A DNA stretch of 64,000 bases from contig DASSIZ010000117.1 of the NCBI GenBank assembly GCA_035691485.1, forward strand, positions 62,001-126,000, in the 5' to 3' direction. This document shows positions 1 to 64,000 of this stretch, one piece after another; position 1 is the stretch's first letter; the number at the start of each line of letters is the position of its first letter. Source of the stretch: Terriglobales bacterium. Lineage in GTDB: Bacteria > Acidobacteriota > Terriglobia > Terriglobales > Acidobacteriaceae. Below the pieces are notes generated by a model that was not told the DNA's origin, searched no databases, and saw only the letters and a program-made list of their open reading frames with translations. Position numbers and translations under genes: made by a program.

Positions 1-1
1 A

Positions 2-637
2 GGAACCGCCGTCCTGGCAGCGCGTTCGCAGGGCGAAATGATCGCCCGCCACGGTCGCCTGACCACGTACCTTGTCACCATGTTCTGGGAATACGTGTTG
101 GTCGGTTACATCTTGTGGGGCGCGCAAAAGAAGAACGTCACCTTGCGCGACCTGGCAGGCGGAAGGTGGAACACGCCGAAAGACTTCGCCAAAGACTGGG
201 CGTTCGCATTCGGGTTCTGGATCCTCGCCGCGGGCATCCTGGCAGGATTGTCGTACGCGCTGGGCTTGGCTTCGCCGACGCAGATGGCGGAAGCAAAGAA
301 GCACATCGGGCCGCTGTTGCCGGCCAACGGAGTGGAACTCGGAGTCTGGCTCGCGCTCAGCGCCACCGCCGGGTTCTGCGAGGAGATCATGTTCCGTGGC
401 TACCTGCAAAAACAATTGTCCGCAGCTACGCGCAGCGAGGCCTGGGGAATTGTGCTGCAGGCGATTTTCTTCGGCATCGCACATTACTACCAGGGTCCCC
501 GCCGCGTAGTCCTGATCGGAGTGTACGGCGCGATGTTCGGGATGCTCGCGGCGTGGAGGAGGAGCTTGCGGCCGGGAATGTTCGCTCACGCCCTGCAGGA
601 TTCCGTCAGCGGCATCGCGTCACGGTTACTGAAGTAA
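2..637 (+). CDS. CPBP-family intramembrane metalloprotease (5' end outside window)
   Basis: Multi-pass membrane protein of the CPBP (CAAX protease / bacteriocin-processing, Abi) family, glutamate-dependent proteases of the inner membrane. Seen: the family motif EEIMFRGYL (the E-E-x3-R signature), then FFGIAH with the second-motif histidine, then HALQD near the C-terminus, all in the expected order and spacing. The reading frame stays open to the window edge. The first internal ATG is at 38, but at only 199 residues from there the protein would be short for the family, so the true start probably lies upstream. Substrate cannot be told from sequence. The next gene on this strand is 170 bases away with its own promoter. 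Confidence 0.85.
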   Translation, partial: GTAVLAARSQGEMIARHGRLTTYLVTMFWEYVLVGYILWGAQKKNVTLRDLAGGRWNTPKDFAKDWAFAFGFWILAAGILAGLSYALGLASPTQMAEAKKHIGPLLPANGVELGVWLALSATAGFCEEIMFRGYLQKQLSAATRSEAWGIVLQAIFFGIAHYYQGPRRVVLIGVYGAMFGMLAAWRRSLRPGMFAHALQDSVSGIASRLLK

Positions 638-720
638 GCTTCCGCACGAAATTCGTGTTGCGAGGCGGCATGAAATCCCCGCGCGCGAATGTGCGATCTC
701 TGGTTCCGTGGATTTTTTGC

Positions 721-749
721 TTGACTTCGTTTTTGAATGACTCTATACA
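721..749 (+). promoter_or_regulatory. Strong sigma70-type promoter for the mini-gene at 811
   Basis: TTGACT (721-726), a 17-base spacer, then TATACA (744-749): one mismatch to TTGACA and two to TATAAT at optimal spacing. Predicted transcription start is near 756-758. The first base of the -35 follows a T-rich stretch. It lies about 60 bases upstream of the lysine-rich mini-gene and 84 bases after the CPBP stop, so it should drive a separate short transcript. Confidence 0.6.
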
Positions 750-810
750 ATCAAGCAATTGCAACAGTACGTTGTTGCGAATCCATGAACAATGGAAGGG
801 AGAATAGATC

Positions 811-864
811 ATGGCAACGAAAAAGGGTGGCAAGAAGGCTGCAAAGAAAACCAAGAAGCACTAA
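811..864 (+). CDS. 17-residue lysine-rich peptide (mini-gene)
   Basis: ATG-to-TAA frame encoding MATKKGGKKAAKKTKKH, with 9 lysines in 17 residues and no acidic residue. Support for it being real: a purine-rich ribosome site (GGAAGGGAG, about 793-801) at suitable distance, a near-consensus promoter upstream (721-749) and a clear intrinsic terminator just downstream (884-916). Together these define a transcript of about 155 bases with this frame in its centre. Composition resembles the basic tails of histone-H1-like or nucleoid proteins, so nucleic-acid binding is a guess only. It could instead be the coding part of a small regulatory RNA. I recognise no family. Confidence 0.55.
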   Translation: MATKKGGKKAAKKTKKH

Positions 865-883
865 GCCTTCACACTGAAGCAAA

Positions 884-916
884 GGGGGACGCCCAAAGCG
901 TCCCCTAAGTTTTTTG
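884..916 (+). terminator. Rho-independent terminator after the lysine-rich mini-gene
   Basis: Perfect 8-bp stem GGGGACGC (885-892) / GCGTCCCC (898-905) with loop CCAAA, followed by a run of T at 910-915. It sits 20 bases after the mini-gene stop. It is also close to the 3' end of the converging helicase gene (stop at 931), but the T run follows on the plus strand only. Confidence 0.85.
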
Positions 917-930
917 TCCGCAAGTTTTGT

Positions 931-3831
931 TCAGCTCGTTCCTACCGCGCTCGAAATCACCCACAGCTTCTGCTCGGTTGCTGGACACAGGTTGCGAAAG
1001 TCGCAGCTGTGGCACCAGAAGCCCGGCTTGGCCTGAAAGTGTTCGGCGGCAATCCCCTCGGCAACGGTGACAATTTTGGCGCGAGTCTCCGCCATGGCAT
1101 CGCCGTCGCGCCGGGTCAGGACTTGGGAGTTGTCCTCGAGGTTGTGAATGACCAGTTCGCCGGCTTCTGCATCGAGCGTCTCGCGGGCGGCGATGGCGTA
1201 GATAGACAGTTGCAGACTGTCGTCCGCCTTCTTCTGATCAAATGCCGATCCGGTCTTGAAATCCACGATGCGCAGCCGGTGGTCGGCGGAGCGGTCTACG
1301 CGGTCCATGCGGCCACGCACACGTATCCCGTCAACTTTCATGTCGAAGGTTCGTTCCGCGTGCAAGACCGCCGGCGCCGGGCCTGCGGCGAGAGACGCGA
1401 GATAAGCGCTCAGATGTCGGGCGCCCTGCTGCTCGAACAGCCGGCGCTGATATTCGTCGTCGAAGCGGGCTTCCGCCATGCGCTCCCGGAATTGCTGCAG
1501 CACCTCGCCCTCGCTGCGCGGCCGTTCCGCGATGATGGCCTGGTGAATGTCGCGCAGGACATCGTGAACGATCTGTCCATAGACCATGGCTGCCGAAGCG
1601 GGCCCCGGAATGCGCCAGTCGTACATCAGCTTGTACTTCAGCGGGCAGGTATCGTAGGCGTCAATGGAAGTGGCGCTCAGGGGGCGCTGCCGGATGTCGG
1701 CACGCGGCTTCATCAGGAGCCAAGCCACGATCCCCGAAGTGTCCGCCGCAGCCGCAGCAAGGTTCGCGGTGAACGGACGCGCTCGGCGTTGCGTCCAACA
1801 GCCCTTGGCAAGATCGCTCCGCATCACCAGGCGCAGCAGGCCGGCGGGACTGATGTCCTTCCCGGTTCCAGGGCGGGCATAGACATGAAGCGAATCGCGG
1901 GCGCGCGTGAGGGCGACGTAAAACAGACGGCGCTCTTCCTCCTGCTGGATTTGCTTGCCGTCGTCGGTGCGCGGCATTTCGCGAAGCGCCTGCGGAAATT
2001 CGAACAAGGTTTCGCGGTAGCTGACCGGGAACGAGCCGGAATTGGCGCGCAGCACGAAGACGGTGTTGAACTCCAGGCCTTTGGCCGAGTGCACGGTCAT
2101 CAACTGCACCGCGCCATTGTGCTCGGGCACGGGCATCTCCAGTACGCCGCCGGCATCGCGAAACAATTCGAGGTAACCCATCAGTTCCTCGAGCGAACCG
2201 GTTTCGGTGATGGGCTTGGCGTGCCACTTGTCCACGAACTCGCGAAAGACGCGCACTTCCTCATCGAACTCAGAAAAACGGAAGCTGCGGACCACGTAAT
2301 CGCATACCCGCGAGGCATTCCAGTCCACCGATGCGGCGTAGCTGCGCGCCTTTTCCACGGCGGCCAGCACGCGCGGTCCGCCTGGAATTTGCTTGAGCAG
2401 GGTCGCGAAGGATGCTTCGCGCGAGGCCGAGGCCAGCGCCGCGCGCATGGCTTCGCCGTCGATGGTAAACATGGGAAGCGCGGCGACACGGAAAAGCGCC
2501 TCCGAATTCGCCAGGCTGGCAACCGCTCCCAGGCAGGCCACCAGATCGCGAATGACGGCGGTGTCGAAGATGTCCAGCCCTTTTACGACGAACGGTATTT
2601 TGCGCTCCGACAGGGCGCGGGCGATTTCCTCGCGATGGGAGTTCTGCCGGTAGATGACGGCAATGCTTCCCGAAGCATCCAGCTTTCGCATCTCGTCGAT
2701 AGCGGCAGCAATGTCGGCGGCTTCTTCCTCCTTGCCGCCGTTGAGAACGATTTCCATTTTCTGCGGGACCAGCGGCTTCCCATCGTCTGTTGCGCGCTGT
2801 TCGCGGGCCGAGCGCAGTGGCTGGCGAACGTACTCGCGGCCGCCCGGCAGCGGACAATGAACGGCGGGATTGAGCAGAATGACGGAATAGGCGCAGTGAA
2901 GAATGTGAGAGGTCGAACGCTGGTTTTCCTTTAGCGCCACCGCCTTGGATCTCGGAAAGCGCCGCAGGAATTCCTCGAAGGCAGCGCTGGAAGCGCCGCG
3001 GAAGCGAAAGATAGCCTGGTCGGGATCGCCGACGGCGAATACGTTCTGCTCGTCGCCAGCGAGCAACTTTGCCAGTTCGATCTGCGCCACGTTGGCATCC
3101 TGGAATTCGTCAATCAGGAGAAAGCGCGCTTTCTCCTGCTCGCTGCGAAGGACGGCAGGATCGGCGCGCAGCAGCCGGACGGCGCGGGTGATCATGTCGC
3201 CAAAGGTTCCCAGGTTCTCCTCGCGCAGCATGGCTTCCACGCGGGTGAAGACGCGGGCGATTTCCTGGCAACGCTCCATGTGTTCAGCGAGCGTGATGGC
3301 GTCACACTGCTTGGACTTCGTGACCCGCGGCAGTTCGTGCTTGCCCGCCCGCAGCTGCTCCACATAAGCGGTGAAGCGCGCGGCATCGACCAGTTCGTCC
3401 TGGCAGCGACTGAAGAAGTCGAGCAGCGCGTTGAGGAATTCATGCGGCCTGGGCGCCTTGATGTAGTACTTCAGCCCGAGCGTGTCGAGGCGGCGCCGCA
3501 GCAGGATCCAGAGGTCTTTCTCTTCCAGGAGCCGGAAATCCTGCCGGGCTCGTTGCAGGATGCCGTAGCAGAGCGCGTGGAAGGTGCAGGCGCGCCATCC
3601 GGTTGGGACGCCGCGCTCGCCGAGCTTCTCCACCAGTTCGGCTGCGGACTTGTCGGTGTAAGTGACCGCGAGAATTTCCTGCGGGCGAGCTTCGCCGCTC
3701 GCGACCAGCTGCGCGATGCGCTCCACCAGCACCTTGGTTTTGCCCGTACCAGCCCCGGCGATGACCACCATCGGCCCGCGGACGTGCTCGATGGCTTGCC
3801 GCTGCTGCGGATTGGGAACGAAGCCGCTCAT
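931..3831 (-). CDS. UvrD/Rep-family DNA helicase with C-terminal PD-(D/E)XK Fe-S nuclease domain
   Basis: Superfamily 1A helicase fused to a RecB/AddB-type nuclease, 966 aa. Seen in order: Walker A AGAGTGKT near residue 25; motif II IDEFQD; motif III GDPDQAIFRFRGA; motif V TVHSAKGLEF; motif VI FYVALTRAR; then a nuclease region with IVDFKTG and QLSIY, typical PD-(D/E)XK motifs. One cysteine before the nuclease motifs (YDTCPLKYK) and three at the extreme C-terminus (CHSCDFRNLC) match the four-cysteine 4Fe-4S staple of AddB/Cas4-type nucleases. Helicase and nuclease in a single chain suggest double-strand-break end processing, as in AddAB/AdnAB. No second subunit lies nearby. It is distinct from plain UvrD/PcrA, which lack the nuclease. 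Confidence 0.9.
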   Translation of the reverse strand: MSGFVPNPQQRQAIEHVRGPMVVIAGAGTGKTKVLVERIAQLVASGEARPQEILAVTYTDKSAAELVEKLGERGVPTGWRACTFHALCYGILQRARQDFRLLEEKDLWILLRRRLDTLGLKYYIKAPRPHEFLNALLDFFSRCQDELVDAARFTAYVEQLRAGKHELPRVTKSKQCDAITLAEHMERCQEIARVFTRVEAMLREENLGTFGDMITRAVRLLRADPAVLRSEQEKARFLLIDEFQDANVAQIELAKLLAGDEQNVFAVGDPDQAIFRFRGASSAAFEEFLRRFPRSKAVALKENQRSTSHILHCAYSVILLNPAVHCPLPGGREYVRQPLRSAREQRATDDGKPLVPQKMEIVLNGGKEEEAADIAAAIDEMRKLDASGSIAVIYRQNSHREEIARALSERKIPFVVKGLDIFDTAVIRDLVACLGAVASLANSEALFRVAALPMFTIDGEAMRAALASASREASFATLLKQIPGGPRVLAAVEKARSYAASVDWNASRVCDYVVRSFRFSEFDEEVRVFREFVDKWHAKPITETGSLEELMGYLELFRDAGGVLEMPVPEHNGAVQLMTVHSAKGLEFNTVFVLRANSGSFPVSYRETLFEFPQALREMPRTDDGKQIQQEEERRLFYVALTRARDSLHVYARPGTGKDISPAGLLRLVMRSDLAKGCWTQRRARPFTANLAAAAADTSGIVAWLLMKPRADIRQRPLSATSIDAYDTCPLKYKLMYDWRIPGPASAAMVYGQIVHDVLRDIHQAIIAERPRSEGEVLQQFRERMAEARFDDEYQRRLFEQQGARHLSAYLASLAAGPAPAVLHAERTFDMKVDGIRVRGRMDRVDRSADHRLRIVDFKTGSAFDQKKADDSLQLSIYAIAARETLDAEAGELVIHNLEDNSQVLTRRDGDAMAETRAKIVTVAEGIAAEHFQAKPGFWCHSCDFRNLCPATEQKLWVISSAVGTS

Positions 3832-3941
3832 CTGCTCTCTTCGGGGAAGCAGTTGATTATGTGGGAGGAGCAGAAGGTCAGCAACTCGGAATTTGCCTTA
3901 CAAGCAACCCGAGGCTAATACCGAGTTCCTGGCGACGTAGA

Positions 3942-4691
3942 CTATTGGTGGTTGATTTCCGATAACGTGATGGCGAGCGCTGCGATGGCGGCGGTTTCGG
4001 CGCGCAAGATGGTGCGGCCGAGCGAAGCGGAGGCCCAGCCCGCAGCCTTAAATGAGGCGAGTTCATCAGCGGCCCAGCCACCCTCGGGGCCAACGGCGAG
4101 AGCGACCGTCAATGGTCCACCGCCCGTTGTTGATGCGGCTTTGGGAAGCGAATCTTGGTCAAGAGCCTGCCTCAAACTCAAGCCGGCTTCTGTCTCCGCA
4201 AGCATGATGCGCAATTCGGCCGGCAGCGTCAGCGCCCCTTTCAGCGGCTGGGGCGTGACGACCTCCGGAGGCGCGATACGCCGAGACTGTTGCGCCGCCT
4301 CGTGCACGATCCGACGCCAGCGCTCAACCCGCTTCGCAGCGGCGGATGCGAGGTGCGTTTCAGTTCGACGCGCCAGGACCGGCAAGATGGCCGCCACTCC
4401 CAACTCGGTCGCCTTCTCGATCGCCCACTCCATGCGATCGAACTTGAAGACGGCGAGCAGCAGGGTCAGGCGCGTGACTTCCTTTTGCGGTACCTGGTCG
4501 CCGAGTTCGAACTCCACCCGGTTATCGGCGACATGGACCACCCGCCCCAGTCGCACCGATTCGCCGGTGGAGACCTCGAACTCCTGCCCCACGCGCACGC
4601 GCAGCGAGCGCGCCAGGTGCTCGGCGTTTCGTCCCAACAGGATCGCGCGCTCGCCGGAGACCTGGTCGGCAATCCAGCGGCGGCGCGTCAT
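3942..4691 (-). CDS. rsmE: 16S rRNA (uracil-1498-N3)-methyltransferase RsmE
   Basis: 249-aa SPOUT methyltransferase that methylates U1498 of 16S rRNA. Seen: an N-terminal PUA-like part (residues 1-70), the family stretch KFDRMEWAIEKATELGV, and the C-terminal SAM-binding knot with VGPEGGW and LGRTILRAETA, which are RsmE hallmarks. The start at 4691 overlaps the stop of the upstream membrane-protein gene by four bases (ATGA). Much longer frames from further upstream have no homologous N-terminus. It is the last gene of the hrcA-grpE-dnaJ run. DnaJ-RsmE adjacency is common in bacteria. Confidence 0.93.
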   Translation of the reverse strand: MTRRRWIADQVSGERAILLGRNAEHLARSLRVRVGQEFEVSTGESVRLGRVVHVADNRVEFELGDQVPQKEVTRLTLLLAVFKFDRMEWAIEKATELGVAAILPVLARRTETHLASAAAKRVERWRRIVHEAAQQSRRIAPPEVVTPQPLKGALTLPAELRIMLAETEAGLSLRQALDQDSLPKAASTTGGGPLTVALAVGPEGGWAADELASFKAAGWASASLGRTILRAETAAIAALAITLSEINHQ

Positions 4692-5065
4692 TTGCGGATC
4701 AGGAAAAACCAGGTCGCGGCGGCGGCAGCGGCGTATGCGAAACCGAAATAACGGTTCTGGCGGGCCAGGCTTTGTTCTTCCGGCGACTTCGCGTTGCCGA
4801 TCATCTCCAGCCCGGTCAGTATGCCAATGAAAAACGCGACGATCATCCAACGCTGGTGGGAATAGAAGAAATAGACGGGGACGAGAACCACCGATCCGAG
4901 CAGCGAAGTCCATCCCCACATGCGGTGCCGCGCCCGGGCCTTCGGTTCGGAAATCTTCTGGCTGGTGATCTGGGCGAAGTTTTTCGCCTGCGCCAGCCGG
5001 ACAATGGCGGGCAGCGCCGTAGCGATCAGCAGGAACCATGAGTAGTAGCGCGCGAATTTATCCAA
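4688..5065 (-). CDS. Small hypothetical membrane protein between dnaJ and rsmE
   Basis: About 125 aa with four probable membrane segments: near the start ([16 protein letters not shown]), then [32 protein letters not shown], and a C-terminal alanine-rich one ending in IRK. I chose the TTG at 5065, which overlaps the dnaJ stop (TTGGATAA) in the way expected of translationally coupled genes. An ATG at 5122 would push 65 bases into dnaJ. The end overlaps rsmE by four bases. No family recognised. The position makes it part of the heat-shock operon. Confidence 0.7.
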
Positions 5066-6194
5066 AGATGTCTTTGACCTTCCCGAGAATGGTGGCCCGC
5101 TGCGGCTTGTTCTCGATGCCATCGGTTCCCGCGAATTCCTGCAGCAGTTCGCGCTGGCGCTTGGTCAGCTTGGAAGGGGTGTGCACCCTCACTTCCACGA
5201 ACAAGTCGCCTTTGCCGCGCCCGTTCAGGACCGGGGCGCCGCGGTTGCGGAGCTTGAACACTGTTCCACTCTGCGTGCCGTCAGGAATCTTGAGCTTCTC
5301 CACGCCTTCCAGGGTGGGAATCTCAATTTCCGCCCCCAGAGTCGCCTGCGAGAAGGAAATGGGGACAACGCAGTGCAAGTCCTTGCCCTCTCGCTCAAAC
5401 ATCGAGTGCTCCTTAACGTGGAGCACGATATAGAGATCGCCCGCAGGTCCGGCGTGCGTGCCGGCTTCTCCCTGGCTGGAGTATCGAATGCGCGTGCCGT
5501 CTTCGACTCCGGCGGGCACCTTGACGTCAATCATGCGCTCGCGGACTTGGCGGCCTTCCCCGCGGCACGCCTTGCAAGGGTCGGTAATCACGCTGCCGCG
5601 TCCCTGGCAGGCGCTACACGTCCTGGCGATGCTGAAGAATCCCTGCTGATATCGCACTTGGCCGCGACCGCCGCAGGTGCGGCAAGTTGTCGGGCCATGT
5701 CCGGGCGCAACCCCCGAACCTTCGCAGGTTTCGCAGGCTTCGTGGCGGCGGACGCTGACCTTCTTCTCGACCCCGAATACCGCTTCTTCGAACTCGAGCG
5801 TGAGATCGTGACGCAGGTCGGCGCCCCGCTGCGCCCAAGTGCGCTTACGGCCTCCCATGCCGCCGAACATGTCGCCCATGCCGAAGATGCTGCCGAGAAT
5901 GTCGCCGAGGTCGCCGAAATCCTGGAAAATCGTGGGATCGAATCCGCCGGCGCCCATCCCGCTTACGCCGGCATGGCCAAAGCGGTCGTAGGCCGAGCGC
6001 TTGTCGGCATCGGCGAGCACGGTGTACGCCTCGGTGCACTCCTTGAAGCGCTCCTCGGCGTCGGGATTGTCGGGATTGCGGTCGGGATGGTACTGCAAGG
6101 CGAGCTTGCGGTAGGCGCTTTTCACCTCCTGCTCGGTCGCGGTGCGGGTTACACCGAGAACTTCGTAATAATCGCGTTTGCCGTTGTTTGCCAA
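5058..6194 (-). CDS. dnaJ: Chaperone DnaJ (Hsp40)
   Basis: 378-aa type I Hsp40 that stimulates DnaK ATPase and binds unfolded proteins. Seen: J-domain with HPD at residues 36-38; a Gly/Phe-rich linker (about 75-120) including [12 protein letters not shown]; four CxxCxGxG zinc repeats ([32 protein letters not shown]); then the C-terminal substrate-binding region and dimer tail. Length is normal for the family. It follows grpE after an 80-base gap that contains a stable hairpin. The hrcA-grpE-dnaJ order and the CIRCE operator upstream of hrcA predict heat-shock control by HrcA. dnaK is not in this window. Confidence 0.97.
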
Positions 6195-6230
6195 GCTTCC
6201 GTTTTGTTCTGGCCTTCGACTTCGGGTTGA

Positions 6231-6254
6231 GTTCCCGCGCTATGGCGCGGGAGC
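6231..6254 (-). other. Stable intergenic hairpin between grpE and dnaJ
   Basis: Perfect 8-bp palindrome TCCCGCGC (6233-6240) / GCGCGGGA (6245-6252) with loop TATG, extendable by a wobble and a G-C pair. No T run follows on either strand, so it is unlikely to be a simple terminator. In an operon mRNA it could protect or separate the grpE and dnaJ segments, or affect dnaJ translation, since the dnaJ start is about 40 bases downstream. Confidence 0.5.
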
Positions 6255-6274
6255 CAACCGGGAGTGCAACTCGC

Positions 6275-6844
6275 CTATTTTTTGGGATTCGTCGCGACGC
6301 GCACCATGGCCGGCCGCAGCAGCCTGTTCTTGAGTGTGTACCCGCGCTGCAACTCGTCGAGTACGTGGTGGTCCTCGGCCTCGTTGCTCTCGACCATCTG
6401 CACCGCCTGGTGCAGGTTAGGATCGAAGGGCTCGCCTCGCGCCGCGATCGGCTGCACTCCCAGCTTGCCCAACGCGTCATGGAACTGCCGGTTGATCAAC
6501 TCCAGTCCCTGGTGAAATTCTTCGCTGCTGCGCTCTGGAGTGGACAACGCGCGGTCGAAGCTGTCCAGCACCGGCAGCAGAGACTTGATGGCCTCCGCCA
6601 GCGCGAAATCCCGGAATTCCTGCTGCTCGCGCGCGTTGCGCTTGCGAAAATTATCGAATTCCGCCTGCAGTCGCGCCAAACGGTCCAGCAGCGTGTCACG
6701 CTCCTGGCGTAGCCGTTCGAGTTCCTCCTGCCGGGCGGCGGCCGCGCTTGCCGTTTCCTGTTCATTGCTCTCCGCCGGCGGCAATTCGTGCTCGAGATCG
6801 AGCGCCCGGCGATCGCCGTCAGTTTTTCCGTTTCCTGGTGCCAT
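6275..6844 (-). CDS. grpE: Nucleotide exchange factor GrpE
   Basis: 189-aa DnaK nucleotide exchange factor. Seen: a low-complexity N-terminus, a long coiled coil (LERLRQERDTLLDRLARLQAEFDNFRKR, residues about 43-70), then the globular part with LLPVLDSFDRAL and the C-terminal family motif VQKG-like stretch LQRGYTLKNRLLRPAMVRV. Six bases separate it from hrcA upstream, so the two are surely co-transcribed. Expected to be under HrcA/CIRCE heat-shock control. Confidence 0.96.
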   Translation of the reverse strand: MAPGNGKTDGDRRALDLEHELPPAESNEQETASAAAARQEELERLRQERDTLLDRLARLQAEFDNFRKRNAREQQEFRDFALAEAIKSLLPVLDSFDRALSTPERSSEEFHQGLELINRQFHDALGKLGVQPIAARGEPFDPNLHQAVQMVESNEAEDHHVLDELQRGYTLKNRLLRPAMVRVATNPKK

Positions 6845-6850
6845 GGTTCC

Positions 6851-7897
6851 CTATTCCGAGTCGTTCAGTATGCGGTCGAAAAGCCGCGCGATGTACGACA
6901 CCGCCGTGATGGTGTGCTGGTAATCGATGCGGGTGGGTCCGATCACCGCCAGCGATCCCATCACTTCCTCGCCGACGCGCGCCGGTGCGCCAATGAGCAC
7001 AAAATTCCGCAGGTAAGGCGCCGCTTCTTCCAGCCCGATAACCACTCGAACCGCTTCCTGCTTGGCATCAAGGTAAGCATTCAGCAACTGCACAACCTGC
7101 TGTTTTTCTTCCAGGGTCTGCAAAAGCTGCCGCAGCCTCTGGCGGTCTTCCTCGCTGGTAACGAGGTTGGACGCCCCCTCCAGATAGATGCCGTGTGGCG
7201 CCTCCTCGGCTCCGATTGCGCCCTGTTTGTAGAGTTGCTCCAGGGATTGCATGAGCCGATCGTACTCGCTGCGCTCGGCCTGGATCCGTCGTTCCAACTC
7301 CGACTGAACCGCGGTCAGGGTCCAGCCGCGGAAGTTTTCATTGATGTAGCGAGCGGCAATTTCCAGGTCGGCTTGCGCCAAATCGGAGGTCATGCGCAGC
7401 ACGCGGTCGCGCACGACCCCGGACTTCATGACCACCACGGCCAAAATCTTCTTGTCCCCTAACCGGGAGAAGTAGATGTGATCCAGCGCGTTCTTGGGAC
7501 CGCCGCTGGTCAGGGTGATACCCACGCCGTGCGAAATCAGCGAAAGCACGTGCGACGTGCGCTCCATGAACTCCTGCACGTCGGTGACGCCGTGCAACGC
7601 CCCTTCGATCACTCCCTGGTCTTCGGGAGAGAGCTTGGCCTCCCCGCTTAGCTGGTCGACGTAATACCGGTAGGCGTCCGCCGTAGGCACGCGGCCAGCC
7701 GACGTATGAGGCTGGTCCAGAAATCCCGCGTCGCAGAGATCAGACATGACGTTGCGAATGGTCGCCGGACTGAGCCCCTCGCGATTGATGCGCGCCAGCG
7801 TACGCGAGCCAATGGGCTCACCCGTAGCAATGTAGCTTTCCACGATTGCGGTCAGGATCTCGTGTTCGCGGGGGCCGATTTGTCCACTCGGGGGCAT
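6851..7897 (-). CDS. hrcA: Heat-inducible transcription repressor HrcA
   Basis: 348-aa repressor of class I heat-shock genes. It binds CIRCE operators and needs GroEL for folding. Seen: N-terminal winged helix (REHEILTAIVESYIATGEPIGS at its start, then LSPATIRNVMSDL), the central HrcA fold, and the C-terminal IGPTRIDYQHTITAVSYIA stretch, all typical of HrcA. First gene of hrcA-grpE-dnaJ-membrane protein-rsmE. A CIRCE element lies about 100 bases upstream, immediately above the promoter, so autorepression is expected. Confidence 0.97.
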   Translation of the reverse strand: MPPSGQIGPREHEILTAIVESYIATGEPIGSRTLARINREGLSPATIRNVMSDLCDAGFLDQPHTSAGRVPTADAYRYYVDQLSGEAKLSPEDQGVIEGALHGVTDVQEFMERTSHVLSLISHGVGITLTSGGPKNALDHIYFSRLGDKKILAVVVMKSGVVRDRVLRMTSDLAQADLEIAARYINENFRGWTLTAVQSELERRIQAERSEYDRLMQSLEQLYKQGAIGAEEAPHGIYLEGASNLVTSEEDRQRLRQLLQTLEEKQQVVQLLNAYLDAKQEAVRVVIGLEEAAPYLRNFVLIGAPARVGEEVMGSLAVIGPTRIDYQHTITAVSYIARLFDRILNDSE

Positions 7898-7966
7898 AGG
7901 ACCTTAAGGCAAGCTCTAAGTACCTTTAGATGCAAAAACTTAGGATTCGATTCTCACCTTTCCTGA

Positions 7967-7995
7967 ATTGTAGGAAGAGAGGGGTGGGAAGTCAA
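7967..7995 (-). promoter_or_regulatory. Sigma70-type promoter of the hrcA-grpE-dnaJ operon
   Basis: Read on the minus strand: TTGACT (7995-7990), a 17-base spacer, TACAAT (7972-7967), one mismatch from each consensus hexamer. The predicted start of transcription near 7960 leaves a leader of about 60 bases before the hrcA ATG. The CIRCE repeat abuts the -35 box on the upstream side. Confidence 0.75.
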
Positions 7996-7997
7996 GG

Positions 7998-8024
7998 TTA
8001 GCAGTCACAAGGGCGGAGTGCTAA
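7998..8024 (-). promoter_or_regulatory. CIRCE operator (HrcA binding site)
   Basis: TTAGCAGTC (7998-8006), nine bases, GAGTGCTAA (8016-8024). The canonical CIRCE is TTAGCACTC-N9-GAGTGCTAA, so 17 of 18 arm positions match with exact spacing. The half-site next to the promoter carries the single change. It sits directly upstream of the -35 of the hrcA promoter, two bases away. Confidence 0.93.
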
Positions 8025-8029
8025 AGGAG

Positions 8030-8124
8030 TTTCCAGTTTCCAGTCGCAGTGATCAACCTGGCTGCCGGCATCGGTGCCGGCCGCTCAGGAACTAGAAACC
8101 AGAAACCAAAAACTAGAAACTACA
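8030..8124. repeat. Palindromic hairpin flanked by GTTTC/GAAAC-type short repeats
   Basis: Centre: a perfect 7-bp hairpin GCCGGCA (8064-8070) / TGCCGGC (8075-8081) with loop TCGG. On its left is AGTTTCCAGTTTCCAGT (about 8029-8045). On its right are repeated units of the form CTAGAAAC and CAGAAACC (about 8091-8120), roughly the reverse complement of the left flank. The unit lies between the CIRCE element and the 3' end of mrp. It looks like a small dispersed repeat of unknown function. Confidence 0.55.
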
Positions 8125-8959
8125 TTATCTGGATCACGTCCGCGGGGCTGGCGGCGCGGATCTCCTGCACCCGCTCCTTCACCTTCTGTGCGAACGCATA
8201 AATCGATTTCGCGTGCGAGGAATCCGGCCCGTCCAGCGCTACGGGATGGCCGGAGTCACCACCCTTGCGGATGTCGGGATCAATTTCGATCTGCCCGAGA
8301 AACGCCAGGCCGAACTGCTCGGCGGTACGTCCGCCGCCGCCCTTCGAGAAAATGTCGATCTCCTGGTGGCAGTGCGGGCAGACGAAGTGGCTCATGTTCT
8401 CCACCAGGCCAACAATGTCCACCTTCATCTGGCGGAACATCTCGATGGCCTTGCGAGCGTCCTGCAACGCGACATCGGATGGGGTGGAGACGACGATCGA
8501 TCCGGTGATCGGAACGGTCTGGATGAGCGAGATTGCGACATCACCCGTGCCCGGCGGCAGATCCACCACCAGGAAATCGAGCTGGCCCCAATCCACGCGT
8601 TGCACAAATTCGCGGATCATCTGGTGCAGCATGGGCCCGCGCCAGATCAGAGGCTTGTCGCCGGGGTTAAGAAAGCCGACCGAGATCACCTTGATGCCAT
8701 AGCGTTCCAGCGGCTCGATGCGGTTGTCGCCGACGATGCGCGGCGTCGAACTGGAACCGAGCATCAAGGGAACGTTAGGACCGTAGACGTCGGCGTCGAG
8801 CAGGCCGACCTTGTGGCCAAGCTTGCCCAGGGCGAGCGCCAGGTTGACGGCCAGGGTGGTCTTGCCGACACCGCCCTTCCCCGAACCCACGGCGACGATC
8901 GCGTCCACTCCGGGCAGCGGCTGCGGCCCCATCGGCTGTTGCGCATGCATGTGACTCAA
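8120..8959 (-). CDS. mrp: Mrp/NBP35-family Fe-S cluster carrier ATPase
   Basis: 279-aa P-loop ATPase of the Mrp/ApbC/NBP35 family that carries 4Fe-4S clusters to apoproteins in the cytoplasm. Seen: deviant Walker A GKGGVGKTT at residues 27-35, LLDADVYGPNVP, switch region VVDLPPGTGD, and the cluster-binding CPHC pair in the C-terminal half. The N-terminal MIP18/DUF59 domain of many Mrp proteins is absent. A TATAAT -10 box lies on the minus strand at 8995-8990, about 30 bases before the start, without a clear -35. Neighbouring cydAB genes are on the same strand but 150 bases upstream, so separate expression is likely. Confidence 0.93.
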   Translation of the reverse strand: MSHMHAQQPMGPQPLPGVDAIVAVGSGKGGVGKTTLAVNLALALGKLGHKVGLLDADVYGPNVPLMLGSSSTPRIVGDNRIEPLERYGIKVISVGFLNPGDKPLIWRGPMLHQMIREFVQRVDWGQLDFLVVDLPPGTGDVAISLIQTVPITGSIVVSTPSDVALQDARKAIEMFRQMKVDIVGLVENMSHFVCPHCHQEIDIFSKGGGGRTAEQFGLAFLGQIEIDPDIRKGGDSGHPVALDGPDSSHAKSIYAFAQKVKERVQEIRAASPADVIQIM

Positions 8960-8989
8960 GAGAGAACCTCAGGTGTAAAGTAATCCTTG

Positions 8990-8995
8990 ATTATA
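8990..8995 (-). promoter_or_regulatory. Probable -10 box upstream of mrp
   Basis: Perfect TATAAT on the minus strand, 31 bases before the mrp ATG. No good -35 hexamer at 16-18 bases, so this is a partial promoter match only. Confidence 0.35.
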
Positions 8996-9111
8996 CGACG
9001 GCGTGGCAGGCGGTAGTTGGCAGCTGGCAGTTGGCAGGGTGTAGCGGGTAGTTGGCAGGCGAAACCTAACTGGGCGCAAATCTCCCCAAATCGCCAGCTC
9101 CCAGCTACGAA

Positions 9112-10155
9112 TCAGTGCCCGGCGCCCTCCTCCAGGACTACCTTCCCTTTGAACATTCGATAGATGAAGGTGAAGTATCCGATGGCGATGACGATCGCGA
9201 TCGACCACCAGACTAGACCCACCGATAGGCCGTGGTGCGCCGCAGCGGTGTTGTAGATGGTAAGGCTGTTGGGCTGGTTCATCGCGGCCGGCAGCACGTC
9301 GGGATAAATTCCAAACGCCGCCCCACCCAGCATTCCCGCAATGTAGGTCGAGGAGCAAAGGAATGCCGCCTTCTCGCGGTATTCGCTGGCAAAGTAAAGG
9401 ACGCCGCCCAAGCTGGCAAAAACGATGATCGGAATCGCCAGTCCAATCGGCCAGCGCGTGTAGTTATCGACCACGTCAAGGTGCACGCGGATGGTGAGCA
9501 TCAGGCTGATGACGGTGAGCGCCAGGACCACCGGCCACACCGCCAGCGCAATGCGCCGGGCGCGTTCGTTGATCGAGTTGCAAGTTTTGTGGGCGATGTA
9601 GAGCGCGCCGTGCATCGTGAGCGTGGCCAGCGCCATCACGCCGGTCATAACAGTGAACCAGTCAAGAATTCCGGGCTGCGGCCCGACCCGCCAGTTGGTC
9701 CACAGCGGTTCGAAAAAGTAGCCGTCATGGTTCAGCGGCACGCCTCGCACCACGTTGCCCAGGGCGGCGCCAAAAAAAATCGCCAGCAGAATGCTGGAAA
9801 CGGAAAAGACCACGTCAAAGAAGCCGCGCCATACTTCGCTCTCCAGGTGGGTGCGGAACTCGATGCCAATGGCGCGCAGCATCAGCAGCCACAGCACCAT
9901 CATCAGCGGCAGGTAGAAACCGCTGAAGCTGGAAGCATAGAGCAGCGGAAAAGCGAAGTAGAGGGTCCCCCCGGCCGCCAGCAGCCAGACTTCGTTGCCG
10001 TCCCAGACCGGCCCGATGGCGCGCAGGACGGTGCGGCGCTCTTCGTCGTTGCGTCCGGCGAACAAGTGAATGATGCCGGCGCCGATGTCGAAACCATCGA
10101 GCACAACATAGGCCACCAGCATGAGCGCGACAATCACGAACCAGAGAGTCTCCAT
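9112..10155 (-). CDS. cydB: Cytochrome bd ubiquinol/menaquinol oxidase subunit II
   Basis: 347-aa integral membrane subunit of the bd-type terminal oxidase, with eight or nine hydrophobic segments. Seen: the N-terminal signature WFVIVALMLVAYVVLDGFDIGAG, then GNEVWLLAAGGTLYFAFP and the family stretch LPLMMVLWLLMLRAIGIEFR. Its ATG overlaps the cydA stop by one base (TAATG), so translation is coupled. No cydX-like small gene is visible downstream, and no cydCD genes are in the window. Confidence 0.95.
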   Translation of the reverse strand: METLWFVIVALMLVAYVVLDGFDIGAGIIHLFAGRNDEERRTVLRAIGPVWDGNEVWLLAAGGTLYFAFPLLYASSFSGFYLPLMMVLWLLMLRAIGIEFRTHLESEVWRGFFDVVFSVSSILLAIFFGAALGNVVRGVPLNHDGYFFEPLWTNWRVGPQPGILDWFTVMTGVMALATLTMHGALYIAHKTCNSINERARRIALAVWPVVLALTVISLMLTIRVHLDVVDNYTRWPIGLAIPIIVFASLGGVLYFASEYREKAAFLCSSTYIAGMLGGAAFGIYPDVLPAAMNQPNSLTIYNTAAAHHGLSVGLVWWSIAIVIAIGYFTFIYRMFKGKVVLEEGAGH

Positions 10156-11525
10156 TACCGCACCTCCACCAATTCCGGCTCATGCGATGGCAGCTTGACC
10201 GGCGCGGCCTTTTCCGGACCGCGATCGATCTCGCGATAAACCAGGTACAGGAACAGGAACGAGAGCACGCTGTACATACCCATGAAGCCGAGCAGCGTAA
10301 ACATGCCATTGCCCGCCGACACCATCTTCGAGTAGCCGTCGGCGGTGCGCAGCAGACCGTACACGAGCCAGGGCTGGCGGCCGACCTCGGCCGTCAGCCA
10401 GCCGGCGGTGTTCGCGATGTAGGGAAATGGAAAGCTGAGCATCAGGATCCAAAGCGCCCAGCGTGTGTCGAACAGCTTCTTGCGCCACAGCAGCCCCGCC
10501 GCCAGCGCCATGACGGCGATGAAGATCGTCCCCAACCCCACCATGATGTGGTAGCTGTAATAGAGCAGCGCAACGTTCTCCGGCTGGTCCTGCTTGGGAA
10601 ACGCATCCAGGCCCTTCACCTCCGCGTTCCAGCGCTGGTAGGTGAGGAAGCTGAGCATCTTAGGAACGGTCAGCGGGTTGTCGATTTTCTGCTCGAGTAT
10701 ATCGGGCTGCCCAAGGATGATCAGGTCCGCGCCGGGCTGCGTCCGGAACAGCCCTTCCATTCCCGCCAGCGTCGCCGGCTGATGACGGGCGAGCATGCGC
10801 CCCTGCCCATCGCCGGTCGGAAACAGCTGCAGGAGGCTGAAGATAAGGCCGGCGGTCACGCCGGTGCGAAGAAAAATCCGCGCCTGCTCGCGGTGCTGTT
10901 CGCTGAGCAGGTAGAAGGCGCCCACGGCGGCCATCACGAAGGACCCGGTGATCACGGCGCCGCTCATGTTGTGGGCGTACTGCCAGGCGGCCCACGGGTT
11001 CAGCACCAGCTTCCAGAAGCTCTCCAGTTGGACGCTGCCGTTGGGTATGCGGACGTACCCGGTGGGGTGCTGCATCCAGGCGTCGGTGGCGACGATGAAG
11101 TATCCCGAGAGCCACGATCCGGCAAATACCATGAATGCGCTGAACCAGTGCAGCTTCGGGCTCAGCCGCTTCTCGCCGTACAGGAACAGCCCCAGGAATG
11201 TGGACTCCAGGAAGAATGCGAACATGCCTTCCATGGCAAGCGTCTGGCCGATCACGCCGCCTGCCCACTGCGAGAAGTGCGACCAGTTGGTGCCGAACTG
11301 AAATTCCATCGGGATGCCGGTCACCACGCCAAGAACGAAGTTAATGCCGAAAATCTTCGCCCAGAATCGCGCCGCGCGATTGTAGCGGTCGTCCTTCTTC
11401 CATAAGGCCAGCGACTTCAGCGCCACGATCAGCGGCGCCAGCCCCATGGTCAGCTGCGGGAACAGGTAGTGATAGGTGACGGTAAACGCGAAGTGCAGGC
11501 GATGAATCAACAGTGCGCTGTCCAT
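10155..11525 (-). CDS. cydA: Cytochrome bd oxidase subunit I
   Basis: 456-aa quinol-oxidising, haem-carrying subunit of cytochrome bd, a high-affinity terminal oxidase in the inner membrane. From the chosen ATG (11525), His19, Glu99 and Glu107 fall at exactly the positions of the E. coli haem b595 ligand and the conserved proton-path glutamates. His185 in YAHNMSG corresponds to the b558 ligand. The start follows the family N-terminus; a frame extending to 11681 adds 52 non-homologous residues. The C-terminal Q-loop appears short, as in non-enterobacterial forms. The 258 bases upstream hold only a weak palindrome (TGGGAA-CAT-TTCCCA, 11733-11747). Confidence 0.96.
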   Translation of the reverse strand: MDSALLIHRLHFAFTVTYHYLFPQLTMGLAPLIVALKSLALWKKDDRYNRAARFWAKIFGINFVLGVVTGIPMEFQFGTNWSHFSQWAGGVIGQTLAMEGMFAFFLESTFLGLFLYGEKRLSPKLHWFSAFMVFAGSWLSGYFIVATDAWMQHPTGYVRIPNGSVQLESFWKLVLNPWAAWQYAHNMSGAVITGSFVMAAVGAFYLLSEQHREQARIFLRTGVTAGLIFSLLQLFPTGDGQGRMLARHQPATLAGMEGLFRTQPGADLIILGQPDILEQKIDNPLTVPKMLSFLTYQRWNAEVKGLDAFPKQDQPENVALLYYSYHIMVGLGTIFIAVMALAAGLLWRKKLFDTRWALWILMLSFPFPYIANTAGWLTAEVGRQPWLVYGLLRTADGYSKMVSAGNGMFTLLGFMGMYSVLSFLFLYLVYREIDRGPEKAAPVKLPSHEPELVEVR

Positions 11526-11783
11526 GGCTGGGTGGTGCCCCGCGGGCGTGAGGAACGATGAACGATCCCGCACGATCCCATGGCTGTAATGTTGCAGTCG
11601 GCACGCCATGCGCGCAGTGATACTGGTCACAACAGGAAGGTGTCTAAGCGGGAGTGCAGATTCGGTCCAGTTGAGTGTCATGATTCGGGACCGAAGAGGA
11701 ATGATTCATCGACCCGGTCGTTGCCGCGCGCTTGGGAACATTTCCCACGCAAGCCAAAAAGCCGGCATGAGCGGGGCACTCAA

Positions 11784-12308
11784 TTAGCGAGTCTTGAAAC
11801 TGCTTTGCCTCGCCCGTTCCTGTTCGCGCAGTTGGCGCCGGCGCCCGGCATCTTCATAGCGCCGTTTTTCTTCCTCGGTCTCGGCAATGACGGGCGGAAC
11901 CGGCAGGCGGTGACCCTCGCGGTCAACTGCGACAAAGGTCAGCAGCGCGGAAGCAACGTGCTTCTGCGTCGTATCGATGTAGTTTTCCACCACGACCTTC
12001 ACACCGACTTCCATCGAGGAATGAAATGCGCGATTCACCGACGACTTGAAGATGACCAGGTCACCGACCCGCACCGGGGTGAGAAAGTCCACATGGTCCA
12101 TGGACGCGGTCACCACGTAAGCCCGGGCGTGACGGTGAGCCGCCATGGCGCCGGCCAGGTCAATCCAGTGCATCAGCCTGCCACCGAGAAGGGAGCCTAG
12201 GGGGTTGGCGTCGTTGGGCAGAACAATCTCTGTCATTTCCGATTGCGAGTCGCGCACCGGACGCGGCTCCAGGCTGGCGACGGGTTGAACAGTTCTTTCC
12301 TGGGCCAT
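11784..12308 (-). CDS. Acyl-CoA thioesterase, hotdog fold
   Basis: 174-aa member of the YciA/BFIT-type hotdog acyl-CoA thioesterases. Seen: MTEIVLPNDANPLGSLLGGRLMHWID-type core (residues about 25-50), with the catalytic Asn-Ala-x-Gly pattern and the GGRLMHWID helix, then MDHVDFLTPVRVGDLV and VVVENY. The charged C-terminal tail (about 25 residues) is probably disordered. The start at 12308 was chosen because it overlaps the upstream gene's stop by one base (TGATG) and precedes the conserved core closely; a frame from 12500 would overlap that gene. Probably hydrolyses medium or long acyl-CoA. Substrate not deducible. Confidence 0.88.
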   Translation of the reverse strand: MAQERTVQPVASLEPRPVRDSQSEMTEIVLPNDANPLGSLLGGRLMHWIDLAGAMAAHRHARAYVVTASMDHVDFLTPVRVGDLVIFKSSVNRAFHSSMEVGVKVVVENYIDTTQKHVASALLTFVAVDREGHRLPVPPVIAETEEEKRRYEDAGRRRQLREQERARQSSFKTR

Positions 12309-12829
12309 CAACTGACCTGGCTTTCGCGGCCATCGGTGGCAATCTTGCGGCCCCGCGTCGCCTTCCGTGTGCCGCGAGCTTCCCCGTTCTTTTGGCGCGG
12401 CATTTCGATCTGTGAGGCCGTACCGGTCCGGCTCAGATAGGTCTCGACATAGCACTCGGCCATTTTCTGTATCCGTGCATCGGCGTGCTCGGACGACCAA
12501 CGTCCCGCAGCCGCGTCGAACTGGAGCATGCCGTGGGCGGCGGGAGCGTACCCAATTTCGCAGACGAACTGCACGCTTAACTTGTGATCGCGATCGCGGG
12601 CAACGGAAAACCGCACCGCGTCAGCAGCTCGACTTACCGGCAGTCGAGCGCAGTGGCGAGCGTAGCCCAGGTTGCAGCCGTCCTTCAATTCCTCATCCGT
12701 GGGTCGCACGCCGTCATGACCCGGCGCGGTACAGCAGCCGCTCCAAGCGTCGCCGAGCGGCAATCTCGCCGGGTGCGGCCACGGTGGATTTTCAATTCGC
12801 TTCTGCGGGAGGAAGTAGGGGCACGCCAT
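12308..12829 (-). CDS. Uncharacterised protein with conserved-looking cysteine motifs
   Basis: 173 aa, no family I can name. It begins MACPYFLP, continues LPLGDAWSGCCTA, then DGCNLGYARHCARLP (about residues 49-64). The spaced Cys residues with Pro, Gly and Tyr neighbours look like a metal or Fe-S site rather than chance. The rest contains a beta-rich middle (HKLSVQFVCEIGY) and a basic C-terminus after residue 145 that is likely disordered. The stop overlaps the thioesterase start by one base, so the two are co-translated. Start chosen at 12829 because the CPYF motif begins there. Annotated function would be a guess. Confidence 0.75.
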   Translation of the reverse strand: MACPYFLPQKRIENPPWPHPARLPLGDAWSGCCTAPGHDGVRPTDEELKDGCNLGYARHCARLPVSRAADAVRFSVARDRDHKLSVQFVCEIGYAPAAHGMLQFDAAAGRWSSEHADARIQKMAECYVETYLSRTGTASQIEMPRQKNGEARGTRKATRGRKIATDGRESQVS

Positions 12830-12878
12830 GGAGCGGCATTGTAACCCAGTGGATGGTGGGTAGGGGGTTAACGGCTCT

Positions 12879-13026
12879 GGGCGGCACGGCTGAAGCCCTG
12901 CCCTACCCAAAACCAATTACCCAAAACCAATGAAGAGGGCAATCATCTTTACCTCAGGGGCTAAAGCCTTCATCATTGACGCTCCGGGCGGCACGGCTGA
13001 AGCCGTGCCCTACCCAAAACCAATTA
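12879..13026. repeat. Two copies of a 41-base palindromic repeat (REP-like)
   Basis: Copy 1 at 12879-12919 and copy 2 at 12986-13026 share GGGCGGCACGGCTGAAGCC-x-TGCCCTACCCAAAACCAATTA, differing at one visible base. In copy 2 GGCACGGC-TGAA-GCCGTGCC is a perfect 8-bp hairpin; in copy 1 the single change weakens one pair. Between them is a diverged relative (CAGGGGCTAAAGCC). CCCAAAACCAAT also recurs directly after copy 1. The unit lies between the divergent cysteine-motif protein and TPR genes and looks like a dispersed REP-type element. Confidence 0.8.
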
Positions 13027-13049
13027 TGAGATAACCGGTAGCCACGCTT

Positions 13050-13361
13050 ATGGATCGCATCGCTGCGCTCAGAGAAGTCCTCGCCGCCAACCCGAACGAC
13101 GCTTTCGCGCGCTACGGCCTGGCAATGGAGTATTCAACGTCGGGTGACCTGGAGGGTGCATTGGCTGAGTTCAAGATGATTCTTCAGCACAATCCGGATT
13201 ACGTTCCCGCCTACCAGATGGCTGGGCAAATGTTGCTGAGCGCGGGCCGAATCGAGGAAGCGCGCAAGATGTTTGACGACGGCATTGCCTCGGCCCGGCG
13301 CACTGGCAACCAGCACGCCGCGTCAGAGATGCAGGGCATGCTGGATGTAATGCCGCAGTAG
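13050..13361 (+). CDS. Small tetratricopeptide-repeat protein
   Basis: 103-aa protein made almost entirely of TPR helices. Seen: two to three 34-residue units with the small-residue pattern (AFARYGLAMEYSTSGDLEGALAEFKMIL from about residue 19; VPAYQMAGQMLLSAGRIEEARKMFDDGI from about 53). No signal peptide or membrane segment, so probably cytoplasmic. A protein-interaction role is inferred from the fold only. It follows palindromic repeat copy 2 by 23 bases, and converges on the SDR gene with a small hairpin between them. Confidence 0.85.
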   Translation: MDRIAALREVLAANPNDAFARYGLAMEYSTSGDLEGALAEFKMILQHNPDYVPAYQMAGQMLLSAGRIEEARKMFDDGIASARRTGNQHAASEMQGMLDVMPQ

Positions 13362-13363
13362 GC

Positions 13364-13379
13364 GAAAGCCTCGGCTTTC
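13364..13379. terminator. Short hairpin between convergent TPR and SDR genes
   Basis: GAAAGCC / GGCTTTC inverted repeat (13364-13379) with a two-base centre, so effectively a 6-bp stem with a 4-base loop, just after the TPR stop. There is only a weak T/C tail. It could serve as a bidirectional terminator; the evidence is modest. Confidence 0.35.
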
Positions 13380-13405
13380 CCCACTGCGCTTCGCAATCAT
13401 GCCAG

Positions 13406-14203
13406 CTAATTGTTCTTCGCCACTCTTCGCGCCATCGCCGCGTCCACCACGCCGGGAAATAACTGGTAGAGTTTGGCAACCAACCAGTAGTACCAGGGCG
13501 TAAAGACTTCCCGCTTCCGCTTCAAGTAGCCGTTAAGGGTATCGCGGGCCACCAGGTTGGCATCCGCACCGATACGGTTGTCGGCATTCAGACGCTTCGG
13601 CTGCCGTCCCGGCGTCTTGTTCTTGTTGAAGTTGGTGGCAATGTAACCCGGGCAGACGGTCATGACATGCACGCCGGTTCCGAGCAGTTCGACGCGAGCC
13701 GCCTTTCCGATCGCGTTCATCGCAAACTTAGTCGCGCAATAGGCGCCAGCATAGGGCAGGGGAACATGGCCGGCGACGCTGGAGATGTTGATGATGGTGC
13801 CGGTGGCCTGCCGCTTCATGGCCGGAATCGCTGCTTGCATGCCATCAATGGCGCCGAACAGGTTGGTGTCGAACATTTTGCGGTAGGCATCGCGGTCCAT
13901 GGCTTCGACCGAGTCGTTCAGGCCGTGCCCGGCATTGTTTACCCAAATGTCCACGCGGCCGAAGTTGTGCAGTGTCAGCGAGAGGACGCGGTCAATTTCT
14001 TCACGATTGCGGACGTCGCAGGTCAGCGCCAGCGTCTTTTCCGGATGGCCGATCCGCGCCCGCGCCGCCTCCACCCTCGCCTGGTCGCGCGAAGTCATGA
14101 CCACCGACGCGCCCTCTTCAACAAACACCCGGGCCAGCGCCTCGCCAATTCCCATCGAGGCACCGGTGATGACCGCTACTTTTCCGCTGAGCTGTGCAGG
14201 CAT
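13406..14203 (-). CDS. Short-chain dehydrogenase/reductase (SDR) family oxidoreductase
   Basis: 265-aa classical SDR. Seen: cofactor motif TGASMGIG (residues 13-20), NNAGHG, catalytic Ser in NISSVAGH and the YCATK pair, then PGYIATNF. After residue 215 there is an extra tail (VFTPWYYWLVAKLYQLFPGVV) that is hydrophobic and typical of a DHRS7B-like / membrane-associated subgroup. Substrate unknown. It lies 55 bases downstream of the ArsC-family gene on the same strand and may share its transcript. Confidence 0.9.
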   Translation of the reverse strand: MPAQLSGKVAVITGASMGIGEALARVFVEEGASVVMTSRDQARVEAARARIGHPEKTLALTCDVRNREEIDRVLSLTLHNFGRVDIWVNNAGHGLNDSVEAMDRDAYRKMFDTNLFGAIDGMQAAIPAMKRQATGTIINISSVAGHVPLPYAGAYCATKFAMNAIGKAARVELLGTGVHVMTVCPGYIATNFNKNKTPGRQPKRLNADNRIGADANLVARDTLNGYLKRKREVFTPWYYWLVAKLYQLFPGVVDAAMARRVAKNN

Positions 14204-14258
14204 GCTTCGCTTCTAATGGCTCGTCGAAACGAAGTCAAGCAGGCGAATTCCTGCCGAC

Positions 14259-14615
14259 TTAGATCCCAAGGTCCTTCAGCCGCTCGACCGGACGGGCCAG
14301 CACCACTTTCTTCCCGCGCGCGACGAGCGGGCGCTGGATCAACTCCGGATGCGCCACCATGAGCCTAATCAACTGGTCGTCGTCCAGGTCTTTTCCGGCG
14401 ACCAGGCGCTTGAATGTTGCCTCTTTCGTTCGCACGGCGTCCAGGGGTTTGAGGCCGGCGTCGCGCAGCAATTTTTTCAGCGCCTCTGCTGTAAGCGGAT
14501 GTTTCGTATAATCCACCGCTTCGAACTCGGCCCCCTTCGCAGTCAAGATCCTCTTGACCTCGCGACAAGTGCTTCACGTCGGCTTTTCGTAGATGGTGAT
14601 TTTCTCGCGCGCCAT
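14259..14615 (-). CDS. ArsC/Spx-family reductase with in-frame TGA at the catalytic cysteine: candidate selenoprotein
   Basis: Reading from ATG 14615 gives 118 codons with one internal TGA (14576-14574, codon 14) and a normal end at 14259. The product reads MAREKITIYEKPT-(UGA)-STCRE and continues as a complete ArsC-family protein: RTKE (Arg60 counterpart in E. coli ArsC), IQRPLV (Arg94 counterpart) and a family-length C-terminus. Aligned with E. coli ArsC (ITIYHNPACGTSR), UGA sits exactly on catalytic Cys12, leaving U-x-x-C. A stable hairpin follows within SECIS distance (14538-14564). Both halves are intact, with no other lesion. The part after TGA lacks an ATG restart. Selenocysteine insertion is the favoured inference. 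A nonsense mutation or base error is the alternative. The shoulder SDR gene lies 55 bases downstream. The ribosome site before 14615 is weak. Confidence 0.75.
14538..14564 (-). promoter_or_regulatory. SECIS-like hairpin immediately after the in-frame TGA
   Basis: On the minus strand GTCAAGA (14558-14552), loop GGA (14551-14549), TCTTGAC (14548-14542): a perfect 7-bp stem. An outer CGC/GCG pairing (14564-14562 with 14540-14538) encloses a small internal loop. The first loop base is G and lies 22 bases after the TGA. Bacterial SECIS models, as I recall them, ask for a G in the first two loop positions, 16-37 bases from the UGA. This fits. It lacks the exact GGUC loop of E. coli fdhF. Confidence 0.55.
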
Positions 14616-14825
14616 GGCCACAGGGTACTCTCGTCGCGGACTTCTCTCAATGTGGGCTCAGAAGCGGAGGGAAAACTTAGCAGCAGCTCTGCCAAGCTGT
14701 TCTGATTCATCAAGACAAACGCGCCGGGTTCGGGGGCATCTCACACTCGTCAGCCGCGCTCAGGTGAGAAGTCCCCCGCCGGGCGGTGGCGTGGCACCAA
14801 ACGACAGCAGAGGAAGCGTACCGCC

Positions 14826-17800
14826 TTGGGCCAGTTGATTCGCAAGTCGTGCCCGTCCTGTATTCTCGTGTGCGGCGTCATCTTTTTAATGGGCGCTGTC
14901 TCCTACGGCCAGAACGTGCAAACCGTCAAGCCGCCGGAATACCAGAACAAGCCAACGCCCACCGAGGCGCCGCCGCCTCCGAGAACCGCACCGCAAACTC
15001 AGGAGGTGCTGCCTTCTTATGAAGGCCAGCGCGTCTCCGGGGTGGAAATTGCCGGCCAGCCCGAGGTGAATACCGAGTCGCTGGTGCCGCTCTTGCAACA
15101 ACGCGCCGGGCAGCCGTTTTCCCAGGCCAAGGTGCAGGCCAGTATCGACGCCCTGAAAAATACACACCGTTTCCAGGACGTTACCCTGGAAGTGAGGCCC
15201 GACGCTAACGGCGTTCGCGTCCTCATGATCCTTCAGCCGGCGGTGTATTTCGGGATCTACGATTTTCCCGGCGCGCTGCGTCGCTTTCCGTACTCGCGCC
15301 TGCTGCAGGTGACGAATTACCCGCCCCGCGGCGCTTACACCCCGGTCGATGTGCAGACCGGGGAAAATCAACTGCGGACCTTCTTTCGTCGCACTGGATT
15401 TTTCCAGGCGCAGATTCATCCCGAGGTGCGAACCGACCGCCAGCACGGGATTGCGAATGTCATCTATCGAACCGACCTCGGCCCGCGCGCAAAGTTCGGC
15501 AAGGTGAACATCGAGGGTACGACGCCGGAGGAGACGCAGCATCTGATCCAGGTCTCGCATTCATTCCTGGCGCGCATGCGGAACTCCGCCATCCGCCCGG
15601 GCAAGACTTACCAGCTGAAGAAGCTGACGAACGCGACCAAGTATCTGCAGACCTCGCTGATGAAGAACGGCCACCTGGCAGCACAGGTGCGGCTCATCGG
15701 CGCCAACTACGATCCTGAAACCCGGCGCGCCGACATAAGCTTTCACGTCGACACCGGACCAGTAGTCAAGGTCAACGTCGAAGGCGCTCACCTCTGGCCC
15801 TGGACGCGGAAGAAGCTGCTCCCGGTGTATCAACAGATCGGGGTGGATCCAGAGCTGATCCAGGAAGGCCGCCAGAATCTCATCTCGCATTTCCAGAACA
15901 AGGGGTATTTCGACGTCAACGTCACCACCAACGTCCAGCAGCAGCCTGGCGGCGAAAACATCGTCTACCAGATCGCCAAGGGCCCCCGACATAAGGTGGC
16001 CGATGTGAAGGTCGTGGGCAACCAGGGGCTTGGCACCAAAGAGTTAATGCAGCACCTGAAGGTGGAAAAGGCCCACTTCCTCAGTCATGGAGACTTCAGC
16101 CAGAAACTGGTGCGCAGCAGCGTCAAGAACCTTACCGATCTGTACAAGGCCAACGGGTACAGTAGCGTCAAGGTCACGCCCCAAGTTGTGAATCAGAACG
16201 GAAACATCGTTGTGACCTTCAACGTCAATGAGGGACCGCAGGACATCGTTCAATCGATCCGCATTGCCGGCGCGAACACCTTGCCGGAATCAAAATTTGC
16301 TCCCCATGGTCTGAAGCTGCAACCGGGCAAGCCCTATTCGCAAAAATTGGCGGACGAAGACCGAAACGAGGTCATGGCCAACTACCTGCGCCAGGGATAC
16401 CTGAACGCGACGTTTCGCGAAATTGCGAAGGCCAATCAACCGCACCGCCTCGACGTGGTCTACCAGATCGAGGAAGGGCCGCAGGTGCACACCGCGACTG
16501 TGGTTACGCTGGGACGTGAAGACACGCAGCAAAAGCTGATCACCCGCGATGTCGCGGAGATCAATCCCGGGCAGCCGCTGCGGGCCGACGAAATGATGCG
16601 CTCGGAAACCGAGCTGTACGAGCCCGGGATCTTTGACTGGGCGCAAGTGGACCCGCGTCGCCAGATCACCACCCAGACGCAAGAAGATGTGCTCGTCAAG
16701 GTCCACGAGGCCAAGCGCAATGTGCTGACTTATGGCTTCGGCTTCGAGGTCATCAACCGCGGAGGCAGCGTTCCCAGCGGAACGGTCGCGGTACCTGGCT
16801 TGCCGCCGGTGGGGCTGCCGTCCACTTTCAAGACCAGCCAGTCCACCTTCTGGGGACCACGCGGCACGATTGAATACACGCGCAGCAACTTGCGGGGGAA
16901 AGCTGAATCGCTGACGTTTAGCGGGCTCGGCGCCCGCCTGGAACAGCGCGGATCGGTGGTGTTTTCCGATCCCTCGTTCCGCTGGTCCAGTTGGGCGACT
17001 GATGTTTCGCTCTCCGGAGAACACAACAGCGAAAACCCGATTTACTCATCCCGCATCGCCCAGGTCGCACTCCAGTTCCGGCGGCCGCTCAACAAGAAAA
17101 AGACGCGGTATTGGTTCGTCAAGTACAGCCTCTCCGAAACCGGCCTGACACATCTGCTGATTCCCGAGTTGGTCCCGTCCTCGCAGATGCATGTGCGGCT
17201 CTCCACATTTTCCACGACCTATACCAATGACACCCGCGACAACGTGCTCGATGCCCACAAGGGCATTTATCAGAGCTTCGAGGTTGACATCAATCCGCGG
17301 GTGCTCTCCAATTTCCAATTCGCGCGTTTCCTGGGGCAGACGGCCTATTACAAGAAAATTCGCGGCAATATCGTTTGGGCAAATAGCGTTCGGCTTGGAT
17401 TGGAGCAGTCCTTCGGCGGCAGCACCGTGCCGCTCAGCCAGGCCTTCTTCTCCGGCGGCGGCAGCAGCCTGCGCGGCTTCCCGCTGAATGGCGCCGGCCC
17501 GCAGCGAACAATCCCGGCCTGCGGCAATCCCGCGGTCCCGTCGACTTGTTCGTTGATCACGGTGCCGGTAGGCGGCAATCAACTCCTGATTTTGAATTCC
17601 GAGCTTCGGGTCCCGTCCCCGGTGGACTTGCCGATCGTGCACAAGAACCTTGGCTTCGCCGTGTTCTATGACGGCGGCAACGTATTTCAGTCGGTTGGGT
17701 TCCACAACTTCGGCGCGCAGTACACGAATTCCATCGGAGCCGGACTTCGTTATTCCACTCCGGTTGGCCCCGTCCGCATAGACATCGGTCACAACCTGAA

Positions 17801-17858
17801 TGCGCCGCCGGGCCTCAAATCTACTCAAGTCTTCGTTACGTTAGGACAAGCGTTTTGA
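14826..17858 (+). CDS. Omp85-superfamily outer membrane assembly protein (BamA/TamA-like) with extended POTRA region
   Basis: 1010-aa outer-membrane beta-barrel with periplasmic POTRA repeats. Seen: TTG start with GAGGAAG ribosome site nine bases upstream; signal peptide with hydrophobic core CILVCGVIFLMGAV; a Pro/Thr-rich linker (about 32-60); then six or seven POTRA-like beta-alpha-alpha-beta-beta units from residue 70 to about 625 (recurrent N-K/R-G-Y/H-hydrophobic turns such as FQNKGYFDVNV, YKANGYSSVKV, LRQGYLNATF); a barrel from about 630 with GGGSSLRGF (the conserved loop 6 region); and a terminal phenylalanine (VFVTLGQAF), the usual OMP signal. The next gene, tamB, overlaps it by four bases. 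Role: insertion of outer-membrane proteins or TAM-type translocation. I cannot tell BamA from TamA by sequence alone. Confidence 0.92.
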   Translation: MGQLIRKSCPSCILVCGVIFLMGAVSYGQNVQTVKPPEYQNKPTPTEAPPPPRTAPQTQEVLPSYEGQRVSGVEIAGQPEVNTESLVPLLQQRAGQPFSQAKVQASIDALKNTHRFQDVTLEVRPDANGVRVLMILQPAVYFGIYDFPGALRRFPYSRLLQVTNYPPRGAYTPVDVQTGENQLRTFFRRTGFFQAQIHPEVRTDRQHGIANVIYRTDLGPRAKFGKVNIEGTTPEETQHLIQVSHSFLARMRNSAIRPGKTYQLKKLTNATKYLQTSLMKNGHLAAQVRLIGANYDPETRRADISFHVDTGPVVKVNVEGAHLWPWTRKKLLPVYQQIGVDPELIQEGRQNLISHFQNKGYFDVNVTTNVQQQPGGENIVYQIAKGPRHKVADVKVVGNQGLGTKELMQHLKVEKAHFLSHGDFSQKLVRSSVKNLTDLYKANGYSSVKVTPQVVNQNGNIVVTFNVNEGPQDIVQSIRIAGANTLPESKFAPHGLKLQPGKPYSQKLADEDRNEVMANYLRQGYLNATFREIAKANQPHRLDVVYQIEEGPQVHTATVVTLGREDTQQKLITRDVAEINPGQPLRADEMMRSETELYEPGIFDWAQVDPRRQITTQTQEDVLVKVHEAKRNVLTYGFGFEVINRGGSVPSGTVAVPGLPPVGLPSTFKTSQSTFWGPRGTIEYTRSNLRGKAESLTFSGLGARLEQRGSVVFSDPSFRWSSWATDVSLSGEHNSENPIYSSRIAQVALQFRRPLNKKKTRYWFVKYSLSETGLTHLLIPELVPSSQMHVRLSTFSTTYTNDTRDNVLDAHKGIYQSFEVDINPRVLSNFQFARFLGQTAYYKKIRGNIVWANSVRLGLEQSFGGSTVPLSQAFFSGGGSSLRGFPLNGAGPQRTIPACGNPAVPSTCSLITVPVGGNQLLILNSELRVPSPVDLPIVHKNLGFAVFYDGGNVFQSVGFHNFGAQYTNSIGAGLRYSTPVGPVRIDIGHNLNAPPGLKSTQVFVTLGQAF

Positions 17859-20800
17859 GCACCGCACCGCAATTTCCGCCCGATTATCACGTTGCCGAGG
17901 AAGCGCAAGCGCCACCTCCTCGGCGGCCAGCGTGGAAAGCCGCACTGGCATGGACGGCCGGCATCGTGGCGATCGTGATTCTGCTGGTGGTGGTCGGACT
18001 GGTCCTCGTACTGCACAGCAACTCCGGTCACCAGTACATCCTCGCCAAGGTGGAGCAGAGGGTCTCGGCGTCATTAGGTTCGCAGGTGAAGACGCGAAAT
18101 TTTCGCCTCGCCTTCTCCGGAATCAGCCCGGCGGTTGATTTGTATGATGTGGTCGTTGCCGGCGCCAGCCCCTACCCGACGCCTCCATTGCTTACCGTGG
18201 ACCACATGTTCGCCAGCGTGCAGATCACTTCCCTGCTGCGGCAAACATGGTACCTGAAAGATATAAGAGTCGATCATCCCGTCGTCCGCGTCTTCGTGGA
18301 CAGGCATGGCACCGACAACCTGCCGCAGACCAAGAGCAGCTCCAGCCAGAGCAACACCAACATTTTCGATCTCGGAGTGCGCCATGCCGTGTTGAACAAC
18401 GGCGAGGTGTACTACAACAACCGCAAGAGCGTGCTCAACGCCGACCTGCACGATCTCAGTTTCCAGGCGGCATTCGATCCCGCGCAGCAGAGCTACTCCG
18501 GCTCGCTCGGCTACCGCGACGGCCATCTTCAGATGGGCGCGTACAACCCGATGCCGCACGATTTCCAGGCCAAGTTTCTGGCTACGCGCCAGGCGTTCAC
18601 ACTGCAGCGCGCCGTGCTCAGCAGCGGCCACTCGCAGTTCAACCTGGATGCCACCGTCGAAGACTATGCAAATCCGCATGTCCGGGCGACCTACGACGCC
18701 TCGATTGATACGGGCGAGTTTCGCCACATCACCAAGAACCCGACCTTGCCCGCCGGCGTGATCCGGTTGGCGGGAAAGGTGGACTATGCGGCCCGCCCCA
18801 ATGTGCCGATGATGGCGGCACTGGTGTTGAACGGCGATCTAAGCAGCCGCGCTCTGCGTGTCGACACGCCCTCGTTTCGCGGCAATATCTCCAATATCGG
18901 CGCCCGCTACACGGTCGCGAACGGCAATCTCGATGTCAGGGACTTGCGCGCCAATCTCCTCGGCGGCTCGTTGACGGGAACGTTGAACGTTCGCGGGATT
19001 ACCGGGAATGCGCCGCAATCGGCCCTTCATGCCGCCCTGCGCGGCGTCTCGCTGGCTGACTTGAAATCCATGATGGCGTCGCCATCGCTGAAGCAGGTAG
19101 CCATTAGCGGCGGCGTGAATGCGACCGCCGACGCTACCTGGGGCAAGACGTTCGATAACCTGGTCGCTCGCGCAGACGCCAATCTCAACGCGCGCCTGGC
19201 TTCCGCAAACGGGGCAGCCGGCGTGCCCATGACCGGCACAATTCACGCGCGCTACTCCGCACGCGCCAAGCAGATCACGCTGGCGCAGAGCTACCTGCGG
19301 ACGCCGCAAACTTCGCTCACGCTCGATGGCACCGTGAGCGACCGCTCCGCTCTGCAGGTCCATTTGCAATCGCAGAATTTGCATGAGCTGGAAACCGTCG
19401 CCAATATGTTCCAACCGCCGGCAGCGGGTCAGCCGGCGCTCGGTTTGTATGGGACGGCGAGCTTCAACGCTTCGGTTCGCGGCACCACCAGCTCACCGGA
19501 GATCACCGGGCAGCTGAATGCGCAAAACCTGAAGGTCAGAAACACGGCGTGGCGCGTGCTGCGCACGAATGTCAGCCTCAGTCCGTCGCAAGCCAGCCTG
19601 AAGGACGGGTTGCTGCAGCCCTTGGACCGCGGACGCATCACGTTCAACCTCAGCGCCGGGCTGCGGCAATGGTCCTTCACCGATACCAGCCCGGTGCAGG
19701 TCGCGCTGAACGCGTCCAACATTAACGCCGGGGAGCTGGCGCAAGCCGCCGGTTGGCAGACCCCGGTGTCGGGCACGCTCGCCGCCAACATTGCGGTGCA
19801 CGGCTCGGAGTCGAACCCGATCGGCAACGGTACCGTCAGCCTCACCAATGCAAAAGTCTCCGGCGAGGCGATTCAATCGCTGAACCTCAAGTTCAACGGC
19901 GCCGGCGACACCGTCCGCACCAGCCTCGCCTTGCGCGTGCCGGCAGGCTCGGCGGAAGGCGCGGCCACCATTTTTCCCAGGAAGAAGGAATTTCAGGCCA
20001 ACCTGCAGGCACACGGAATCCGAATCGAACTGCTCCAGTCGGGCAAAGCGCGCAACATGACCGGCATCTTGAACCTGGACGCCAGCGGCCAGGGCTCATT
20101 CGACAATCCGCAACTGTCGGCTAACATCAGTGCTCCTCAGCTCAAGGTTGCGGACCAGGCAATCAATGAACTGGTGTTGCAGGCCAACGTCGCCAACCAT
20201 GTCGGCACTTTTGCCCTCGATTCGCAGGCCATCAATACGTCGCTGCGCGCGCGCGGAACGGTGCAGCTCATCGGACAATACTTCGCCAACGTGACTATCG
20301 ACACGCAGCCCATTCCGCTGGCGCCAATCGTCGCCGCCTACGCGCCCGCACAAGCCGGCAATGTCACCGGGCAGACGGAGCTGCACGCAACTTTGCGCGG
20401 CCCGCTCAAGAACAAGGCGCTGCTGGAAGCGCACGCCGTCATTCCGACTCTGCGCGTCAATTACAAGAATACGGTGCAGATCGGGGCCGTGCAGCCCGTT
20501 CACATCGACTACGCCAATGGCGTTCTCGATCTGCAGCGCACCACCATCCGGGGCACTGACACCAACCTGGAACTCCAGGGTTCGGTGCCGGTGGTTGACC
20601 GCGGCAAACCGCTGTCGCTGTTGTTACAGGGCAACATCAACCTTCAAATCGCGCAGCTCTTCAGCCCCGACGTCACCAGCTCCGGCCAGCTTCAGTTCAA
20701 CATCAATTCCTTCGGTAAGTTTGCTAATCCGGATGTGCAGGGGCAAGTGCGCATCGTCAATGCCACCTTCGCCACCGGCAGCGCTCCGCTGGGCATACAA

Positions 20801-21874
20801 AACGGCAACGGGGTTCTGACCTTGACCAAGGATCGTCTCGACATCACGCAGTTCCAGGGCACCGTCGGCGGCGGCACCGTGACCGCAACCGGTGGCGTGA
20901 TTTACCGTCCTCAAATGCGCTTTGACGTGGCCTTAACCGGCCGCGAGGTGCGAATGCTGTATCCCGACGGAGTGCGCGAGACTTTCGGCCTGAACCTCAC
21001 ACTTGCCGGGACGCCGGAGAACGCAATTTTGACTGGGCAGGTGCACCTGAGTGATTTGTCGTTTACACCTGATTTCGACCTGATGGGAATGATCGGCTCG
21101 TTCGGCGGCAGCACAGCTCCGCCGCCATCCCAGAGCTTCGCCGATAACCTGAGGCTGAACGTCAGCGTGCAATCGACCAGCGGGGTCAGCCTGGTCAGCC
21201 GCGAACTGAGCCTGCAGGCGGCGGCGAACCTGCGAGTGCAGGGCACAGCGAATGAGCCCGTCGTGCTCGGCCGCATCAACCTGAACGGTGGCGACCTCAT
21301 CTTCCAGGGCAACCGCTACATCCTGCAGGGCGGGTTCATTGATTTCGTAAACCCTTATCAAACCCAGCCGGTGCTCAACGTGCGCGTCGAGACCACCATC
21401 CAGCAGTACAACATTCACATGATGTTCCGCGGGCCGGTGGATCACCTGCAAACCAGCTACACCTCTGATCCGTCGCTGCCGCCGCCCGACATCATCAACC
21501 TGATCGCGTTTGGCAAGACCACCGAGGCTTCCGCGGCCAATCCTTCGCCACCGGGAGCGTTGGGGGCGGAGTCGCTGGTTGCCTCCCAGGTCAGCAGCCA
21601 GGTCACCAGCCGCATTTCCAAGATCGCGGGAATCTCGCAGCTCTCGGTCGATCCGGTCCTGCAGGGCAGCAACCAGCAGAATCCGGGCGCCCGCATCACC
21701 GTGCAACAGCGCGTTACCGGCAACATTTTCGTGACCTTTTCTACCGACGTGACGTCGACACAGAACCAGATCATCGAGCTGCAGTACAAGGTTTCACCGC
21801 GCTTTTCGGTCAGCGGCACGCGCGATCAGAATGGCGGCTTCGGCTTCGACACGCGGATCAAGAAAACCTGGTAG
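17855..21874 (+). CDS. tamB: TamB-family (DUF490) envelope-spanning protein
   Basis: 1339-aa protein anchored in the inner membrane by one N-terminal helix (about residues 28-50, AWTAGIVAIVILLVVVGLVLVL) with a long beta-rich periplasmic part of the AsmA/TamB type. The C-terminal DUF490 region (about 950-1339) shows the family run with IQQYNIHMMFRGPVDHLQT and SLPPPDIINLIAFG. These proteins form a hydrophobic groove that carries phospholipids to the outer membrane. TTG start inside the stop of the Omp85 gene (TTGA overlap), so the two form one translation unit. A terminator-like hairpin follows at 21904. Confidence 0.93.
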   Translation: MSTAPQFPPDYHVAEEAQAPPPRRPAWKAALAWTAGIVAIVILLVVVGLVLVLHSNSGHQYILAKVEQRVSASLGSQVKTRNFRLAFSGISPAVDLYDVVVAGASPYPTPPLLTVDHMFASVQITSLLRQTWYLKDIRVDHPVVRVFVDRHGTDNLPQTKSSSSQSNTNIFDLGVRHAVLNNGEVYYNNRKSVLNADLHDLSFQAAFDPAQQSYSGSLGYRDGHLQMGAYNPMPHDFQAKFLATRQAFTLQRAVLSSGHSQFNLDATVEDYANPHVRATYDASIDTGEFRHITKNPTLPAGVIRLAGKVDYAARPNVPMMAALVLNGDLSSRALRVDTPSFRGNISNIGARYTVANGNLDVRDLRANLLGGSLTGTLNVRGITGNAPQSALHAALRGVSLADLKSMMASPSLKQVAISGGVNATADATWGKTFDNLVARADANLNARLASANGAAGVPMTGTIHARYSARAKQITLAQSYLRTPQTSLTLDGTVSDRSALQVHLQSQNLHELETVANMFQPPAAGQPALGLYGTASFNASVRGTTSSPEITGQLNAQNLKVRNTAWRVLRTNVSLSPSQASLKDGLLQPLDRGRITFNLSAGLRQWSFTDTSPVQVALNASNINAGELAQAAGWQTPVSGTLAANIAVHGSESNPIGNGTVSLTNAKVSGEAIQSLNLKFNGAGDTVRTSLALRVPAGSAEGAATIFPRKKEFQANLQAHGIRIELLQSGKARNMTGILNLDASGQGSFDNPQLSANISAPQLKVADQAINELVLQANVANHVGTFALDSQAINTSLRARGTVQLIGQYFANVTIDTQPIPLAPIVAAYAPAQAGNVTGQTELHATLRGPLKNKALLEAHAVIPTLRVNYKNTVQIGAVQPVHIDYANGVLDLQRTTIRGTDTNLELQGSVPVVDRGKPLSLLLQGNINLQIAQLFSPDVTSSGQLQFNINSFGKFANPDVQGQVRIVNATFATGSAPLGIQNGNGVLTLTKDRLDITQFQGTVGGGTVTATGGVIYRPQMRFDVALTGREVRMLYPDGVRETFGLNLTLAGTPENAILTGQVHLSDLSFTPDFDLMGMIGSFGGSTAPPPSQSFADNLRLNVSVQSTSGVSLVSRELSLQAAANLRVQGTANEPVVLGRINLNGGDLIFQGNRYILQGGFIDFVNPYQTQPVLNVRVETTIQQYNIHMMFRGPVDHLQTSYTSDPSLPPPDIINLIAFGKTTEASAANPSPPGALGAESLVASQVSSQVTSRISKIAGISQLSVDPVLQGSNQQNPGARITVQQRVTGNIFVTFSTDVTSTQNQIIELQYKVSPRFSVSGTRDQNGGFGFDTRIKKTW

Positions 21875-21903
21875 ACGTTCAGGATTGGAATGGGAGGATT
21901 TCG

Positions 21904-21930
21904 TGCGCGACGCGACGCCCGCGCGTTTTT
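21904..21930 (+). terminator. Putative rho-independent terminator after tamB
   Basis: TGCGCG (21904-21909) can pair with CGCGCG (21920-21925) across a 10-base loop, followed by five T (21926-21930). One pair is a G-T wobble. It lies 30 bases after the tamB stop and before the converging STAS gene. Confidence 0.5.
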
Positions 21931-21954
21931 CGGCTCGCGTGCCGGCTGCCCTTC

Positions 21955-22320
21955 TTAGTTGTTGTCTCCCGCGGCCTCCGCGCTGACCGACTCCGCCGCC
22001 TCGATCGGCGTGGAATAGGTCTCGAAGCAGCTCGCCAGCTTGGTGATCTGCAGCACGTCACGCACCCGCCCGGTGAGTCCGGCGAGCACAATCTTCTTGC
22101 GGTCCCGCGAGGCCGTTGTCAGCAAGCGTATCAGTTCCCCGACTCCCGAGCTGTCGATGAAACTGACATTGGACAGGTTCAGGACAACGGCGCCCGTCTG
22201 CGTCAGCATTTCCAGAACCTGCTGGCGAAGTAATGCGGTCTCTTCGCCGAAAACGATCCTGCCGTTGCAGTCGAGAATGAGCGCTTCGCCGTAAATCCGG
22301 CTGCTGGTTCGAAGCAACAT
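21955..22320 (-). CDS. STAS-domain anti-sigma factor antagonist
   Basis: 121-aa SpoIIAA/RsbV-type STAS protein. Seen: VVLNLSNVSFIDSSGVGELIRLL, in which the serine of D-S-S-G (residues 56-59) is the usual phosphorylation site for a switch-protein kinase, and the following helix and KIVLAGLTGRVRDVL strand. The last 15 residues are Ala/Glu-rich. A PP2C-type phosphatase with GAF sensors lies at 40874, but no partner kinase is seen here, so the pathway is unknown. Upstream of its start (22321-22419) nothing is recognised. Confidence 0.88.
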   Translation of the reverse strand: MLLRTSSRIYGEALILDCNGRIVFGEETALLRQQVLEMLTQTGAVVLNLSNVSFIDSSGVGELIRLLTTASRDRKKIVLAGLTGRVRDVLQITKLASCFETYSTPIEAAESVSAEAAGDNN

Positions 22321-22419
22321 GGTCCCTCCGTGGTCCGGGCTGCCGCTCGAGGGGCCAACATACTACGCTTCCTGCACGATTCACAATGGGGCGCCGGAGG
22401 TCGCGACCGTCCGCAGGGC

Positions 22420-24387
22420 CTACATGACGGGCGGCACCGCGATTCCCATGACTTGCAGCACGCGGATAAGTTCGCGCCGTACGATGGCCGCGGTCACGAG
22501 CAGAAACCGCTTTCTGTTCTCGTCGGGCTCGTTGAGGATGTGATGGCGGTGGTAAAAATTGTTGAAGACCTGCGCCAACTGGAAGGCATGCTTGGCGGCG
22601 TGGGCCGGCTCCGCCGTCGCGATGCACTGCTCGATCACGTATGAGGTCTTGGACGCGGCCAGCAACAATTCCCAGAATTCATTGCCCGCATCGCCGCTGA
22701 GAAACCTTGAAAAATCGATTGCCTGCCGGCCGGCGGCAGCCAGGATCGAGTCCGGTTCAATCCCGGCTTTGCGAAAAATATTCGTTCCGCGCACCACCGC
22801 ATACTGAGCGTACGGCCCAGTTTCGCCCTCGAAGCTGAGCGCTTCCTTGAAGTCGAAGGCGATCACGCTGGGCTTGGTAAATTTGAGCATGAAATACCGC
22901 AGCGCTCCGATGGCGATTTGCGCCGCAATCTCGCGCCGCGCTGCATCGCCCAACTCCGGGTGGCGGGTGTCCACTTCCCTGGCGGCGGCAGCAATCAGGC
23001 GATCGAGCAGGTCATCCGCTTTGACGCCGAATCCCTTCCGTCCCGAGACCTCGATGTAGGCCTTGGCCCAATCATCTTCGCTCAATTCGTAGCCGAGGTC
23101 TGCCGCGCAACGCGGCGTGAGCGCCACCATCTCGTAGGACAAGTGCGTGTAATGCTCCGCCGCCTCCGTGTAGCCCAGCGCCCGCAGCGCTTCAATGACC
23201 GTCTTCTGCGCCTCCGCCTGCCGTGCGTCAATCACGTTGTAGATCGCGCTCACGCCGCCGAAATGCGGGTGCTCTTTTTCTCCATCGACGGCGGAAATCC
23301 AGACTTCGTGCTGGTTCGGGTACTTGTAAAACCGGCGATACCCGAAATCGCGCCCCAGCAACCCGAACTTCCACAGGTGATACGCAATGTCCTTGCCGAC
23401 GTAACCGACGGTGCCGTTGGAGCGCACGATCACCTTCTGGTCTTCTTCCGTGTGCTCCTCTTCCGACTTCCCCGCCACGTGCGGACGACCCATCACCCAG
23501 CATCCTTCGTTCTTGCCCTCACTTTCCAGGTACAGCACCCCTCGTTCCTTCATCTGCTGGAAAGCCAGGTCCCAGAAATGCAGCCGCAGGATTTCGCTCT
23601 CACGCGGCAGGAAATCGTATTCGATCGACAAACGATCCATGGTTTCCAGGTGCCGGCGCAATACCGCGGCGGAAATGATCTCGGCGAATTCGGCGGCCTG
23701 GTTGCCGCCTTGTTCGATCGCGTGCAGAGCCTCGGCGCGCTTCTGCAGGTTGGCGCGATCTTCCTGGTACCACTGCGACACGCTGGCGTAGAGGTCCCAG
23801 CACAGGTAGTCGAAGCGAGGCTCTCGCTTCGCCAATTCTTCGACTTGGGCCTTGGTTTTGTGCTCCCGTTCGCGGAAGCCGACCACCACGTCCGCCACCT
23901 GCACGCCGGTGTTGTCGATGTAGTTCTGAACATCCACGGTTCGATTGGCAGCGCGCAGCAGGCGCACGAAGGTGTCGCCGAGGATGGCATTGCGCAAATG
24001 CCCGATGTGCGCCGCCTTGTTGGGGTTGATGCTGGTGTGTTCGACCAGGATCTTGCCTTCGACCGGGATTTGCGGTGGTTCGTCTCCCGCGGCCAGCACC
24101 GCCGCAGCCGCGCCCCGGTCCAGCCGCGCATTGATATAACCTGCCCCCGCGACCTCCAGTCTCTCGAAGCCTTCCAGCGGGCCAATACCGCCAACAATCT
24201 CTTCGGCAATTTTGCGCGGCGGCTTGCGCAGCCGCTTAGCAAGCTCGAAGGACAACGGCAGGGCGTATTCACCGAGCTCCACCTTCGGCGGCTGCTCGAT
24301 CACGATGCTCGGCAGATCAATGTCGTATTTCTCGTGCAGACAGGCACGCACGCGTGCGGCGAGTTGCTGCTGAAATCGGCGGTACAA
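22420..24387 (-). CDS. argS: Arginine--tRNA ligase
   Basis: 655-aa class I aminoacyl-tRNA synthetase charging tRNA-Arg. Seen: N-terminal Add1 domain (about 1-110), HIGHLRNAILGD containing the HIGH motif, the catalytic core with NQHEVWISAVD, and the C-terminal anticodon-binding DALR domain from about 530 (FEGETGPYAQYAVVRGTNIFRK). As usual for ArgS, a canonical KMSKS motif is not visible (KGFGVKADDLLDRL region instead). TTG start at 24387: an in-frame TGA lies six bases upstream, so no longer start is possible. Divergent from metG with a 120-base intergenic region holding both promoters. Confidence 0.95.
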   Translation of the reverse strand: MYRRFQQQLAARVRACLHEKYDIDLPSIVIEQPPKVELGEYALPLSFELAKRLRKPPRKIAEEIVGGIGPLEGFERLEVAGAGYINARLDRGAAAAVLAAGDEPPQIPVEGKILVEHTSINPNKAAHIGHLRNAILGDTFVRLLRAANRTVDVQNYIDNTGVQVADVVVGFREREHKTKAQVEELAKREPRFDYLCWDLYASVSQWYQEDRANLQKRAEALHAIEQGGNQAAEFAEIISAAVLRRHLETMDRLSIEYDFLPRESEILRLHFWDLAFQQMKERGVLYLESEGKNEGCWVMGRPHVAGKSEEEHTEEDQKVIVRSNGTVGYVGKDIAYHLWKFGLLGRDFGYRRFYKYPNQHEVWISAVDGEKEHPHFGGVSAIYNVIDARQAEAQKTVIEALRALGYTEAAEHYTHLSYEMVALTPRCAADLGYELSEDDWAKAYIEVSGRKGFGVKADDLLDRLIAAAAREVDTRHPELGDAARREIAAQIAIGALRYFMLKFTKPSVIAFDFKEALSFEGETGPYAQYAVVRGTNIFRKAGIEPDSILAAAGRQAIDFSRFLSGDAGNEFWELLLAASKTSYVIEQCIATAEPAHAAKHAFQLAQVFNNFYHRHHILNEPDENRKRFLLVTAAIVRRELIRVLQVMGIAVPPVM

Positions 24388-24423
24388 GGATCAGGCGTCC
24401 TCGAAGCGGCTGAAGAAACATGG

Positions 24424-24429
24424 ATTATA
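24424..24429 (-). promoter_or_regulatory. -10 box for argS
   Basis: Perfect TATAAT on the minus strand, about 37 bases before the argS TTG start. No good -35 at standard spacing. It lies within the same 120-base region as the metG promoter, so the two polymerase sites are close. Confidence 0.45.
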
Positions 24430-24444
24430 GCAACGCCCGAAGGT

Positions 24445-24474
24445 TTGACGCGGTCGCTCAGCGTTCCCTATGAT
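24445..24474 (+). promoter_or_regulatory. Sigma70-type promoter for metG
   Basis: TTGACG (24445-24450), an 18-base spacer, TATGAT (24469-24474): one mismatch in each hexamer. Predicted start of transcription near 24481 leaves a leader of about 27 bases before the metG ATG. Confidence 0.6.
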
Positions 24475-24507
24475 GAACGTTTCCGCTCCGTTGTCATCAG
24501 TACACAA

Positions 24508-26577
24508 ATGCCGGACAAGTTCTACATCACGACCCCGATCTACTACGTGAACGCTCGCCCGCACCTCGGGCATGCCTATACCACCATCGTCTGCGACACC
24601 ATCGCGCGGCGCCAGCGCATGCTCGGCAAAGATACCTACTTCCTGACCGGAACCGACGAGCACGGTGTCAACGTGGAACGCGCCGCCCAAGCGGCCGGAC
24701 GCGAGCCGCAGGACTATGCCGACGAAATCGCGGCTGCCTTCAAGGCCATGGCCGAACGCGTCGGCGCCACCTACGACAAATTCATCCGCACCACCTCGGC
24801 GGAACACAAGCAGGGTGTGCAGGCGCTGTTTCGGGTGCTGCGTGACAACGGCTACATCTACAAAGGAAGCTACACCGGCCAATACTGCATTCATGACAAT
24901 CTCTATGTTGATGCCGCGGGACCCGGCGCACCGTGCCCTACCTGTGGCCGTCCGACCGAGACCATCAGCGAGGAGAACTACTTTTTCAAACTCTCCGCCT
25001 TCGAAGACAAGCTGCTGAAGTACTACCAGCGGCACCCCGACTTCATTCGCCCGGAGACGCGGCGCAACGAGGTGATGTCGTTCGTGCGCGGCGGTCTGCG
25101 CGATCTCTCCATCAGCCGCAGTACTTTCAAATGGGGAATCCCGGTGCCGGACGATCCCGGCCACGTGATCTACGTCTGGCTTGATGCCCTGAGCAACTAC
25201 ATCACCGCCATCGGCTACGGGTCGGACAAGAAGAAGGACCAGCAGCAGTTCGAGAAATACTGGCCCGCCGACGTTCACATGATCGGCAAGGAGATCGTGC
25301 GCTTCCATTGCGTCTATTGGCCGGCGTTCCTGATGGCCGCCAATCTGCCGCTGCCCGCCACCATCATGGCGCACGGCTGGATTCTGTTCGAGCAGGACAA
25401 GATGTCGAAATCGCGCGGTAACATCGTGCGCCCGGAAACCATCATCGACGTGCTCGGCGTGGATGCGCTGCGCTACTTCCTGCTGCGCGAGATCGTCTTC
25501 GGACAGGACGGCTCGTTTTCCTTTGACGCTCTCGTCGGCCGCTTCAATTCCGACCTCGCCAATGATTACGGCAATCTGGCCAGCCGCACCTTGAGCATGA
25601 TCCAGCGTTACTTCCGCGGCGAAGTTCCCTATCCGTCCGGCAAGGCCGCGCTGAGCGACGCCGATCATGCCATCCAGGAGCACGCGACCCGAGCCGTGGC
25701 GGAGTGCTCTCGCCTGTTCGACGGTTACCAGTTCTCCCGCGCCCTGGAATGCGTCTGGGGCGTCATCGGCGCCGTCAACAAGTACATCGGTGAGAATGAA
25801 CCCTGGGCAGTTGCGGAAAAGCAGGATGAGCAGAGCCGCTCGCGCCTGGGCACGATTCTCTACACCGCTGCCGAAGCGCTGCGCGTCGCTACCGCCCTCG
25901 TTTACCCGGTGATTCCCGAGTCCAGTTCGCGCATCTGGAAGCAGCTTGGGCTTGGCGACATCGAAAAATTCCGGCTCGACCGCCTCCAGTGGGGACAACT
26001 GGAGCTCGGCACAAAGCTCGGCAAGGTCGAGCCCGTCTTTCCGCGCGTTGACAAAACCGCGATTGAGAAGATGCACGAACTCGAGCAGCAGGGCCGCGCT
26101 CCCCTGGTGGGTGCCGAAGCGAAAAAACCTCCGGCCGCCGCGGCGCGCCCGCCAGTGGAGATGGCCATGGGGCAGAACGGCGAAACCGCGCGGCCGGCAG
26201 GCACTGGGGCCAAAGCGGGGGCTCCCAAAACACCTCCTACGCCGGCGGAAGGAAAAATTTCGATCGACGATTTCTTGAAGGTGGAGTTGCGCGTCGGCCA
26301 GGTAAAAATCGCTGAGAAAGTCAAAGGCGCGGACCGCCTGTTGCGCCTGGAAGTCGATATTGGCACCGAAGTGCGGCAGCTTGTTGCGGGAATCGCCGAG
26401 GCCTATACCCCGGAGCAACTGATCGGCCGCAAGGTGGTCATTGTCGCCAATCTCGCGCCGCGCAAGCTGAAAGGCCTGGAATCGAATGGCATGATCGTGG
26501 CCGCATCCACGGAGGGCGGCAAACCCGTGCTGGCGGGCTTCCTGGAAGATATCCCAGTCGGCGCGAAGTTGAAATAA
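24508..26577 (+). CDS. metG: Methionine--tRNA ligase with C-terminal tRNA-binding domain
   Basis: 689-aa class I synthetase charging tRNA-Met, including initiator tRNA. Seen: start YITTPIYYVNARPHLGHAYTT, whose HLGH is the HIGH motif; zinc-knuckle cysteines CPTC near residue 150; KMSKSRGN; an anticodon-binding helical domain; a Pro/Ala-rich linker (about 545-590); then a C-terminal EMAP/Trbp111-type OB fold (residues 590-689, KVELRVGQVKIAEKV and KVVIVANLAPRKL). The ATG at 24508 was chosen because the homology starts there; a frame extending upstream to 22918 is argS antisense. No clear Shine-Dalgarno is seen. Confidence 0.96.
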   Translation: MPDKFYITTPIYYVNARPHLGHAYTTIVCDTIARRQRMLGKDTYFLTGTDEHGVNVERAAQAAGREPQDYADEIAAAFKAMAERVGATYDKFIRTTSAEHKQGVQALFRVLRDNGYIYKGSYTGQYCIHDNLYVDAAGPGAPCPTCGRPTETISEENYFFKLSAFEDKLLKYYQRHPDFIRPETRRNEVMSFVRGGLRDLSISRSTFKWGIPVPDDPGHVIYVWLDALSNYITAIGYGSDKKKDQQQFEKYWPADVHMIGKEIVRFHCVYWPAFLMAANLPLPATIMAHGWILFEQDKMSKSRGNIVRPETIIDVLGVDALRYFLLREIVFGQDGSFSFDALVGRFNSDLANDYGNLASRTLSMIQRYFRGEVPYPSGKAALSDADHAIQEHATRAVAECSRLFDGYQFSRALECVWGVIGAVNKYIGENEPWAVAEKQDEQSRSRLGTILYTAAEALRVATALVYPVIPESSSRIWKQLGLGDIEKFRLDRLQWGQLELGTKLGKVEPVFPRVDKTAIEKMHELEQQGRAPLVGAEAKKPPAAAARPPVEMAMGQNGETARPAGTGAKAGAPKTPPTPAEGKISIDDFLKVELRVGQVKIAEKVKGADRLLRLEVDIGTEVRQLVAGIAEAYTPEQLIGRKVVIVANLAPRKLKGLESNGMIVAASTEGGKPVLAGFLEDIPVGAKLK

Positions 26578-26601
26578 CCAGCCACAGATCGCACTGATCA
26601 A

Positions 26602-26654
26602 CACGGATTTAACGTTTCTTGTTTCTGACATGTGTTCATGCGTGTAAATCCGTG
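26602..26654. repeat. Inverted repeat between metG and tatD
   Basis: CACGGATTTA (26602-26611) and TAAATCCGTG (26645-26654) are perfect 10-base reverse complements separated by 33 bases. A run of T follows at 26658-26665. The surrounding phrase (CACAGATCGCACTGATCAACACGGATTT) is a type of low-complexity intergenic repeat seen in many genomes. It might also act as a weak terminator for metG. Confidence 0.55.
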
Positions 26655-26668
26655 GCGTTGTTTTTCCT

Positions 26669-27478
26669 ATGTTGATAGATAGCCATTGCCACCTCGAAGG
26701 CCCCAAGTTCGCTCCAGACCGCGAGCAGGTGCTGGCCCGCGCGCGAGAAGCCGGTGTCCAGGCGCTGGTCGCGATCGGTAACGGCAGCGGCCCCGACGAC
26801 GTCGCCTGCGGCATCCGGCTTGCCGAGCAGTACGGTCCAAGCCAAGGCTTGAACATTTATGCCACGATCGGCGTGCATCCCCATGAAGCAGCGCTAGCCG
26901 AAGAACGTCATTTTGCCGAGATGGAGAAACTGGCTCACGATCCGCGGGTGATTGCCTGGGGAGAAATCGGCTTGGATTATTTTTATGATCACTCCAAGCG
27001 CGACGTGCAGCAGAAGGTCTTCATTCGTCAGATGGAGTTGGCGCGCGCGGCCGGCTTGCCCATCGTGGTTCACAATCGGCCTTCCGACAACAACGACAAT
27101 GCCTGGCAGGACCTATTCCGCTTGTTGCGCGAGCACTGGAAATCGGCGGGACTCGGCGGCATCCTGCACTGCTTCACCGGAAGCGTTGAGCACGCAAGAC
27201 TGGGCATGGACCTGGGTTTCATGATTTCCTTCGCCGGAAACGTGAGCTATCCCAAAGCTGTTTCCATTCGCGAGACTGCGACCCGGATTCCGCTCGACCG
27301 AATGCTGATCGAAACCGATTCGCCCTACCTCGCGCCTGTGCCGCATCGCGGCAAACGCAACGAGCCTGCCTTTGTCGCCGAAACCGCGCGCCACATCGGG
27401 GAATTGCGTGGAATTTCGGCGGAAGAAGTTGGCGTGGCGACGACCGAGAATTTTCACCGCTTCTTCAAGTCGGTCTAA
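26669..27478 (+). CDS. tatD: TatD-family metal-dependent DNase
   Basis: 269-aa TIM-barrel metallo-hydrolase of the TatD/YcfH family (exonuclease / DNA repair, also D-aminoacyl-tRNA-type activities proposed). Seen: metal ligands in DSHCHLEG near the start, IGVHPHEA, WGEIGLDYFYD, VVHNRPS, HCFTGS and ETDSPYLAP, all in order. The metG-tatD order is the common one in bacteria, and the 90-base gap with an inverted repeat may still allow co-transcription. Confidence 0.95.
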   Translation: MLIDSHCHLEGPKFAPDREQVLARAREAGVQALVAIGNGSGPDDVACGIRLAEQYGPSQGLNIYATIGVHPHEAALAEERHFAEMEKLAHDPRVIAWGEIGLDYFYDHSKRDVQQKVFIRQMELARAAGLPIVVHNRPSDNNDNAWQDLFRLLREHWKSAGLGGILHCFTGSVEHARLGMDLGFMISFAGNVSYPKAVSIRETATRIPLDRMLIETDSPYLAPVPHRGKRNEPAFVAETARHIGELRGISAEEVGVATTENFHRFFKSV

Positions 27479-27540
27479 CCACGAAGGGCACAAAGGTGCA
27501 GGAAGGCAAGAAAAGAACTGTCACTCTCATTAACGCAGAT

Positions 27541-28293
27541 TTAAAGCTTTTTTCCGCGGTAAAGCCCTGCAATCCCAAACGTGTACGGCGTCCACGTGAC
27601 TTCGCTGAACCCCGCCGCCCGCATCTGCCCGAGCATTTCGCTGGGCGAAGGAAACCGCTCCACCGACGACGGCAAGTAGGCGTAGGGGCCCTTCACGCCC
27701 GAAATCAGCGTTCCCACCGCGGGCAGCACGCGCTTGAAGTAAACGCGGTACACGCTCCCGATCATCCCCGAGGGCTCTCCAAAATCAAGGATCCCAGTTT
27801 CCCCGCCGGGCCGCAACACGCGGAAGATTTCGCGCAGGCCGGCGTCGTAATCGGCGAGATTGCGGAAGCCGAATGCCGAGGTGACAAGGTCGAAGCTGCT
27901 GTCCGGCACGGGCAGGCGAAGCCCGTCCGCTTCCAGCCAGCGCAGCGAAGTCCCGCGCGATTTCCGCGCCGCCCGCACCAGCATGGCATGAGAGAAATCA
28001 GCGCCTACGATTTGGACTTTCCGCCGCGATGCGCGGAGCAGGGCAAAGGCCATGTCTCCGGTCCCGCAGCACAGGTCCAGCGCCCGCGCCTCCGGCCGCT
28101 GCAGGATATGGCGAAAGGTGCGCGCGGCGCGGCGCCACCAGAGGCGGTCGATGTTGAACGAAAGCAGGTGGTTCAGCAGGTCGTAGCGGGGCGCGATAGA
28201 GGTGAACATTTCGCGCACTGCGGTGGCGGCCTGCTGCCGGTCTTTTGCGCCGGCAGGCGACGCGCCTGTCACCGGCTTCGTGGAATCCGCCAT
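27541..28293 (-). CDS. ubiE: Demethylmenaquinone methyltransferase (UbiE/MenG)
   Basis: 250-aa SAM-dependent methyltransferase for the C-methylation step of menaquinone (or ubiquinone) synthesis. Seen: MFTSIAPRYDLLNHLLSFNIDRLWWRR, the UbiE signature block; SAM motif ALDLCCGTGDMA; and the second signature RVLRPGG followed by LDFGEPSG. Given the MqnD-like gene at 55258, a menaquinone role is the likelier one. Converges on tatD. Confidence 0.94.
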   Translation of the reverse strand: MADSTKPVTGASPAGAKDRQQAATAVREMFTSIAPRYDLLNHLLSFNIDRLWWRRAARTFRHILQRPEARALDLCCGTGDMAFALLRASRRKVQIVGADFSHAMLVRAARKSRGTSLRWLEADGLRLPVPDSSFDLVTSAFGFRNLADYDAGLREIFRVLRPGGETGILDFGEPSGMIGSVYRVYFKRVLPAVGTLISGVKGPYAYLPSSVERFPSPSEMLGQMRAAGFSEVTWTPYTFGIAGLYRGKKL

Positions 28294-28408
28294 GTGCAGT
28301 AGTTAACCACAGAGGACAAGGAGGACGGCAAAATTGCGGCTGGCCTGAGGTGGCTTTTCTGTTCTTTGGCTGGCGCAGAAATCCGGGCCATATTCCGGCG
28401 CTCTGATT

Positions 28409-29101
28409 CTATGCTCGCGCGCTGTGCACCTGGCTGGGCAGTTTCTGCTCGGCCCACTTCTGCACGATCTGAGCCATCTCAGCAGTCGTCATTCCCTTGT
28501 TCTTTTGCCACAGGATGTACTTGGCATAGTTCTGCTCGAATTCCTGGACTGCCTCCGACACGCCGACGCGCTTCATCTCTCCGGCGTGACGCCCGCTCAT
28601 GAGCATCTTTACCAGGACTGGGGCCGGCGCCTTGGGGGCGCGAATAGTCTGCACGAAGGGCGGAAGCTGGATGCCGGTCGCAGGCAGAGTGGTCAACGAG
28701 TGGCTGCTGCCGTCCTGGTAGCGCGTCACCAGTTCGATCCAGATGCCGGCCCTGGGATGCTCGTAGATATGCGCGGTAACGTAATCGTCCGGCTTGGCCA
28801 GAACGACCACCTTCACCCCGGGCATCTTGTCCACGTTAAACGTGCCGACGTAGTCGAACCCGGACGCCAGCAGCGGGTTCTTCAACTCGTCAATGCCTGC
28901 CGCATTGCTGAACTTGGGAAATTCGTCGCGCGCCAGGTTGACGAAGTCAGGCTGCGACTCGATCGCCTTCTTTCCGACATGGTTGAGCGCGCCTTGGGAG
29001 GCGCTGCGCACCAGGAACATGGCAACGATGCGTTTGCCGAACAGTGTCCAGATCACGAGCAGCGCGGCCAGGAACAGCAGCTTGATCAAAGCGGGGGACA
29101 T
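28409..29101 (-). CDS. Hypothetical single-pass membrane protein
   Basis: 230 aa. Seen: an N-terminal hydrophobic helix (about residues 5-30, IKLLFLAALLVIWTLF) that is either an anchor or an uncleaved signal, then a soluble domain with alternating beta and alpha elements (YVGTFNVDKMPGVKVVVLAKPDDY; IWIELVTRYQDGSSHSLTT; a helix-rich C-terminal half). I recognise no family. It sits between ubiE and aroB on the same strand with 57 bases to aroB, so an operon with aroB is possible but no functional link is visible. Confidence 0.75.
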   Translation of the reverse strand: MSPALIKLLFLAALLVIWTLFGKRIVAMFLVRSASQGALNHVGKKAIESQPDFVNLARDEFPKFSNAAGIDELKNPLLASGFDYVGTFNVDKMPGVKVVVLAKPDDYVTAHIYEHPRAGIWIELVTRYQDGSSHSLTTLPATGIQLPPFVQTIRAPKAPAPVLVKMLMSGRHAGEMKRVGVSEAVQEFEQNYAKYILWQKNKGMTTAEMAQIVQKWAEQKLPSQVHSARA

Positions 29102-29158
29102 GGCGCCTCCGCAAGAAAAATGCCCGAGGCACCTCGGATGCGCAAGTCACCGCCATGG

Positions 29159-30256
29159 TTACGCCTGTGACAGGTACCGAAGCTCTTCGACCGCCTGCAC
29201 CACGGCACGCTCCGGAACGTCGGGAACGATCTCCACCTTGCCGACTTCGATGGGCAGCACGAAGTGCACGACTCCATTCATTGTTTTCTTATCATGCGCC
29301 AGTCGCCGCGCGATGCGCTTGCCGCGCGGTTCTACTTTGGGCAGAGACGCGTAGGCGAGCACAGACGAAATGATGCGGCGCGCGGTTTCCGAATCTGACA
29401 TTTGCATCGCGGCGGAGATCATGGAAGCGGCCACCATGCCCCAGGCCACGGCTTCCCCATGCAAGAATTGCTTGTAGCCGGTTTCCGCCTCCAGAGCATG
29501 GCCGACGGTGTGCCCGAAGTTCAGGATGCGGCGCAGACCCGACTCGCGCTCGTCGGCGGCCACCACGTCCGCTTTCACCTGCACGCATTCCGCGATCAGC
29601 CATTCCAGCGCCGCCGGGTCGCGCTGCAAGACCCGTTCGCGATTTTGCTCCATGAATTCGAAGATGTCTGGACGTCGTATGATGCCGCACTTCATGGCCT
29701 CGTACAAGCCGGCGCGAAATTCGCGCTCCCCGACTGTTCCCAGCACTCCGGGATCGACGAGCACCGCGCGCGGCTGATGAAATGTTCCCAACAGGTTCTT
29801 GCCCTCGGGAAGGTCGACCCCGGTTTTGCCGCCGATGGAAGCGTCCACCTGGGCCAGGAAGGTGGTGGGAATTTGCACCACGTCGATGCCTCGCATGTAG
29901 ATGGAGGCCACGAAAGCCGCCACGTCACCCACCACGCCGCCGCCCAGCGCGATCACCACCGACTTGCGATCGGCGTCGCGCCGCACCAGCTTGGTGGCCA
30001 GGTCACGCACCGTTTCCAGTGTCTTGGCGCGCTCGCCGTCCGGCATTTCCAGAACGGTGTGCGGCAACCCGGCATTGGCGAGGGATGTGGTCAGAGTGTC
30101 GGCCCACAGCTTCTTGACCGGAGGAACCGTGACCACGACAAACCGCGAGCGATCGGGCAGGAGCGACCGGAGCAGCTCGCCGGCACGCGTCAGCAGCCCG
30201 GATTCAATGGTGACGGTGTACGGATTGGAGGGAAGTTTGACTTCGACTTGCCGCAC
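29159..30256 (-). CDS. aroB: 3-dehydroquinate synthase
   Basis: 365 aa from the GTG at 30256; NAD- and zinc-dependent enzyme that converts DAHP to 3-dehydroquinate in the shikimate pathway. Seen: ALGGGVVGDVAAFVASIYMRG (nucleotide-binding segment), PTTFLAQVDASIGGKTGVD, GLYEAMKCGII and RRILNFGHTVGHALE with the zinc histidines. The GTG was chosen because homology begins at RQVEVKLP. An ATG at 30310 would add 18 residues. Divergent from nadB across a short intergenic region. Confidence 0.95.
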   Translation of the reverse strand: MRQVEVKLPSNPYTVTIESGLLTRAGELLRSLLPDRSRFVVVTVPPVKKLWADTLTTSLANAGLPHTVLEMPDGERAKTLETVRDLATKLVRRDADRKSVVIALGGGVVGDVAAFVASIYMRGIDVVQIPTTFLAQVDASIGGKTGVDLPEGKNLLGTFHQPRAVLVDPGVLGTVGEREFRAGLYEAMKCGIIRRPDIFEFMEQNRERVLQRDPAALEWLIAECVQVKADVVAADERESGLRRILNFGHTVGHALEAETGYKQFLHGEAVAWGMVAASMISAAMQMSDSETARRIISSVLAYASLPKVEPRGKRIARRLAHDKKTMNGVVHFVLPIEVGKVEIVPDVPERAVVQAVEELRYLSQA

Positions 30257-30384
30257 CCTTCCATGATAACGCACGCGCGAGGTTGCTGCGGGCGGGCCGT
30301 AGCAGTCCACTTTTGGACCCGCTCCCGCCCGGCCAGGCGCGTGATGCTGACGTAACTGGGGCGAGGATGTAACATCGTCCGTTC

Positions 30385-31953
30385 ATGAAATCCGTTCCTC
30401 ACGAAACCGATTTCATTGTCGTCGGAGCCGGTATCGCCGGGCTGCGGGCCGCCATCGACCTGGCCCCCGTCGGTCGGGTGCTGGTTTTAGCCAAGCGCGA
30501 ACTGACCGAATCCGCCACGCAATACGCCCAGGGTGGCATTGCCGCCGCGCTCAGCGATGAGGACGAAATCGGCCTCCATCTCCAGGACACGCTCAACGCC
30601 GGCGCCGGGCTGTGCAACGAAGCCGCCGCCCGCGTGCTGGTGGAGGAAGGCCCGGAGCGCATCGAGGAACTCATTGCCTGGGGCACCGAGTTCGACCGTG
30701 CCGGCAGCAAGCTGGTGTTCGCGCGCGAGGGAGCGCACAGCCGCAACCGCATCCTGCACGCGCACGGAGATTCCACCGGACGCGAGATCGGGCGCGCCCT
30801 GTGGCTCAAAACCAAGGCCCTCAAGAATATCTCGCTGTTGGAATTCGAGTTTGCCACCGAGCTCTGCCTGCATGACGGCCGCGTGGCCGGAATCGAGGTC
30901 ATGAACGAAAAGGGCGAGCGCAAGGAAGTGCACGCCTCGGCGGTGCTGCTCGCCACCGGCGGCCTGGGCCAGATCTATCGTGAAACCACGAATCCCGGCG
31001 TGGCGACCGGCGACGGCGTCGCCATGGCCTGGCGCGCGGGGGCGGAGATCAGCGACATGGAATTCGTGCAGTTCCATCCCACGGCGCTTTACGTCAAGGG
31101 CGCTCCCCGTTTCCTGCTCTCCGAGGCGTTGCGCGGCGAAGGCGCCTATCTCCGCAACATGGAACTGGTGCGTTTCATGCCCAAGTATCACGAGCTCGCC
31201 GAACTCGCACCCCGCGACGTGGTGGCGCGCGCCATCGCGCACGAGATCGGGCTCGTCAAGTCGGAGAATGCGGTGGTTTATCTCGACCTCACCCACCTCA
31301 ATCCGAAGAAAATCGAATCGCATTTTCCGCGGATCCACAAAACCTGCCTCGAATATAACGTGGACATCACCACCGACCTCGTGCCGGTGCGTCCTGCCGC
31401 TCACTACGCCATGGGCGGGGTGCGCACGGACCTGGATGGTCGTACAAGCCTGCCCGGACTGTTTGCGGCGGGCGAGGCAGCTTGTACCGGCGTGCACGGC
31501 GCCAACCGGCTGGCAAGCAATTCCCTTCTCGAGGGCCTCGTCTTCGGAGCGCGTGCAGCCAAGATCATGCGCGAGCAATTGCGTCAGCCCAAGCCCCACG
31601 CCGGCTCCCATCACTCCGCGCCGGAGATCGCAAATGAAACGGCTCCGGCTGCCGCCGCCGACATCGTGCAGCAAATCCGGGATCTGATGTGGCGGCAGGT
31701 GGGGATCGTCCGCATCGGCTCTCACCTCAAGCACGCGATCCACGAACTGCACAGGCTGCAAGCCATTTGGCCGCACTCCCGGAATGGCTGCCAGGCCGCC
31801 AACATTCACCAGGTGGCGTTGTTGATCACGCGCTCCGCGCTGGCGCGAGAGGAAAGCCGCGGCGCGCAATATCGCACGGATTATCCTCTACCCAACGATG
31901 CAAAGTTCAAGAAACACTCCGTCGTCAAAGGCGAGCAGATCCGGTTTGAATAG
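30385..31953 (+). CDS. nadB: L-aspartate oxidase
   Basis: 522-aa FAD flavoprotein making iminoaspartate from aspartate for de novo NAD synthesis. Seen: the dinucleotide motif VVGAGIAGLRAAIDL (about residues 12-26), QGGIAAAL, THAHGDSTG-type stretch HAHGDSTGREIGRAL, VQFHPTAL with the catalytic region, and the C-terminal GGVRTDLDGRTSLPGLFAAGEAACTGVHGANRLASNSLLEGLVFG-type block (typical of the succinate dehydrogenase/NadB family). nadA and nadC are not in the window. nadK follows 4.9 kb downstream. Confidence 0.95.
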   Translation: MKSVPHETDFIVVGAGIAGLRAAIDLAPVGRVLVLAKRELTESATQYAQGGIAAALSDEDEIGLHLQDTLNAGAGLCNEAAARVLVEEGPERIEELIAWGTEFDRAGSKLVFAREGAHSRNRILHAHGDSTGREIGRALWLKTKALKNISLLEFEFATELCLHDGRVAGIEVMNEKGERKEVHASAVLLATGGLGQIYRETTNPGVATGDGVAMAWRAGAEISDMEFVQFHPTALYVKGAPRFLLSEALRGEGAYLRNMELVRFMPKYHELAELAPRDVVARAIAHEIGLVKSENAVVYLDLTHLNPKKIESHFPRIHKTCLEYNVDITTDLVPVRPAAHYAMGGVRTDLDGRTSLPGLFAAGEAACTGVHGANRLASNSLLEGLVFGARAAKIMREQLRQPKPHAGSHHSAPEIANETAPAAAADIVQQIRDLMWRQVGIVRIGSHLKHAIHELHRLQAIWPHSRNGCQAANIHQVALLITRSALAREESRGAQYRTDYPLPNDAKFKKHSVVKGEQIRFE

Positions 31954-32011
31954 CCGCTCGCGGTTCGACTTCCGTGACGGCAGAATTTCATTGCGATGCA
32001 ACAGGAAAGTC

Positions 32012-34120
32012 ATGCTCATGCAAGCGTCAAGAAGAATTCTTTGCCTGCTCCTGATTTCTATCGGCGGTTGGGCCCAGCAGCCAGCGCCGGCGGCACAGCA
32101 TCCAGCGCCGAGGCCTGCGGCTCCAGCGCCCGCGAAGTCCATGCCGGTCACCTACGCTCCCGGTCTTGATCCCGCCGCGATGGACAAAACCGCCGACGCC
32201 TGTGTTGATTTCTACGCTTATTCCTGTGGCGGCTGGCAGAAGAAGAACTCGATTCCGGCGGATCAATCATCGTGGAGCGTGACCGCGAAGCTGCAGGAGG
32301 ACAACCGGGAGCTGTTGCGACTGATCCTGGAAAATGCCGCGGCCCCCGATCCGCACCGCGGCCCGATCCAGCAGAAGATTGGCGACTTCTACGCTTCCTG
32401 CATCGATCAGAAGGCGGTGGACGCCGCTGGCGCGAACGCCCTCAAGTCCGATCTCGCCGCCATCGCCGCGCTGCGGGCGAAAAGCGATCTCGCCGACTAT
32501 CTTTCGCACGCACATCCCACCGACATCGGAATTTATTTCGGCCAGGCGCCGTTGTTCAGTTTCGGTTCTACGCAGGACGCGAAAAATTCCGAGGAAGTAA
32601 TCGCGGAAGTCGACCAGGGCGGCCTTGGCCTTCCCGACCGCGATTACTACCTCAAGGAGGATGCCAAGTCGCAAGAGCTGCGGCCTCAGTACGTGGCGCA
32701 CGTGCAAAAAATGCTCGAGCTTGCCGGGGAGGCGGCGCCGGCCGCCGCTTCCGACGCCCAGGCCGTCCTGCGCATCGAGACCGCCCTCGCCAAAGGTTCG
32801 ATGAGCCGCGTTCAACGCCGCGATCCCAACGCCGTTTATCACCGCATGTCGCTGCAGCAACTTCAGGCGCTCAGCCCGACATTCCCATGGGAACGCTATT
32901 TCGGCGCGCTGGGGCTGCAGAAGGTCCAAGCGCTCAATGTGGCTGCGCCGGATTTCATTAAAGCCATGGAGGCGGTGATCATGAGCGAACCGCTGCCGGC
33001 GCTGCAAGCCTACTTGCGTTGGCACCTGGTCCATGCCCAGGCGCGCTGGCTGTCGACGGCGTTTGTCGACGAGGACTTCAACTTCTACAGCCGCACCTTG
33101 ACCGGAGCGCGCGAACTGCAGGCACGTTGGAAACGGTGCGTGCGCTACACCGACCGCGCCCTCGGCGAGGCCCTGGGCCAAGCCTACGTGGAGATCGCCT
33201 TTAGCGCCGAGGCCAGGCAGCGCGCCCGCAGAATGGTCGAGCAGATCGAGCAGGCCATGGCGCGCGATATCCAACAACTCACATGGATGTCGGAAGCCAC
33301 CAAGCAGCAGGCGCTCACCAAGCTTCATGCCGTGGTCAATAAGATCGGCTATCCCGACAAATGGCGCGACTACAGGGCGCTACAAATAGCGCGTGGTGAC
33401 GCCCTCGGCAATGGCGAGCGCTCCAACGCCTTTGAGTTCATGCGCCAGCTCCACAAGATCGGCAAACCCGTGGACCGAACCGAGTGGTACATCACCACGC
33501 CGACGGTCAATGCCTACTACGACACCCAGAACAACAGCATCAATTTTCCCGCCGGCATACTCCAGCCTCCCCTGTTCGATCCTAAGATGGACGACGCTCC
33601 CAATTACGGCGACACCGGTGGCACCATCGGCCACGAACTCACGCACGGCTTCGACGACGAAGGACGGCAGTTCGACGCAGCGGGGAATTTGCGCGACTGG
33701 TGGCAGCCGCAGGACGCTACGGAATTTGAGCGCCGCGCGCAATGTGTGGCCAGCCAGTACGCGCAGTACACCGTCGTGGACGATATCAAGATCAACAGCA
33801 AGCTGACCTTGGGCGAAGATGTCGCCGATATCGGCGGCCTCATCCTCGCCTACATGGCATGGCGCGATCAGACCCGCGGACAAAACCTTCAGCCGGTGGA
33901 CGGCCTGACGCCGGAGCAGCGCTTCTTCATCGGCTACGCCCAGAGTTGGTGCTCCAACCAGCGTCCTGAGGTAGCGCGCATGCGCGCCATCACGGACCCG
34001 CACTCCCCGCCTAAGTACCGCACCAACGGCGTCGTCCGCAACATGCCGGAATTCCAGCAGGCATTCCGATGCCAGACTGGGCAGCCGATGGCGCCTGCGG
34101 ATCGATGCCGGGTGTGGTGA
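32012..34120 (+). CDS. Secreted M13 (neprilysin-like) zinc peptidase
   Basis: 702-aa exported metallopeptidase. Seen: signal peptide (MLMQASRRILCLLLISIGGWAQQ), a Pro/Ala linker, N-terminal M13 domain (CVDFYAYSCGGW, the usual M13 block), then the catalytic HELTH with the glutamate ligand in GEDVADIGG and the terminal CRVW common to M13 enzymes. ATG 32012 has an AGGAAAG site just upstream; a second ATG at 32018 is possible. The domain match is strong; the natural substrate is unknown. Acidobacteria often carry many M13 paralogues. Confidence 0.93.
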   Translation: MLMQASRRILCLLLISIGGWAQQPAPAAQHPAPRPAAPAPAKSMPVTYAPGLDPAAMDKTADACVDFYAYSCGGWQKKNSIPADQSSWSVTAKLQEDNRELLRLILENAAAPDPHRGPIQQKIGDFYASCIDQKAVDAAGANALKSDLAAIAALRAKSDLADYLSHAHPTDIGIYFGQAPLFSFGSTQDAKNSEEVIAEVDQGGLGLPDRDYYLKEDAKSQELRPQYVAHVQKMLELAGEAAPAAASDAQAVLRIETALAKGSMSRVQRRDPNAVYHRMSLQQLQALSPTFPWERYFGALGLQKVQALNVAAPDFIKAMEAVIMSEPLPALQAYLRWHLVHAQARWLSTAFVDEDFNFYSRTLTGARELQARWKRCVRYTDRALGEALGQAYVEIAFSAEARQRARRMVEQIEQAMARDIQQLTWMSEATKQQALTKLHAVVNKIGYPDKWRDYRALQIARGDALGNGERSNAFEFMRQLHKIGKPVDRTEWYITTPTVNAYYDTQNNSINFPAGILQPPLFDPKMDDAPNYGDTGGTIGHELTHGFDDEGRQFDAAGNLRDWWQPQDATEFERRAQCVASQYAQYTVVDDIKINSKLTLGEDVADIGGLILAYMAWRDQTRGQNLQPVDGLTPEQRFFIGYAQSWCSNQRPEVARMRAITDPHSPPKYRTNGVVRNMPEFQQAFRCQTGQPMAPADRCRVW

Positions 34121-34157
34121 GCCACCGCACGTTCCGAGCGGACGCAGTCGTTGCGCT

Positions 34158-35078
34158 CTAGTGCTTGGGCTTTTTTTTCGGTTGAATTGCCAAGGAACTT
34201 ATCACCGACAAAGCCAGCACCGCGCCTACCGCCAGCAGCGCATACTCGGTCGGGATCTCGTAGTGACTCGAAATCAGCATCTTCACCCCAATGAACACCA
34301 GGATCGCCGAGAGTCCGTAGTGCAGGAACTGAAACGCCTCCATCATCCCCGCCAGCGCGAAATAGAGCGACCTTAGCCCCAGGATTGCGAAGACGTTCGA
34401 GGTGTACACGATGAATGGGTCCCGGGTAATCGCCAGCACCGCGGGAATGGAGTCGGCCGCAAACAGCACGTCGGTGGTCTCCACCACGATCAGGACCACC
34501 AGCAGCGGGGTCGCAAACAGCCCCGGGTTGCGCACCGTGAAGCGTCCGCCGACGTAGTCAGGCGTCACCGGCACCCAGCGGCGGAAAAGCTTGAGCACCG
34601 GGTTCTGCTCCGGGTGGATGTCGCGCTCGCCTTGCCGGAGCAATTGCAGCCCGGTGTAAACCAAGAATGCGCCGAAGACGTAAATGATCCAGTGGAAGCG
34701 CTGTATCAGGCTCACGCCGGCAAGAATAAATACGCCGCGCATGATCAGCGCGCCCAGTATGCCCCAGAACAGCACCTTGTGCTGGTAATGCGAAGGGACA
34801 CGGAAGTAGCGGAAGATCAGCAGGAATACGAACAGGTTATCGACGCTCAGCGATTCCTCTACCACGTATCCGGTCACGAACTGGAGCGCGGTGGCGCGCC
34901 CGCGCCAGTAAAAGACGAACGCGGCAAAAGCGGCCGCCATCACGACCCACATGACGCTGAACCCGGCCGCTTCGCGAAAACGTATGGCGTGGGGCTTGCG
35001 GTGAAACACCGCCAAGTCCAGCACCAGCATAACCACGACGAAGACGTTGAACGCGATCCAGAAGCCGAGTTCGTTCAT
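34158..35078 (-). CDS. TerC/Alx-family integral membrane protein
   Basis: 306 aa with about nine membrane segments. The family signatures EESLSVDNLFVFLLIF (about residues 80-95) and ETTDVLFAADSIPAVLAIT (about 200-218), with conserved acidic residues inside helices, are typical of TerC, whose members handle metal ions (Mn or related) or tellurite stress. C-terminus is Lys-rich and cytosolic. Converges on the M13 gene with only 37 bases between. Specific ion not deducible. Confidence 0.93.
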   Translation of the reverse strand: MNELGFWIAFNVFVVVMLVLDLAVFHRKPHAIRFREAAGFSVMWVVMAAAFAAFVFYWRGRATALQFVTGYVVEESLSVDNLFVFLLIFRYFRVPSHYQHKVLFWGILGALIMRGVFILAGVSLIQRFHWIIYVFGAFLVYTGLQLLRQGERDIHPEQNPVLKLFRRWVPVTPDYVGGRFTVRNPGLFATPLLVVLIVVETTDVLFAADSIPAVLAITRDPFIVYTSNVFAILGLRSLYFALAGMMEAFQFLHYGLSAILVFIGVKMLISSHYEIPTEYALLAVGAVLALSVISSLAIQPKKKPKH

Positions 35079-35261
35079 GAAGTTTTCAGCCGCCAGTTCC
35101 GCGCGGCCAGCAGCCGATTAGAAAGGAAATCCCGGAAAAGAGCTAGTCACTGCCGCTCTGGCCGCGGGCGCGCGCAAGCAAGCTGCGCCGGAACCCTGTT
35201 GTTCGGCCATCCTGCCCGGCACAATGAACGTCACACTAAAGAGGCAGTTCGGGGAGGCTTT

Positions 35262-36071
35262 ATGCGCGCGCGTGCACAAATCAAGTCGCATCCGGTCCAT
35301 CCATTCCTGGTCGCATTTCCGATCGGGTTATTCATCACCAGCTTCGTCTTCGACGTCATCGGAGTTCTGGGTGGCAACTCGGCCCTGTGGGCGGCGGCAT
35401 GGTATTGCATCATCGCCGGATTGTGCGGCGGCGGACTGGCGGCCATTCCGGGCGCGATCGATTTGTTTTCCGTGGTGCCTCCCAACTCCAGTGGGCGCAG
35501 CCGCGGTTACAAGCACGCGGTGCTGAACGTCGTGGTGATTGCGCTCTTCATTGCGGTCGCCGCGCACCGGGCCGGCCCCGCCACCGCACCGGATGGGCTG
35601 TCTCTGCTTCTTTCCGCCATCGGAATCGTTGCGCTTGCCATCTCCGGATGGCTGGGCGGCACTCTTGTCTATCGCAACCAGATCGCGGTGGATCACCGTT
35701 ACGCGAATGCCGGCAAGTACCGCGAGGTGGAACTTACGCGGTGGGACCAGCCGCTATGCAAAGCCGACGAACTGGCGGAGGGGCAACTCCTACTGGCCGA
35801 CATCACCGGAACCCGCGTCGCCGTCGGCCGCTGTTCCGAAGGCATCGTCGCTTTTTCCGACCGTTGCACCCACTCCGGCGGGCCGCTCTCTGACGGCGCG
35901 CTCATCGGATGCACGGTGCAGTGTCCCTGGCACGGGTCGCAGTTCAATGTCCATACCGGCGGGGTGGAGAGCGGTCCGGCGAAGGACGCCATCGAAATCT
36001 TCGATGCCGAGGTCCGCGACGGCCAGATCTTTGTCCGGCCGCGGCGGGCGCAGGAGAAACGCGCGGCGTAG
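35262..36071 (+). CDS. DUF2231 membrane domain fused to a Rieske [2Fe-2S] domain
   Basis: 269 aa. Residues 1-150: DUF2231-type domain with four hydrophobic helices and the signature HPVHPFLVAFPIGLFITSFVFD near the start. Residues about 160-262: Rieske ferredoxin fold with CTHSGG and CPWHGSQF, the two Cys-x-His pairs that ligate the 2Fe-2S cluster, closest to Rieske ferredoxins of the nitrite-reductase/dioxygenase type. GGGGAGG ribosome site ahead of ATG 35262. Predicted to be a membrane-bound electron-transfer protein. Electron partners are not obvious from the neighbours (TerC, tlyA). Confidence 0.9.
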   Translation: MRARAQIKSHPVHPFLVAFPIGLFITSFVFDVIGVLGGNSALWAAAWYCIIAGLCGGGLAAIPGAIDLFSVVPPNSSGRSRGYKHAVLNVVVIALFIAVAAHRAGPATAPDGLSLLLSAIGIVALAISGWLGGTLVYRNQIAVDHRYANAGKYREVELTRWDQPLCKADELAEGQLLLADITGTRVAVGRCSEGIVAFSDRCTHSGGPLSDGALIGCTVQCPWHGSQFNVHTGGVESGPAKDAIEIFDAEVRDGQIFVRPRRAQEKRAA

Positions 36072-36092
36072 CGCCCGTGCTACGCTGGCGCG

Positions 36093-36824
36093 GTGAAGAC
36101 CCGCATTGACAAGCTGCTCGTCGAGCGTGGCCTGGTTCCTTCGCGAGAACGAGCGCAGGCGCTCATTCTTGCCGGCAAGGTGCTGGCCAACGAGCAGAAA
36201 ATCGAAAAGCCGGGCGTCGCGATCGAGGCCGATGCCACGATTCGGTTACTCGGCGACGATCTGCGTTACGTCAGCCGCGGCGGCCTGAAGCTGGAACGCG
36301 CTCTGCAGCACTGGCAAATCGATGTCCGCGGGCGGCTCTGCATGGATGTGGGCGCCTCCACCGGCGGCTTCACCGACTGCCTGCTCCAGCACGGCGCGGC
36401 ACGGGTGATTGCGGTGGACACCGGCTACGGTCAAATCGACCTGCGCCTCCGTAAGGACTCGCGCGTCCGCTTGCTGGAGAAGACCAACGCCCGCTACCTG
36501 CGTGGTCAGGACATCGCCGAACCGGTGGAGTTTGCCGCCATGGACGTTTCCTTCATCTCCGCGACCCTGGTGCTTCCTGCCGTGGTCAAGGCAGCCGGAG
36601 AAAGCCTGGCCGGCATCGTGGTTCTGGTAAAGCCGCAGTTTGAAGCGGGCAAAGAGATGGTTGGGAAGGGTGGCATCGTCCGCGATGCGGCGGCACAGCA
36701 AGCCGCCGTGGCGAAGGTCCGTAACGCCCTGCACCAGCTTGGATGGCATAACATCGAAGTGATTGACTCGCCCATTCTGGGCACGGAAGGCAATCACGAA
36801 TTCTTGTTGTACGCGCAGCGCTAG
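36093..36824 (+). CDS. tlyA: TlyA-family rRNA 2'-O-methyltransferase
   Basis: 243-aa protein with an S4 RNA-binding domain (residues about 1-60, KTRIDKLLVERGLVPSRERAQALI) and an FtsJ-like SAM methyltransferase domain (MDVGASTGGFTDCLLQHGA and KPQFEAGKE). TlyA 2'-O-methylates 16S (and in some species 23S) rRNA; the haemolysin name is historical. GTG start at 36093 precedes the conserved MKTRIDKLL start. The tlyA-nadK order, 33 bases apart, is widely conserved. A recN usually following is replaced here by an amidohydrolase. Confidence 0.92.
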   Translation: MKTRIDKLLVERGLVPSRERAQALILAGKVLANEQKIEKPGVAIEADATIRLLGDDLRYVSRGGLKLERALQHWQIDVRGRLCMDVGASTGGFTDCLLQHGAARVIAVDTGYGQIDLRLRKDSRVRLLEKTNARYLRGQDIAEPVEFAAMDVSFISATLVLPAVVKAAGESLAGIVVLVKPQFEAGKEMVGKGGIVRDAAAQQAAVAKVRNALHQLGWHNIEVIDSPILGTEGNHEFLLYAQR

Positions 36825-36863
36825 CCCGTTTCCGCCGGCAGCCTGTACAATCCCCGGTTGCCA

Positions 36864-37721
36864 ATGAAGACCGTCGCCATCGTATCGAAGCCGGAAAAGC
36901 CTGAACTCGAGCAACTCGTGCCCAAGATCCTGCAGTGGTTGCGCGAGCATGGCTATGAGCGTGTCTGGGCGGACCGCGAAACCGCGGCGTACGTCTCCGG
37001 GTTGGACCCCATCGAGCGCAACGACATTGCGGACAAGAAGCCGGACTTCGTGCTGGTCCTGGGCGGCGACGGCACACTGCTTTCCGCAGCGCGAGCGGTT
37101 GCCCCCAACAACATTCCCATTCTCGGCGCCAATCTTGGTTCGCTGGGGTTTCTGACGGAAGTTCCGCTCGACGAACTTTGGGAAACGCTAGAGGCCGTTG
37201 ACCAGCAGCGCTGCTCCTTCGAAACCCGCAAGATGCTGAACTGCCGGTTGATGCGCGACGGCAAAGCGGTGGCCAGCTACGACTGCCTCAACGATGCCGT
37301 CGTCAACAAGAGCGCGATCGCGCGCCTGGTAAGTTTCGACCTCTATCTCGACAACGTGTTCGTCTCCAACTACAAGGCCGACGGCGTCATCATCTCCACC
37401 CCGACCGGCTCGACCGCGTACGCGCTCGCGGCCGGCGGGCCCATTCTGATGCCTTCGGTGGACGCCGTGGTGATCGTGCCGGTCTGCCCGCACTCGCTGA
37501 CCCATCGGCCCATCGTGGTCAAGGACACAGTCGAAATCGAGATCAGTGTGAAGAGCGCGGGCGAAGAGGCTTACCTCAGCATCGACGGACAGGTCGGCGT
37601 CCCCTTGTCGGACGATGACCGCATCCGGTGCCGGAAGTCCGAATACCACACCACTCTGCTGAGAATGCGTAAGACGTTTTTCGACGTGCTGCGGACCAAG
37701 CTGAAGCTCGGCATGCGGTGA
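36864..37721 (+). CDS. nadK: NAD kinase
   Basis: 285-aa ATP/polyphosphate-dependent enzyme making NADP from NAD. Seen: GGDGTLL (the substrate-binding motif), NLGSLGFLTE, the NDAVVNK block and PTGSTAYALAAGGPI. ATG 36864 chosen; a TTG at 36858 is two codons upstream. TACAAT at 36846-36851 lies only 12 bases ahead, so a near-leaderless transcript is conceivable, but read-through from tlyA is more likely. Confidence 0.94.
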   Translation: MKTVAIVSKPEKPELEQLVPKILQWLREHGYERVWADRETAAYVSGLDPIERNDIADKKPDFVLVLGGDGTLLSAARAVAPNNIPILGANLGSLGFLTEVPLDELWETLEAVDQQRCSFETRKMLNCRLMRDGKAVASYDCLNDAVVNKSAIARLVSFDLYLDNVFVSNYKADGVIISTPTGSTAYALAAGGPILMPSVDAVVIVPVCPHSLTHRPIVVKDTVEIEISVKSAGEEAYLSIDGQVGVPLSDDDRIRCRKSEYHTTLLRMRKTFFDVLRTKLKLGMR

Positions 37722-37857
37722 AGATTGCTTTTGTGGCGCACGTGCCCTCGCGGGTGCGGTGTAGCGAGCAGATTGATTCCGTCGTGATCGGCGGAATAAA
37801 TTGCGCCTACACACGAAAGTTACGAAATGACGACGTGAAACATTACAGCTTAACCTC

Positions 37858-39543
37858 ATGACAGCGCGCTCCCTTCTCGTTGTTCTCTTGCTTGCCATGA
37901 AGTTGCTGTCTGTCGCCCAAAACCGCCCCGCCGCCGACCTGATCATCACCAACGGCAAGCTCTACACCGTCGACAGGTCGCGCCCGCGCGCTGAAGCCCT
38001 CGCCGTCATCGGAGAGCGCATCGTCGCCGTCGGCACCGCCACCGACATTGACCAGTGGCGCGGTCCGGGGACCCGCGTCATCGACGCGCGCGAGCGTCTT
38101 GTTCTGCCTGGCTTCAACGATGCCCACACTCACTTCATGGATGGCGGCTTTCAGCTCGACAATGTCCAGCTCAAGGACGCCGACTCTCCCCAGGAATTCG
38201 CCCGCCGCATCGGCGAGCGCGCCCGGCATACTCCCAAGGGAGAGTGGATCCTCGGCGGCGATTGGGACGAGGAGAAATGGAATCCGCCGCAGCTTCCGGG
38301 CAAGGAGTTGATCGACCCGGTGACACCGCACACGCCGGTGCTCGTCAATCGCTACGACGGTCACGAGGTCCTGGCCAATTCGATGGCGCTGAAGCTGGCC
38401 GGCATCACCGCGCAAACCCCTGATCCACCCGGCGGAACCATTCTTCGCGACGCGCAAGGCAATCCAACCGGAATTTTGAAAGACGCCGCGATGGACCTGG
38501 CGGGCAGGAAGGTTCCCACTTTTTCGCATGATCGCCTGCTGCACGCAGCCAAACGCGCGCTGAATTATGCCGCCGTGCTGGGTGTCACCAGCGTGCAGGA
38601 AATGGCGGGCATGGGCGAAGATCTTGGCGACAACATCAGGATTTACGGTGAGCTGCAGGAGAGAGGCGAACTCACCTCTCGAATTTACGTTGCCCAGCCG
38701 TTGGAGCGCTGGCAGGACGAGGCCAAACTCGGCATCCGCCATGCCTACGGCTCATCTCGTCTGCAAGTCGGAGCCCTCAAAATGTTCGCCGACGGCTCGC
38801 TTGGCTCCAGAACCGCCTACTTCTTTCAGCCTTACAGCGACGACCCGAAGAACCGCGGCCTGCTCACCGAAGGCATGCAGCCGTTGTCCAAAGTCCGCTC
38901 CTGGCTGATGAATGCCGACGATGCCGGCTTGCAGGTTTGCATGCACGCGATCGGAGACCAGGCGATCTCCATTACACTGGACCTATTCGGCGAGGTTCAG
39001 CGTCTCCACGGCGATGGCGACCGGCGCTGGCGAATCGAGCACGCCCAGCACCTGGCACAAAAAGATTTTGACCGCTTCGCCGCGCTCAAGGTCATCGCCT
39101 CCGTGCAGCCCTACCACGCCATCGACGACGGCCGCTGGGCGGAGCGGCGCATCGGACCTGAGCGCATCAAGACAACGTACGGCTTTCGCAGCTTGCTCGA
39201 CCACGGAGTGCGGCTTGCCCTCGGCACCGACTGGACCGTCGCGCCGCTAAACCCCATGCTCACCCTGTACGCGGCCGTCACGCGCGCAACCCTGGACGGC
39301 AAGAACCCCGATGGCTGGGTGCCGGAACAGAAGATCACGCTCGCGGAGGCCATCGAGGCCTACACCCTGGGTTCTGCCTATGCTGAATTTCAGGAGAACG
39401 AAAAGGGCTCGCTCACGCCCGGCAAACTTGCCGATGTCATCATCCTCAGCGACGATCTTTTCGCCATCAACCCGAAGAATATTCCCGACGTGAAGGTAGT
39501 TACCACGGTGGTGGGCGGCCGGGTGGTTTGGAACAAGGAGTAG
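37858..39543 (+). CDS. Secreted amidohydrolase (YtcJ-like, Amidohydro_3)
   Basis: 561-aa metal-dependent hydrolase with a signal peptide ([20 protein letters not shown]). Seen: NGKLYTVD and [12 protein letters not shown], the metal-binding HxH motif; then [13 protein letters not shown], the central [14 protein letters not shown], and [13 protein letters not shown] toward the C-terminus, in the typical order for this subfamily. Natural substrate unknown. Convergent with lysA, 44 bases apart. Confidence 0.92.
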
Positions 39544-39587
39544 TCACGGTCCCAAGTGTGCCCTGGTATGGCGCGACTTGTCTTCGC

Positions 39588-40877
39588 CTACCTGGTTTCG
39601 TCTCTCAACAGGTCCGCGATTGTTTCCCGTTTCCTGATCACCCGCGTCCTGCTGCCATCGACCAGAACTTCCGCCGCCCGCGGACGCGTGTTGTAATTCG
39701 ACGTGATCGACATTCCATACGCACCGGTGTCGAGAATTGCCAGCAACCCGCCTTCTTCGATTGGCGAGAGCTCGCGGTCGCGCGCAAAAAAATCTCCCGT
39801 CTCGCAAATCGGCCCCACGATGTCCACTATGTCGCGCTCCGCCAAGCTGGTCCTGACCACCGGCACGATCTCGTGGTGTGCACCGTAGAGCGCAGGCCGG
39901 ATCAAGTCGTTCATGGCTCCGTCCACGACCACGAAAAGCTTGCCATTGTTCGACTTCCGGTAGAGCACCCGCACGACCAGCGCGCCCGCCGGGCCAACAA
40001 TCGATCGCCCCGGCTCGAGCAGCAGGTGCACCCTTAGCTTGCGCAGCGGACCCGTTACTGCCTTGGCAAAAGCCCTGGAGTGATCGGCGAACCCGGGCAG
40101 TTCCTGCGCGTCATAGCGGATGCCGAGGCCGCCGCCGGCATCGACGTATCGAATCCGGTGTCCGTCGCGCTTGAGCCCGCGCACCAGTTCCGCCACCCGC
40201 TCCATAGCTGCCCCGAATGGCTCCACGCGCGTGATCTGCGATCCGATGTGCACGCTGACCCCCGCCACCTCCAGCCACTTTTCCCTCCCCGCCTGCTGGT
40301 AGAGCTTGGCCGCGGAGTCGATGGGCACGCCGAACTTGTGCTTGTGCAAGCCGGTAGCAATGTAAGGATGGGTCTCCGCTGAAACATCCGGGTTGACGCG
40401 GAATGCGACTTGAGCCCTGGTTTTCAGGCGTGCGGCGCGTTCTGCCAGCACCGCCATCTCGCTCTCGCTTTCCACGTTGAACATCAGGATGCCCGCATTT
40501 AGCGCCGCATCCATCTCCTCCCGTGTCTTGCCCACCCCGGAAAACACCACGCGCTTAGCCGCGGGTTTAGCGGCGTGCAGCACTCGCTGCAATTCCCCGC
40601 CGGAGACCACGTCGAAACCGCAACCCAGCGCCGCCAGCATTTTCAGGAGCGCCAGGTTGGAATTTGCCTTGACGGAGTAGCAGACAGTGTGCGGAAAGCC
40701 GCGAAACGCGCGGTCAAAGGCCCGGTAGCGGTCGCGGATCGCAGCGGCGGAATAAACATACAGCGGCGTTCCGTACTTCCGGGCCAATTCCGGCAGCTTC
40801 GCCCGGTCGCAGTGCAGCACGTCCCTGCGATACACGAACGCGGGCGGTCGCCCCTCGGGCGCGGCGCGGTTGCTCAT
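39588..40877 (-). CDS. lysA: Diaminopimelate decarboxylase
   Basis: 429-aa PLP enzyme for the last step of lysine synthesis. Seen: CYSVKANSNLALLKMLAALG, containing the PLP lysine; FDVVSGGEL; VHIGSQI; and GGGLGIRYD; and the C-terminal substrate-binding GPICETGDFFARDREL. Its ATG overlaps the stop of the upstream GAF-phosphatase gene (ATGA), which is an unusual pairing. Confidence 0.95.
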   Translation of the reverse strand: MSNRAAPEGRPPAFVYRRDVLHCDRAKLPELARKYGTPLYVYSAAAIRDRYRAFDRAFRGFPHTVCYSVKANSNLALLKMLAALGCGFDVVSGGELQRVLHAAKPAAKRVVFSGVGKTREEMDAALNAGILMFNVESESEMAVLAERAARLKTRAQVAFRVNPDVSAETHPYIATGLHKHKFGVPIDSAAKLYQQAGREKWLEVAGVSVHIGSQITRVEPFGAAMERVAELVRGLKRDGHRIRYVDAGGGLGIRYDAQELPGFADHSRAFAKAVTGPLRKLRVHLLLEPGRSIVGPAGALVVRVLYRKSNNGKLFVVVDGAMNDLIRPALYGAHHEIVPVVRTSLAERDIVDIVGPICETGDFFARDRELSPIEEGGLLAILDTGAYGMSITSNYNTRPRAAEVLVDGSRTRVIRKRETIADLLRDETR

Positions 40878-42685
40878 TTGCGTTTGCCGGAGTCGTCCAG
40901 GACCTTGAGCACGACCACGGTCTGGTCATCGTAGGGAGCTTCGCCGGCGGTAAATTCGGCGACCGCGGCAAAGATCGCGGTCACGATGGCATCGGCGCTG
41001 CGCCCGCTATTCGCCGCAATCACTCTCTCCAGGCGCCTCTCGCCGAACTGATCGCCCTCGCGGTTCTGCGCATCCAGCACGCCGTCGCTGAAAAACACGA
41101 ACTCGTCGCCGGGCTGCGCGTCATAGTTCGCTTCGTCGTATTTCACATTGTCGAACAACCCTATCGGCAGGCCCACACTGTCCACCCGCTCGACGTGCCC
41201 AGCGCGGCAGTGCAGCGGACGCGGCAGGCCGGAATTGGCGACTCGCAAGAGCTTCTGTTGATCGTCCCAGACTGCGTACGCGACGGAAATGTACTGGCCA
41301 TCAATGCGACGTGAACCGAGCGACTGGTTCAGCAGCGACAGCATCTCCGCTGCTCCCGGCCGCGACACTGCGTGCGACCGCAGGTATCCGCTCGCCAGCG
41401 CGGCATAGAGCGCCGCCGGCGCTCCCTTTCCGCTCACATCGCCGATGGCAATGCCCAGAGTCGGGTTGCGTTTGTCGCCCTGATCGCCGACCAGCGCCCG
41501 GCGCTCGTACTGCAAAAAATCGTAAAGATCGCCGCCGATCTCGCGCGCTGGAACGAATTTCGCCGCCAACTCGGCGCTTCCCATTACCGGGCAGCAATGC
41601 GGCAGCAGCCGGAATTGCAGCTCATGCGCCAGCGCCAGGTCTTTTTGCAGGCGGCGCTCCTGCTTCGCCACCCGCTCATAGAGCCGCGCGTTTTCGATAG
41701 CTATCGCCACCTGCGCCGCCAGCGTTGTCATCGTTCGCAAGTGGTCATCGGTGAAGTACCCGCGCCGCGTGTGCTCGATGTCGAGCACTCCGATCACCTT
41801 GTCCTTGTAGATCAGCGGCACGCACAGCTCGGAGCGCGTCTCCGGGTTGGTGTTGATGTAGCGCGGGTCTTTGTGAACATCGGCCACCAGCACTGGCGTC
41901 TTGTTCAGCGCCGAGTAGCCGACCAGGCCCTTGCCGATGGGAATGTCGTGCTTGACCTGCACCGTCTCGTTGAAGCGCAGGGAGAAGCGGTGTTCCAGCA
42001 ACGTCCCCGCCTGGTTCACCAGCAGCACGCTGAACATCTGGTAGTCGATCAGCCGCGTCACCGCCTCGCCCACCCGCTGCAGCAGCGCATCCAAATGCAG
42101 GATCGATGTCAGGTCCCGGCTGATTTCATTCAGCACCGCCAGCGTCTTCGCCTGCCGCGAGACGCGGGTGTAAAGGCGCGCGTTCTCGATGCCGCTGGCA
42201 ATGCGCGATGCCACCAGCGACAGCAGCCGCTGGTGATCTTCGGTGAAGTAGCCGGGCTGCGCCGCCTCGATATCGATCACCCCGATCACCCGATTCTTGA
42301 TGATCAGCGGCACCGCCAGCTCCGAGCGCACATCCGCCATGGTCTCGATATACTGCGGCGTCTTACGGACATCGTTCACCCGCACCGGCTCCCGGCGTTG
42401 CGCCGCCAGCCCGGTCACGCCTTGCCCCACTTTGATTCGGCAGCGCTCCACCGCATCCGGCGGATGGCCGATGGAGAAGCGAATCCGCAGCTCCTGCGTT
42501 TTTTCGTTGAGCAACAGGATGGCAAAATGCTCGTAGTCGATGACCCGGCGCACCAATTCCGCCACCCGGCGCAGGATGGTGTTCAGGTCGAGCGTGGTAT
42601 TCACCACCTCTGCCACTTCCATCAGCAACCAGTCAGGTTGCGAGGGCGCGGCCGGGGTCGCAGTCGTGGTCATGTTTCGGGACAT
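40874..42685 (-). CDS. Two-GAF-domain SpoIIE/RsbU-type PP2C phosphatase
   Basis: 603 aa. Two consecutive GAF sensor domains (about residues 30-175 and 195-345), a linker helix (VAKQERRLQKDLALAHELQFRLLP), then a PP2C SpoIIE domain: IGGDLYDF, IAIGDVSGKGAPAALYAA and FFSDGVLDAQN, with aspartates in the usual metal positions. Such enzymes dephosphorylate anti-sigma antagonists (STAS proteins). A STAS gene lies at 21955, 18 kb away, but a partnership is speculative. No membrane segments, so cytoplasmic. Stop overlaps the lysA start. Confidence 0.92.
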   Translation of the reverse strand: MSRNMTTTATPAAPSQPDWLLMEVAEVVNTTLDLNTILRRVAELVRRVIDYEHFAILLLNEKTQELRIRFSIGHPPDAVERCRIKVGQGVTGLAAQRREPVRVNDVRKTPQYIETMADVRSELAVPLIIKNRVIGVIDIEAAQPGYFTEDHQRLLSLVASRIASGIENARLYTRVSRQAKTLAVLNEISRDLTSILHLDALLQRVGEAVTRLIDYQMFSVLLVNQAGTLLEHRFSLRFNETVQVKHDIPIGKGLVGYSALNKTPVLVADVHKDPRYINTNPETRSELCVPLIYKDKVIGVLDIEHTRRGYFTDDHLRTMTTLAAQVAIAIENARLYERVAKQERRLQKDLALAHELQFRLLPHCCPVMGSAELAAKFVPAREIGGDLYDFLQYERRALVGDQGDKRNPTLGIAIGDVSGKGAPAALYAALASGYLRSHAVSRPGAAEMLSLLNQSLGSRRIDGQYISVAYAVWDDQQKLLRVANSGLPRPLHCRAGHVERVDSVGLPIGLFDNVKYDEANYDAQPGDEFVFFSDGVLDAQNREGDQFGERRLERVIAANSGRSADAIVTAIFAAVAEFTAGEAPYDDQTVVVLKVLDDSGKRK

Positions 42686-42777
42686 TCAGGAATTGGATGA
42701 TATCAGCCACTCGCCCGCTTCAGCAGTGACCTTTCAGGCAGCAACGCAGAAGCGCACGCGAATGGAAGGCCGCACGG

Positions 42778-43545
42778 CTAGTACGGCGCTCCCAGCTTGC
42801 GGCAAATCGCCACCGACGCGCTCGCGCCAATCCGGTCCGCGCCCGCAGCCACCATTGCGAGCATCTGGTCGGCGGTGCGAATCCCGCCAGCGGCTTTGAC
42901 GCCTGCCAAGTTTCCCACCGTCTGGCGCATAAGCGCCACGTCTTCCACCGTTGCTCCGCCGGTCGAAAACCCGGTGGACGTTTTGACGAAATCGGCTCCC
43001 GCAGCCAACGAGAGTTCGCATCCCGCGATCTTTTCCTCCCGCGTCAGAAGGATGTTTTCCAGGATCACCTTCAGCAGCCCGCCGGCATCATGCGTTACTT
43101 GAGCAATGGCCCGGATGTCGTTCTCCACCCGGGCATGATCGGCCGACTTCATCGCTCCGACATTCATCACCATGTCGATTTCGTCGGCGCCGAGCCGCAG
43201 CGCTTCCACCGTCTCCAGTTGTTTGGCGCGGGTCAGCGTCGCTCCCAACGGAAAACCCACGACCGTGCACACCTTGACCGCGGTCGGACGCAGAATGGCC
43301 GCGCATACCGGGACCCAGTAAGCATTCACGCACACCGAGGCGAAGTCGAAGCGCGCTGCCTCGCGGCACAGCTTTTCGATCTGCTCGCGCGAGGCGTCCG
43401 GCTTCAGCAGCGTGTGATCGATCATGCTGGCAGCCGCTTGCCACGTCAGCGCTGGAGCTGCCTGCGACACCATGGTCACCATAGGAGGATTTGATTTTAC
43501 TGGATTAACGGGCGCGCGCGGCATCGCGAGCGCAAAACCTGGCAT
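42778..43545 (-). CDS. deoC: Deoxyribose-phosphate aldolase
   Basis: 255-aa class I aldolase that cleaves 2-deoxyribose-5-phosphate to glyceraldehyde-3-phosphate and acetaldehyde. Seen: IDHTLLKPD, VCVNAYWVP, VVGFPLGA, EIDMVMNVGAMKS, LKVILENILLT, and FVKTSTGF with the Schiff-base lysine, followed by GVKAAGGIRT. The true start is uncertain: ATG 43545 is used here, while 43482 or 43473 lie closer to the conserved core. Confidence 0.94.
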   Translation of the reverse strand: MPGFALAMPRAPVNPVKSNPPMVTMVSQAAPALTWQAAASMIDHTLLKPDASREQIEKLCREAARFDFASVCVNAYWVPVCAAILRPTAVKVCTVVGFPLGATLTRAKQLETVEALRLGADEIDMVMNVGAMKSADHARVENDIRAIAQVTHDAGGLLKVILENILLTREEKIAGCELSLAAGADFVKTSTGFSTGGATVEDVALMRQTVGNLAGVKAAGGIRTADQMLAMVAAGADRIGASASVAICRKLGAPY

Positions 43546-43596
43546 CCCATGCCGCCTGCCAAATCAACCTGTTATCCTGTATGACTGGTACGTCGC

Positions 43597-44547
43597 ATGA
43601 TCTTTCGGCCGGTATCCATCGTCCCCGCACTTCTCATCGTGTTCGCCTTCGCCGCCTGCAATCGCGCTGACTCTACCGCCTCCGCTGCCGGACCGGCGCC
43701 GGCAGCCGCTCCCACACCCGCCCCCGACTCGCTGCCCCGCGTTGATGGCCAGCGCGCGCTGCAATTCACGCGCGACGTGGTCGGGTTTGGCCCCCGTTAC
43801 ATCGGCAGCCCCGGCCATGCCAAAACTGAGGAGTACCTGCGCAAGGAACTCAAGGGCGACAATCTCCAGGAAGATAGCTTTACCGCCAGCACCCCCGCCG
43901 GCAGCTTGAAGATGACAAATTTCATCGCCAAGTTTCCAGGCAAGAAAGAGGGGATCATCGTCGTTTCCGGCCATTACGACACCCTCTACAATCGCAAGGA
44001 TTTCGTCGGCGCCAACGACGGCGGTTCCTCCACCGGCCTGCTGCTTGAACTGGCTCGCCAACTGCGCGGCAAGAAGCTCGACGGTTCCAGTGTCTGGCTG
44101 GTGTGGTTCGACGGCGAAGAGGCCATCCGGCGATGGACGCCCCCGGATTCCGTTTACGGCAGCAAGCATCTCGCTGCCAAGTGGGCGAAAGACGGCACGC
44201 TGAAAAAGATCCAGGCCTTTCTGCTGCTCGACATGATTGGCGACGCCGAGCTCAACATCGAGCGCGACTCCAACTCAACTCCGTGGCTGCAGGACGTGGT
44301 TTACAAGGCGGCGTCAAACCTGGGGTCTCAGTCCCACTTTTTCGGGCGCCCGAACGAACTGGCGGACGACCACCTGCCCTTCGGTCAAGCCGGCGTTCCC
44401 GTCGTCGACCTCATCGATTTCAATTACGGCCCCCAAAATTCCTACTGGCACACCGCCCAGGACACGCTTGACAAGCTGAGCGCGCAAAGCCTGGAAATTG
44501 TCGGGAGCGCGGTGCTTGAAACCATCCACCTGCTCAACGCCAGCTGA
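43597..44547 (+). CDS. M28-family zinc hydrolase lipoprotein (glutaminyl-cyclase-like)
   Basis: 316 aa, exported. Lipobox FAACN gives a predicted lipid-anchored Cys20. Seen: VVSGHYDT, GANDGGSSTG, FDGEEA, LLDMIGD and WHTAQDT, the usual M28 zinc-ligand and catalytic blocks, and DDHLPF near the C-terminus, which is typical of glutaminyl-peptide cyclases of that family. Aminopeptidase or glutaminyl cyclase activity are both possible. Divergent from deoC. Confidence 0.9.
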   Translation: MIFRPVSIVPALLIVFAFAACNRADSTASAAGPAPAAAPTPAPDSLPRVDGQRALQFTRDVVGFGPRYIGSPGHAKTEEYLRKELKGDNLQEDSFTASTPAGSLKMTNFIAKFPGKKEGIIVVSGHYDTLYNRKDFVGANDGGSSTGLLLELARQLRGKKLDGSSVWLVWFDGEEAIRRWTPPDSVYGSKHLAAKWAKDGTLKKIQAFLLLDMIGDAELNIERDSNSTPWLQDVVYKAASNLGSQSHFFGRPNELADDHLPFGQAGVPVVDLIDFNYGPQNSYWHTAQDTLDKLSAQSLEIVGSAVLETIHLLNAS

Positions 44548-44561
44548 CCGCCGACCGCGAA

Positions 44562-45155
44562 CTATTTAAACCACGTATACCCCACCCGAAACTGCATGGT
44601 CGCGTTGATGCCGGGATTATGATCGGCGAGGCTGGCGTTCGATATGTGGGTTATGTGCAGCGACACATCCACCGCTTGCCGGTTGCTGCGCAGGAAATAA
44701 AATCCGAATGCGCCTCCGGGCATGAAGTTCACCTTCGATGTGTCCGGCAGCGGAATCTCCTTGGAACTGAACAGCAGGCCGCCCTCGGCGGCAAAGTAAG
44801 GGATTACCTTGTTCCCGCCGGTCCAGTTGTATTTCAGCACCACCGGGTTCGCGGCGAAGGCGTACACCCACTGCTGCGGCCCGGAATTGTAGAAGGCGGA
44901 CTGCCGCACCTCGTAGAGCGGCATGATGTCGGCCGCCCACTCGAACGTGCCGCGCATCCGCCCGCTGCCCAACTCGCCCGTCAGCACGCGCCCGAAGCGT
45001 ACCCCGGCATCGATGAACTTGAATTCCGAGGCAAATCCCAATCCCGTGCCGCCGCCAAACCACGGTCCCAACTCCCACACCGGCTGGCGCAGTGGATTTT
45101 CCTGCGCCCACACCGACGCGCACAGCAACACCATCACCGCAATGACTTTCTTCAT
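44562..45155 (-). CDS. PagL-like lipid A 3-O-deacylase (acyloxyacyl hydrolase)
   Basis: 197-aa small outer-membrane beta-barrel with a signal peptide (MKKVIAVMVLLCASVWAQ). Seen: HITHISNASLADHNPGIN near the C-terminus; its His-x-Ser pair with the following Asn is the catalytic signature of PagL-type deacylases. C-terminal TWFK ends in the usual aromatic-containing strand. It is expected to remove a 3-linked acyl chain from lipid A in the outer membrane. Lies just after the M28 gene in convergent orientation. Confidence 0.85.
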   Translation of the reverse strand: MKKVIAVMVLLCASVWAQENPLRQPVWELGPWFGGGTGLGFASEFKFIDAGVRFGRVLTGELGSGRMRGTFEWAADIMPLYEVRQSAFYNSGPQQWVYAFAANPVVLKYNWTGGNKVIPYFAAEGGLLFSSKEIPLPDTSKVNFMPGGAFGFYFLRSNRQAVDVSLHITHISNASLADHNPGINATMQFRVGYTWFK

Positions 45156-45221
45156 GTGTTCTTCCTGGAAATGTGCAGAATGTAGCAGGGCCGCAAGTGC
45201 CGTGTCGATGGCGGAATGGGT

Positions 45222-45297
45222 AACTCAGTAGCTCAGTAGCTCACCAGCTCTCAGTCTTCCAGTCTCCCAGTCTACGGATTTGCAGAGCTACTGAGTT
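45222..45297. repeat. Inverted repeat and low-complexity CTCAGTAGCTC tract
   Basis: AACTCAGTAGCTC (45222-45234) and GAGCTACTGAGTT (45285-45297) are perfect 13-base reverse complements around a 50-base centre of CTCAGT/CAGTCT-like units (CTCAGTCTTCCAGTCTCCCAGTCT). It lies between PagL and the yebC terminator and could form a long hairpin. Confidence 0.65.
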
Positions 45298-45306
45298 TAT
45301 CCAGAC

Positions 45307-45332
45307 ACAAAAAGGCCGCTTGGTGCGGCCCT
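45307..45332 (-). terminator. Rho-independent terminator after yebC
   Basis: GGCCGC (45319-45314 / read on minus strand from 45330) pairs with GCGGCC across loop ACCAA, followed on the minus strand by five T (45313-45309). It lies 30 bases after the yebC stop. On the plus strand a weaker CTTTCT tail follows, so it may act both ways. Confidence 0.8.
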
Positions 45333-45360
45333 TTCTGAAAATTGAAAACTGGAACCAGGT

Positions 45361-46107
45361 TTAGCTGGCGACTTCCTCCAACTGCTTCAGGTCCACATCG
45401 AAGTTCGACCACACGTGCTGGACGTCGTCTTGCTCTTCCAGGGCCTCGACCAGCCGGATCATGGTGGTCGCCTGCTGCCCTTCCAGCTTGATGTAGTTCT
45501 GCGGGATCATGGCGATCTCCGATGTCGTGGGTGTCACGTTTGCCTTCTTCAGTGCCTCCAGCACCGCCTCAAACGCGTGCGGATCGGTGATGATCTCCCA
45601 GTTCTCGCCGTCGTCTTTCAAATCTTCGCCGCCGGCTTCCAGCACGAGGTTCATCAGGTCGTCTTCCTTGGCCGCCGACTTGGGGACCACAATGTCCCCT
45701 TTTTTGTGGAACATCCATGCCACCGAGCCCGCCTCGCCCAGATTGCCGCCATTTTTTCCAAAGGCGTGACGTATCTCGCTCACCGTGCGGTTGCGGTTAT
45801 CGGTGGAGAGGTCCACCAGCACCGCCACCCCGCCCGGCCCGTAGCCTTCCAGGTTGAACTCTTCGTAGGAGGCGCCCGGCAATTCGCCAGTGCCGCGCTG
45901 GATAGCGCGCTTGATGTTGTCCGCCGGCATGTTTTCCGCTTTCGCGTCCAGGATGGCCTTGCGCAGCCGCGGATTCTTGTCCGGATCCCCGCCCGACTTC
46001 GCCGCCATCGAGATTTCACGGATCAGGCGGGTGAAAATCTTGCCTCGTTTGGCGTCGAGCGCGCCCTTCTTGTGCTTAATGGTGGCCCATTTGGAATGGC
46101 CAGACAT
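45361..46107 (-). CDS. yebC: YebC/PmpR-family transcriptional regulator
   Basis: 248 aa. Seen: MSGHSKWATIKHKKGALDAKRGKIF, the invariant family N-terminus, which fixes the start at 46107, then RAIQRGTGELPGASYEEFNLEGYGPGG and IVDLSTDNRNRT-like VLVDLSTDNRNRT, typical of the family. Members bind DNA or ribosomes and ease translation of proline stretches. The TATAAT box upstream (46188) and a terminator downstream make it a monocistronic unit. Confidence 0.95.
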   Translation of the reverse strand: MSGHSKWATIKHKKGALDAKRGKIFTRLIREISMAAKSGGDPDKNPRLRKAILDAKAENMPADNIKRAIQRGTGELPGASYEEFNLEGYGPGGVAVLVDLSTDNRNRTVSEIRHAFGKNGGNLGEAGSVAWMFHKKGDIVVPKSAAKEDDLMNLVLEAGGEDLKDDGENWEIITDPHAFEAVLEALKKANVTPTTSEIAMIPQNYIKLEGQQATTMIRLVEALEEQDDVQHVWSNFDVDLKQLEEVAS

Positions 46108-46187
46108 GAGAAACCTCGATCCAATAAGAAGTGGGCAGAAGAGTGCCCGGCGCCTTCTGACGCCCAAAAACATTGCAGCAACCGCGG

Positions 46188-46196
46188 ATTATACCA
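46188..46196 (-). promoter_or_regulatory. Extended -10 promoter for yebC
   Basis: Minus-strand TGGTATAAT: perfect TATAAT (46193-46188) preceded by TG at extended -10 position. No clear -35, which extended -10 promoters do not need. Predicted transcript start about 75 bases before the yebC ATG. Confidence 0.5.
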
Positions 46197-46251
46197 TGCG
46201 GCAGAACGCCAATAGCAGCGGGAACCACGGAAGAACGCCGCCCTTGCGGAA

Positions 46252-46500
46252 TCAGCTGATCTTCTCTTCCCACTCGATCGTGTTCAGGGTCACCTGCGTT
46301 TTCGTTCGCAGCTGTTCCAGTACCGCTTCCGGCGTCGTGTCACTCAGCTTGCAATGCCGCAAGTACCGGTGCACGTCCTCCAGGGAATCCAAACCGAGGT
46401 AGGCCGGGGTCATGCTCGGGTTACGCCAATACTGCACACGGAACGCAGGGGGTTTGTGGGTAGCTTTGGAGATTACCAACTGGCCTAGCCAAACTGTCAT
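46252..46500 (-). CDS. Small hypothetical protein
   Basis: 82 aa from ATG 46500. Hydrophilic, no signal or membrane segment. Contains YWRNPSMTPAYLGLDSLEDVHRYLRHC and an acidic end (TIEWEEKIS). A helical middle with a DxxRYLRHC stretch is all that can be described. No family recognised. It lies between yebC and the half-length AI-2E gene on the same strand. Confidence 0.5.
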   Translation of the reverse strand: MTVWLGQLVISKATHKPPAFRVQYWRNPSMTPAYLGLDSLEDVHRYLRHCKLSDTTPEAVLEQLRTKTQVTLNTIEWEEKIS

Positions 46501-46587
46501 ATAAGTCCATCCCGCGAGGGGGCGCGCTGCCAATTGTACCGCGGTTTTGTTGTTCCGAGTTCCCGATCGAGAAACTGTCGCCGAATC

Positions 46588-47082
46588 TTAATCTTGCGGC
46601 TGGCGCAGGCGTCCGCGGTAGGCGTAGAGCACAGCCAGCAATGGCGCCGCCAGCAGCACGCCCCAAAAACTGAAGATCATCCCCAGCACAATCGGCGCCA
46701 GGATTGACGCCCAGATCGGCACCTTCGCGGTTCGCCGCATCAGGTACGGCTGCAGGACCAGTCCGTCGGTGACCGCCACCACCGCGTACAAAATCAAGAC
46801 ATAGATCAGGCGCATGCTGCCGCCGCTCACCGCTGCCGCCACTGCCGGACCGCACAACGCCATCACCGGGCCAAGGTGCGGAATGAACTGCAGCGCCGCC
46901 GCCAGCACCGCCCACAGGGGGGCCCACGGCACGCCGATGATCAGCAACCCCACCAGCCATAGGCAAGCCACCGCCAGCGAGTCCTGCAACTGGGCGAGAA
47001 ACCATCTCTTCAGCGCTCCGCCCGTGATGCCCGCATGTTCGCGAAAATCCATCTTCCCCGATTGGATGCAGTAAACCTTCAT
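46588..47082 (-). CDS. Half-length AI-2E/PerM family transporter
   Basis: 164 aa. AI-2E-family (UPF0118) permeases are usually about 350 residues; this protein corresponds to their C-terminal half only: FLAQLQDSLAVACLWLVGLLIIGVPWAPLWAVLAAALQFIPHLGPVMALCGPAVAA, then LILYAVVAVTDGLVLQPYLM and IVLGMIFSFWGVLLAAPLLAVLYAY. The missing N-terminal half is not found upstream, where only 100 bases lie before the next gene. Either a natural short form or a truncated remnant. ATG 47082 has a plausible site. Confidence 0.7.
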   Translation of the reverse strand: MKVYCIQSGKMDFREHAGITGGALKRWFLAQLQDSLAVACLWLVGLLIIGVPWAPLWAVLAAALQFIPHLGPVMALCGPAVAAAVSGGSMRLIYVLILYAVVAVTDGLVLQPYLMRRTAKVPIWASILAPIVLGMIFSFWGVLLAAPLLAVLYAYRGRLRQPQD

Positions 47083-47209
47083 TTCTTGTCGGCGAATCCG
47101 CACTCATCGGTTCGCTCGCACGCCTCGGGATGCCACGTGCCGGATACGATTCTCAGAACTGGCAAGTGCGGCGTATCGTATAGGACTACAGAACCTGAGG
47201 TGACTCGCC

Positions 47210-47758
47210 ATGAAACTGAGATTCCTGTTGCTCGCCCTCATCCTAACGGTTCCCTTCAGCGCGGCGCTGGCGCAGGCGCAATCGCGTCCGCCCTCGCCTG
47301 ACGTGCCATTCATGGGCAACTGGAACCCGCCCGCCGCCTTAATGTCCGACTGGTGGAACGATCCCGAGATCGCGAATGACCTGCGCTTAAACGAAGCCCA
47401 GAAAAAACAGCTCGAGCAGGTCAGCACCAATCTGAAGCTCACTCTCATCGACGCGGGCGCCAGTGGGCTGAAATCCTACGTCCGCCTGCAAGGACTGCTC
47501 GACGCTGACCCCTTCGATCGCAATGCGTACAACCAGGAATTGGACAATGCATCCACGGCCGCGACCCGCCTGGTGAAGGACCTCGGCCAGATGGCGCTCA
47601 CCGTCCGCACCACCCTCACCGCCGAGCAGTGGCATAAGCTGGAGTCGCTGAGGGCCGCCCATCGGGTCCACCCTCGTCCGCGATCCGATGGGCCGCACGA
47701 CGGCATGCACGAGCGCCGCGAACCGCCGTCCTCGCCGCGCACGCCGCCGCAGCAATAA
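47210..47758 (+). CDS. Secreted Spy/CpxP-like periplasmic protein
   Basis: 182 aa with a signal peptide (MKLRFLLLALILTVPFSAALAQA) and an all-helical middle carrying two LTxxQ-like motifs (LRLNEAQKKQLEQV near residue 63 and TLTAEQWHKLESLR near 138), the hallmark of Spy/CpxP and related periplasmic chaperone or metal-stress proteins. His/Arg/Pro-rich C-terminal tail (residues about 152-182) may bind metal. Substrate unknown. Confidence 0.75.
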   Translation: MKLRFLLLALILTVPFSAALAQAQSRPPSPDVPFMGNWNPPAALMSDWWNDPEIANDLRLNEAQKKQLEQVSTNLKLTLIDAGASGLKSYVRLQGLLDADPFDRNAYNQELDNASTAATRLVKDLGQMALTVRTTLTAEQWHKLESLRAAHRVHPRPRSDGPHDGMHERREPPSSPRTPPQQ

Positions 47759-47812
47759 CCGCTGGCGCAAGTCGGGATGCGCTTGCCACGCTCTCTCGGG
47801 CCGGCAAGCGCC

Positions 47813-48706
47813 TCACTGCGTCCATTCGTCCACCACGCGCTTCGCCATCCTGCCGATCAGGATTTCGGCTTCGTTGTCCGGCGTCCAGCGCTGGTCCTTA
47901 TTTTCCCAGGTGAAAATCGAGATCATGATGGGCCCCGCCTTGGTGGTTACTAGCGCCACGTCGTTGCGTACTGCGTCCAATTTGCCCACTTTGTCGCCGA
48001 TCGACGCCGCTAGCCCTTTTTCTCCGGTCGTGATGTAGCGCGGAATCATGCTTTGATCTTGTTGCGCGCGCAAGATGGCCAGCATGCGCGCGCACAGTCC
48101 TTCATTCTTCAGGTCGCATCGCTGGATGCTCTCCATCACTTCCGCCATCTCCCGGGCGGTGGTTTTACCCAGCCCGAATTTCTTCTGGTCCGCCGGCATC
48201 GGCCCTTCCGCGGCCGTGAAGATTTTCTTGTACAGGTAGGTGTTTTTCAGGCCCATGGCCGCGATGCGCGCATTCACGGGCGGAATGCCAATGCGGTCCA
48301 GCACCATGTTCGTCGCCGTGTTATCGCTGATGATGATCATCAGGGTGACGGCATCGGCCAGCGTCGGCTCCAGCCCGGGCTGCAACTGTGTCAGCACGCC
48401 GGATCCCGGCACTTGATTCTCCTTCGCCAGCTTCAGCCGCTCCTCCAGTTGCACCTTGCCCGCCGCCGCTTCGTAAAATGCTTCGATCATGACCGGCAAC
48501 TTGATCACCGACGCCGTCTGCACCGGCTCGTCCGCGTTCACGGCAACCGCGGCGCCCGTTTTCAGGTTCTTGGCATAAAGCGCCACCTTCCCCGCGTGTT
48601 GCGCCGCCATTGTGTTGAGGTCTTTCTGCAGATCGGCGCCGAACATCGTGGCGGCAAACAGGACGGCAAGAGCGAAACCGCAGGTACCTGATTTCATGCT
48701 CAACAA
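47813..48706 (-). CDS. Secreted class A beta-lactamase-fold serine hydrolase
   Basis: 297 aa with a signal peptide (start at the inner ATG, MKSGTCGFALAVLFAAT). Seen: SxxK in ASVIK, the SDN loop (IISDN) and K-V-G in place of the usual K-T-G, in the correct order and spacing for the penicillin-binding/class A fold. The omega-loop glutamate is not certain (AAEGPM is a candidate). So a beta-lactamase-like or penicillin-recognising hydrolase is likely, but resistance cannot be claimed. Confidence 0.85.
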   Translation of the reverse strand: MLSMKSGTCGFALAVLFAATMFGADLQKDLNTMAAQHAGKVALYAKNLKTGAAVAVNADEPVQTASVIKLPVMIEAFYEAAAGKVQLEERLKLAKENQVPGSGVLTQLQPGLEPTLADAVTLMIIISDNTATNMVLDRIGIPPVNARIAAMGLKNTYLYKKIFTAAEGPMPADQKKFGLGKTTAREMAEVMESIQRCDLKNEGLCARMLAILRAQQDQSMIPRYITTGEKGLAASIGDKVGKLDAVRNDVALVTTKAGPIMISIFTWENKDQRWTPDNEAEILIGRMAKRVVDEWTQ

Positions 48707-48776
48707 GATACTCTCCTCTTGTCCCAGCAGCCGACACCAACTCGCGAATCTGACATCCTTTGCCGATCATCTCAAC

Positions 48777-49679
48777 ATGCCGAAGCTGAAAGTGAGGTGG
48801 GTCGTGATCCTGGTGACGGGAGCTTCCGGAAATGTTGGTGGTGCGGTGCTGAATGCGCTGCTGAAACTCAATGCCCCGGTGCGGGCCATGTACCGCTGCG
48901 CCTCCGATGCCGCCCAGGCGCCCGCCGCTGCCGAGCGGGCGATCGCTGACTACAGCGATAGAGCCAGCCTCGATCGCGCGCTCGACGGCGTCGATCGCGT
49001 CTTTCTCGTCTGTTCCCCCATCCCACAACTCGTCGAGTTCGAAAGCACCATGGTGGAAGCCTGCCGCGCTCATCGTGTTCGGCACCTGGTGCAGCTTTCC
49101 GCCCTTGGCGCCGGCCAGACCAATGCGTCGTTTCCCACCTGGCATTACGAGGTGGAACAAAAAGTGCGCGCCTCGGGAGTGCCTGCCACCGTTTTGCGTC
49201 CGGAAAGTTTCATGCAGAACGTTGTCGCCTTCTACTCTCCTACCATCCGCGCGCAGAGCGCATTTTTTGCGGCGCTGAAAAACGCGCCCATCGCCTACAT
49301 CGATCTCCGCGATATCGCCGCCGTCGCCGCCACCGTCCTCACCACCCAAGAGCAATGGCACGCCGGCCAGACTTACACGCTCACGGGGCCTGAACTGCTG
49401 ACCCATCGTGACATTGCGGAACGGCTCTCCATTCTCGCCGGCCGGCCCATTCGCTACGTCGATCTTCCTGCCGCCGAGTTGAAGCAGGCAATGCTCGGCC
49501 AGGGAATGCCTGCCTGGCTTGCCGACGCCCTGCTCGAATTGCAGACCTTCTACACCGACGGCCCCGGCGCTGCCGTCACCGACGACGTTCGCCGCATCCT
49601 GAATAGCGAACCGCGCCGCTTCGATCAATTCCTGGCGGAGAATGCCGGAAGTTTCCGCCGCGAGGCCGCCTCCGCATAG
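48777..49679 (+). CDS. NmrA-like NAD(P)-binding protein
   Basis: 300 aa, atypical SDR of the NmrA/QOR2 type. Seen: VTGASGNVGGAVLNALL (dinucleotide motif) near residue 13, HLVQLSALGA and the FMQN motif (residue about 145), typical of NmrA-like redox sensors or NAD(P)-dependent sugar/quinone reductases. Substrate unknown. A GTG start a few codons later (48803) is also possible. Divergent from the serine hydrolase. Confidence 0.88.
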   Translation: MPKLKVRWVVILVTGASGNVGGAVLNALLKLNAPVRAMYRCASDAAQAPAAAERAIADYSDRASLDRALDGVDRVFLVCSPIPQLVEFESTMVEACRAHRVRHLVQLSALGAGQTNASFPTWHYEVEQKVRASGVPATVLRPESFMQNVVAFYSPTIRAQSAFFAALKNAPIAYIDLRDIAAVAATVLTTQEQWHAGQTYTLTGPELLTHRDIAERLSILAGRPIRYVDLPAAELKQAMLGQGMPAWLADALLELQTFYTDGPGAAVTDDVRRILNSEPRRFDQFLAENAGSFRREAASA

Positions 49680-49769
49680 TCGCCGCTGATCGATTGATAA
49701 AGTCCGACACCGCCCGCGTCGAGGCTTTTAGTAAACTTGCGCACTCGGACGAAAGACGACGGGGAAAGC

Positions 49770-50204
49770 ATGGCCGACATCATTCACGAGTTCACAGTGA
49801 AGGCTCCGGTTGGTGAGGTTTACCGTTTGTTCTCCACACCGGCGGGGCTGGATAAATGGTGGACCAAGAAATCGACAGGAGAGTTGCGCGAGGCAGGCGA
49901 GTTTGGGCTCTATTTCGGTCCGGAATACAACTGGCGAGCTAAAGTCACGCGTTACATTCCGCCTTCCGCCTTCGAGCTTCAGATGACGGTAGCGCATCTG
50001 GCTTGGATGGGCACCCGCGTCGGCTGTGAACTGTCGCCTGAAGGAAACAACGTGACATGGGTCCGCTTCTATCACACCGGTTGGCCCGAGCAGAACGAAC
50101 ATTGGCGCGTCTCCTGTTATTGCTGGGCGATGTATTTGCGAATCCTGCGAAGGAATCTGGAGCATGGCGAGTCGGTGGACTACGAGCGGCGGCTGGAGGT
50201 CTGA
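49770..50204 (+). CDS. SRPBCC/AHSA1-type START-like domain protein
   Basis: 144-aa START-like (Bet v1/AHSA1) small-ligand-binding fold. Seen: FTVKAPVGEVYRLFSTPAGLDKWW near the start, GELREAGEFGLYFG and a C-terminal helix YLRILRRNLEHG. GGGGAAAG ribosome site precedes ATG 49770; an ATG at 49737 is less convincing. Function open; such proteins bind lipids or aid stress responses. Confidence 0.87.
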   Translation: MADIIHEFTVKAPVGEVYRLFSTPAGLDKWWTKKSTGELREAGEFGLYFGPEYNWRAKVTRYIPPSAFELQMTVAHLAWMGTRVGCELSPEGNNVTWVRFYHTGWPEQNEHWRVSCYCWAMYLRILRRNLEHGESVDYERRLEV

Positions 50205-50286
50205 ACATTCGATGCTATCTCCGATATCGCAACCATTCACCGAAAAGCGCGTCTCATATAAAGAGCAGGACTAGAGGTGGATCTTT

Positions 50287-50970
50287 ATGCGCACGCGTTT
50301 GCTAGGTGTTTCTGTGATCCTGGGATGCACGATTTTTGTTGTCGCGTGTAACGCGAATGCCGCTCCAAAGACGCCGATTCCAACGGCGAAAGTGGATGTT
50401 TCCCTCGCTTTGACCCCAGGCAAACAGAAGGCGGTGTTCGCGGGCGGCTGTTTTTGGGGAACGCAAGCGGTTTTTGAAAGAGTGAAGGGTGTGATCAACA
50501 CCACGGCTGGATATGCTGGCGGCTCCGCAGCAACGGCAACCTACGATCAGGTGACGACGGAAACCACTGGACATGCGGAATCTGTCGAAGTGGATTACGA
50601 TCCCTCTAAGATCACCTATGGTCAATTGCTGCGCATTTTCTTTTCCGTCGCCCACGATCCGACGCAGATCGACCGGCAGGGCCCGGACGTCGGTACCTCG
50701 TATCGGTCGGTAATCTTCTACGTCGATGACGACCAGAGGCGAATCGCGACTGCTTATATCGCAGAACTCGACAAAGCGAAGGTGTTTCCGCGACGAATCG
50801 CCACTCAGGTGACGCCGTTGAAGGCCTTCTACCGTGCCGAGGACTACCACCAGGATTACGCGCTCCACCACCCGGACAATCCCTATATTCAGGTTTGTGA
50901 TCGTCCCAAGATCGAATCCCTGAGACAGCAGTTCCCTGAACTATTTGTCAATTATGAAGGTCGGCACTGA
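50287..50970 (+). CDS. msrA: Peptide-methionine (S)-S-oxide reductase, lipoprotein form
   Basis: 227 aa. Seen: lipobox VACN (Cys21), then the MsrA catalytic motif GGCFWGTQAVFERV and TGHAESVEV, RSVIFY and YHQDY. Here Cys is used in the active site. As an outward-facing lipoprotein it would repair methionine sulfoxide in periplasmic proteins. GAGGTGG ribosome site before ATG 50287. Confidence 0.94.
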   Translation: MRTRLLGVSVILGCTIFVVACNANAAPKTPIPTAKVDVSLALTPGKQKAVFAGGCFWGTQAVFERVKGVINTTAGYAGGSAATATYDQVTTETTGHAESVEVDYDPSKITYGQLLRIFFSVAHDPTQIDRQGPDVGTSYRSVIFYVDDDQRRIATAYIAELDKAKVFPRRIATQVTPLKAFYRAEDYHQDYALHHPDNPYIQVCDRPKIESLRQQFPELFVNYEGRH

Positions 50971-51047
50971 GATGGGCAGCGCGAATTGGCTTGTTGCCGG
51001 CCTCGGTAAAGCTGGCGCGCTCTCCACAACCAGGTTGGCGAACAGCG

Positions 51048-52625
51048 TCAATATGGCAGGGTAATCATTTCTCGCAGGTTGGGGCCTGGGGAGTTGGGCG
51101 AATTCGTGCTGTAGATGTAGCCTTCGTTGCTCATGTAGTGATAATCGCCGAAGTTGCTGACCTTGTACCGGGTCCCGGTCTGTGGATCGATGACGTCGAG
51201 CGTCCCCAGAATGGCATTCTCCCGCCGGCGGCTGATCTCGTCGTAAACCTTCTGGCGCTGCTCCCAGCCTTTCATGATCGTCTGCGAGGTCTGACGCTGG
51301 TCTTCAGCAATCGCTTGCTGCGCGCGGCTGCGAATCTGCTGGGAGCGAATGTTGTCCTGCTGCACGGCTGCGTTCGCGATGCCTCTCTGCTGCGCTTCCC
51401 ACTGGGGATTGAATTTCATGCTTCGCAGCGCCTGCGCCATTGCCTGCTCTCCATCCCGCTCCCTGCCCGCTGCCGCAAGGTATCCATAGAGGCGGTACAT
51501 GACCCACATCGACGTCTGGTTGGGGACAAAAGGCATGGTTGCGGCAACATACTTGCCCTGTACCGGCCTGCCGTTCAGATTGCAGGTGAAAGAAACATCA
51601 CCGGCGGTGATATACGGATTGGGCACGCCTTCGTTGCGAGCGGATTGGACGAACGTCGCAACCAGATCCGGGCGAGCATTGTTGGACTGAACCTGCAACC
51701 CGCTGCACTGGCGCGATATGAAACTCTGCGCATAAAGACGCACAAACTGCGGGCCTGGGATATAGCGGCGCACCTCCACCCTCGTACCGTCGCTCAGTCC
51801 GTAAAAGCCGCCTTCCCGGAGGCCAGCCATGGCGAGCATCTGTGAAGGCGGAATGAAAAGACCGATATTCGAGTCGCCGACGGTCGCCCGAACCTGCCCG
51901 TCCGGGGAGCCCATGGTGACGGCATAGCGAACATCGGTCGCGCTCAGGCGATAGGCTCCACCAATCACTCTCCAGCCCTGCGGAACGGCCATGCTGAATG
52001 CGCCTTCGCGGGGATCGTTCCAGTTCACAAAACTGAGCGCTCCAGAGCCAGAACCGCTGGCAGATTCCGCGAGACTCTTGAGGGAGGGGTCCTGGACAAT
52101 GTGAAAGCTGTTCAGGATTCTGACGAAGGAGTCTGTGGAACTGTGGTAGACGTCGCGCGGGGCTTCCAGGCAGTAAAAGTAAGCCGAGGCGCCGCTCGCG
52201 CCATTTGCCCAGCTCAGCAGGGCCGTCCCGCTGCGTTGACCGCCCGACGCGAACGTGCGAACGACTCTTTGCGTGGATTGAACCTTACCCCAAGCCATCT
52301 GAGCCTCGACTCGATGCGCCAACTGCGGGAGCAGGATCGCGGCGCGGCCGGAATCGAGTTCAGCATGCGCAAGAAACAGTGGCCAAATCACGGCTTGTTC
52401 GCCGCGGATCCCGCGAAGGACGATGCGGCCGGTTGCCTGCTCCTTAGCGACGGTCCAGGCAGAAGGAAGATCGACGACGAATCCCGCGGGGTCAGTGTGC
52501 GTGCTCCAGGAATCAGAACCCGATCGTTGCTGCGCAAGGCCAGACTTGGATTGCGCCAATGCGGCGGGCACAAAAAAGAAGCAGCACACCGCGGCACAAA
52601 CTTGGGCGGAAAGGAACAGCCTCAT
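51048..52625 (-). CDS. Secreted hypothetical protein with N-terminal beta domains and C-terminal helical tail
   Basis: 525 aa with a signal peptide (MRLFLSAQVCAAVCCFFFVPAALAQ). Two similar parts with YAVTMGSPDGQVRATVG and GFVVDLPSAW-type strands (PsbP/TIM44-like or PEGA-like pattern), then a Gln/Arg-rich helix region (about 395-465) and a C-terminal domain with DVIDPQTGTRYKVSNFGDYHYMSNEGYIYSTN. I recognise no named family. Four cysteines in the middle suggest disulfides. Start at 52625 chosen because the signal peptide begins there. The 272 bases between it and the next gene on the other strand hold nothing I recognise except a -10-like TATAAT at 52865. Confidence 0.75.
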   Translation of the reverse strand: MRLFLSAQVCAAVCCFFFVPAALAQSKSGLAQQRSGSDSWSTHTDPAGFVVDLPSAWTVAKEQATGRIVLRGIRGEQAVIWPLFLAHAELDSGRAAILLPQLAHRVEAQMAWGKVQSTQRVVRTFASGGQRSGTALLSWANGASGASAYFYCLEAPRDVYHSSTDSFVRILNSFHIVQDPSLKSLAESASGSGSGALSFVNWNDPREGAFSMAVPQGWRVIGGAYRLSATDVRYAVTMGSPDGQVRATVGDSNIGLFIPPSQMLAMAGLREGGFYGLSDGTRVEVRRYIPGPQFVRLYAQSFISRQCSGLQVQSNNARPDLVATFVQSARNEGVPNPYITAGDVSFTCNLNGRPVQGKYVAATMPFVPNQTSMWVMYRLYGYLAAAGRERDGEQAMAQALRSMKFNPQWEAQQRGIANAAVQQDNIRSQQIRSRAQQAIAEDQRQTSQTIMKGWEQRQKVYDEISRRRENAILGTLDVIDPQTGTRYKVSNFGDYHYMSNEGYIYSTNSPNSPGPNLREMITLPY

Positions 52626-52897
52626 ATTCCCCACCTCCGCAACGGCGCATCGACTCATTTCACGCGGGATTTGTTCAATCTTCGAGCCGGCAGACGGCCA
52701 GAAGGTTACCCCCAACAGCGTCAGCCCGCAAGGTGATCCACTTGAGATTCACAGCGCGGACAGTGTCGTCATGAGAGGCGGCCTGGATTTTATTCGGAAG
52801 CGATCGGCAGCCATCCTTTGACCGCCAGCGGCTCCCCTGACAGCTGTCTACCCGCCTCCCTCGGTATAATTCCCGCTTCGCCCGTGAGGTCACAATC

Positions 52898-54247
52898 TTG
52901 AAGCGCTTACTGATCTTCCTCTTGCTGGTCTCCGCCGCCGCTTCCGCCCTGGAGCGCCAACCGAACCGGGCCTACCGCGCCCGTCGCGAGGCGCTGGCCA
53001 AGAAGGCTGGTGGCTCGCCCATCGTTGTATTCGCTCCAATCCAGCGTGACGCCTCCGAAGTGCTTACCGGCTTCCGCCAGGACGAGGACTTCTGGTATCT
53101 CACCGGCGTCAACGAGCCGGGCGCGGCGCTGCTGATTGTTCCCGCCCTAGACGAGAAAGCGCTGCAGGAGATGAATGCGCAGCTGCCGCCGGGCCGGCCC
53201 TCGACCTTCAAGACGCGTCCCTACTCCGAGGTCCTGCTGCTGCCGCAGCGCAACCGCGCCGCCGAGCGCTGGACAGGTCCCAAGCTTGGCCCCGACGATA
53301 CCGAGGCCAGGAACCTTGGTTTTGACCGCATCCTGCCGCTCGATGCGCTGCGTGAGGAACTGGTTAAAGTCACGCCCCCGCTCGGCGGCATGGTGCTGGT
53401 CAACCACGGGGATGACTCGAAGCTCGCCTTGGACTGGCTGAAGCAGACCAATCTGCGGCTCCGCGGAAAGGATGTGCGTCCCCTCATTGCCGAGTTGCGC
53501 ATGGTGAAGGATGCCGGAGAAATCGAACTGCTGCGCGAGGCCGCCGGCGCTTCCGTGGCCGCCCACTTGGCGGCGTGGAAGGCGATAAAGCCGGGCATCG
53601 GCGAGCGCCAGATCGCGTCGCTGATGGTCTACGAGTTCGAGCGGCGCGGGTGCGAGCGCCCCGCCTACGGTCCGATCGTCGGCAGCGGCTTCCGTTCCAC
53701 CGTGTTGCACTACGATGAGGATTCCGGGCCGATCAACGACGGCGACATTGTCGTCATGGACGTCGGCGGCGAATATTCGATGTATGCCACCGACATTACC
53801 CGCACTGTGCCCGCCAATGGCAGGTTCACCCCGCGGCAGCGCGAAATCTACGACATTGTGGCGGGAGCACAGCTGGCGGCCATCAACGCCTTCAAGGCAG
53901 GACAGTCCACCATGACCGGACGCGGCGAGAATTCCCTGTTCACGGTGGCATACAACTACATCAACTCGCACGGCAAGGACACCCACGGCCAGCCGCTCGG
54001 GCAGTACTTCATTCATGGGCTCAGCCACTTTGTCGGACTCAATGTCCACGATCCCGGTGACAGCTCGGCCGCGCTCGCCCCGGGCATGGTCTTCACCATC
54101 GAGCCCGGCATCTACATCCCGGAAGAAAAAATCGGAGTGCGCATCGAGGACACGTTCCTGGTAGATGCAAGCGGGAAGTTGCAGTGTCTGAGCTGCGCGC
54201 TCCCGAAGTCAGCTGATGACGTGGAGAAGGCACTGGGAAGTCATTGA
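52898..54247 (+). CDS. Aminopeptidase P (M24 metallopeptidase), probably exported
   Basis: 449-aa Xaa-Pro aminopeptidase with a signal peptide (TTG start, LKRLLIFLLLVSAAASALE). Seen: N-terminal creatinase-like domain (QDEDFWYLTG near residue 65), then metal ligands and active-site blocks YGPIVGSGFRSTVLHY, VVMDVGGEY, FIHGLSHFVGLNVHD and FTIEPGIYIP, EDTFLV. TATAAT 52865-52870 is a possible -10. Removes N-terminal residues preceding proline. Confidence 0.93.
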   Translation: MKRLLIFLLLVSAAASALERQPNRAYRARREALAKKAGGSPIVVFAPIQRDASEVLTGFRQDEDFWYLTGVNEPGAALLIVPALDEKALQEMNAQLPPGRPSTFKTRPYSEVLLLPQRNRAAERWTGPKLGPDDTEARNLGFDRILPLDALREELVKVTPPLGGMVLVNHGDDSKLALDWLKQTNLRLRGKDVRPLIAELRMVKDAGEIELLREAAGASVAAHLAAWKAIKPGIGERQIASLMVYEFERRGCERPAYGPIVGSGFRSTVLHYDEDSGPINDGDIVVMDVGGEYSMYATDITRTVPANGRFTPRQREIYDIVAGAQLAAINAFKAGQSTMTGRGENSLFTVAYNYINSHGKDTHGQPLGQYFIHGLSHFVGLNVHDPGDSSAALAPGMVFTIEPGIYIPEEKIGVRIEDTFLVDASGKLQCLSCALPKSADDVEKALGSH

Positions 54248-54369
54248 GGATTGACGATTGGGGATTGGCGACAGTGATGAGTCACGCGAATGGCTAGAAA
54301 AGGAACGGCAAAGTGTGAGTCGTCAATCTGCAATCTGCAATCGTCGATTCCTCTGGTATCCTTGACGCG
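54248..54369. repeat. Low-complexity direct/inverted repeat tract after aminopeptidase P
   Basis: GATTGACGATTGGGGATTGG (54250-54269) is followed 50 bases later by CGTCAATCTGCAATCTGCAATCGTCGATTC, whose reverse complement resembles it imperfectly. Also contains the tandem CTGCAATCTGCAATC. Looks like dispersed intergenic filler repeat, no gene seen except the small frame starting at 54370. Confidence 0.45.
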
Positions 54370-54522
54370 GTGTTGATCCGGATTTTATACGCCGTACTGG
54401 TGATTTCCACGTTGGCGCTGCTGTACGCCGCCGGCGCCGTTTACGTGCGTGTCCGCCGCCACCTCGCGAAACGGCACGAGGCGGAAGAGCACGAGGCGCG
54501 GCAAGCAGTGCGCGGCGATTAA
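54370..54522 (+). CDS. Small single-pass membrane protein upstream of bioY
   Basis: 50 aa from GTG 54370 (or TTG 54373), too short for usual ORF calling. One hydrophobic helix (LIRILYAVLVISTLALLYAAGAVYV) followed by a basic and acidic tail (RVRRHLAKRHEAEEHEARQAVRGD). No family recognised. Lies 61 bases upstream of bioY on the same strand. The only evidence is that the frame, composition and position are protein-like. Confidence 0.45.
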   Translation: MLIRILYAVLVISTLALLYAAGAVYVRVRRHLAKRHEAEEHEARQAVRGD

Positions 54523-54583
54523 TTCGCACTCGGCGCCGGCATTGAGCCGGCGATGGAACGGGTGCCGAGAGCTTGGAGCCATC

Positions 54584-55141
54584 ATGTCAAGAACATCGTC
54601 CATCGTGCAGCAACAGGTCATGGATTCCAGCGCCGTTCGCCAGGTGCTGATCGTGGTCGGGGCGAGCCTGCTGGTTGCGCTGTGCGCCCGGCTTTCGTTG
54701 CCGCTTCCCTTCACGCCAGTGCCGCTGACGTTGGCGAACTTCGGGGTTCTGCTGGTCGGGGTACGGTTGGGAAGCAAGCGCGGCTTCGCGGCGCTGGCGC
54801 TTTACCTGGCGCAGGGCGCCGCCGGATTGCCGGTGTTCAGCCCCGCCGGACCGGGGGGAATCGCGCAACTGCTCGGCCCCACCGGGGGATACCTCCTGGC
54901 TTATCCGTTGGCGGCATTCCTGGCGGGGTGGATAGCGGAGCACGGCGCCGCCGGATTCCGCCGCTTTGTGGCGGCGGCGCTGGTAGCGGAGGTGGTCATA
55001 TTCGCCGGCGGCATCTCCTGGCTCACGATAATGACCCATGGCGCCGCGCAAGCAATGAATTTCGGGCTGTACCCATTTGTGTTCGCCGAAGTAATCAAGA
55101 TTGCGGCGGCGGCGCGAATTGCGATGCGAGTGGAATTGTGA
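54584..55141 (+). CDS. bioY: Biotin transporter BioY (ECF S component)
   Basis: 185 aa. Six hydrophobic segments; family blocks LPLPFTPVPLTLANFGVLLVG near residue 40, GAAGLPVFS, GPTGGYLLAYPLAAFLAGW and a C-terminal YPFVFAEVIKIAAAARI, matching BioY S components of ECF biotin transporters. No BioMN ATPase/permease nearby, so a solitary BioY using a shared energising module is likely. ATG 54584 chosen; a frame starting 54449 overlaps the small gene and lacks homology. Confidence 0.93.
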   Translation: MSRTSSIVQQQVMDSSAVRQVLIVVGASLLVALCARLSLPLPFTPVPLTLANFGVLLVGVRLGSKRGFAALALYLAQGAAGLPVFSPAGPGGIAQLLGPTGGYLLAYPLAAFLAGWIAEHGAAGFRRFVAAALVAEVVIFAGGISWLTIMTHGAAQAMNFGLYPFVFAEVIKIAAAARIAMRVEL

Positions 55142-55257
55142 GTTGAAACCATCGAAGATTTGCGACGGCAGGTTTCATCTTGTCGATTGAAGAATGAACG
55201 ATTCTGTCGTAAATCTAAAGCCTAAGACGCAAGATCGTCAGGTTCGTTCAGCCAGCC

Positions 55258-56112
55258 ATGCCCACCTCGGCCTCGACCAAAGCGCGCACCATCAGCATTG
55301 CGCATAGTCCAGACTCGGACGATGCGTTCATGTTCTACGGCCTGGCGACCAATAAGGTCCGCGTGCCCGGGCTGCAGTTCACGCACACGCTCTGCGACAT
55401 CGAAACCCTCAACCGCAAGGCGATGGAAGGCGTCTACGACGTGACCGCCATCTCCTTTCATGCTTACCCCTACGTCCAGGACAAGTATGCGCTGATGTCG
55501 TGCGGCGGAAGTGTCGGCGAGGGCTACGGGCCGATGATCGTCGCCGCCAAGGCGCTGTCGATCGTGGAGGCCAAGACCCGGCGCATCGCGGTGCCGGGCG
55601 AGATGACGACCGCGTACCTGGCATTAAAGCTGTTCGCTCCCCAGGTGGAGACCGAGGTAGTCCCCTTCGACCAGATCATTCCCCAGGTGCTCGGCGGCAA
55701 GCACGACGCCGGTCTCATCATTCATGAAGGGCAATTGACCTACGCGAAGTCGGGGCTGCACCGCGTGATCGATCTCGGCAAGTGGTGGCGCGACAAGCAT
55801 GGCCTGCCGCTGCCGCTAGGCGGCAACGCAATCCGGCGCGAACTCGGCCCGGACACCATTGCCAGCGTTTCCGACGCGCTGAAGCGCAGCATTCAGTATG
55901 CCCTGCAACATCGCGAACAGGCGCTGGAATACGCGATGCAGTTCGCGCGCGACCTGGACTCGCAGTCGGCGGACAAGTTTGTCGGCATGTACGTGAACGA
56001 GCGCACGCTTGACTACGGTGAGGACGGGCGCGCCGCGGTGGCGCTGCTGCTGGATCTCGGCTGGAAGATGGGAGTGATCGCGAAAGAGCCGAAAGTCGAG
56101 TTTGTGTCCTGA
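55258..56112 (+). CDS. MqnA/MqnD-family menaquinone biosynthesis enzyme
   Basis: 284-aa protein of the periplasmic-binding-protein-like fold used in futalosine-route menaquinone synthesis. Seen: ISIAHSPDSDDAFMFYGL near the start, SFHAYPYVQDKY, VPGEMTTAYLALKLF, and HEGQLTYAKSGL. Closer in layout to MqnD (1,4-dihydroxy-6-naphthoate synthase) than to MqnA, but the two are hard to separate by eye. Fits with UbiE/MenG and cytochrome bd in this window. Confidence 0.8.
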   Translation: MPTSASTKARTISIAHSPDSDDAFMFYGLATNKVRVPGLQFTHTLCDIETLNRKAMEGVYDVTAISFHAYPYVQDKYALMSCGGSVGEGYGPMIVAAKALSIVEAKTRRIAVPGEMTTAYLALKLFAPQVETEVVPFDQIIPQVLGGKHDAGLIIHEGQLTYAKSGLHRVIDLGKWWRDKHGLPLPLGGNAIRRELGPDTIASVSDALKRSIQYALQHREQALEYAMQFARDLDSQSADKFVGMYVNERTLDYGEDGRAAVALLLDLGWKMGVIAKEPKVEFVS

Positions 56113-56181
56113 GATTGCCGAATCGCAGAACTGCAGAATCGCACAAATAAAACAAGCCGAACTGATTCCGCGATCCCCGGA

Positions 56182-56529
56182 TTATTGGGTTATATTAGAA
56201 GCCTCGAAATACTTGCCGATGAGGACGGCGATTTCGATCGTCACCTCCGGCTCCAGCCCCTGAAATTCGAAGCCGACATTTCCGTTTGGCGCGGTATAGC
56301 GCTGGACTATATTCACTGCCCGGCGAATCCCTTCCGTTTCGGCCACAAAGAACATGGTGAGCGCTTCACCGGCGGGAAACCTGCGCTCGGTGTCCAGCAG
56401 GAAGCCGCCGCGACCGAGCATGGTGACACGGCCGAGCCGATTGCCCTGGTCGTCCTGCACGAACATGTTCGCGTTCGCCGGAATCGCTACGCGATCGAAG
56501 TAACGGCGTTCCTTGAGTTCCCAGGCCAT
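56182..56529 (-). CDS. PilZ-domain protein (putative c-di-GMP receptor)
   Basis: 115 aa. Seen: RRYFDRVAIPANANMFV with the R-x-x-x-R-type binding motif at the N-terminus of PilZ domains, then GRVTMLGRGGFLLDT, a D/N-x-S-x-x-G counterpart in altered form (LGRGG), and a beta-barrel-like remainder. Some key positions differ, so binding needs to be shown. ATG 56529 overlaps the upstream peptidase stop by one base (TAATG). Confidence 0.85.
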   Translation of the reverse strand: MAWELKERRYFDRVAIPANANMFVQDDQGNRLGRVTMLGRGGFLLDTERRFPAGEALTMFFVAETEGIRRAVNIVQRYTAPNGNVGFEFQGLEPEVTIEIAVLIGKYFEASNITQ

Positions 56530-58250
56530 TATTCCACACGCTGCGGAAACGAGAAATTGGGGGTGATATCCACCGGAACGTCGGCCACGGTGTCGAGCGC
56601 GGCTTTCAAATCCGGCGGCATGACGTCGTACCTGGCAAACCAGTTCTCGGCGCGGGCGCGATCGCCGGTGGCTTCCATCTCCAGCAACTCCTTGGCGAGC
56701 GCCGCGATGGACACCGCCGTACGGGCATAGTCGATCACATACTTGCCGCTGGCTTCGCGCTGGATGGCCTTCTGCTCGAACAGATAATTGAACTCCATCA
56801 TCTCGGCCTTGCCGTGCGCTTCGGCGGTACCGAAGCGCATAGTACGAAAAAGCCCCGCGAGATAGGAAGAGTAAAACTCCGGCAGCCGATCTTTGGGAAT
56901 GGCGCCGTGATCCACCAGCCACTTCAGGCCGAACAGACCGACCACATCGGCCTTCGCTTCTTCGAGGCCGCTGAATGCCGGCCCGATGGCCTCGCGGATG
57001 TCCACCTGCTTGCCGTTCTGGCGCGCGAAGGCGGGGCCAAGCCCATGACAGATCTCGTGGAGCAGGGTATGCGCCAGGTATCCCTCGCCGGAAGCCTGCG
57101 CGGCCTGGTCGGCGCGCATGATTCTTTTGGCGATAGGAAGAATGACGAAGTTGACGCGCGCGTCCATGAAGTTCTTGAAAAAAATCTTCTTGGTGCCCTT
57201 CTCCTGGTGAATGCGCGAGTCATTGGGGAGATTGTCGGCGACGGCCTGGTAGCCGTGATTGAGGTCACCGGCGCGGAAGGGCGTGTCCATGACTTCCATT
57301 GGCGTCTGATGGCCGCGCTTGGAGGGCCGATCCTCGGCGGCGAGGGGTAGCGCGTCCTGGATGTCGGGAATATATTTTTCGTACAGGCTGAGCTTCTTGC
57401 TCTCCGCCTCATTGCGAATGAGGACAGCGGCGCCGTAGCTGGTCTTCACGCCGAGAAGCCCGTCTTCGTAAGTTTCGTAGGGCGCGAAAATGACGTCGAA
57501 CTTGGGATTCTTGAGATCGAGCCAGGCAAGATCGCTATTGTAGTAGTCGTCGGTGAGTAGAGCGTCGGCGCGAAGACGAAGGAAGCCGGCGAACTGCGGC
57601 TCGTCAGCAAGTTCGGCAGCCGCGCGCAGCGCCTTGGCCGCCGGCTCCAGGAACGAGCGGTAGGCGACGCGGTAAGGGACGCCTTCGAGCTGGTTCCCTT
57701 TCCAGCGCACGACGGTCTGCGGACCGTAGATGGCGGATTTTGCGTCCGGGTGCTGCTTGACGTAGTCATCAACCTGGTCCCGGGTGAGTCCGGTCGGGTA
57801 GAAGCCGCGGCCGGGATACATGGGCGGGCAGGGGTCAGTCCCTGCCTGAGCGCAGACAAACGGCTGGTTGTCTTCCAGCAGGTCGAAGCGCGCGGCATTA
57901 ATGAAAATGTATTTGCGGGCAAGCTGCTCGCTCGGATCTTTGCTGGCGGCAAGTTGCTGGTAGAGGCTCAGAGCATCGGGATCGCTCTGGCGCCAGAAGA
58001 TGTCCTCGATGTAGCGGCTGGCCTGGACCAGTTTCTCCACGAGTTGGCGTTCGCGCAGGCTGAGGCCGGAGGGCAACGGCATTTCCACGGGCTTGAACTT
58101 GGCGACGCGCTGGCCGATATCGGGGACGACTTTCACGGCAGGCGTGCCGCCGGTTTTTCTGGATGAATCAGGTTTCGTTTGCGGATGAGCAATCGGCGGC
58201 ATGAGCAGCACCAGGGACGCAATGGCGAATCGAACGCCCGCGTTTCGCAT
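56529..58250 (-). CDS. Secreted M49-like (dipeptidyl-peptidase III-like) zinc peptidase
   Basis: 573 aa from ATG 58250, with a signal peptide (MRNAGVRFAIASLVLLMPPIAHPQ). Seen: HEICHGLGP near residue 395 as the zinc-binding motif (the M49 HELLGH form altered) and EEAKADVVGLFGLKWL as the second zinc glutamate block. Similar proteins are annotated as DPP III-like or Zn-dependent hydrolases. The altered HExxxH pattern may point to a distinct subfamily. Shares a one-base overlap with the PilZ gene, suggesting co-transcription. Confidence 0.8.
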   Translation of the reverse strand: MRNAGVRFAIASLVLLMPPIAHPQTKPDSSRKTGGTPAVKVVPDIGQRVAKFKPVEMPLPSGLSLRERQLVEKLVQASRYIEDIFWRQSDPDALSLYQQLAASKDPSEQLARKYIFINAARFDLLEDNQPFVCAQAGTDPCPPMYPGRGFYPTGLTRDQVDDYVKQHPDAKSAIYGPQTVVRWKGNQLEGVPYRVAYRSFLEPAAKALRAAAELADEPQFAGFLRLRADALLTDDYYNSDLAWLDLKNPKFDVIFAPYETYEDGLLGVKTSYGAAVLIRNEAESKKLSLYEKYIPDIQDALPLAAEDRPSKRGHQTPMEVMDTPFRAGDLNHGYQAVADNLPNDSRIHQEKGTKKIFFKNFMDARVNFVILPIAKRIMRADQAAQASGEGYLAHTLLHEICHGLGPAFARQNGKQVDIREAIGPAFSGLEEAKADVVGLFGLKWLVDHGAIPKDRLPEFYSSYLAGLFRTMRFGTAEAHGKAEMMEFNYLFEQKAIQREASGKYVIDYARTAVSIAALAKELLEMEATGDRARAENWFARYDVMPPDLKAALDTVADVPVDITPNFSFPQRVE

Positions 58251-58377
58251 AGGGTGAAGATTGTAATTGAAGCGCCTTGAAAACGGTGCCTGCAGATTCA
58301 GGCGCGCAGGGTCCTCGACTTTGCGTGCGGCCTCGCTCGGATGACAAGCGCCGGGAGTTCGTGGAATATTGAAGGCC

Positions 58378-59091
58378 ATGTCCGCCCAAGTCCCAATGAA
58401 CGGCGCGCAGACGCTGCTCATCGATGCCGATGACACGCTGTGGGAAAACAACGTGTATTTCGAGCGCGCGATTGCCAAGTTCATCTCGTTCCTGAACCAT
58501 CGCGAGTATTCGCCGGAGCGGGTGCGGGAAGTGCTCAACGAAGTGGAGCGCGAATGCATTCTGTCGCACGGTTACGGGCTGATCAGCTTCGCGCATGCAC
58601 TGATGCGGACTTTCGAGCAACTGGCGGTGGAGCCGGTCACGCCCGAGCAGCACGAACGCATTCACAGCTTCGCGCACGCCATTGCCGAGCACCCGGTGGA
58701 AATCATCGCGGCGGTGCCGGAGACGCTGCAGTACCTGTCGGCGAAGCACCACCTGATCCTGGTGACCAAGGGAAACGTCACCGAACAGTCGGGCAAGGTG
58801 GAACGGTCGGGGCTGAAGGATTACTTCGCGGCAGTGGAAATTGTGGCCGAGAAGAACGCGCAGACGTATGAAGAGGTGGTCGGGAAGTACGGACTGGCGC
58901 ACGCTGCCACGTGGATGATCGGAAACAGCCCGAAATCAGACATCAATCCCGCACTGGAGGCAGGACTGAACGCGGTCTTCGTTCCGCACGACCAGACGTG
59001 GATCCTGGAGCACGAGGAAGTGGCGAAGCCACCGGCGGGGCAGCGACTCCTGGTGTTGGAGAAGTTTGCCGGGTTGAGAGAACACTTTTGA
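58378..59091 (+). CDS. HAD-superfamily hydrolase
   Basis: 237 aa. Seen: motif I DADDTLW near residue 16, with Asp-x-Asp nucleophile and acid/base; motif II LVTKGN; motif III lysine in VERSGLKDYF/VAEKNAQTY; motif IV GNSPKSDINPALEAG. Typical of phosphatase-like HAD proteins; substrate unknown. A TTG at 58369 is an alternative start three codons upstream. Divergent from the M49-like gene, with 127 bases between them. Confidence 0.9.
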   Translation: MSAQVPMNGAQTLLIDADDTLWENNVYFERAIAKFISFLNHREYSPERVREVLNEVERECILSHGYGLISFAHALMRTFEQLAVEPVTPEQHERIHSFAHAIAEHPVEIIAAVPETLQYLSAKHHLILVTKGNVTEQSGKVERSGLKDYFAAVEIVAEKNAQTYEEVVGKYGLAHAATWMIGNSPKSDINPALEAGLNAVFVPHDQTWILEHEEVAKPPAGQRLLVLEKFAGLREHF

Positions 59092-59251
59092 AAGAGCCGG
59101 CAGACGGTTGTCGTGCCCGAATACATCGTAACTGCTTGCGAGCACAGGAGTTCGAACCTACTTAGCCAACACGGGGTGATAGGGCGCGAACCGCGGCGGC
59201 GTGGTAATCTCAACTTGCTCTGCATTGCGATTCTTCATCCCGCACGCGACG

Positions 59252-60505
59252 ATGGGAGTGAAGAACGATAATTTCCGGCGGCTTCTGCTCACCTTCCAAG
59301 CCCTCAGCGAATTGGGCTCGGAGATGACGGCAGACACCGATTTTCCGCAACGCGCACATGCCATCCTTTCCTGCCTGATGGAGGCGTCGGAGGCGCGCGA
59401 GGGCGCGCTGTTCGTGTTCCGCGACAAGCCTGCAGTGTTGGCCGCAGTGGCGGCAACAGGGTTCAGCGTTTTCCCGCAACAGGCCGTCATTCCGCTTCTT
59501 CCCAAGCATGTTCATGCGCTCAACAACGTACGCGCGCCGATGCTGATTTCGCGTACCACGTGGGACCAGTACCTGAGTTCGAATGGGAACGTGGCGCCGG
59601 AGTTGTTCAAATGCATCGCGGCACTGAGGGTCAGCGGCAAACTGGTGGGAATGGTGGCGCTGGGGCACCGCAGCGAGGACACGCAGTACGGCGAAGAGGA
59701 CCTGCAGGCGATCAACATGATGGTGCACTACGTGGCGCTGGCGGTGCACAACCACACGCTGTCGGAGTCGCTGGCGCAGAGAGTGTCGGAACACCTGAAG
59801 CTGCTCGGATCGGTGCACAACTTTTACGACACGGCGCTGGAAACATTCGCCAACGCCATCGACATCAAGCACGTCAACGTGCGCGGGCACTCGCTGCGTG
59901 TGGGGCGGTACATGGCGGGAATCGCCGAGGCCATGGGATTGGACCAGCCGGAGGTTTCAGGATTGCGCGCGGCAGGATACCTGCACGACATTGGGAAGGT
60001 CGCGGTGGACAAGCGTCTCTTCGCCAAGCCGAGCGCACTCGATGAAGAGGAATTTCGCGAGATGGCCGACCATACGGTGGTGGGTCACCAGATCGTGCAG
60101 GGCGTGGAGTTTCCGTGGCCGAAGGTACCCGAGGTGGTCCGTTCGCATCATGAGCGGACGGACCGCACGGGCTATCCGGACCATTTGGCGGCGGATGAGA
60201 TTTCCATGCCGGCGAGAATTACGGCGGTGGCGGACACGTTTGATGCGATGACCAGCGAGCGCCCCTACCGGCCAGGACTGTCAGTGGGCGAGGCGCTGAG
60301 CGAGATCGCGCGCATTGCGCCCCTCAAGTTCGACAGCAACGCGGTGCAGGCGCTGATGGTGCAGGTGCGTCGCGACGCAGTGGGGCGAAAAGAGAACCGG
60401 TTCCTGGACGACAGGATCGTGTGCAATATCGCACCTGCGGATATTGACGTGCTGGCTTCGGCGCTCAACCACAAGATCACGCACGGAAAAATCTACTCGG
60501 CGTAG
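59252..60505 (+). CDS. GAF plus HD-GYP domain phosphodiesterase-like protein
   Basis: 417 aa from ATG 59252. An N-terminal GAF domain (residues about 20-170) is followed by an HD-GYP domain: HSLRVGRYMAGIAEA, LHDIGKVAVD, HTVVGHQI, HHERTDRTGYP and DTFDAMTSERPYR. The GYP-loop region reads R-T-D-R-T-G-Y-P instead of the common D-G-T-G-Y-P, so catalysis is probable but not certain. HD-GYP enzymes degrade cyclic-di-GMP. It lies 3 kb from the PilZ gene at 56182. Confidence 0.9.
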   Translation: MGVKNDNFRRLLLTFQALSELGSEMTADTDFPQRAHAILSCLMEASEAREGALFVFRDKPAVLAAVAATGFSVFPQQAVIPLLPKHVHALNNVRAPMLISRTTWDQYLSSNGNVAPELFKCIAALRVSGKLVGMVALGHRSEDTQYGEEDLQAINMMVHYVALAVHNHTLSESLAQRVSEHLKLLGSVHNFYDTALETFANAIDIKHVNVRGHSLRVGRYMAGIAEAMGLDQPEVSGLRAAGYLHDIGKVAVDKRLFAKPSALDEEEFREMADHTVVGHQIVQGVEFPWPKVPEVVRSHHERTDRTGYPDHLAADEISMPARITAVADTFDAMTSERPYRPGLSVGEALSEIARIAPLKFDSNAVQALMVQVRRDAVGRKENRFLDDRIVCNIAPADIDVLASALNHKITHGKIYSA

Positions 60506-60557
60506 AGCGGCGCGGGCCAAGCGATCTGCACACACCACTCGGTGCGATAATTGCCGG

Positions 60558-60983
60558 ATGCCGGCGGTCTCTGTGACTCGTTTGCGTGTCCGTTCTTGGC
60601 GACACATTCTGCCCTTCCTGTTCTTCACTCTGCGTGCTTTCCGGCAAGCGAAAGTTGCTGAAGGTAATCTCCATGTTGCGCTACTCCGCGATACCAAGAG
60701 CACGTTTTGGACCCGCAAGGTTTGGACGACAGAAGCGGAAATGAGATCCTTCATGATGTCTGGGCCGCATCGCCAGGTGATGCCCCGACTGCTGGATTGG
60801 TGTGATGAGGCCGCGTTGGTTCACTGGAGGCAGGACACCGACCGGGAGACAGACTGGTACGAAGCCCACCAACGTCTTCAGCAAGAAGGCCGGCTGTCGA
60901 AAGTACGTTACCCCTCACTAGCGCACGAGAGATTTGACATACCGCGACCCAGAAACGCGGCCAAGAATTCGCAACAGGCGTAA
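60558..60983 (+). CDS. Antibiotic-biosynthesis-monooxygenase-like (DUF3291-type) protein
   Basis: 141 aa. Seen: VARLRVRSWRHILPFLFFTLRAFRQAKVAEGNLHVALLRD, then TTEAEMRSFMMSGPHRQVMP, the pattern of a ferredoxin-like dimeric alpha-beta barrel found in ABM/DUF3291 proteins. Reaction unknown. ATG 60558 fits the domain start; an upstream frame to 60444 is unlikely. The end is followed by 140 bases without a recognised feature before the DUF1800 gene. Confidence 0.72.
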   Translation: MPAVSVTRLRVRSWRHILPFLFFTLRAFRQAKVAEGNLHVALLRDTKSTFWTRKVWTTEAEMRSFMMSGPHRQVMPRLLDWCDEAALVHWRQDTDRETDWYEAHQRLQQEGRLSKVRYPSLAHERFDIPRPRNAAKNSQQA

Positions 60984-61123
60984 CCGGCAGCCGGTACGGC
61001 AGCCAAGTACCGGCCCCGTTCCGGACGGAGTAACGGCCTCATGAACCGGCTGAAATCCAGCAACTTCCCTGCTGCAAATGGGTTCATAATCAGCATCGGA
61101 TGGCAGCCGTTCGGAGAGCCACA

Positions 61124-63202
61124 ATGCAACGCAAGCAACTGACGATCCTGCTGATCGTACTCGCCTGTGCAGTATCGGCCTCGGTCTGGGCCGGCAGTAA
61201 GAGAAAAGATAAAGACAAAAAAGCTGCGGCTGTGCCGCAAATGGATGAGCGGCAGCGGGCCATACACGCGCTGAACCGGTTGACCTTTGGGCCGCGTCCG
61301 GGCGACGTGGACCGGGTGGCGGCAATGGGCGTGAACAAGTGGATCGAGCAGCAGCTGCATCCGGAAAAAATCGATGACTCCGCGTTGGAAGCGCGGCTGG
61401 AGCCGCTGCGCACGCTGCGAATGGATGCGCGCCAGCTGGTGGAGAACTTCCCTCCTCCGCAAGTCATCAAGCAGGTCGCGGAAGGAAAGAAGTCCATGCC
61501 GTCGGACAAGGCGGAGCGCGCGATCTACGAAACCCAGGTCGAGAAATACCACAACCAGCAAGAAAAGAAGGCGGCGAAGGCGGAACCGGTGAATCAAGCC
61601 GGCGATGACCAGGGGACGATGCTGACCGAGGAGCAACGGGCGGAGCGTCGCGAGGCGCGCATGTACGCACGAGAGCAGGTGGACAACATCCTGGCCCTAC
61701 CGACGCCGGACAAGCGCATGCAGGCGATTTTGGCAATGAAGCCCGAGCAGCGGCAGATGCTGGCCCGGGCCCTTCCACCGGAAGATCGGGAGCAGTTGAT
61801 GAACTCGCTGACGCCGCAACAACGCGAGCAGCTGATGGCGATGAATAACCCCCAGCAGGTGGTGGCGACGGAGCTGATGCAGGGCAAGATCCTGCGCGCG
61901 GCATACAGCGAACGGCAACTCGACGAGGTGATGACCGATTTCTGGTTCAACCACTTCAACGTGTTTATCGGCAAGGGAGCCGACCGTTACCTGGTAACGG
62001 AATACGAGCGCGATGTGATTCGTCCGCATGCTCTCGGCAAATTCCAGGACCTATTGATGGCGACCGCCAAGAGCCCTGCAATGCTGTTCTACCTGGACAA
62101 CTGGCAGAGCGTTGGACCGCGTTCGCAGGTCGGACTGGGCGAGGCGCCACGATCGATGAACAACCCTCGCATGCGGAATGGGCGGTTGGGAGGTCCGTTC
62201 GGCACCGGGCCGTTCGGCAGGCCGTATCCGTACCCACGGCCGCAGCAACGCGCGCCGCAGCAGACGCAGGCAAAGGGCAAGAAACAACAGCGCGGACTGA
62301 ACGAGAACTACGCGCGTGAAGTGATGGAACTGCACACGCTCGGCGTCGATGGCGGATACACGCAGAAAGACGTCACCGAACTGGCGCGGGTGCTGACCGG
62401 ATGGACAATCAAGGAGCCGCGGAAGGGCGGAGACTTCGAGTTCAACGAGCGCATGCACGAGCCGGGAACGAAGTTCGTGCTGGGACACAACATCAAGGAA
62501 CACGGTGAGGATGAAGGCAAGGAGATGCTGAAGCTGCTGGCGCATCATCCTTCGACGGCGCACTTCATCTCCAAAAAACTGGCCACGCGATTCGTGTCGG
62601 ATAATCCGCCGGAGGCTCTGGTCAATCGCATGGCGGAGACGTTCCTGAAGAGCGATGGGGACATCCGGCAGGTGCTGCGGACGATGTTCCAGTCGCCGGA
62701 ATTCTGGGCGCCGGAGGCGTTTCGAGCGAAGGTGAAAACGCCGCTGGAGTTCCTGGTTTCCGCGGTGCGGGCAAGCGGGGCCGATATCGCTAATGCAATG
62801 CCGCTGGTGCAGACGCTCAACCAGATGGGCATGCCGCTGTACGGAGCGCAGCCGCCGACCGGGTACTCGATGAAGGCTGAGACCTGGGTGAATTCGTCGG
62901 CGCTGCTGAACCGGATGAATTTCGCGCTGCGGTTCACGTCGGGAAGAATGCCGGGGATGTCGTTCGCGCCGGAGCGCGTGCTCGGATCCACGGAAGTTCC
63001 CTCCGACACGAACGTGGTTCTAGCGCGACTGGAAGACGCACTGCTGGCGGGAGACTTGTCGAAACAGACGCACGAGACAATTCTCAAGCACGCGATGGAA
63101 CCTGAGGTAACCGGGCGGGTGCTGGATGATCCGTCGCGTCCGGTGAATGCGGGAGTACTGGCAGGGCTGATTTTGGGGTCACCGGAATTTCAGAAACGCT
63201 GA
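61124..63202 (+). CDS. DUF1800-family exported protein
   Basis: 692 aa with a signal peptide (MQRKQLTILLIVLACAVSASVWAG) preceded by a GGAGAG site. Seen: HALNRLTFGPRPGDV at the start of the mature domain; a charged coiled-coil insertion (about 100-220); FWFNHFNVF; the NENYAREVMELHTLGVDGGYTQKDVTELARVLTGW-type block; and a C-terminal LLGSTEVPSDTNVV region. DUF1800 proteins have no assigned function. They are often paired with DUF1501 proteins, as here. Confidence 0.93.
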   Translation: MQRKQLTILLIVLACAVSASVWAGSKRKDKDKKAAAVPQMDERQRAIHALNRLTFGPRPGDVDRVAAMGVNKWIEQQLHPEKIDDSALEARLEPLRTLRMDARQLVENFPPPQVIKQVAEGKKSMPSDKAERAIYETQVEKYHNQQEKKAAKAEPVNQAGDDQGTMLTEEQRAERREARMYAREQVDNILALPTPDKRMQAILAMKPEQRQMLARALPPEDREQLMNSLTPQQREQLMAMNNPQQVVATELMQGKILRAAYSERQLDEVMTDFWFNHFNVFIGKGADRYLVTEYERDVIRPHALGKFQDLLMATAKSPAMLFYLDNWQSVGPRSQVGLGEAPRSMNNPRMRNGRLGGPFGTGPFGRPYPYPRPQQRAPQQTQAKGKKQQRGLNENYAREVMELHTLGVDGGYTQKDVTELARVLTGWTIKEPRKGGDFEFNERMHEPGTKFVLGHNIKEHGEDEGKEMLKLLAHHPSTAHFISKKLATRFVSDNPPEALVNRMAETFLKSDGDIRQVLRTMFQSPEFWAPEAFRAKVKTPLEFLVSAVRASGADIANAMPLVQTLNQMGMPLYGAQPPTGYSMKAETWVNSSALLNRMNFALRFTSGRMPGMSFAPERVLGSTEVPSDTNVVLARLEDALLAGDLSKQTHETILKHAMEPEVTGRVLDDPSRPVNAGVLAGLILGSPEFQKR

Positions 63203-63266
63203 TCGGTGGCCGGTTATGCATGGGTCCGTTGTCTCGCTCAGGATGACAGGAGTTCAGGAGTTTCGC

Positions 63267-64000
63267 ATGGCGATAACACGGAGAGTATTTCTCAAGGGCG
63301 GCGCGATCGCAGTGGTGGGCACGACAGTGGTGCCGGCATTTCTGCAGCGGGTGGCATTGGCATCGGACAAGGCGGCGACCGGCAAGAAACGGTTCGTCGT
63401 AATTTTTCAGCGCGGGGCGGCCGACGGGTTGAACATCGTGGTGCCGCACGCGGAACAGAGTTACTACTCGATGCGTCCGACGATCGCAATCCCGCGGCAG
63501 CAGGTGATTGATCTTGACGGATTCTTCGGATTGCACCCGGCGATGGCGTCATTCAAGCCGTTGTGGGACCAGGGACACCTGGCGATCGTGCACGCGGCCG
63601 GATCGCCGGACCCGACGCGCTCCCACTTTGACGCGCAGGATTACATGGAGTCGGGCACGCCGGGGCTGAAGTCCACCGAGGACGGCTGGCTGAACCGAGC
63701 GCTGCGCAACCCGGCGGAGAAAGATAACTCGCCGTTTCGCGCGATCGCGCTGGGCAGCGCGCTGCCGAGAATGCTGGCCGGGAGCGCGCCGGCGGTAGCC
63801 GTGAGCAACGTGAACGATTTCGGCGTGGGCGGGCGTAATCCGCAGGCGCAGCCGCTGTCCAACACATTCGAAGCAATGTATGACCATTCCGTGGACGCGG
63901 TGTTGCACGGCACCGGCCAGGAGACGTTCGACGCGGTGAAGATGCTGAAGTCGGCGGACCCGCAGAAGTACACGCCGGCGCCGGGCGCGAATTACCCGCG
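63267..64000 (+). CDS. DUF1501-family exported protein (3' end outside window)
   Basis: At least 244 residues, open at the window edge. Twin-arginine-type leader (TRRVFLKGGAIAVVG) with the AGGAG ribosome site eight bases upstream of ATG 63267, then KRFVVIFQRGAADGLNIVVPH, LHPAMASFKPLWDQGHLAIVHAAGSPDPTRSHFDAQDYME, all DUF1501 hallmarks (alkaline-phosphatase-like fold, possibly sulfatase-related). The Tat leader implies export of a folded, perhaps metal-containing enzyme. Starts 64 bases after the DUF1800 stop, so they form an operon. Confidence 0.88.
   Translation, partial: MAITRRVFLKGGAIAVVGTTVVPAFLQRVALASDKAATGKKRFVVIFQRGAADGLNIVVPHAEQSYYSMRPTIAIPRQQVIDLDGFFGLHPAMASFKPLWDQGHLAIVHAAGSPDPTRSHFDAQDYMESGTPGLKSTEDGWLNRALRNPAEKDNSPFRAIALGSALPRMLAGSAPAVAVSNVNDFGVGGRNPQAQPLSNTFEAMYDHSVDAVLHGTGQETFDAVKMLKSADPQKYTPAPGANYP

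Follow-up and report, generated by a model that had tools for sequence, protein, structure and literature searches.

The closest described counterparts by composition are histone H1-type C-terminal tails and the KPAA tails of Pseudomonas AlgP and PhaF, which are disordered and rich in Lys, Ala and Pro. KPAA peptides bind DNA (PMC9239181), and peptides with at least six lysines phase-separate with RNA (PMC8979813). Chlamydial Hc1 and Hc2 (the latter PF07382) and the H1-like proteins of Burkholderia and Bordetella, all longer than 100 residues, likewise have Lys/Ala repeats in varying number. In dual-function RNAs such as SgrS and RNAIII, one small transcript carries conserved RNA elements as well as a frame for a peptide. 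The ribosome also has very short, basic, lineage-specific proteins, namely bTHX, bS22 and bL37.

Here we describe a micro-gene from a Terriglobales bacterium, found in a window of 64,000 nucleotides (the whole stretch of DNA that was analysed). The unit of about 190 bases comprises its own promoter, two leader hairpins, a ribosome site, an ATG-TAA frame and its own terminator (Table 1), and it is single-copy in the host genome. Whereas the H1, AlgP and PhaF segments are tails, in this case a tail of 12-30 residues makes up the entire protein, encoded by its own gene and free of a folded domain; it is also far shorter than Hc1, Hc2 and the Burkholderia and Bordetella proteins. The micro-peptides have an H1-like composition, being rich in Lys, Ala and Pro and devoid of acidic or aromatic residues. 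As in SgrS and RNAIII, a peptide frame is accompanied by conserved RNA elements and can vanish while the RNA stays, and the conserved frame of such RNAs is found here as coding constraint on a predicted translation product; unlike in those RNAs, the peptide is a polycation and there is no known base-pairing target. The peptide is short, basic and lineage-specific like bTHX, bS22 and bL37, but its length and sequence float and composition alone is kept.

The earlier note on this DNA knew of no named family for the peptide, and none in Pfam, NCBIfam, Rfam or PDB was found to fit. No cut-off was reached in Pfam or NCBIfam and no match was returned from PDB; in NCBIfam and PDB this included bTHX, bS22 and bL37. 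When three of the longer peptides were compared with H1-like profiles, the best scores were 15.2 bits for PF07382, whose cut-off is 40, and 15.3 for the Burkholderia H1-like model NF038053, whose cut-off is 80; two of the three gave no hit. The peptide resembles histone H1-like tails by composition and is not a member by this curated profile test. Rfam 15 gave no match above the gathering score for the window region and 17 homologous loci, and neither a tRNA nor a tmRNA was detected at the locus. Equally, no named lysine-rich micro-protein of Acidobacteria or Bdellovibrio was found in the literature searched, most subscription papers lying outside it. Standard annotation tends to miss genes of this size, so the libraries searched contain no family name for one that is near-universal in a major order of soil bacteria.

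Architecture of the unit

Table 1 Features of the micro-gene unit (positions in the window)
Feature	Position	Strand	Details
Whole unit	721-916		promoter to terminator
T tract, putatively UP-element-like	713..718	+	just upstream of the -35 element
Promoter	721..749	+	-35 TTGACT at 721-726, 17-base spacer, -10 TATACA at 744-749
Predicted transcript	756..912	+	about 155 bases; ends predicted from the -10 position and the terminator
5' hairpin	759..780	+	arms 759-766 and 773-780; from covariation and predicted fold
Second hairpin	782..796	+	TCCAT-GAACA-ATGGA; directly ahead of the ribosome site
Ribosome-site block	796..807	+	AAGGGAGAATAG; mostly unpaired in the predicted fold
Micro-ORF	811..864	+	MATKKGGKKAAKKTKKH; ATG at 811, TAA ends at 864, stop included
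3' untranslated stretch	865..883	+	GCAA here; GGCAA motif in most homologues
Intrinsic terminator	884..916	+	stem GGGGGACGC/GCGTCCCCT at 884-892/898-906; T run ends at 915

The promoter had been described in the earlier note as near-consensus. Its position and 17-base spacer held, but the description is generous, with nine of 12 bases agreeing with the consensus and the final T of the -10 element absent, which is why the built-in promoter scan did not report the site. The pattern is rare in the window, where the looser form TTGAC-N17-19-TATA occurs at two sites against 0.2 expected. In a 71-sequence alignment of homologues TTGAC and TATA are invariant, nearly all homologues carry a T-rich stretch of 12 bases ahead of TTGAC, and the spacer is 17 bases in 120 of 121 members (chosen with 13-21 bases allowed). 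The ribosome site, the ATG-TAA frame and the terminator that the same note had listed were each found in place, and there is strong support for a compact peptide gene with transcription of its own.

The 5' hairpin shows compensatory changes in five of its seven pairs, with a covariation score of 0.439 against 0.242 in shuffled alignments and far above slid controls. The second hairpin forms at least four pairs in 112 of 121 members, at a mean energy of -4.0 against -1.9 for shuffled sequences. Within the ribosome-site block, all 71 aligned sequences share GGAGAAT. We considered a switch formed by pairing of the first hairpin's GUUGC arm with GCAAC at the start codon, and rejected it because, as judged by eye, the complementarity is lost in members whose hairpin letters have changed (L049, L050 and L028). 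We also rejected the ribosome site or the terminator as a genome-wide repeated element: the terminator stem is unique in the 3.8 Mb genome, and the block has a single further near copy there, at an unrelated place. In an Edaphobacter genome (L051), a frame of 124 amino acids resembling histone H1 (MATKKANKKAAKK...) follows a GGGAGAATAG ribosome site, with no promoter.

Behind the frame, GGCAA is present in 79 of 140 3' untranslated regions against 5.2 in shuffles; by eye, an extended terminator stem accounts for part of this 3' conservation in some members. The letters of the terminator stem, GGGGACGC/GCGTCCCC, are kept in 129 of 165 homologues across many genera. This conservation of letters exceeds the needs of termination, for which pairing suffices.

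Distribution in the order and genomic setting

The unit proved to be order-wide, with similar micro-ORFs across the phylum, when other acidobacterial genomes were searched as the earlier note had proposed. A blastn search with the 196 bases gave matches in 39 of 61 relatives. A covariance model (R1), built from 71 homologues and covering the promoter, the leader and the first five codons, matched 327 of 397 genomes of the order and 73 of 80 genera at E ≤ 0.001, the weakest of these matches including loci with no frame. In a phylum-wide sample the matches of R1 lay almost only in its own family. Matches to a sequence pattern were mostly from Acidobacteriaceae and Terriglobales (Edaphobacter, Granulicella, Terracidiphilus and Candidatus Sulfotelmatobacter), one of them (L042) being a duplicate of a locus of the same family (L017). 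A protein search with the 17-mer found matches in its own genus only and reached no farther because the peptide is of low complexity. A second Lys-rich micro-gene, whose promoter, leader and terminator are different, is present in several genomes of the family (L293-L297, L206 and L208), and the five in L293-L297 have a common upstream block, AATATCTTGTG.

In the window the unit is preceded by a CPBP-protease-like frame and followed by a convergent helicase and then DnaJ-, GrpE- and HrcA-like frames, all named from reading their translations. Among 171 loci of the order, the unit was most commonly flanked by a divergent thiolase and a convergent helicase, or else stood ahead of an RsmE-like methyltransferase. 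The downstream neighbours differ among homologues and are convergent in the window and in many of them; given this orientation and the terminator, a role within an operon is excluded.

Constraint on the reading frame and its loss in one clade

The window peptide has 17 residues, eight of them Lys. No other frame in the window that opens with ATG and spans 10-40 codons reaches 40% Lys, and none of this kind arose in 20 shuffles. All 66 homologues found without a peptide filter, that is by DNA or RNA similarity with a model reaching codons 1-5 only, encode a Lys-rich peptide of 12-25 residues. A chance ORF is ruled out by the shuffles, by these 66 coding loci and by conservation of the unit across the order. 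The peptides of 121 members consist of 51% K, 29% A, 7% T and 3% P and lack Asp, Glu, Arg and aromatic residues; 42 of them end in His. Across members the length ranges from 12 to 30 residues in steps of whole codons, and there is no fixed motif past the start.

Codon usage bears the same mark of constraint. In 47 non-overlapping independent pairs, differences beyond codon 5 numbered 25, 17 and 118 at codon positions 1, 2 and 3; the pairs were taken from the full set of members, the majority of which had been selected via their first five codons only. Of 146 changed codons in these pairs, 107 are silent and 39 change the amino acid, where random single changes would leave 20% silent. AAAAAA codon pairs are avoided (15 against 57 expected), as would fit selection against slippage of the ribosome. 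Where codon 2 encodes Ala it is GCA in every one of 138 cases, against 45% GCA among the other Ala codons. As judged from these patterns, translation of the micro-ORF is well supported.

The locus is also kept where the frame is gone. In at least nine genomes from at least three genera (L192-L197, L199, L306 and L307) the ATG and the Lys codons have disappeared, the ATG being replaced by ACG, GAG or AGG, and the promoter, the ribosome-site block, the 3' motif and the terminator persist. The earlier note had stated that homologues conserving the RNA and not the frame would speak for a small RNA, and in these genomes this is what was found. It had offered a small RNA and a peptide as alternatives; the evidence favours both, with coding constraint in most lineages and frame-less homologues in at least nine genomes. 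The peptide cannot be essential everywhere, since it has been lost in those genomes. Where ORF-less genomes were sampled, no micro-ORF was found elsewhere by a strict pattern, which also misses many intact genes. This clade is a natural experiment that separates the function of the peptide from that of the RNA.

A serious if unlikely alternative is that the locus is a peptide gene and nothing else, its RNA elements serving stability and translation and the ORF-less loci being decaying remnants. The 5' hairpin, the open ribosome site and the strong terminator would suit an efficient small mRNA, and the ORF-less clade could reflect a recent loss, so that retention of the RNA may in part be a matter of recency. 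However, in the five ORF-less lineages compared, identity has fallen to 0.26 in the former ORF and 0.18 beyond the terminator, against 0.67 in the promoter, 0.75 each in the ribosome-site block and the AAGGCAA motif, and 0.63 in the terminator; R1 favours loci that retain the promoter, leader and ribosome site up to codon 5, and the 3' motif and the terminator lie outside it. A recent single loss is disfavoured because the start codons were replaced in different ways. The retained elements point to a role at the RNA level, or at a minimum to an RNA that is lost slowly.

The opposite proposal, a regulatory small RNA in which the reading frame is incidental, is improbable. It would account for the covarying 5' hairpin, the 3' motif, the kept terminator letters and the RNA elements of the ORF-less homologues, but not for the dominance of silent changes, the Lys-rich peptide at every unfiltered locus, the variation of length by whole codons or the similar peptides under unrelated leaders in other classes.

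Proposed function and counterparts in other classes

We consider it somewhat better than even (a probability of about 0.55) that the product is a free-standing polycation acting on nucleic acids, translated from a transcript with an additional role as RNA. As suggested by sequence, structure and conservation, a housekeeping-type promoter would give rise to an RNA of about 155 bases, which is probably strongly expressed. One hairpin would cap its 5' end, the second would stand just ahead of an open ribosome site, and the intrinsic terminator would close the transcript. From this RNA, ribosomes are predicted to make a disordered Lys/Ala polycation of 12-30 residues, as the coding constraint indicates. 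Judging by its composition, the peptide would most likely neutralise and bridge polyanions, chiefly RNA or DNA, and so be a free-standing counterpart of H1-type tails. In the window it has eight lysines, compared with the six or more of peptides that phase-separate with RNA (PMC8979813). The leader, GGGAGAATAG, AAGGCAA and the terminator may also work at the RNA level, which we infer because these RNA parts outlive the reading frame in one clade; with such a function beside that of the peptide, the gene would best be classed as a dual-function RNA. Should the product prove abundant, it would rank among the smallest proteins conserved in bacteria and offer a natural parallel to the short lysine peptides of condensate research.

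Composition alone does not separate DNA, RNA, the ribosome and polyphosphate as targets. Binding of nucleic acid as a basic peptide is still its likeliest role. A ribosome-associated basic peptide comparable to bTHX, bS22 and bL37 is quite improbable. The gene is short, basic, probably constitutive and single in almost the whole order, and lineage-specific small ribosomal proteins exist; yet a sequence of 12-30 residues in which composition alone is kept, with no fixed motif past the start, is unlike ribosomal proteins, the peptide is lost in nine genomes, and NCBIfam and PDB gave no match. That the polycation binds polyphosphate and organises granules instead of nucleic acid is very improbable: polyphosphate granules depend on the KPAA tail of AlgP to be evenly spaced (PMC9239181), but the neighbourhood shows no link to polyphosphate genes and the folded domain of AlgP is absent here. 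A leader peptide or attenuator sensing charged lysine tRNA on behalf of a gene downstream, as a short Lys-rich ORF followed by a terminator might suggest, is largely refuted because the neighbour, a helicase in the window, is convergent here and in many homologues, and the downstream genes differ.

Beyond the order, the same architecture was found in another family of the class (L203, MAKKPAKKAAKKKK, with a model score of 49.9 bits) and in the family f5 of the class (MAAKKKAKKKKR). In other acidobacterial classes the leaders are unrelated to that of the order and the peptides resemble MAKKAKKAAKKAKKR; the micro-ORFs there often come in tandem pairs, with ribosome sites and terminators of their own. 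The peptide, not the leader, is thus the common part across classes, as the leaders are unrelated. Counted by eye, a strict pattern was matched in roughly 75 of the 396 genomes sampled across the phylum, in about 22 of 144 Bdellovibrionota genomes and in two of 249 from Pseudomonadota. For the micro-ORFs of other classes homology is unprovable at such low complexity, and convergence is possible. A wider proposal, plausible but less likely than not, is that minimal polycations of 12-30 residues, made from strong mini-genes of their own, may serve throughout Acidobacteriota as H1-tail-like counter-ions that condense RNA or DNA, with one clade having a peptide-free regulatory RNA.

The tandem Lys-rich micro-ORFs of other acidobacterial classes (L242-L250) lie about 160-280 bases apart; an upstream block, TAATCTACATCTGGTATGAGGG, is conserved at the first copy, whereas the second has a GAAAGGGGGGAT ribosome site. 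The matching Bdellovibrionota genomes have in-frame Lys-rich micro-ORFs such as MATKKKATKKKAAKKKTAKKKKK, and the one in L105 is followed by a terminator-like hairpin. In two loci of one family (L251 and L260), the micro-ORF lies directly 3' of a gene whose product has a Cys-rich tail resembling that of a ribonucleotide reductase.
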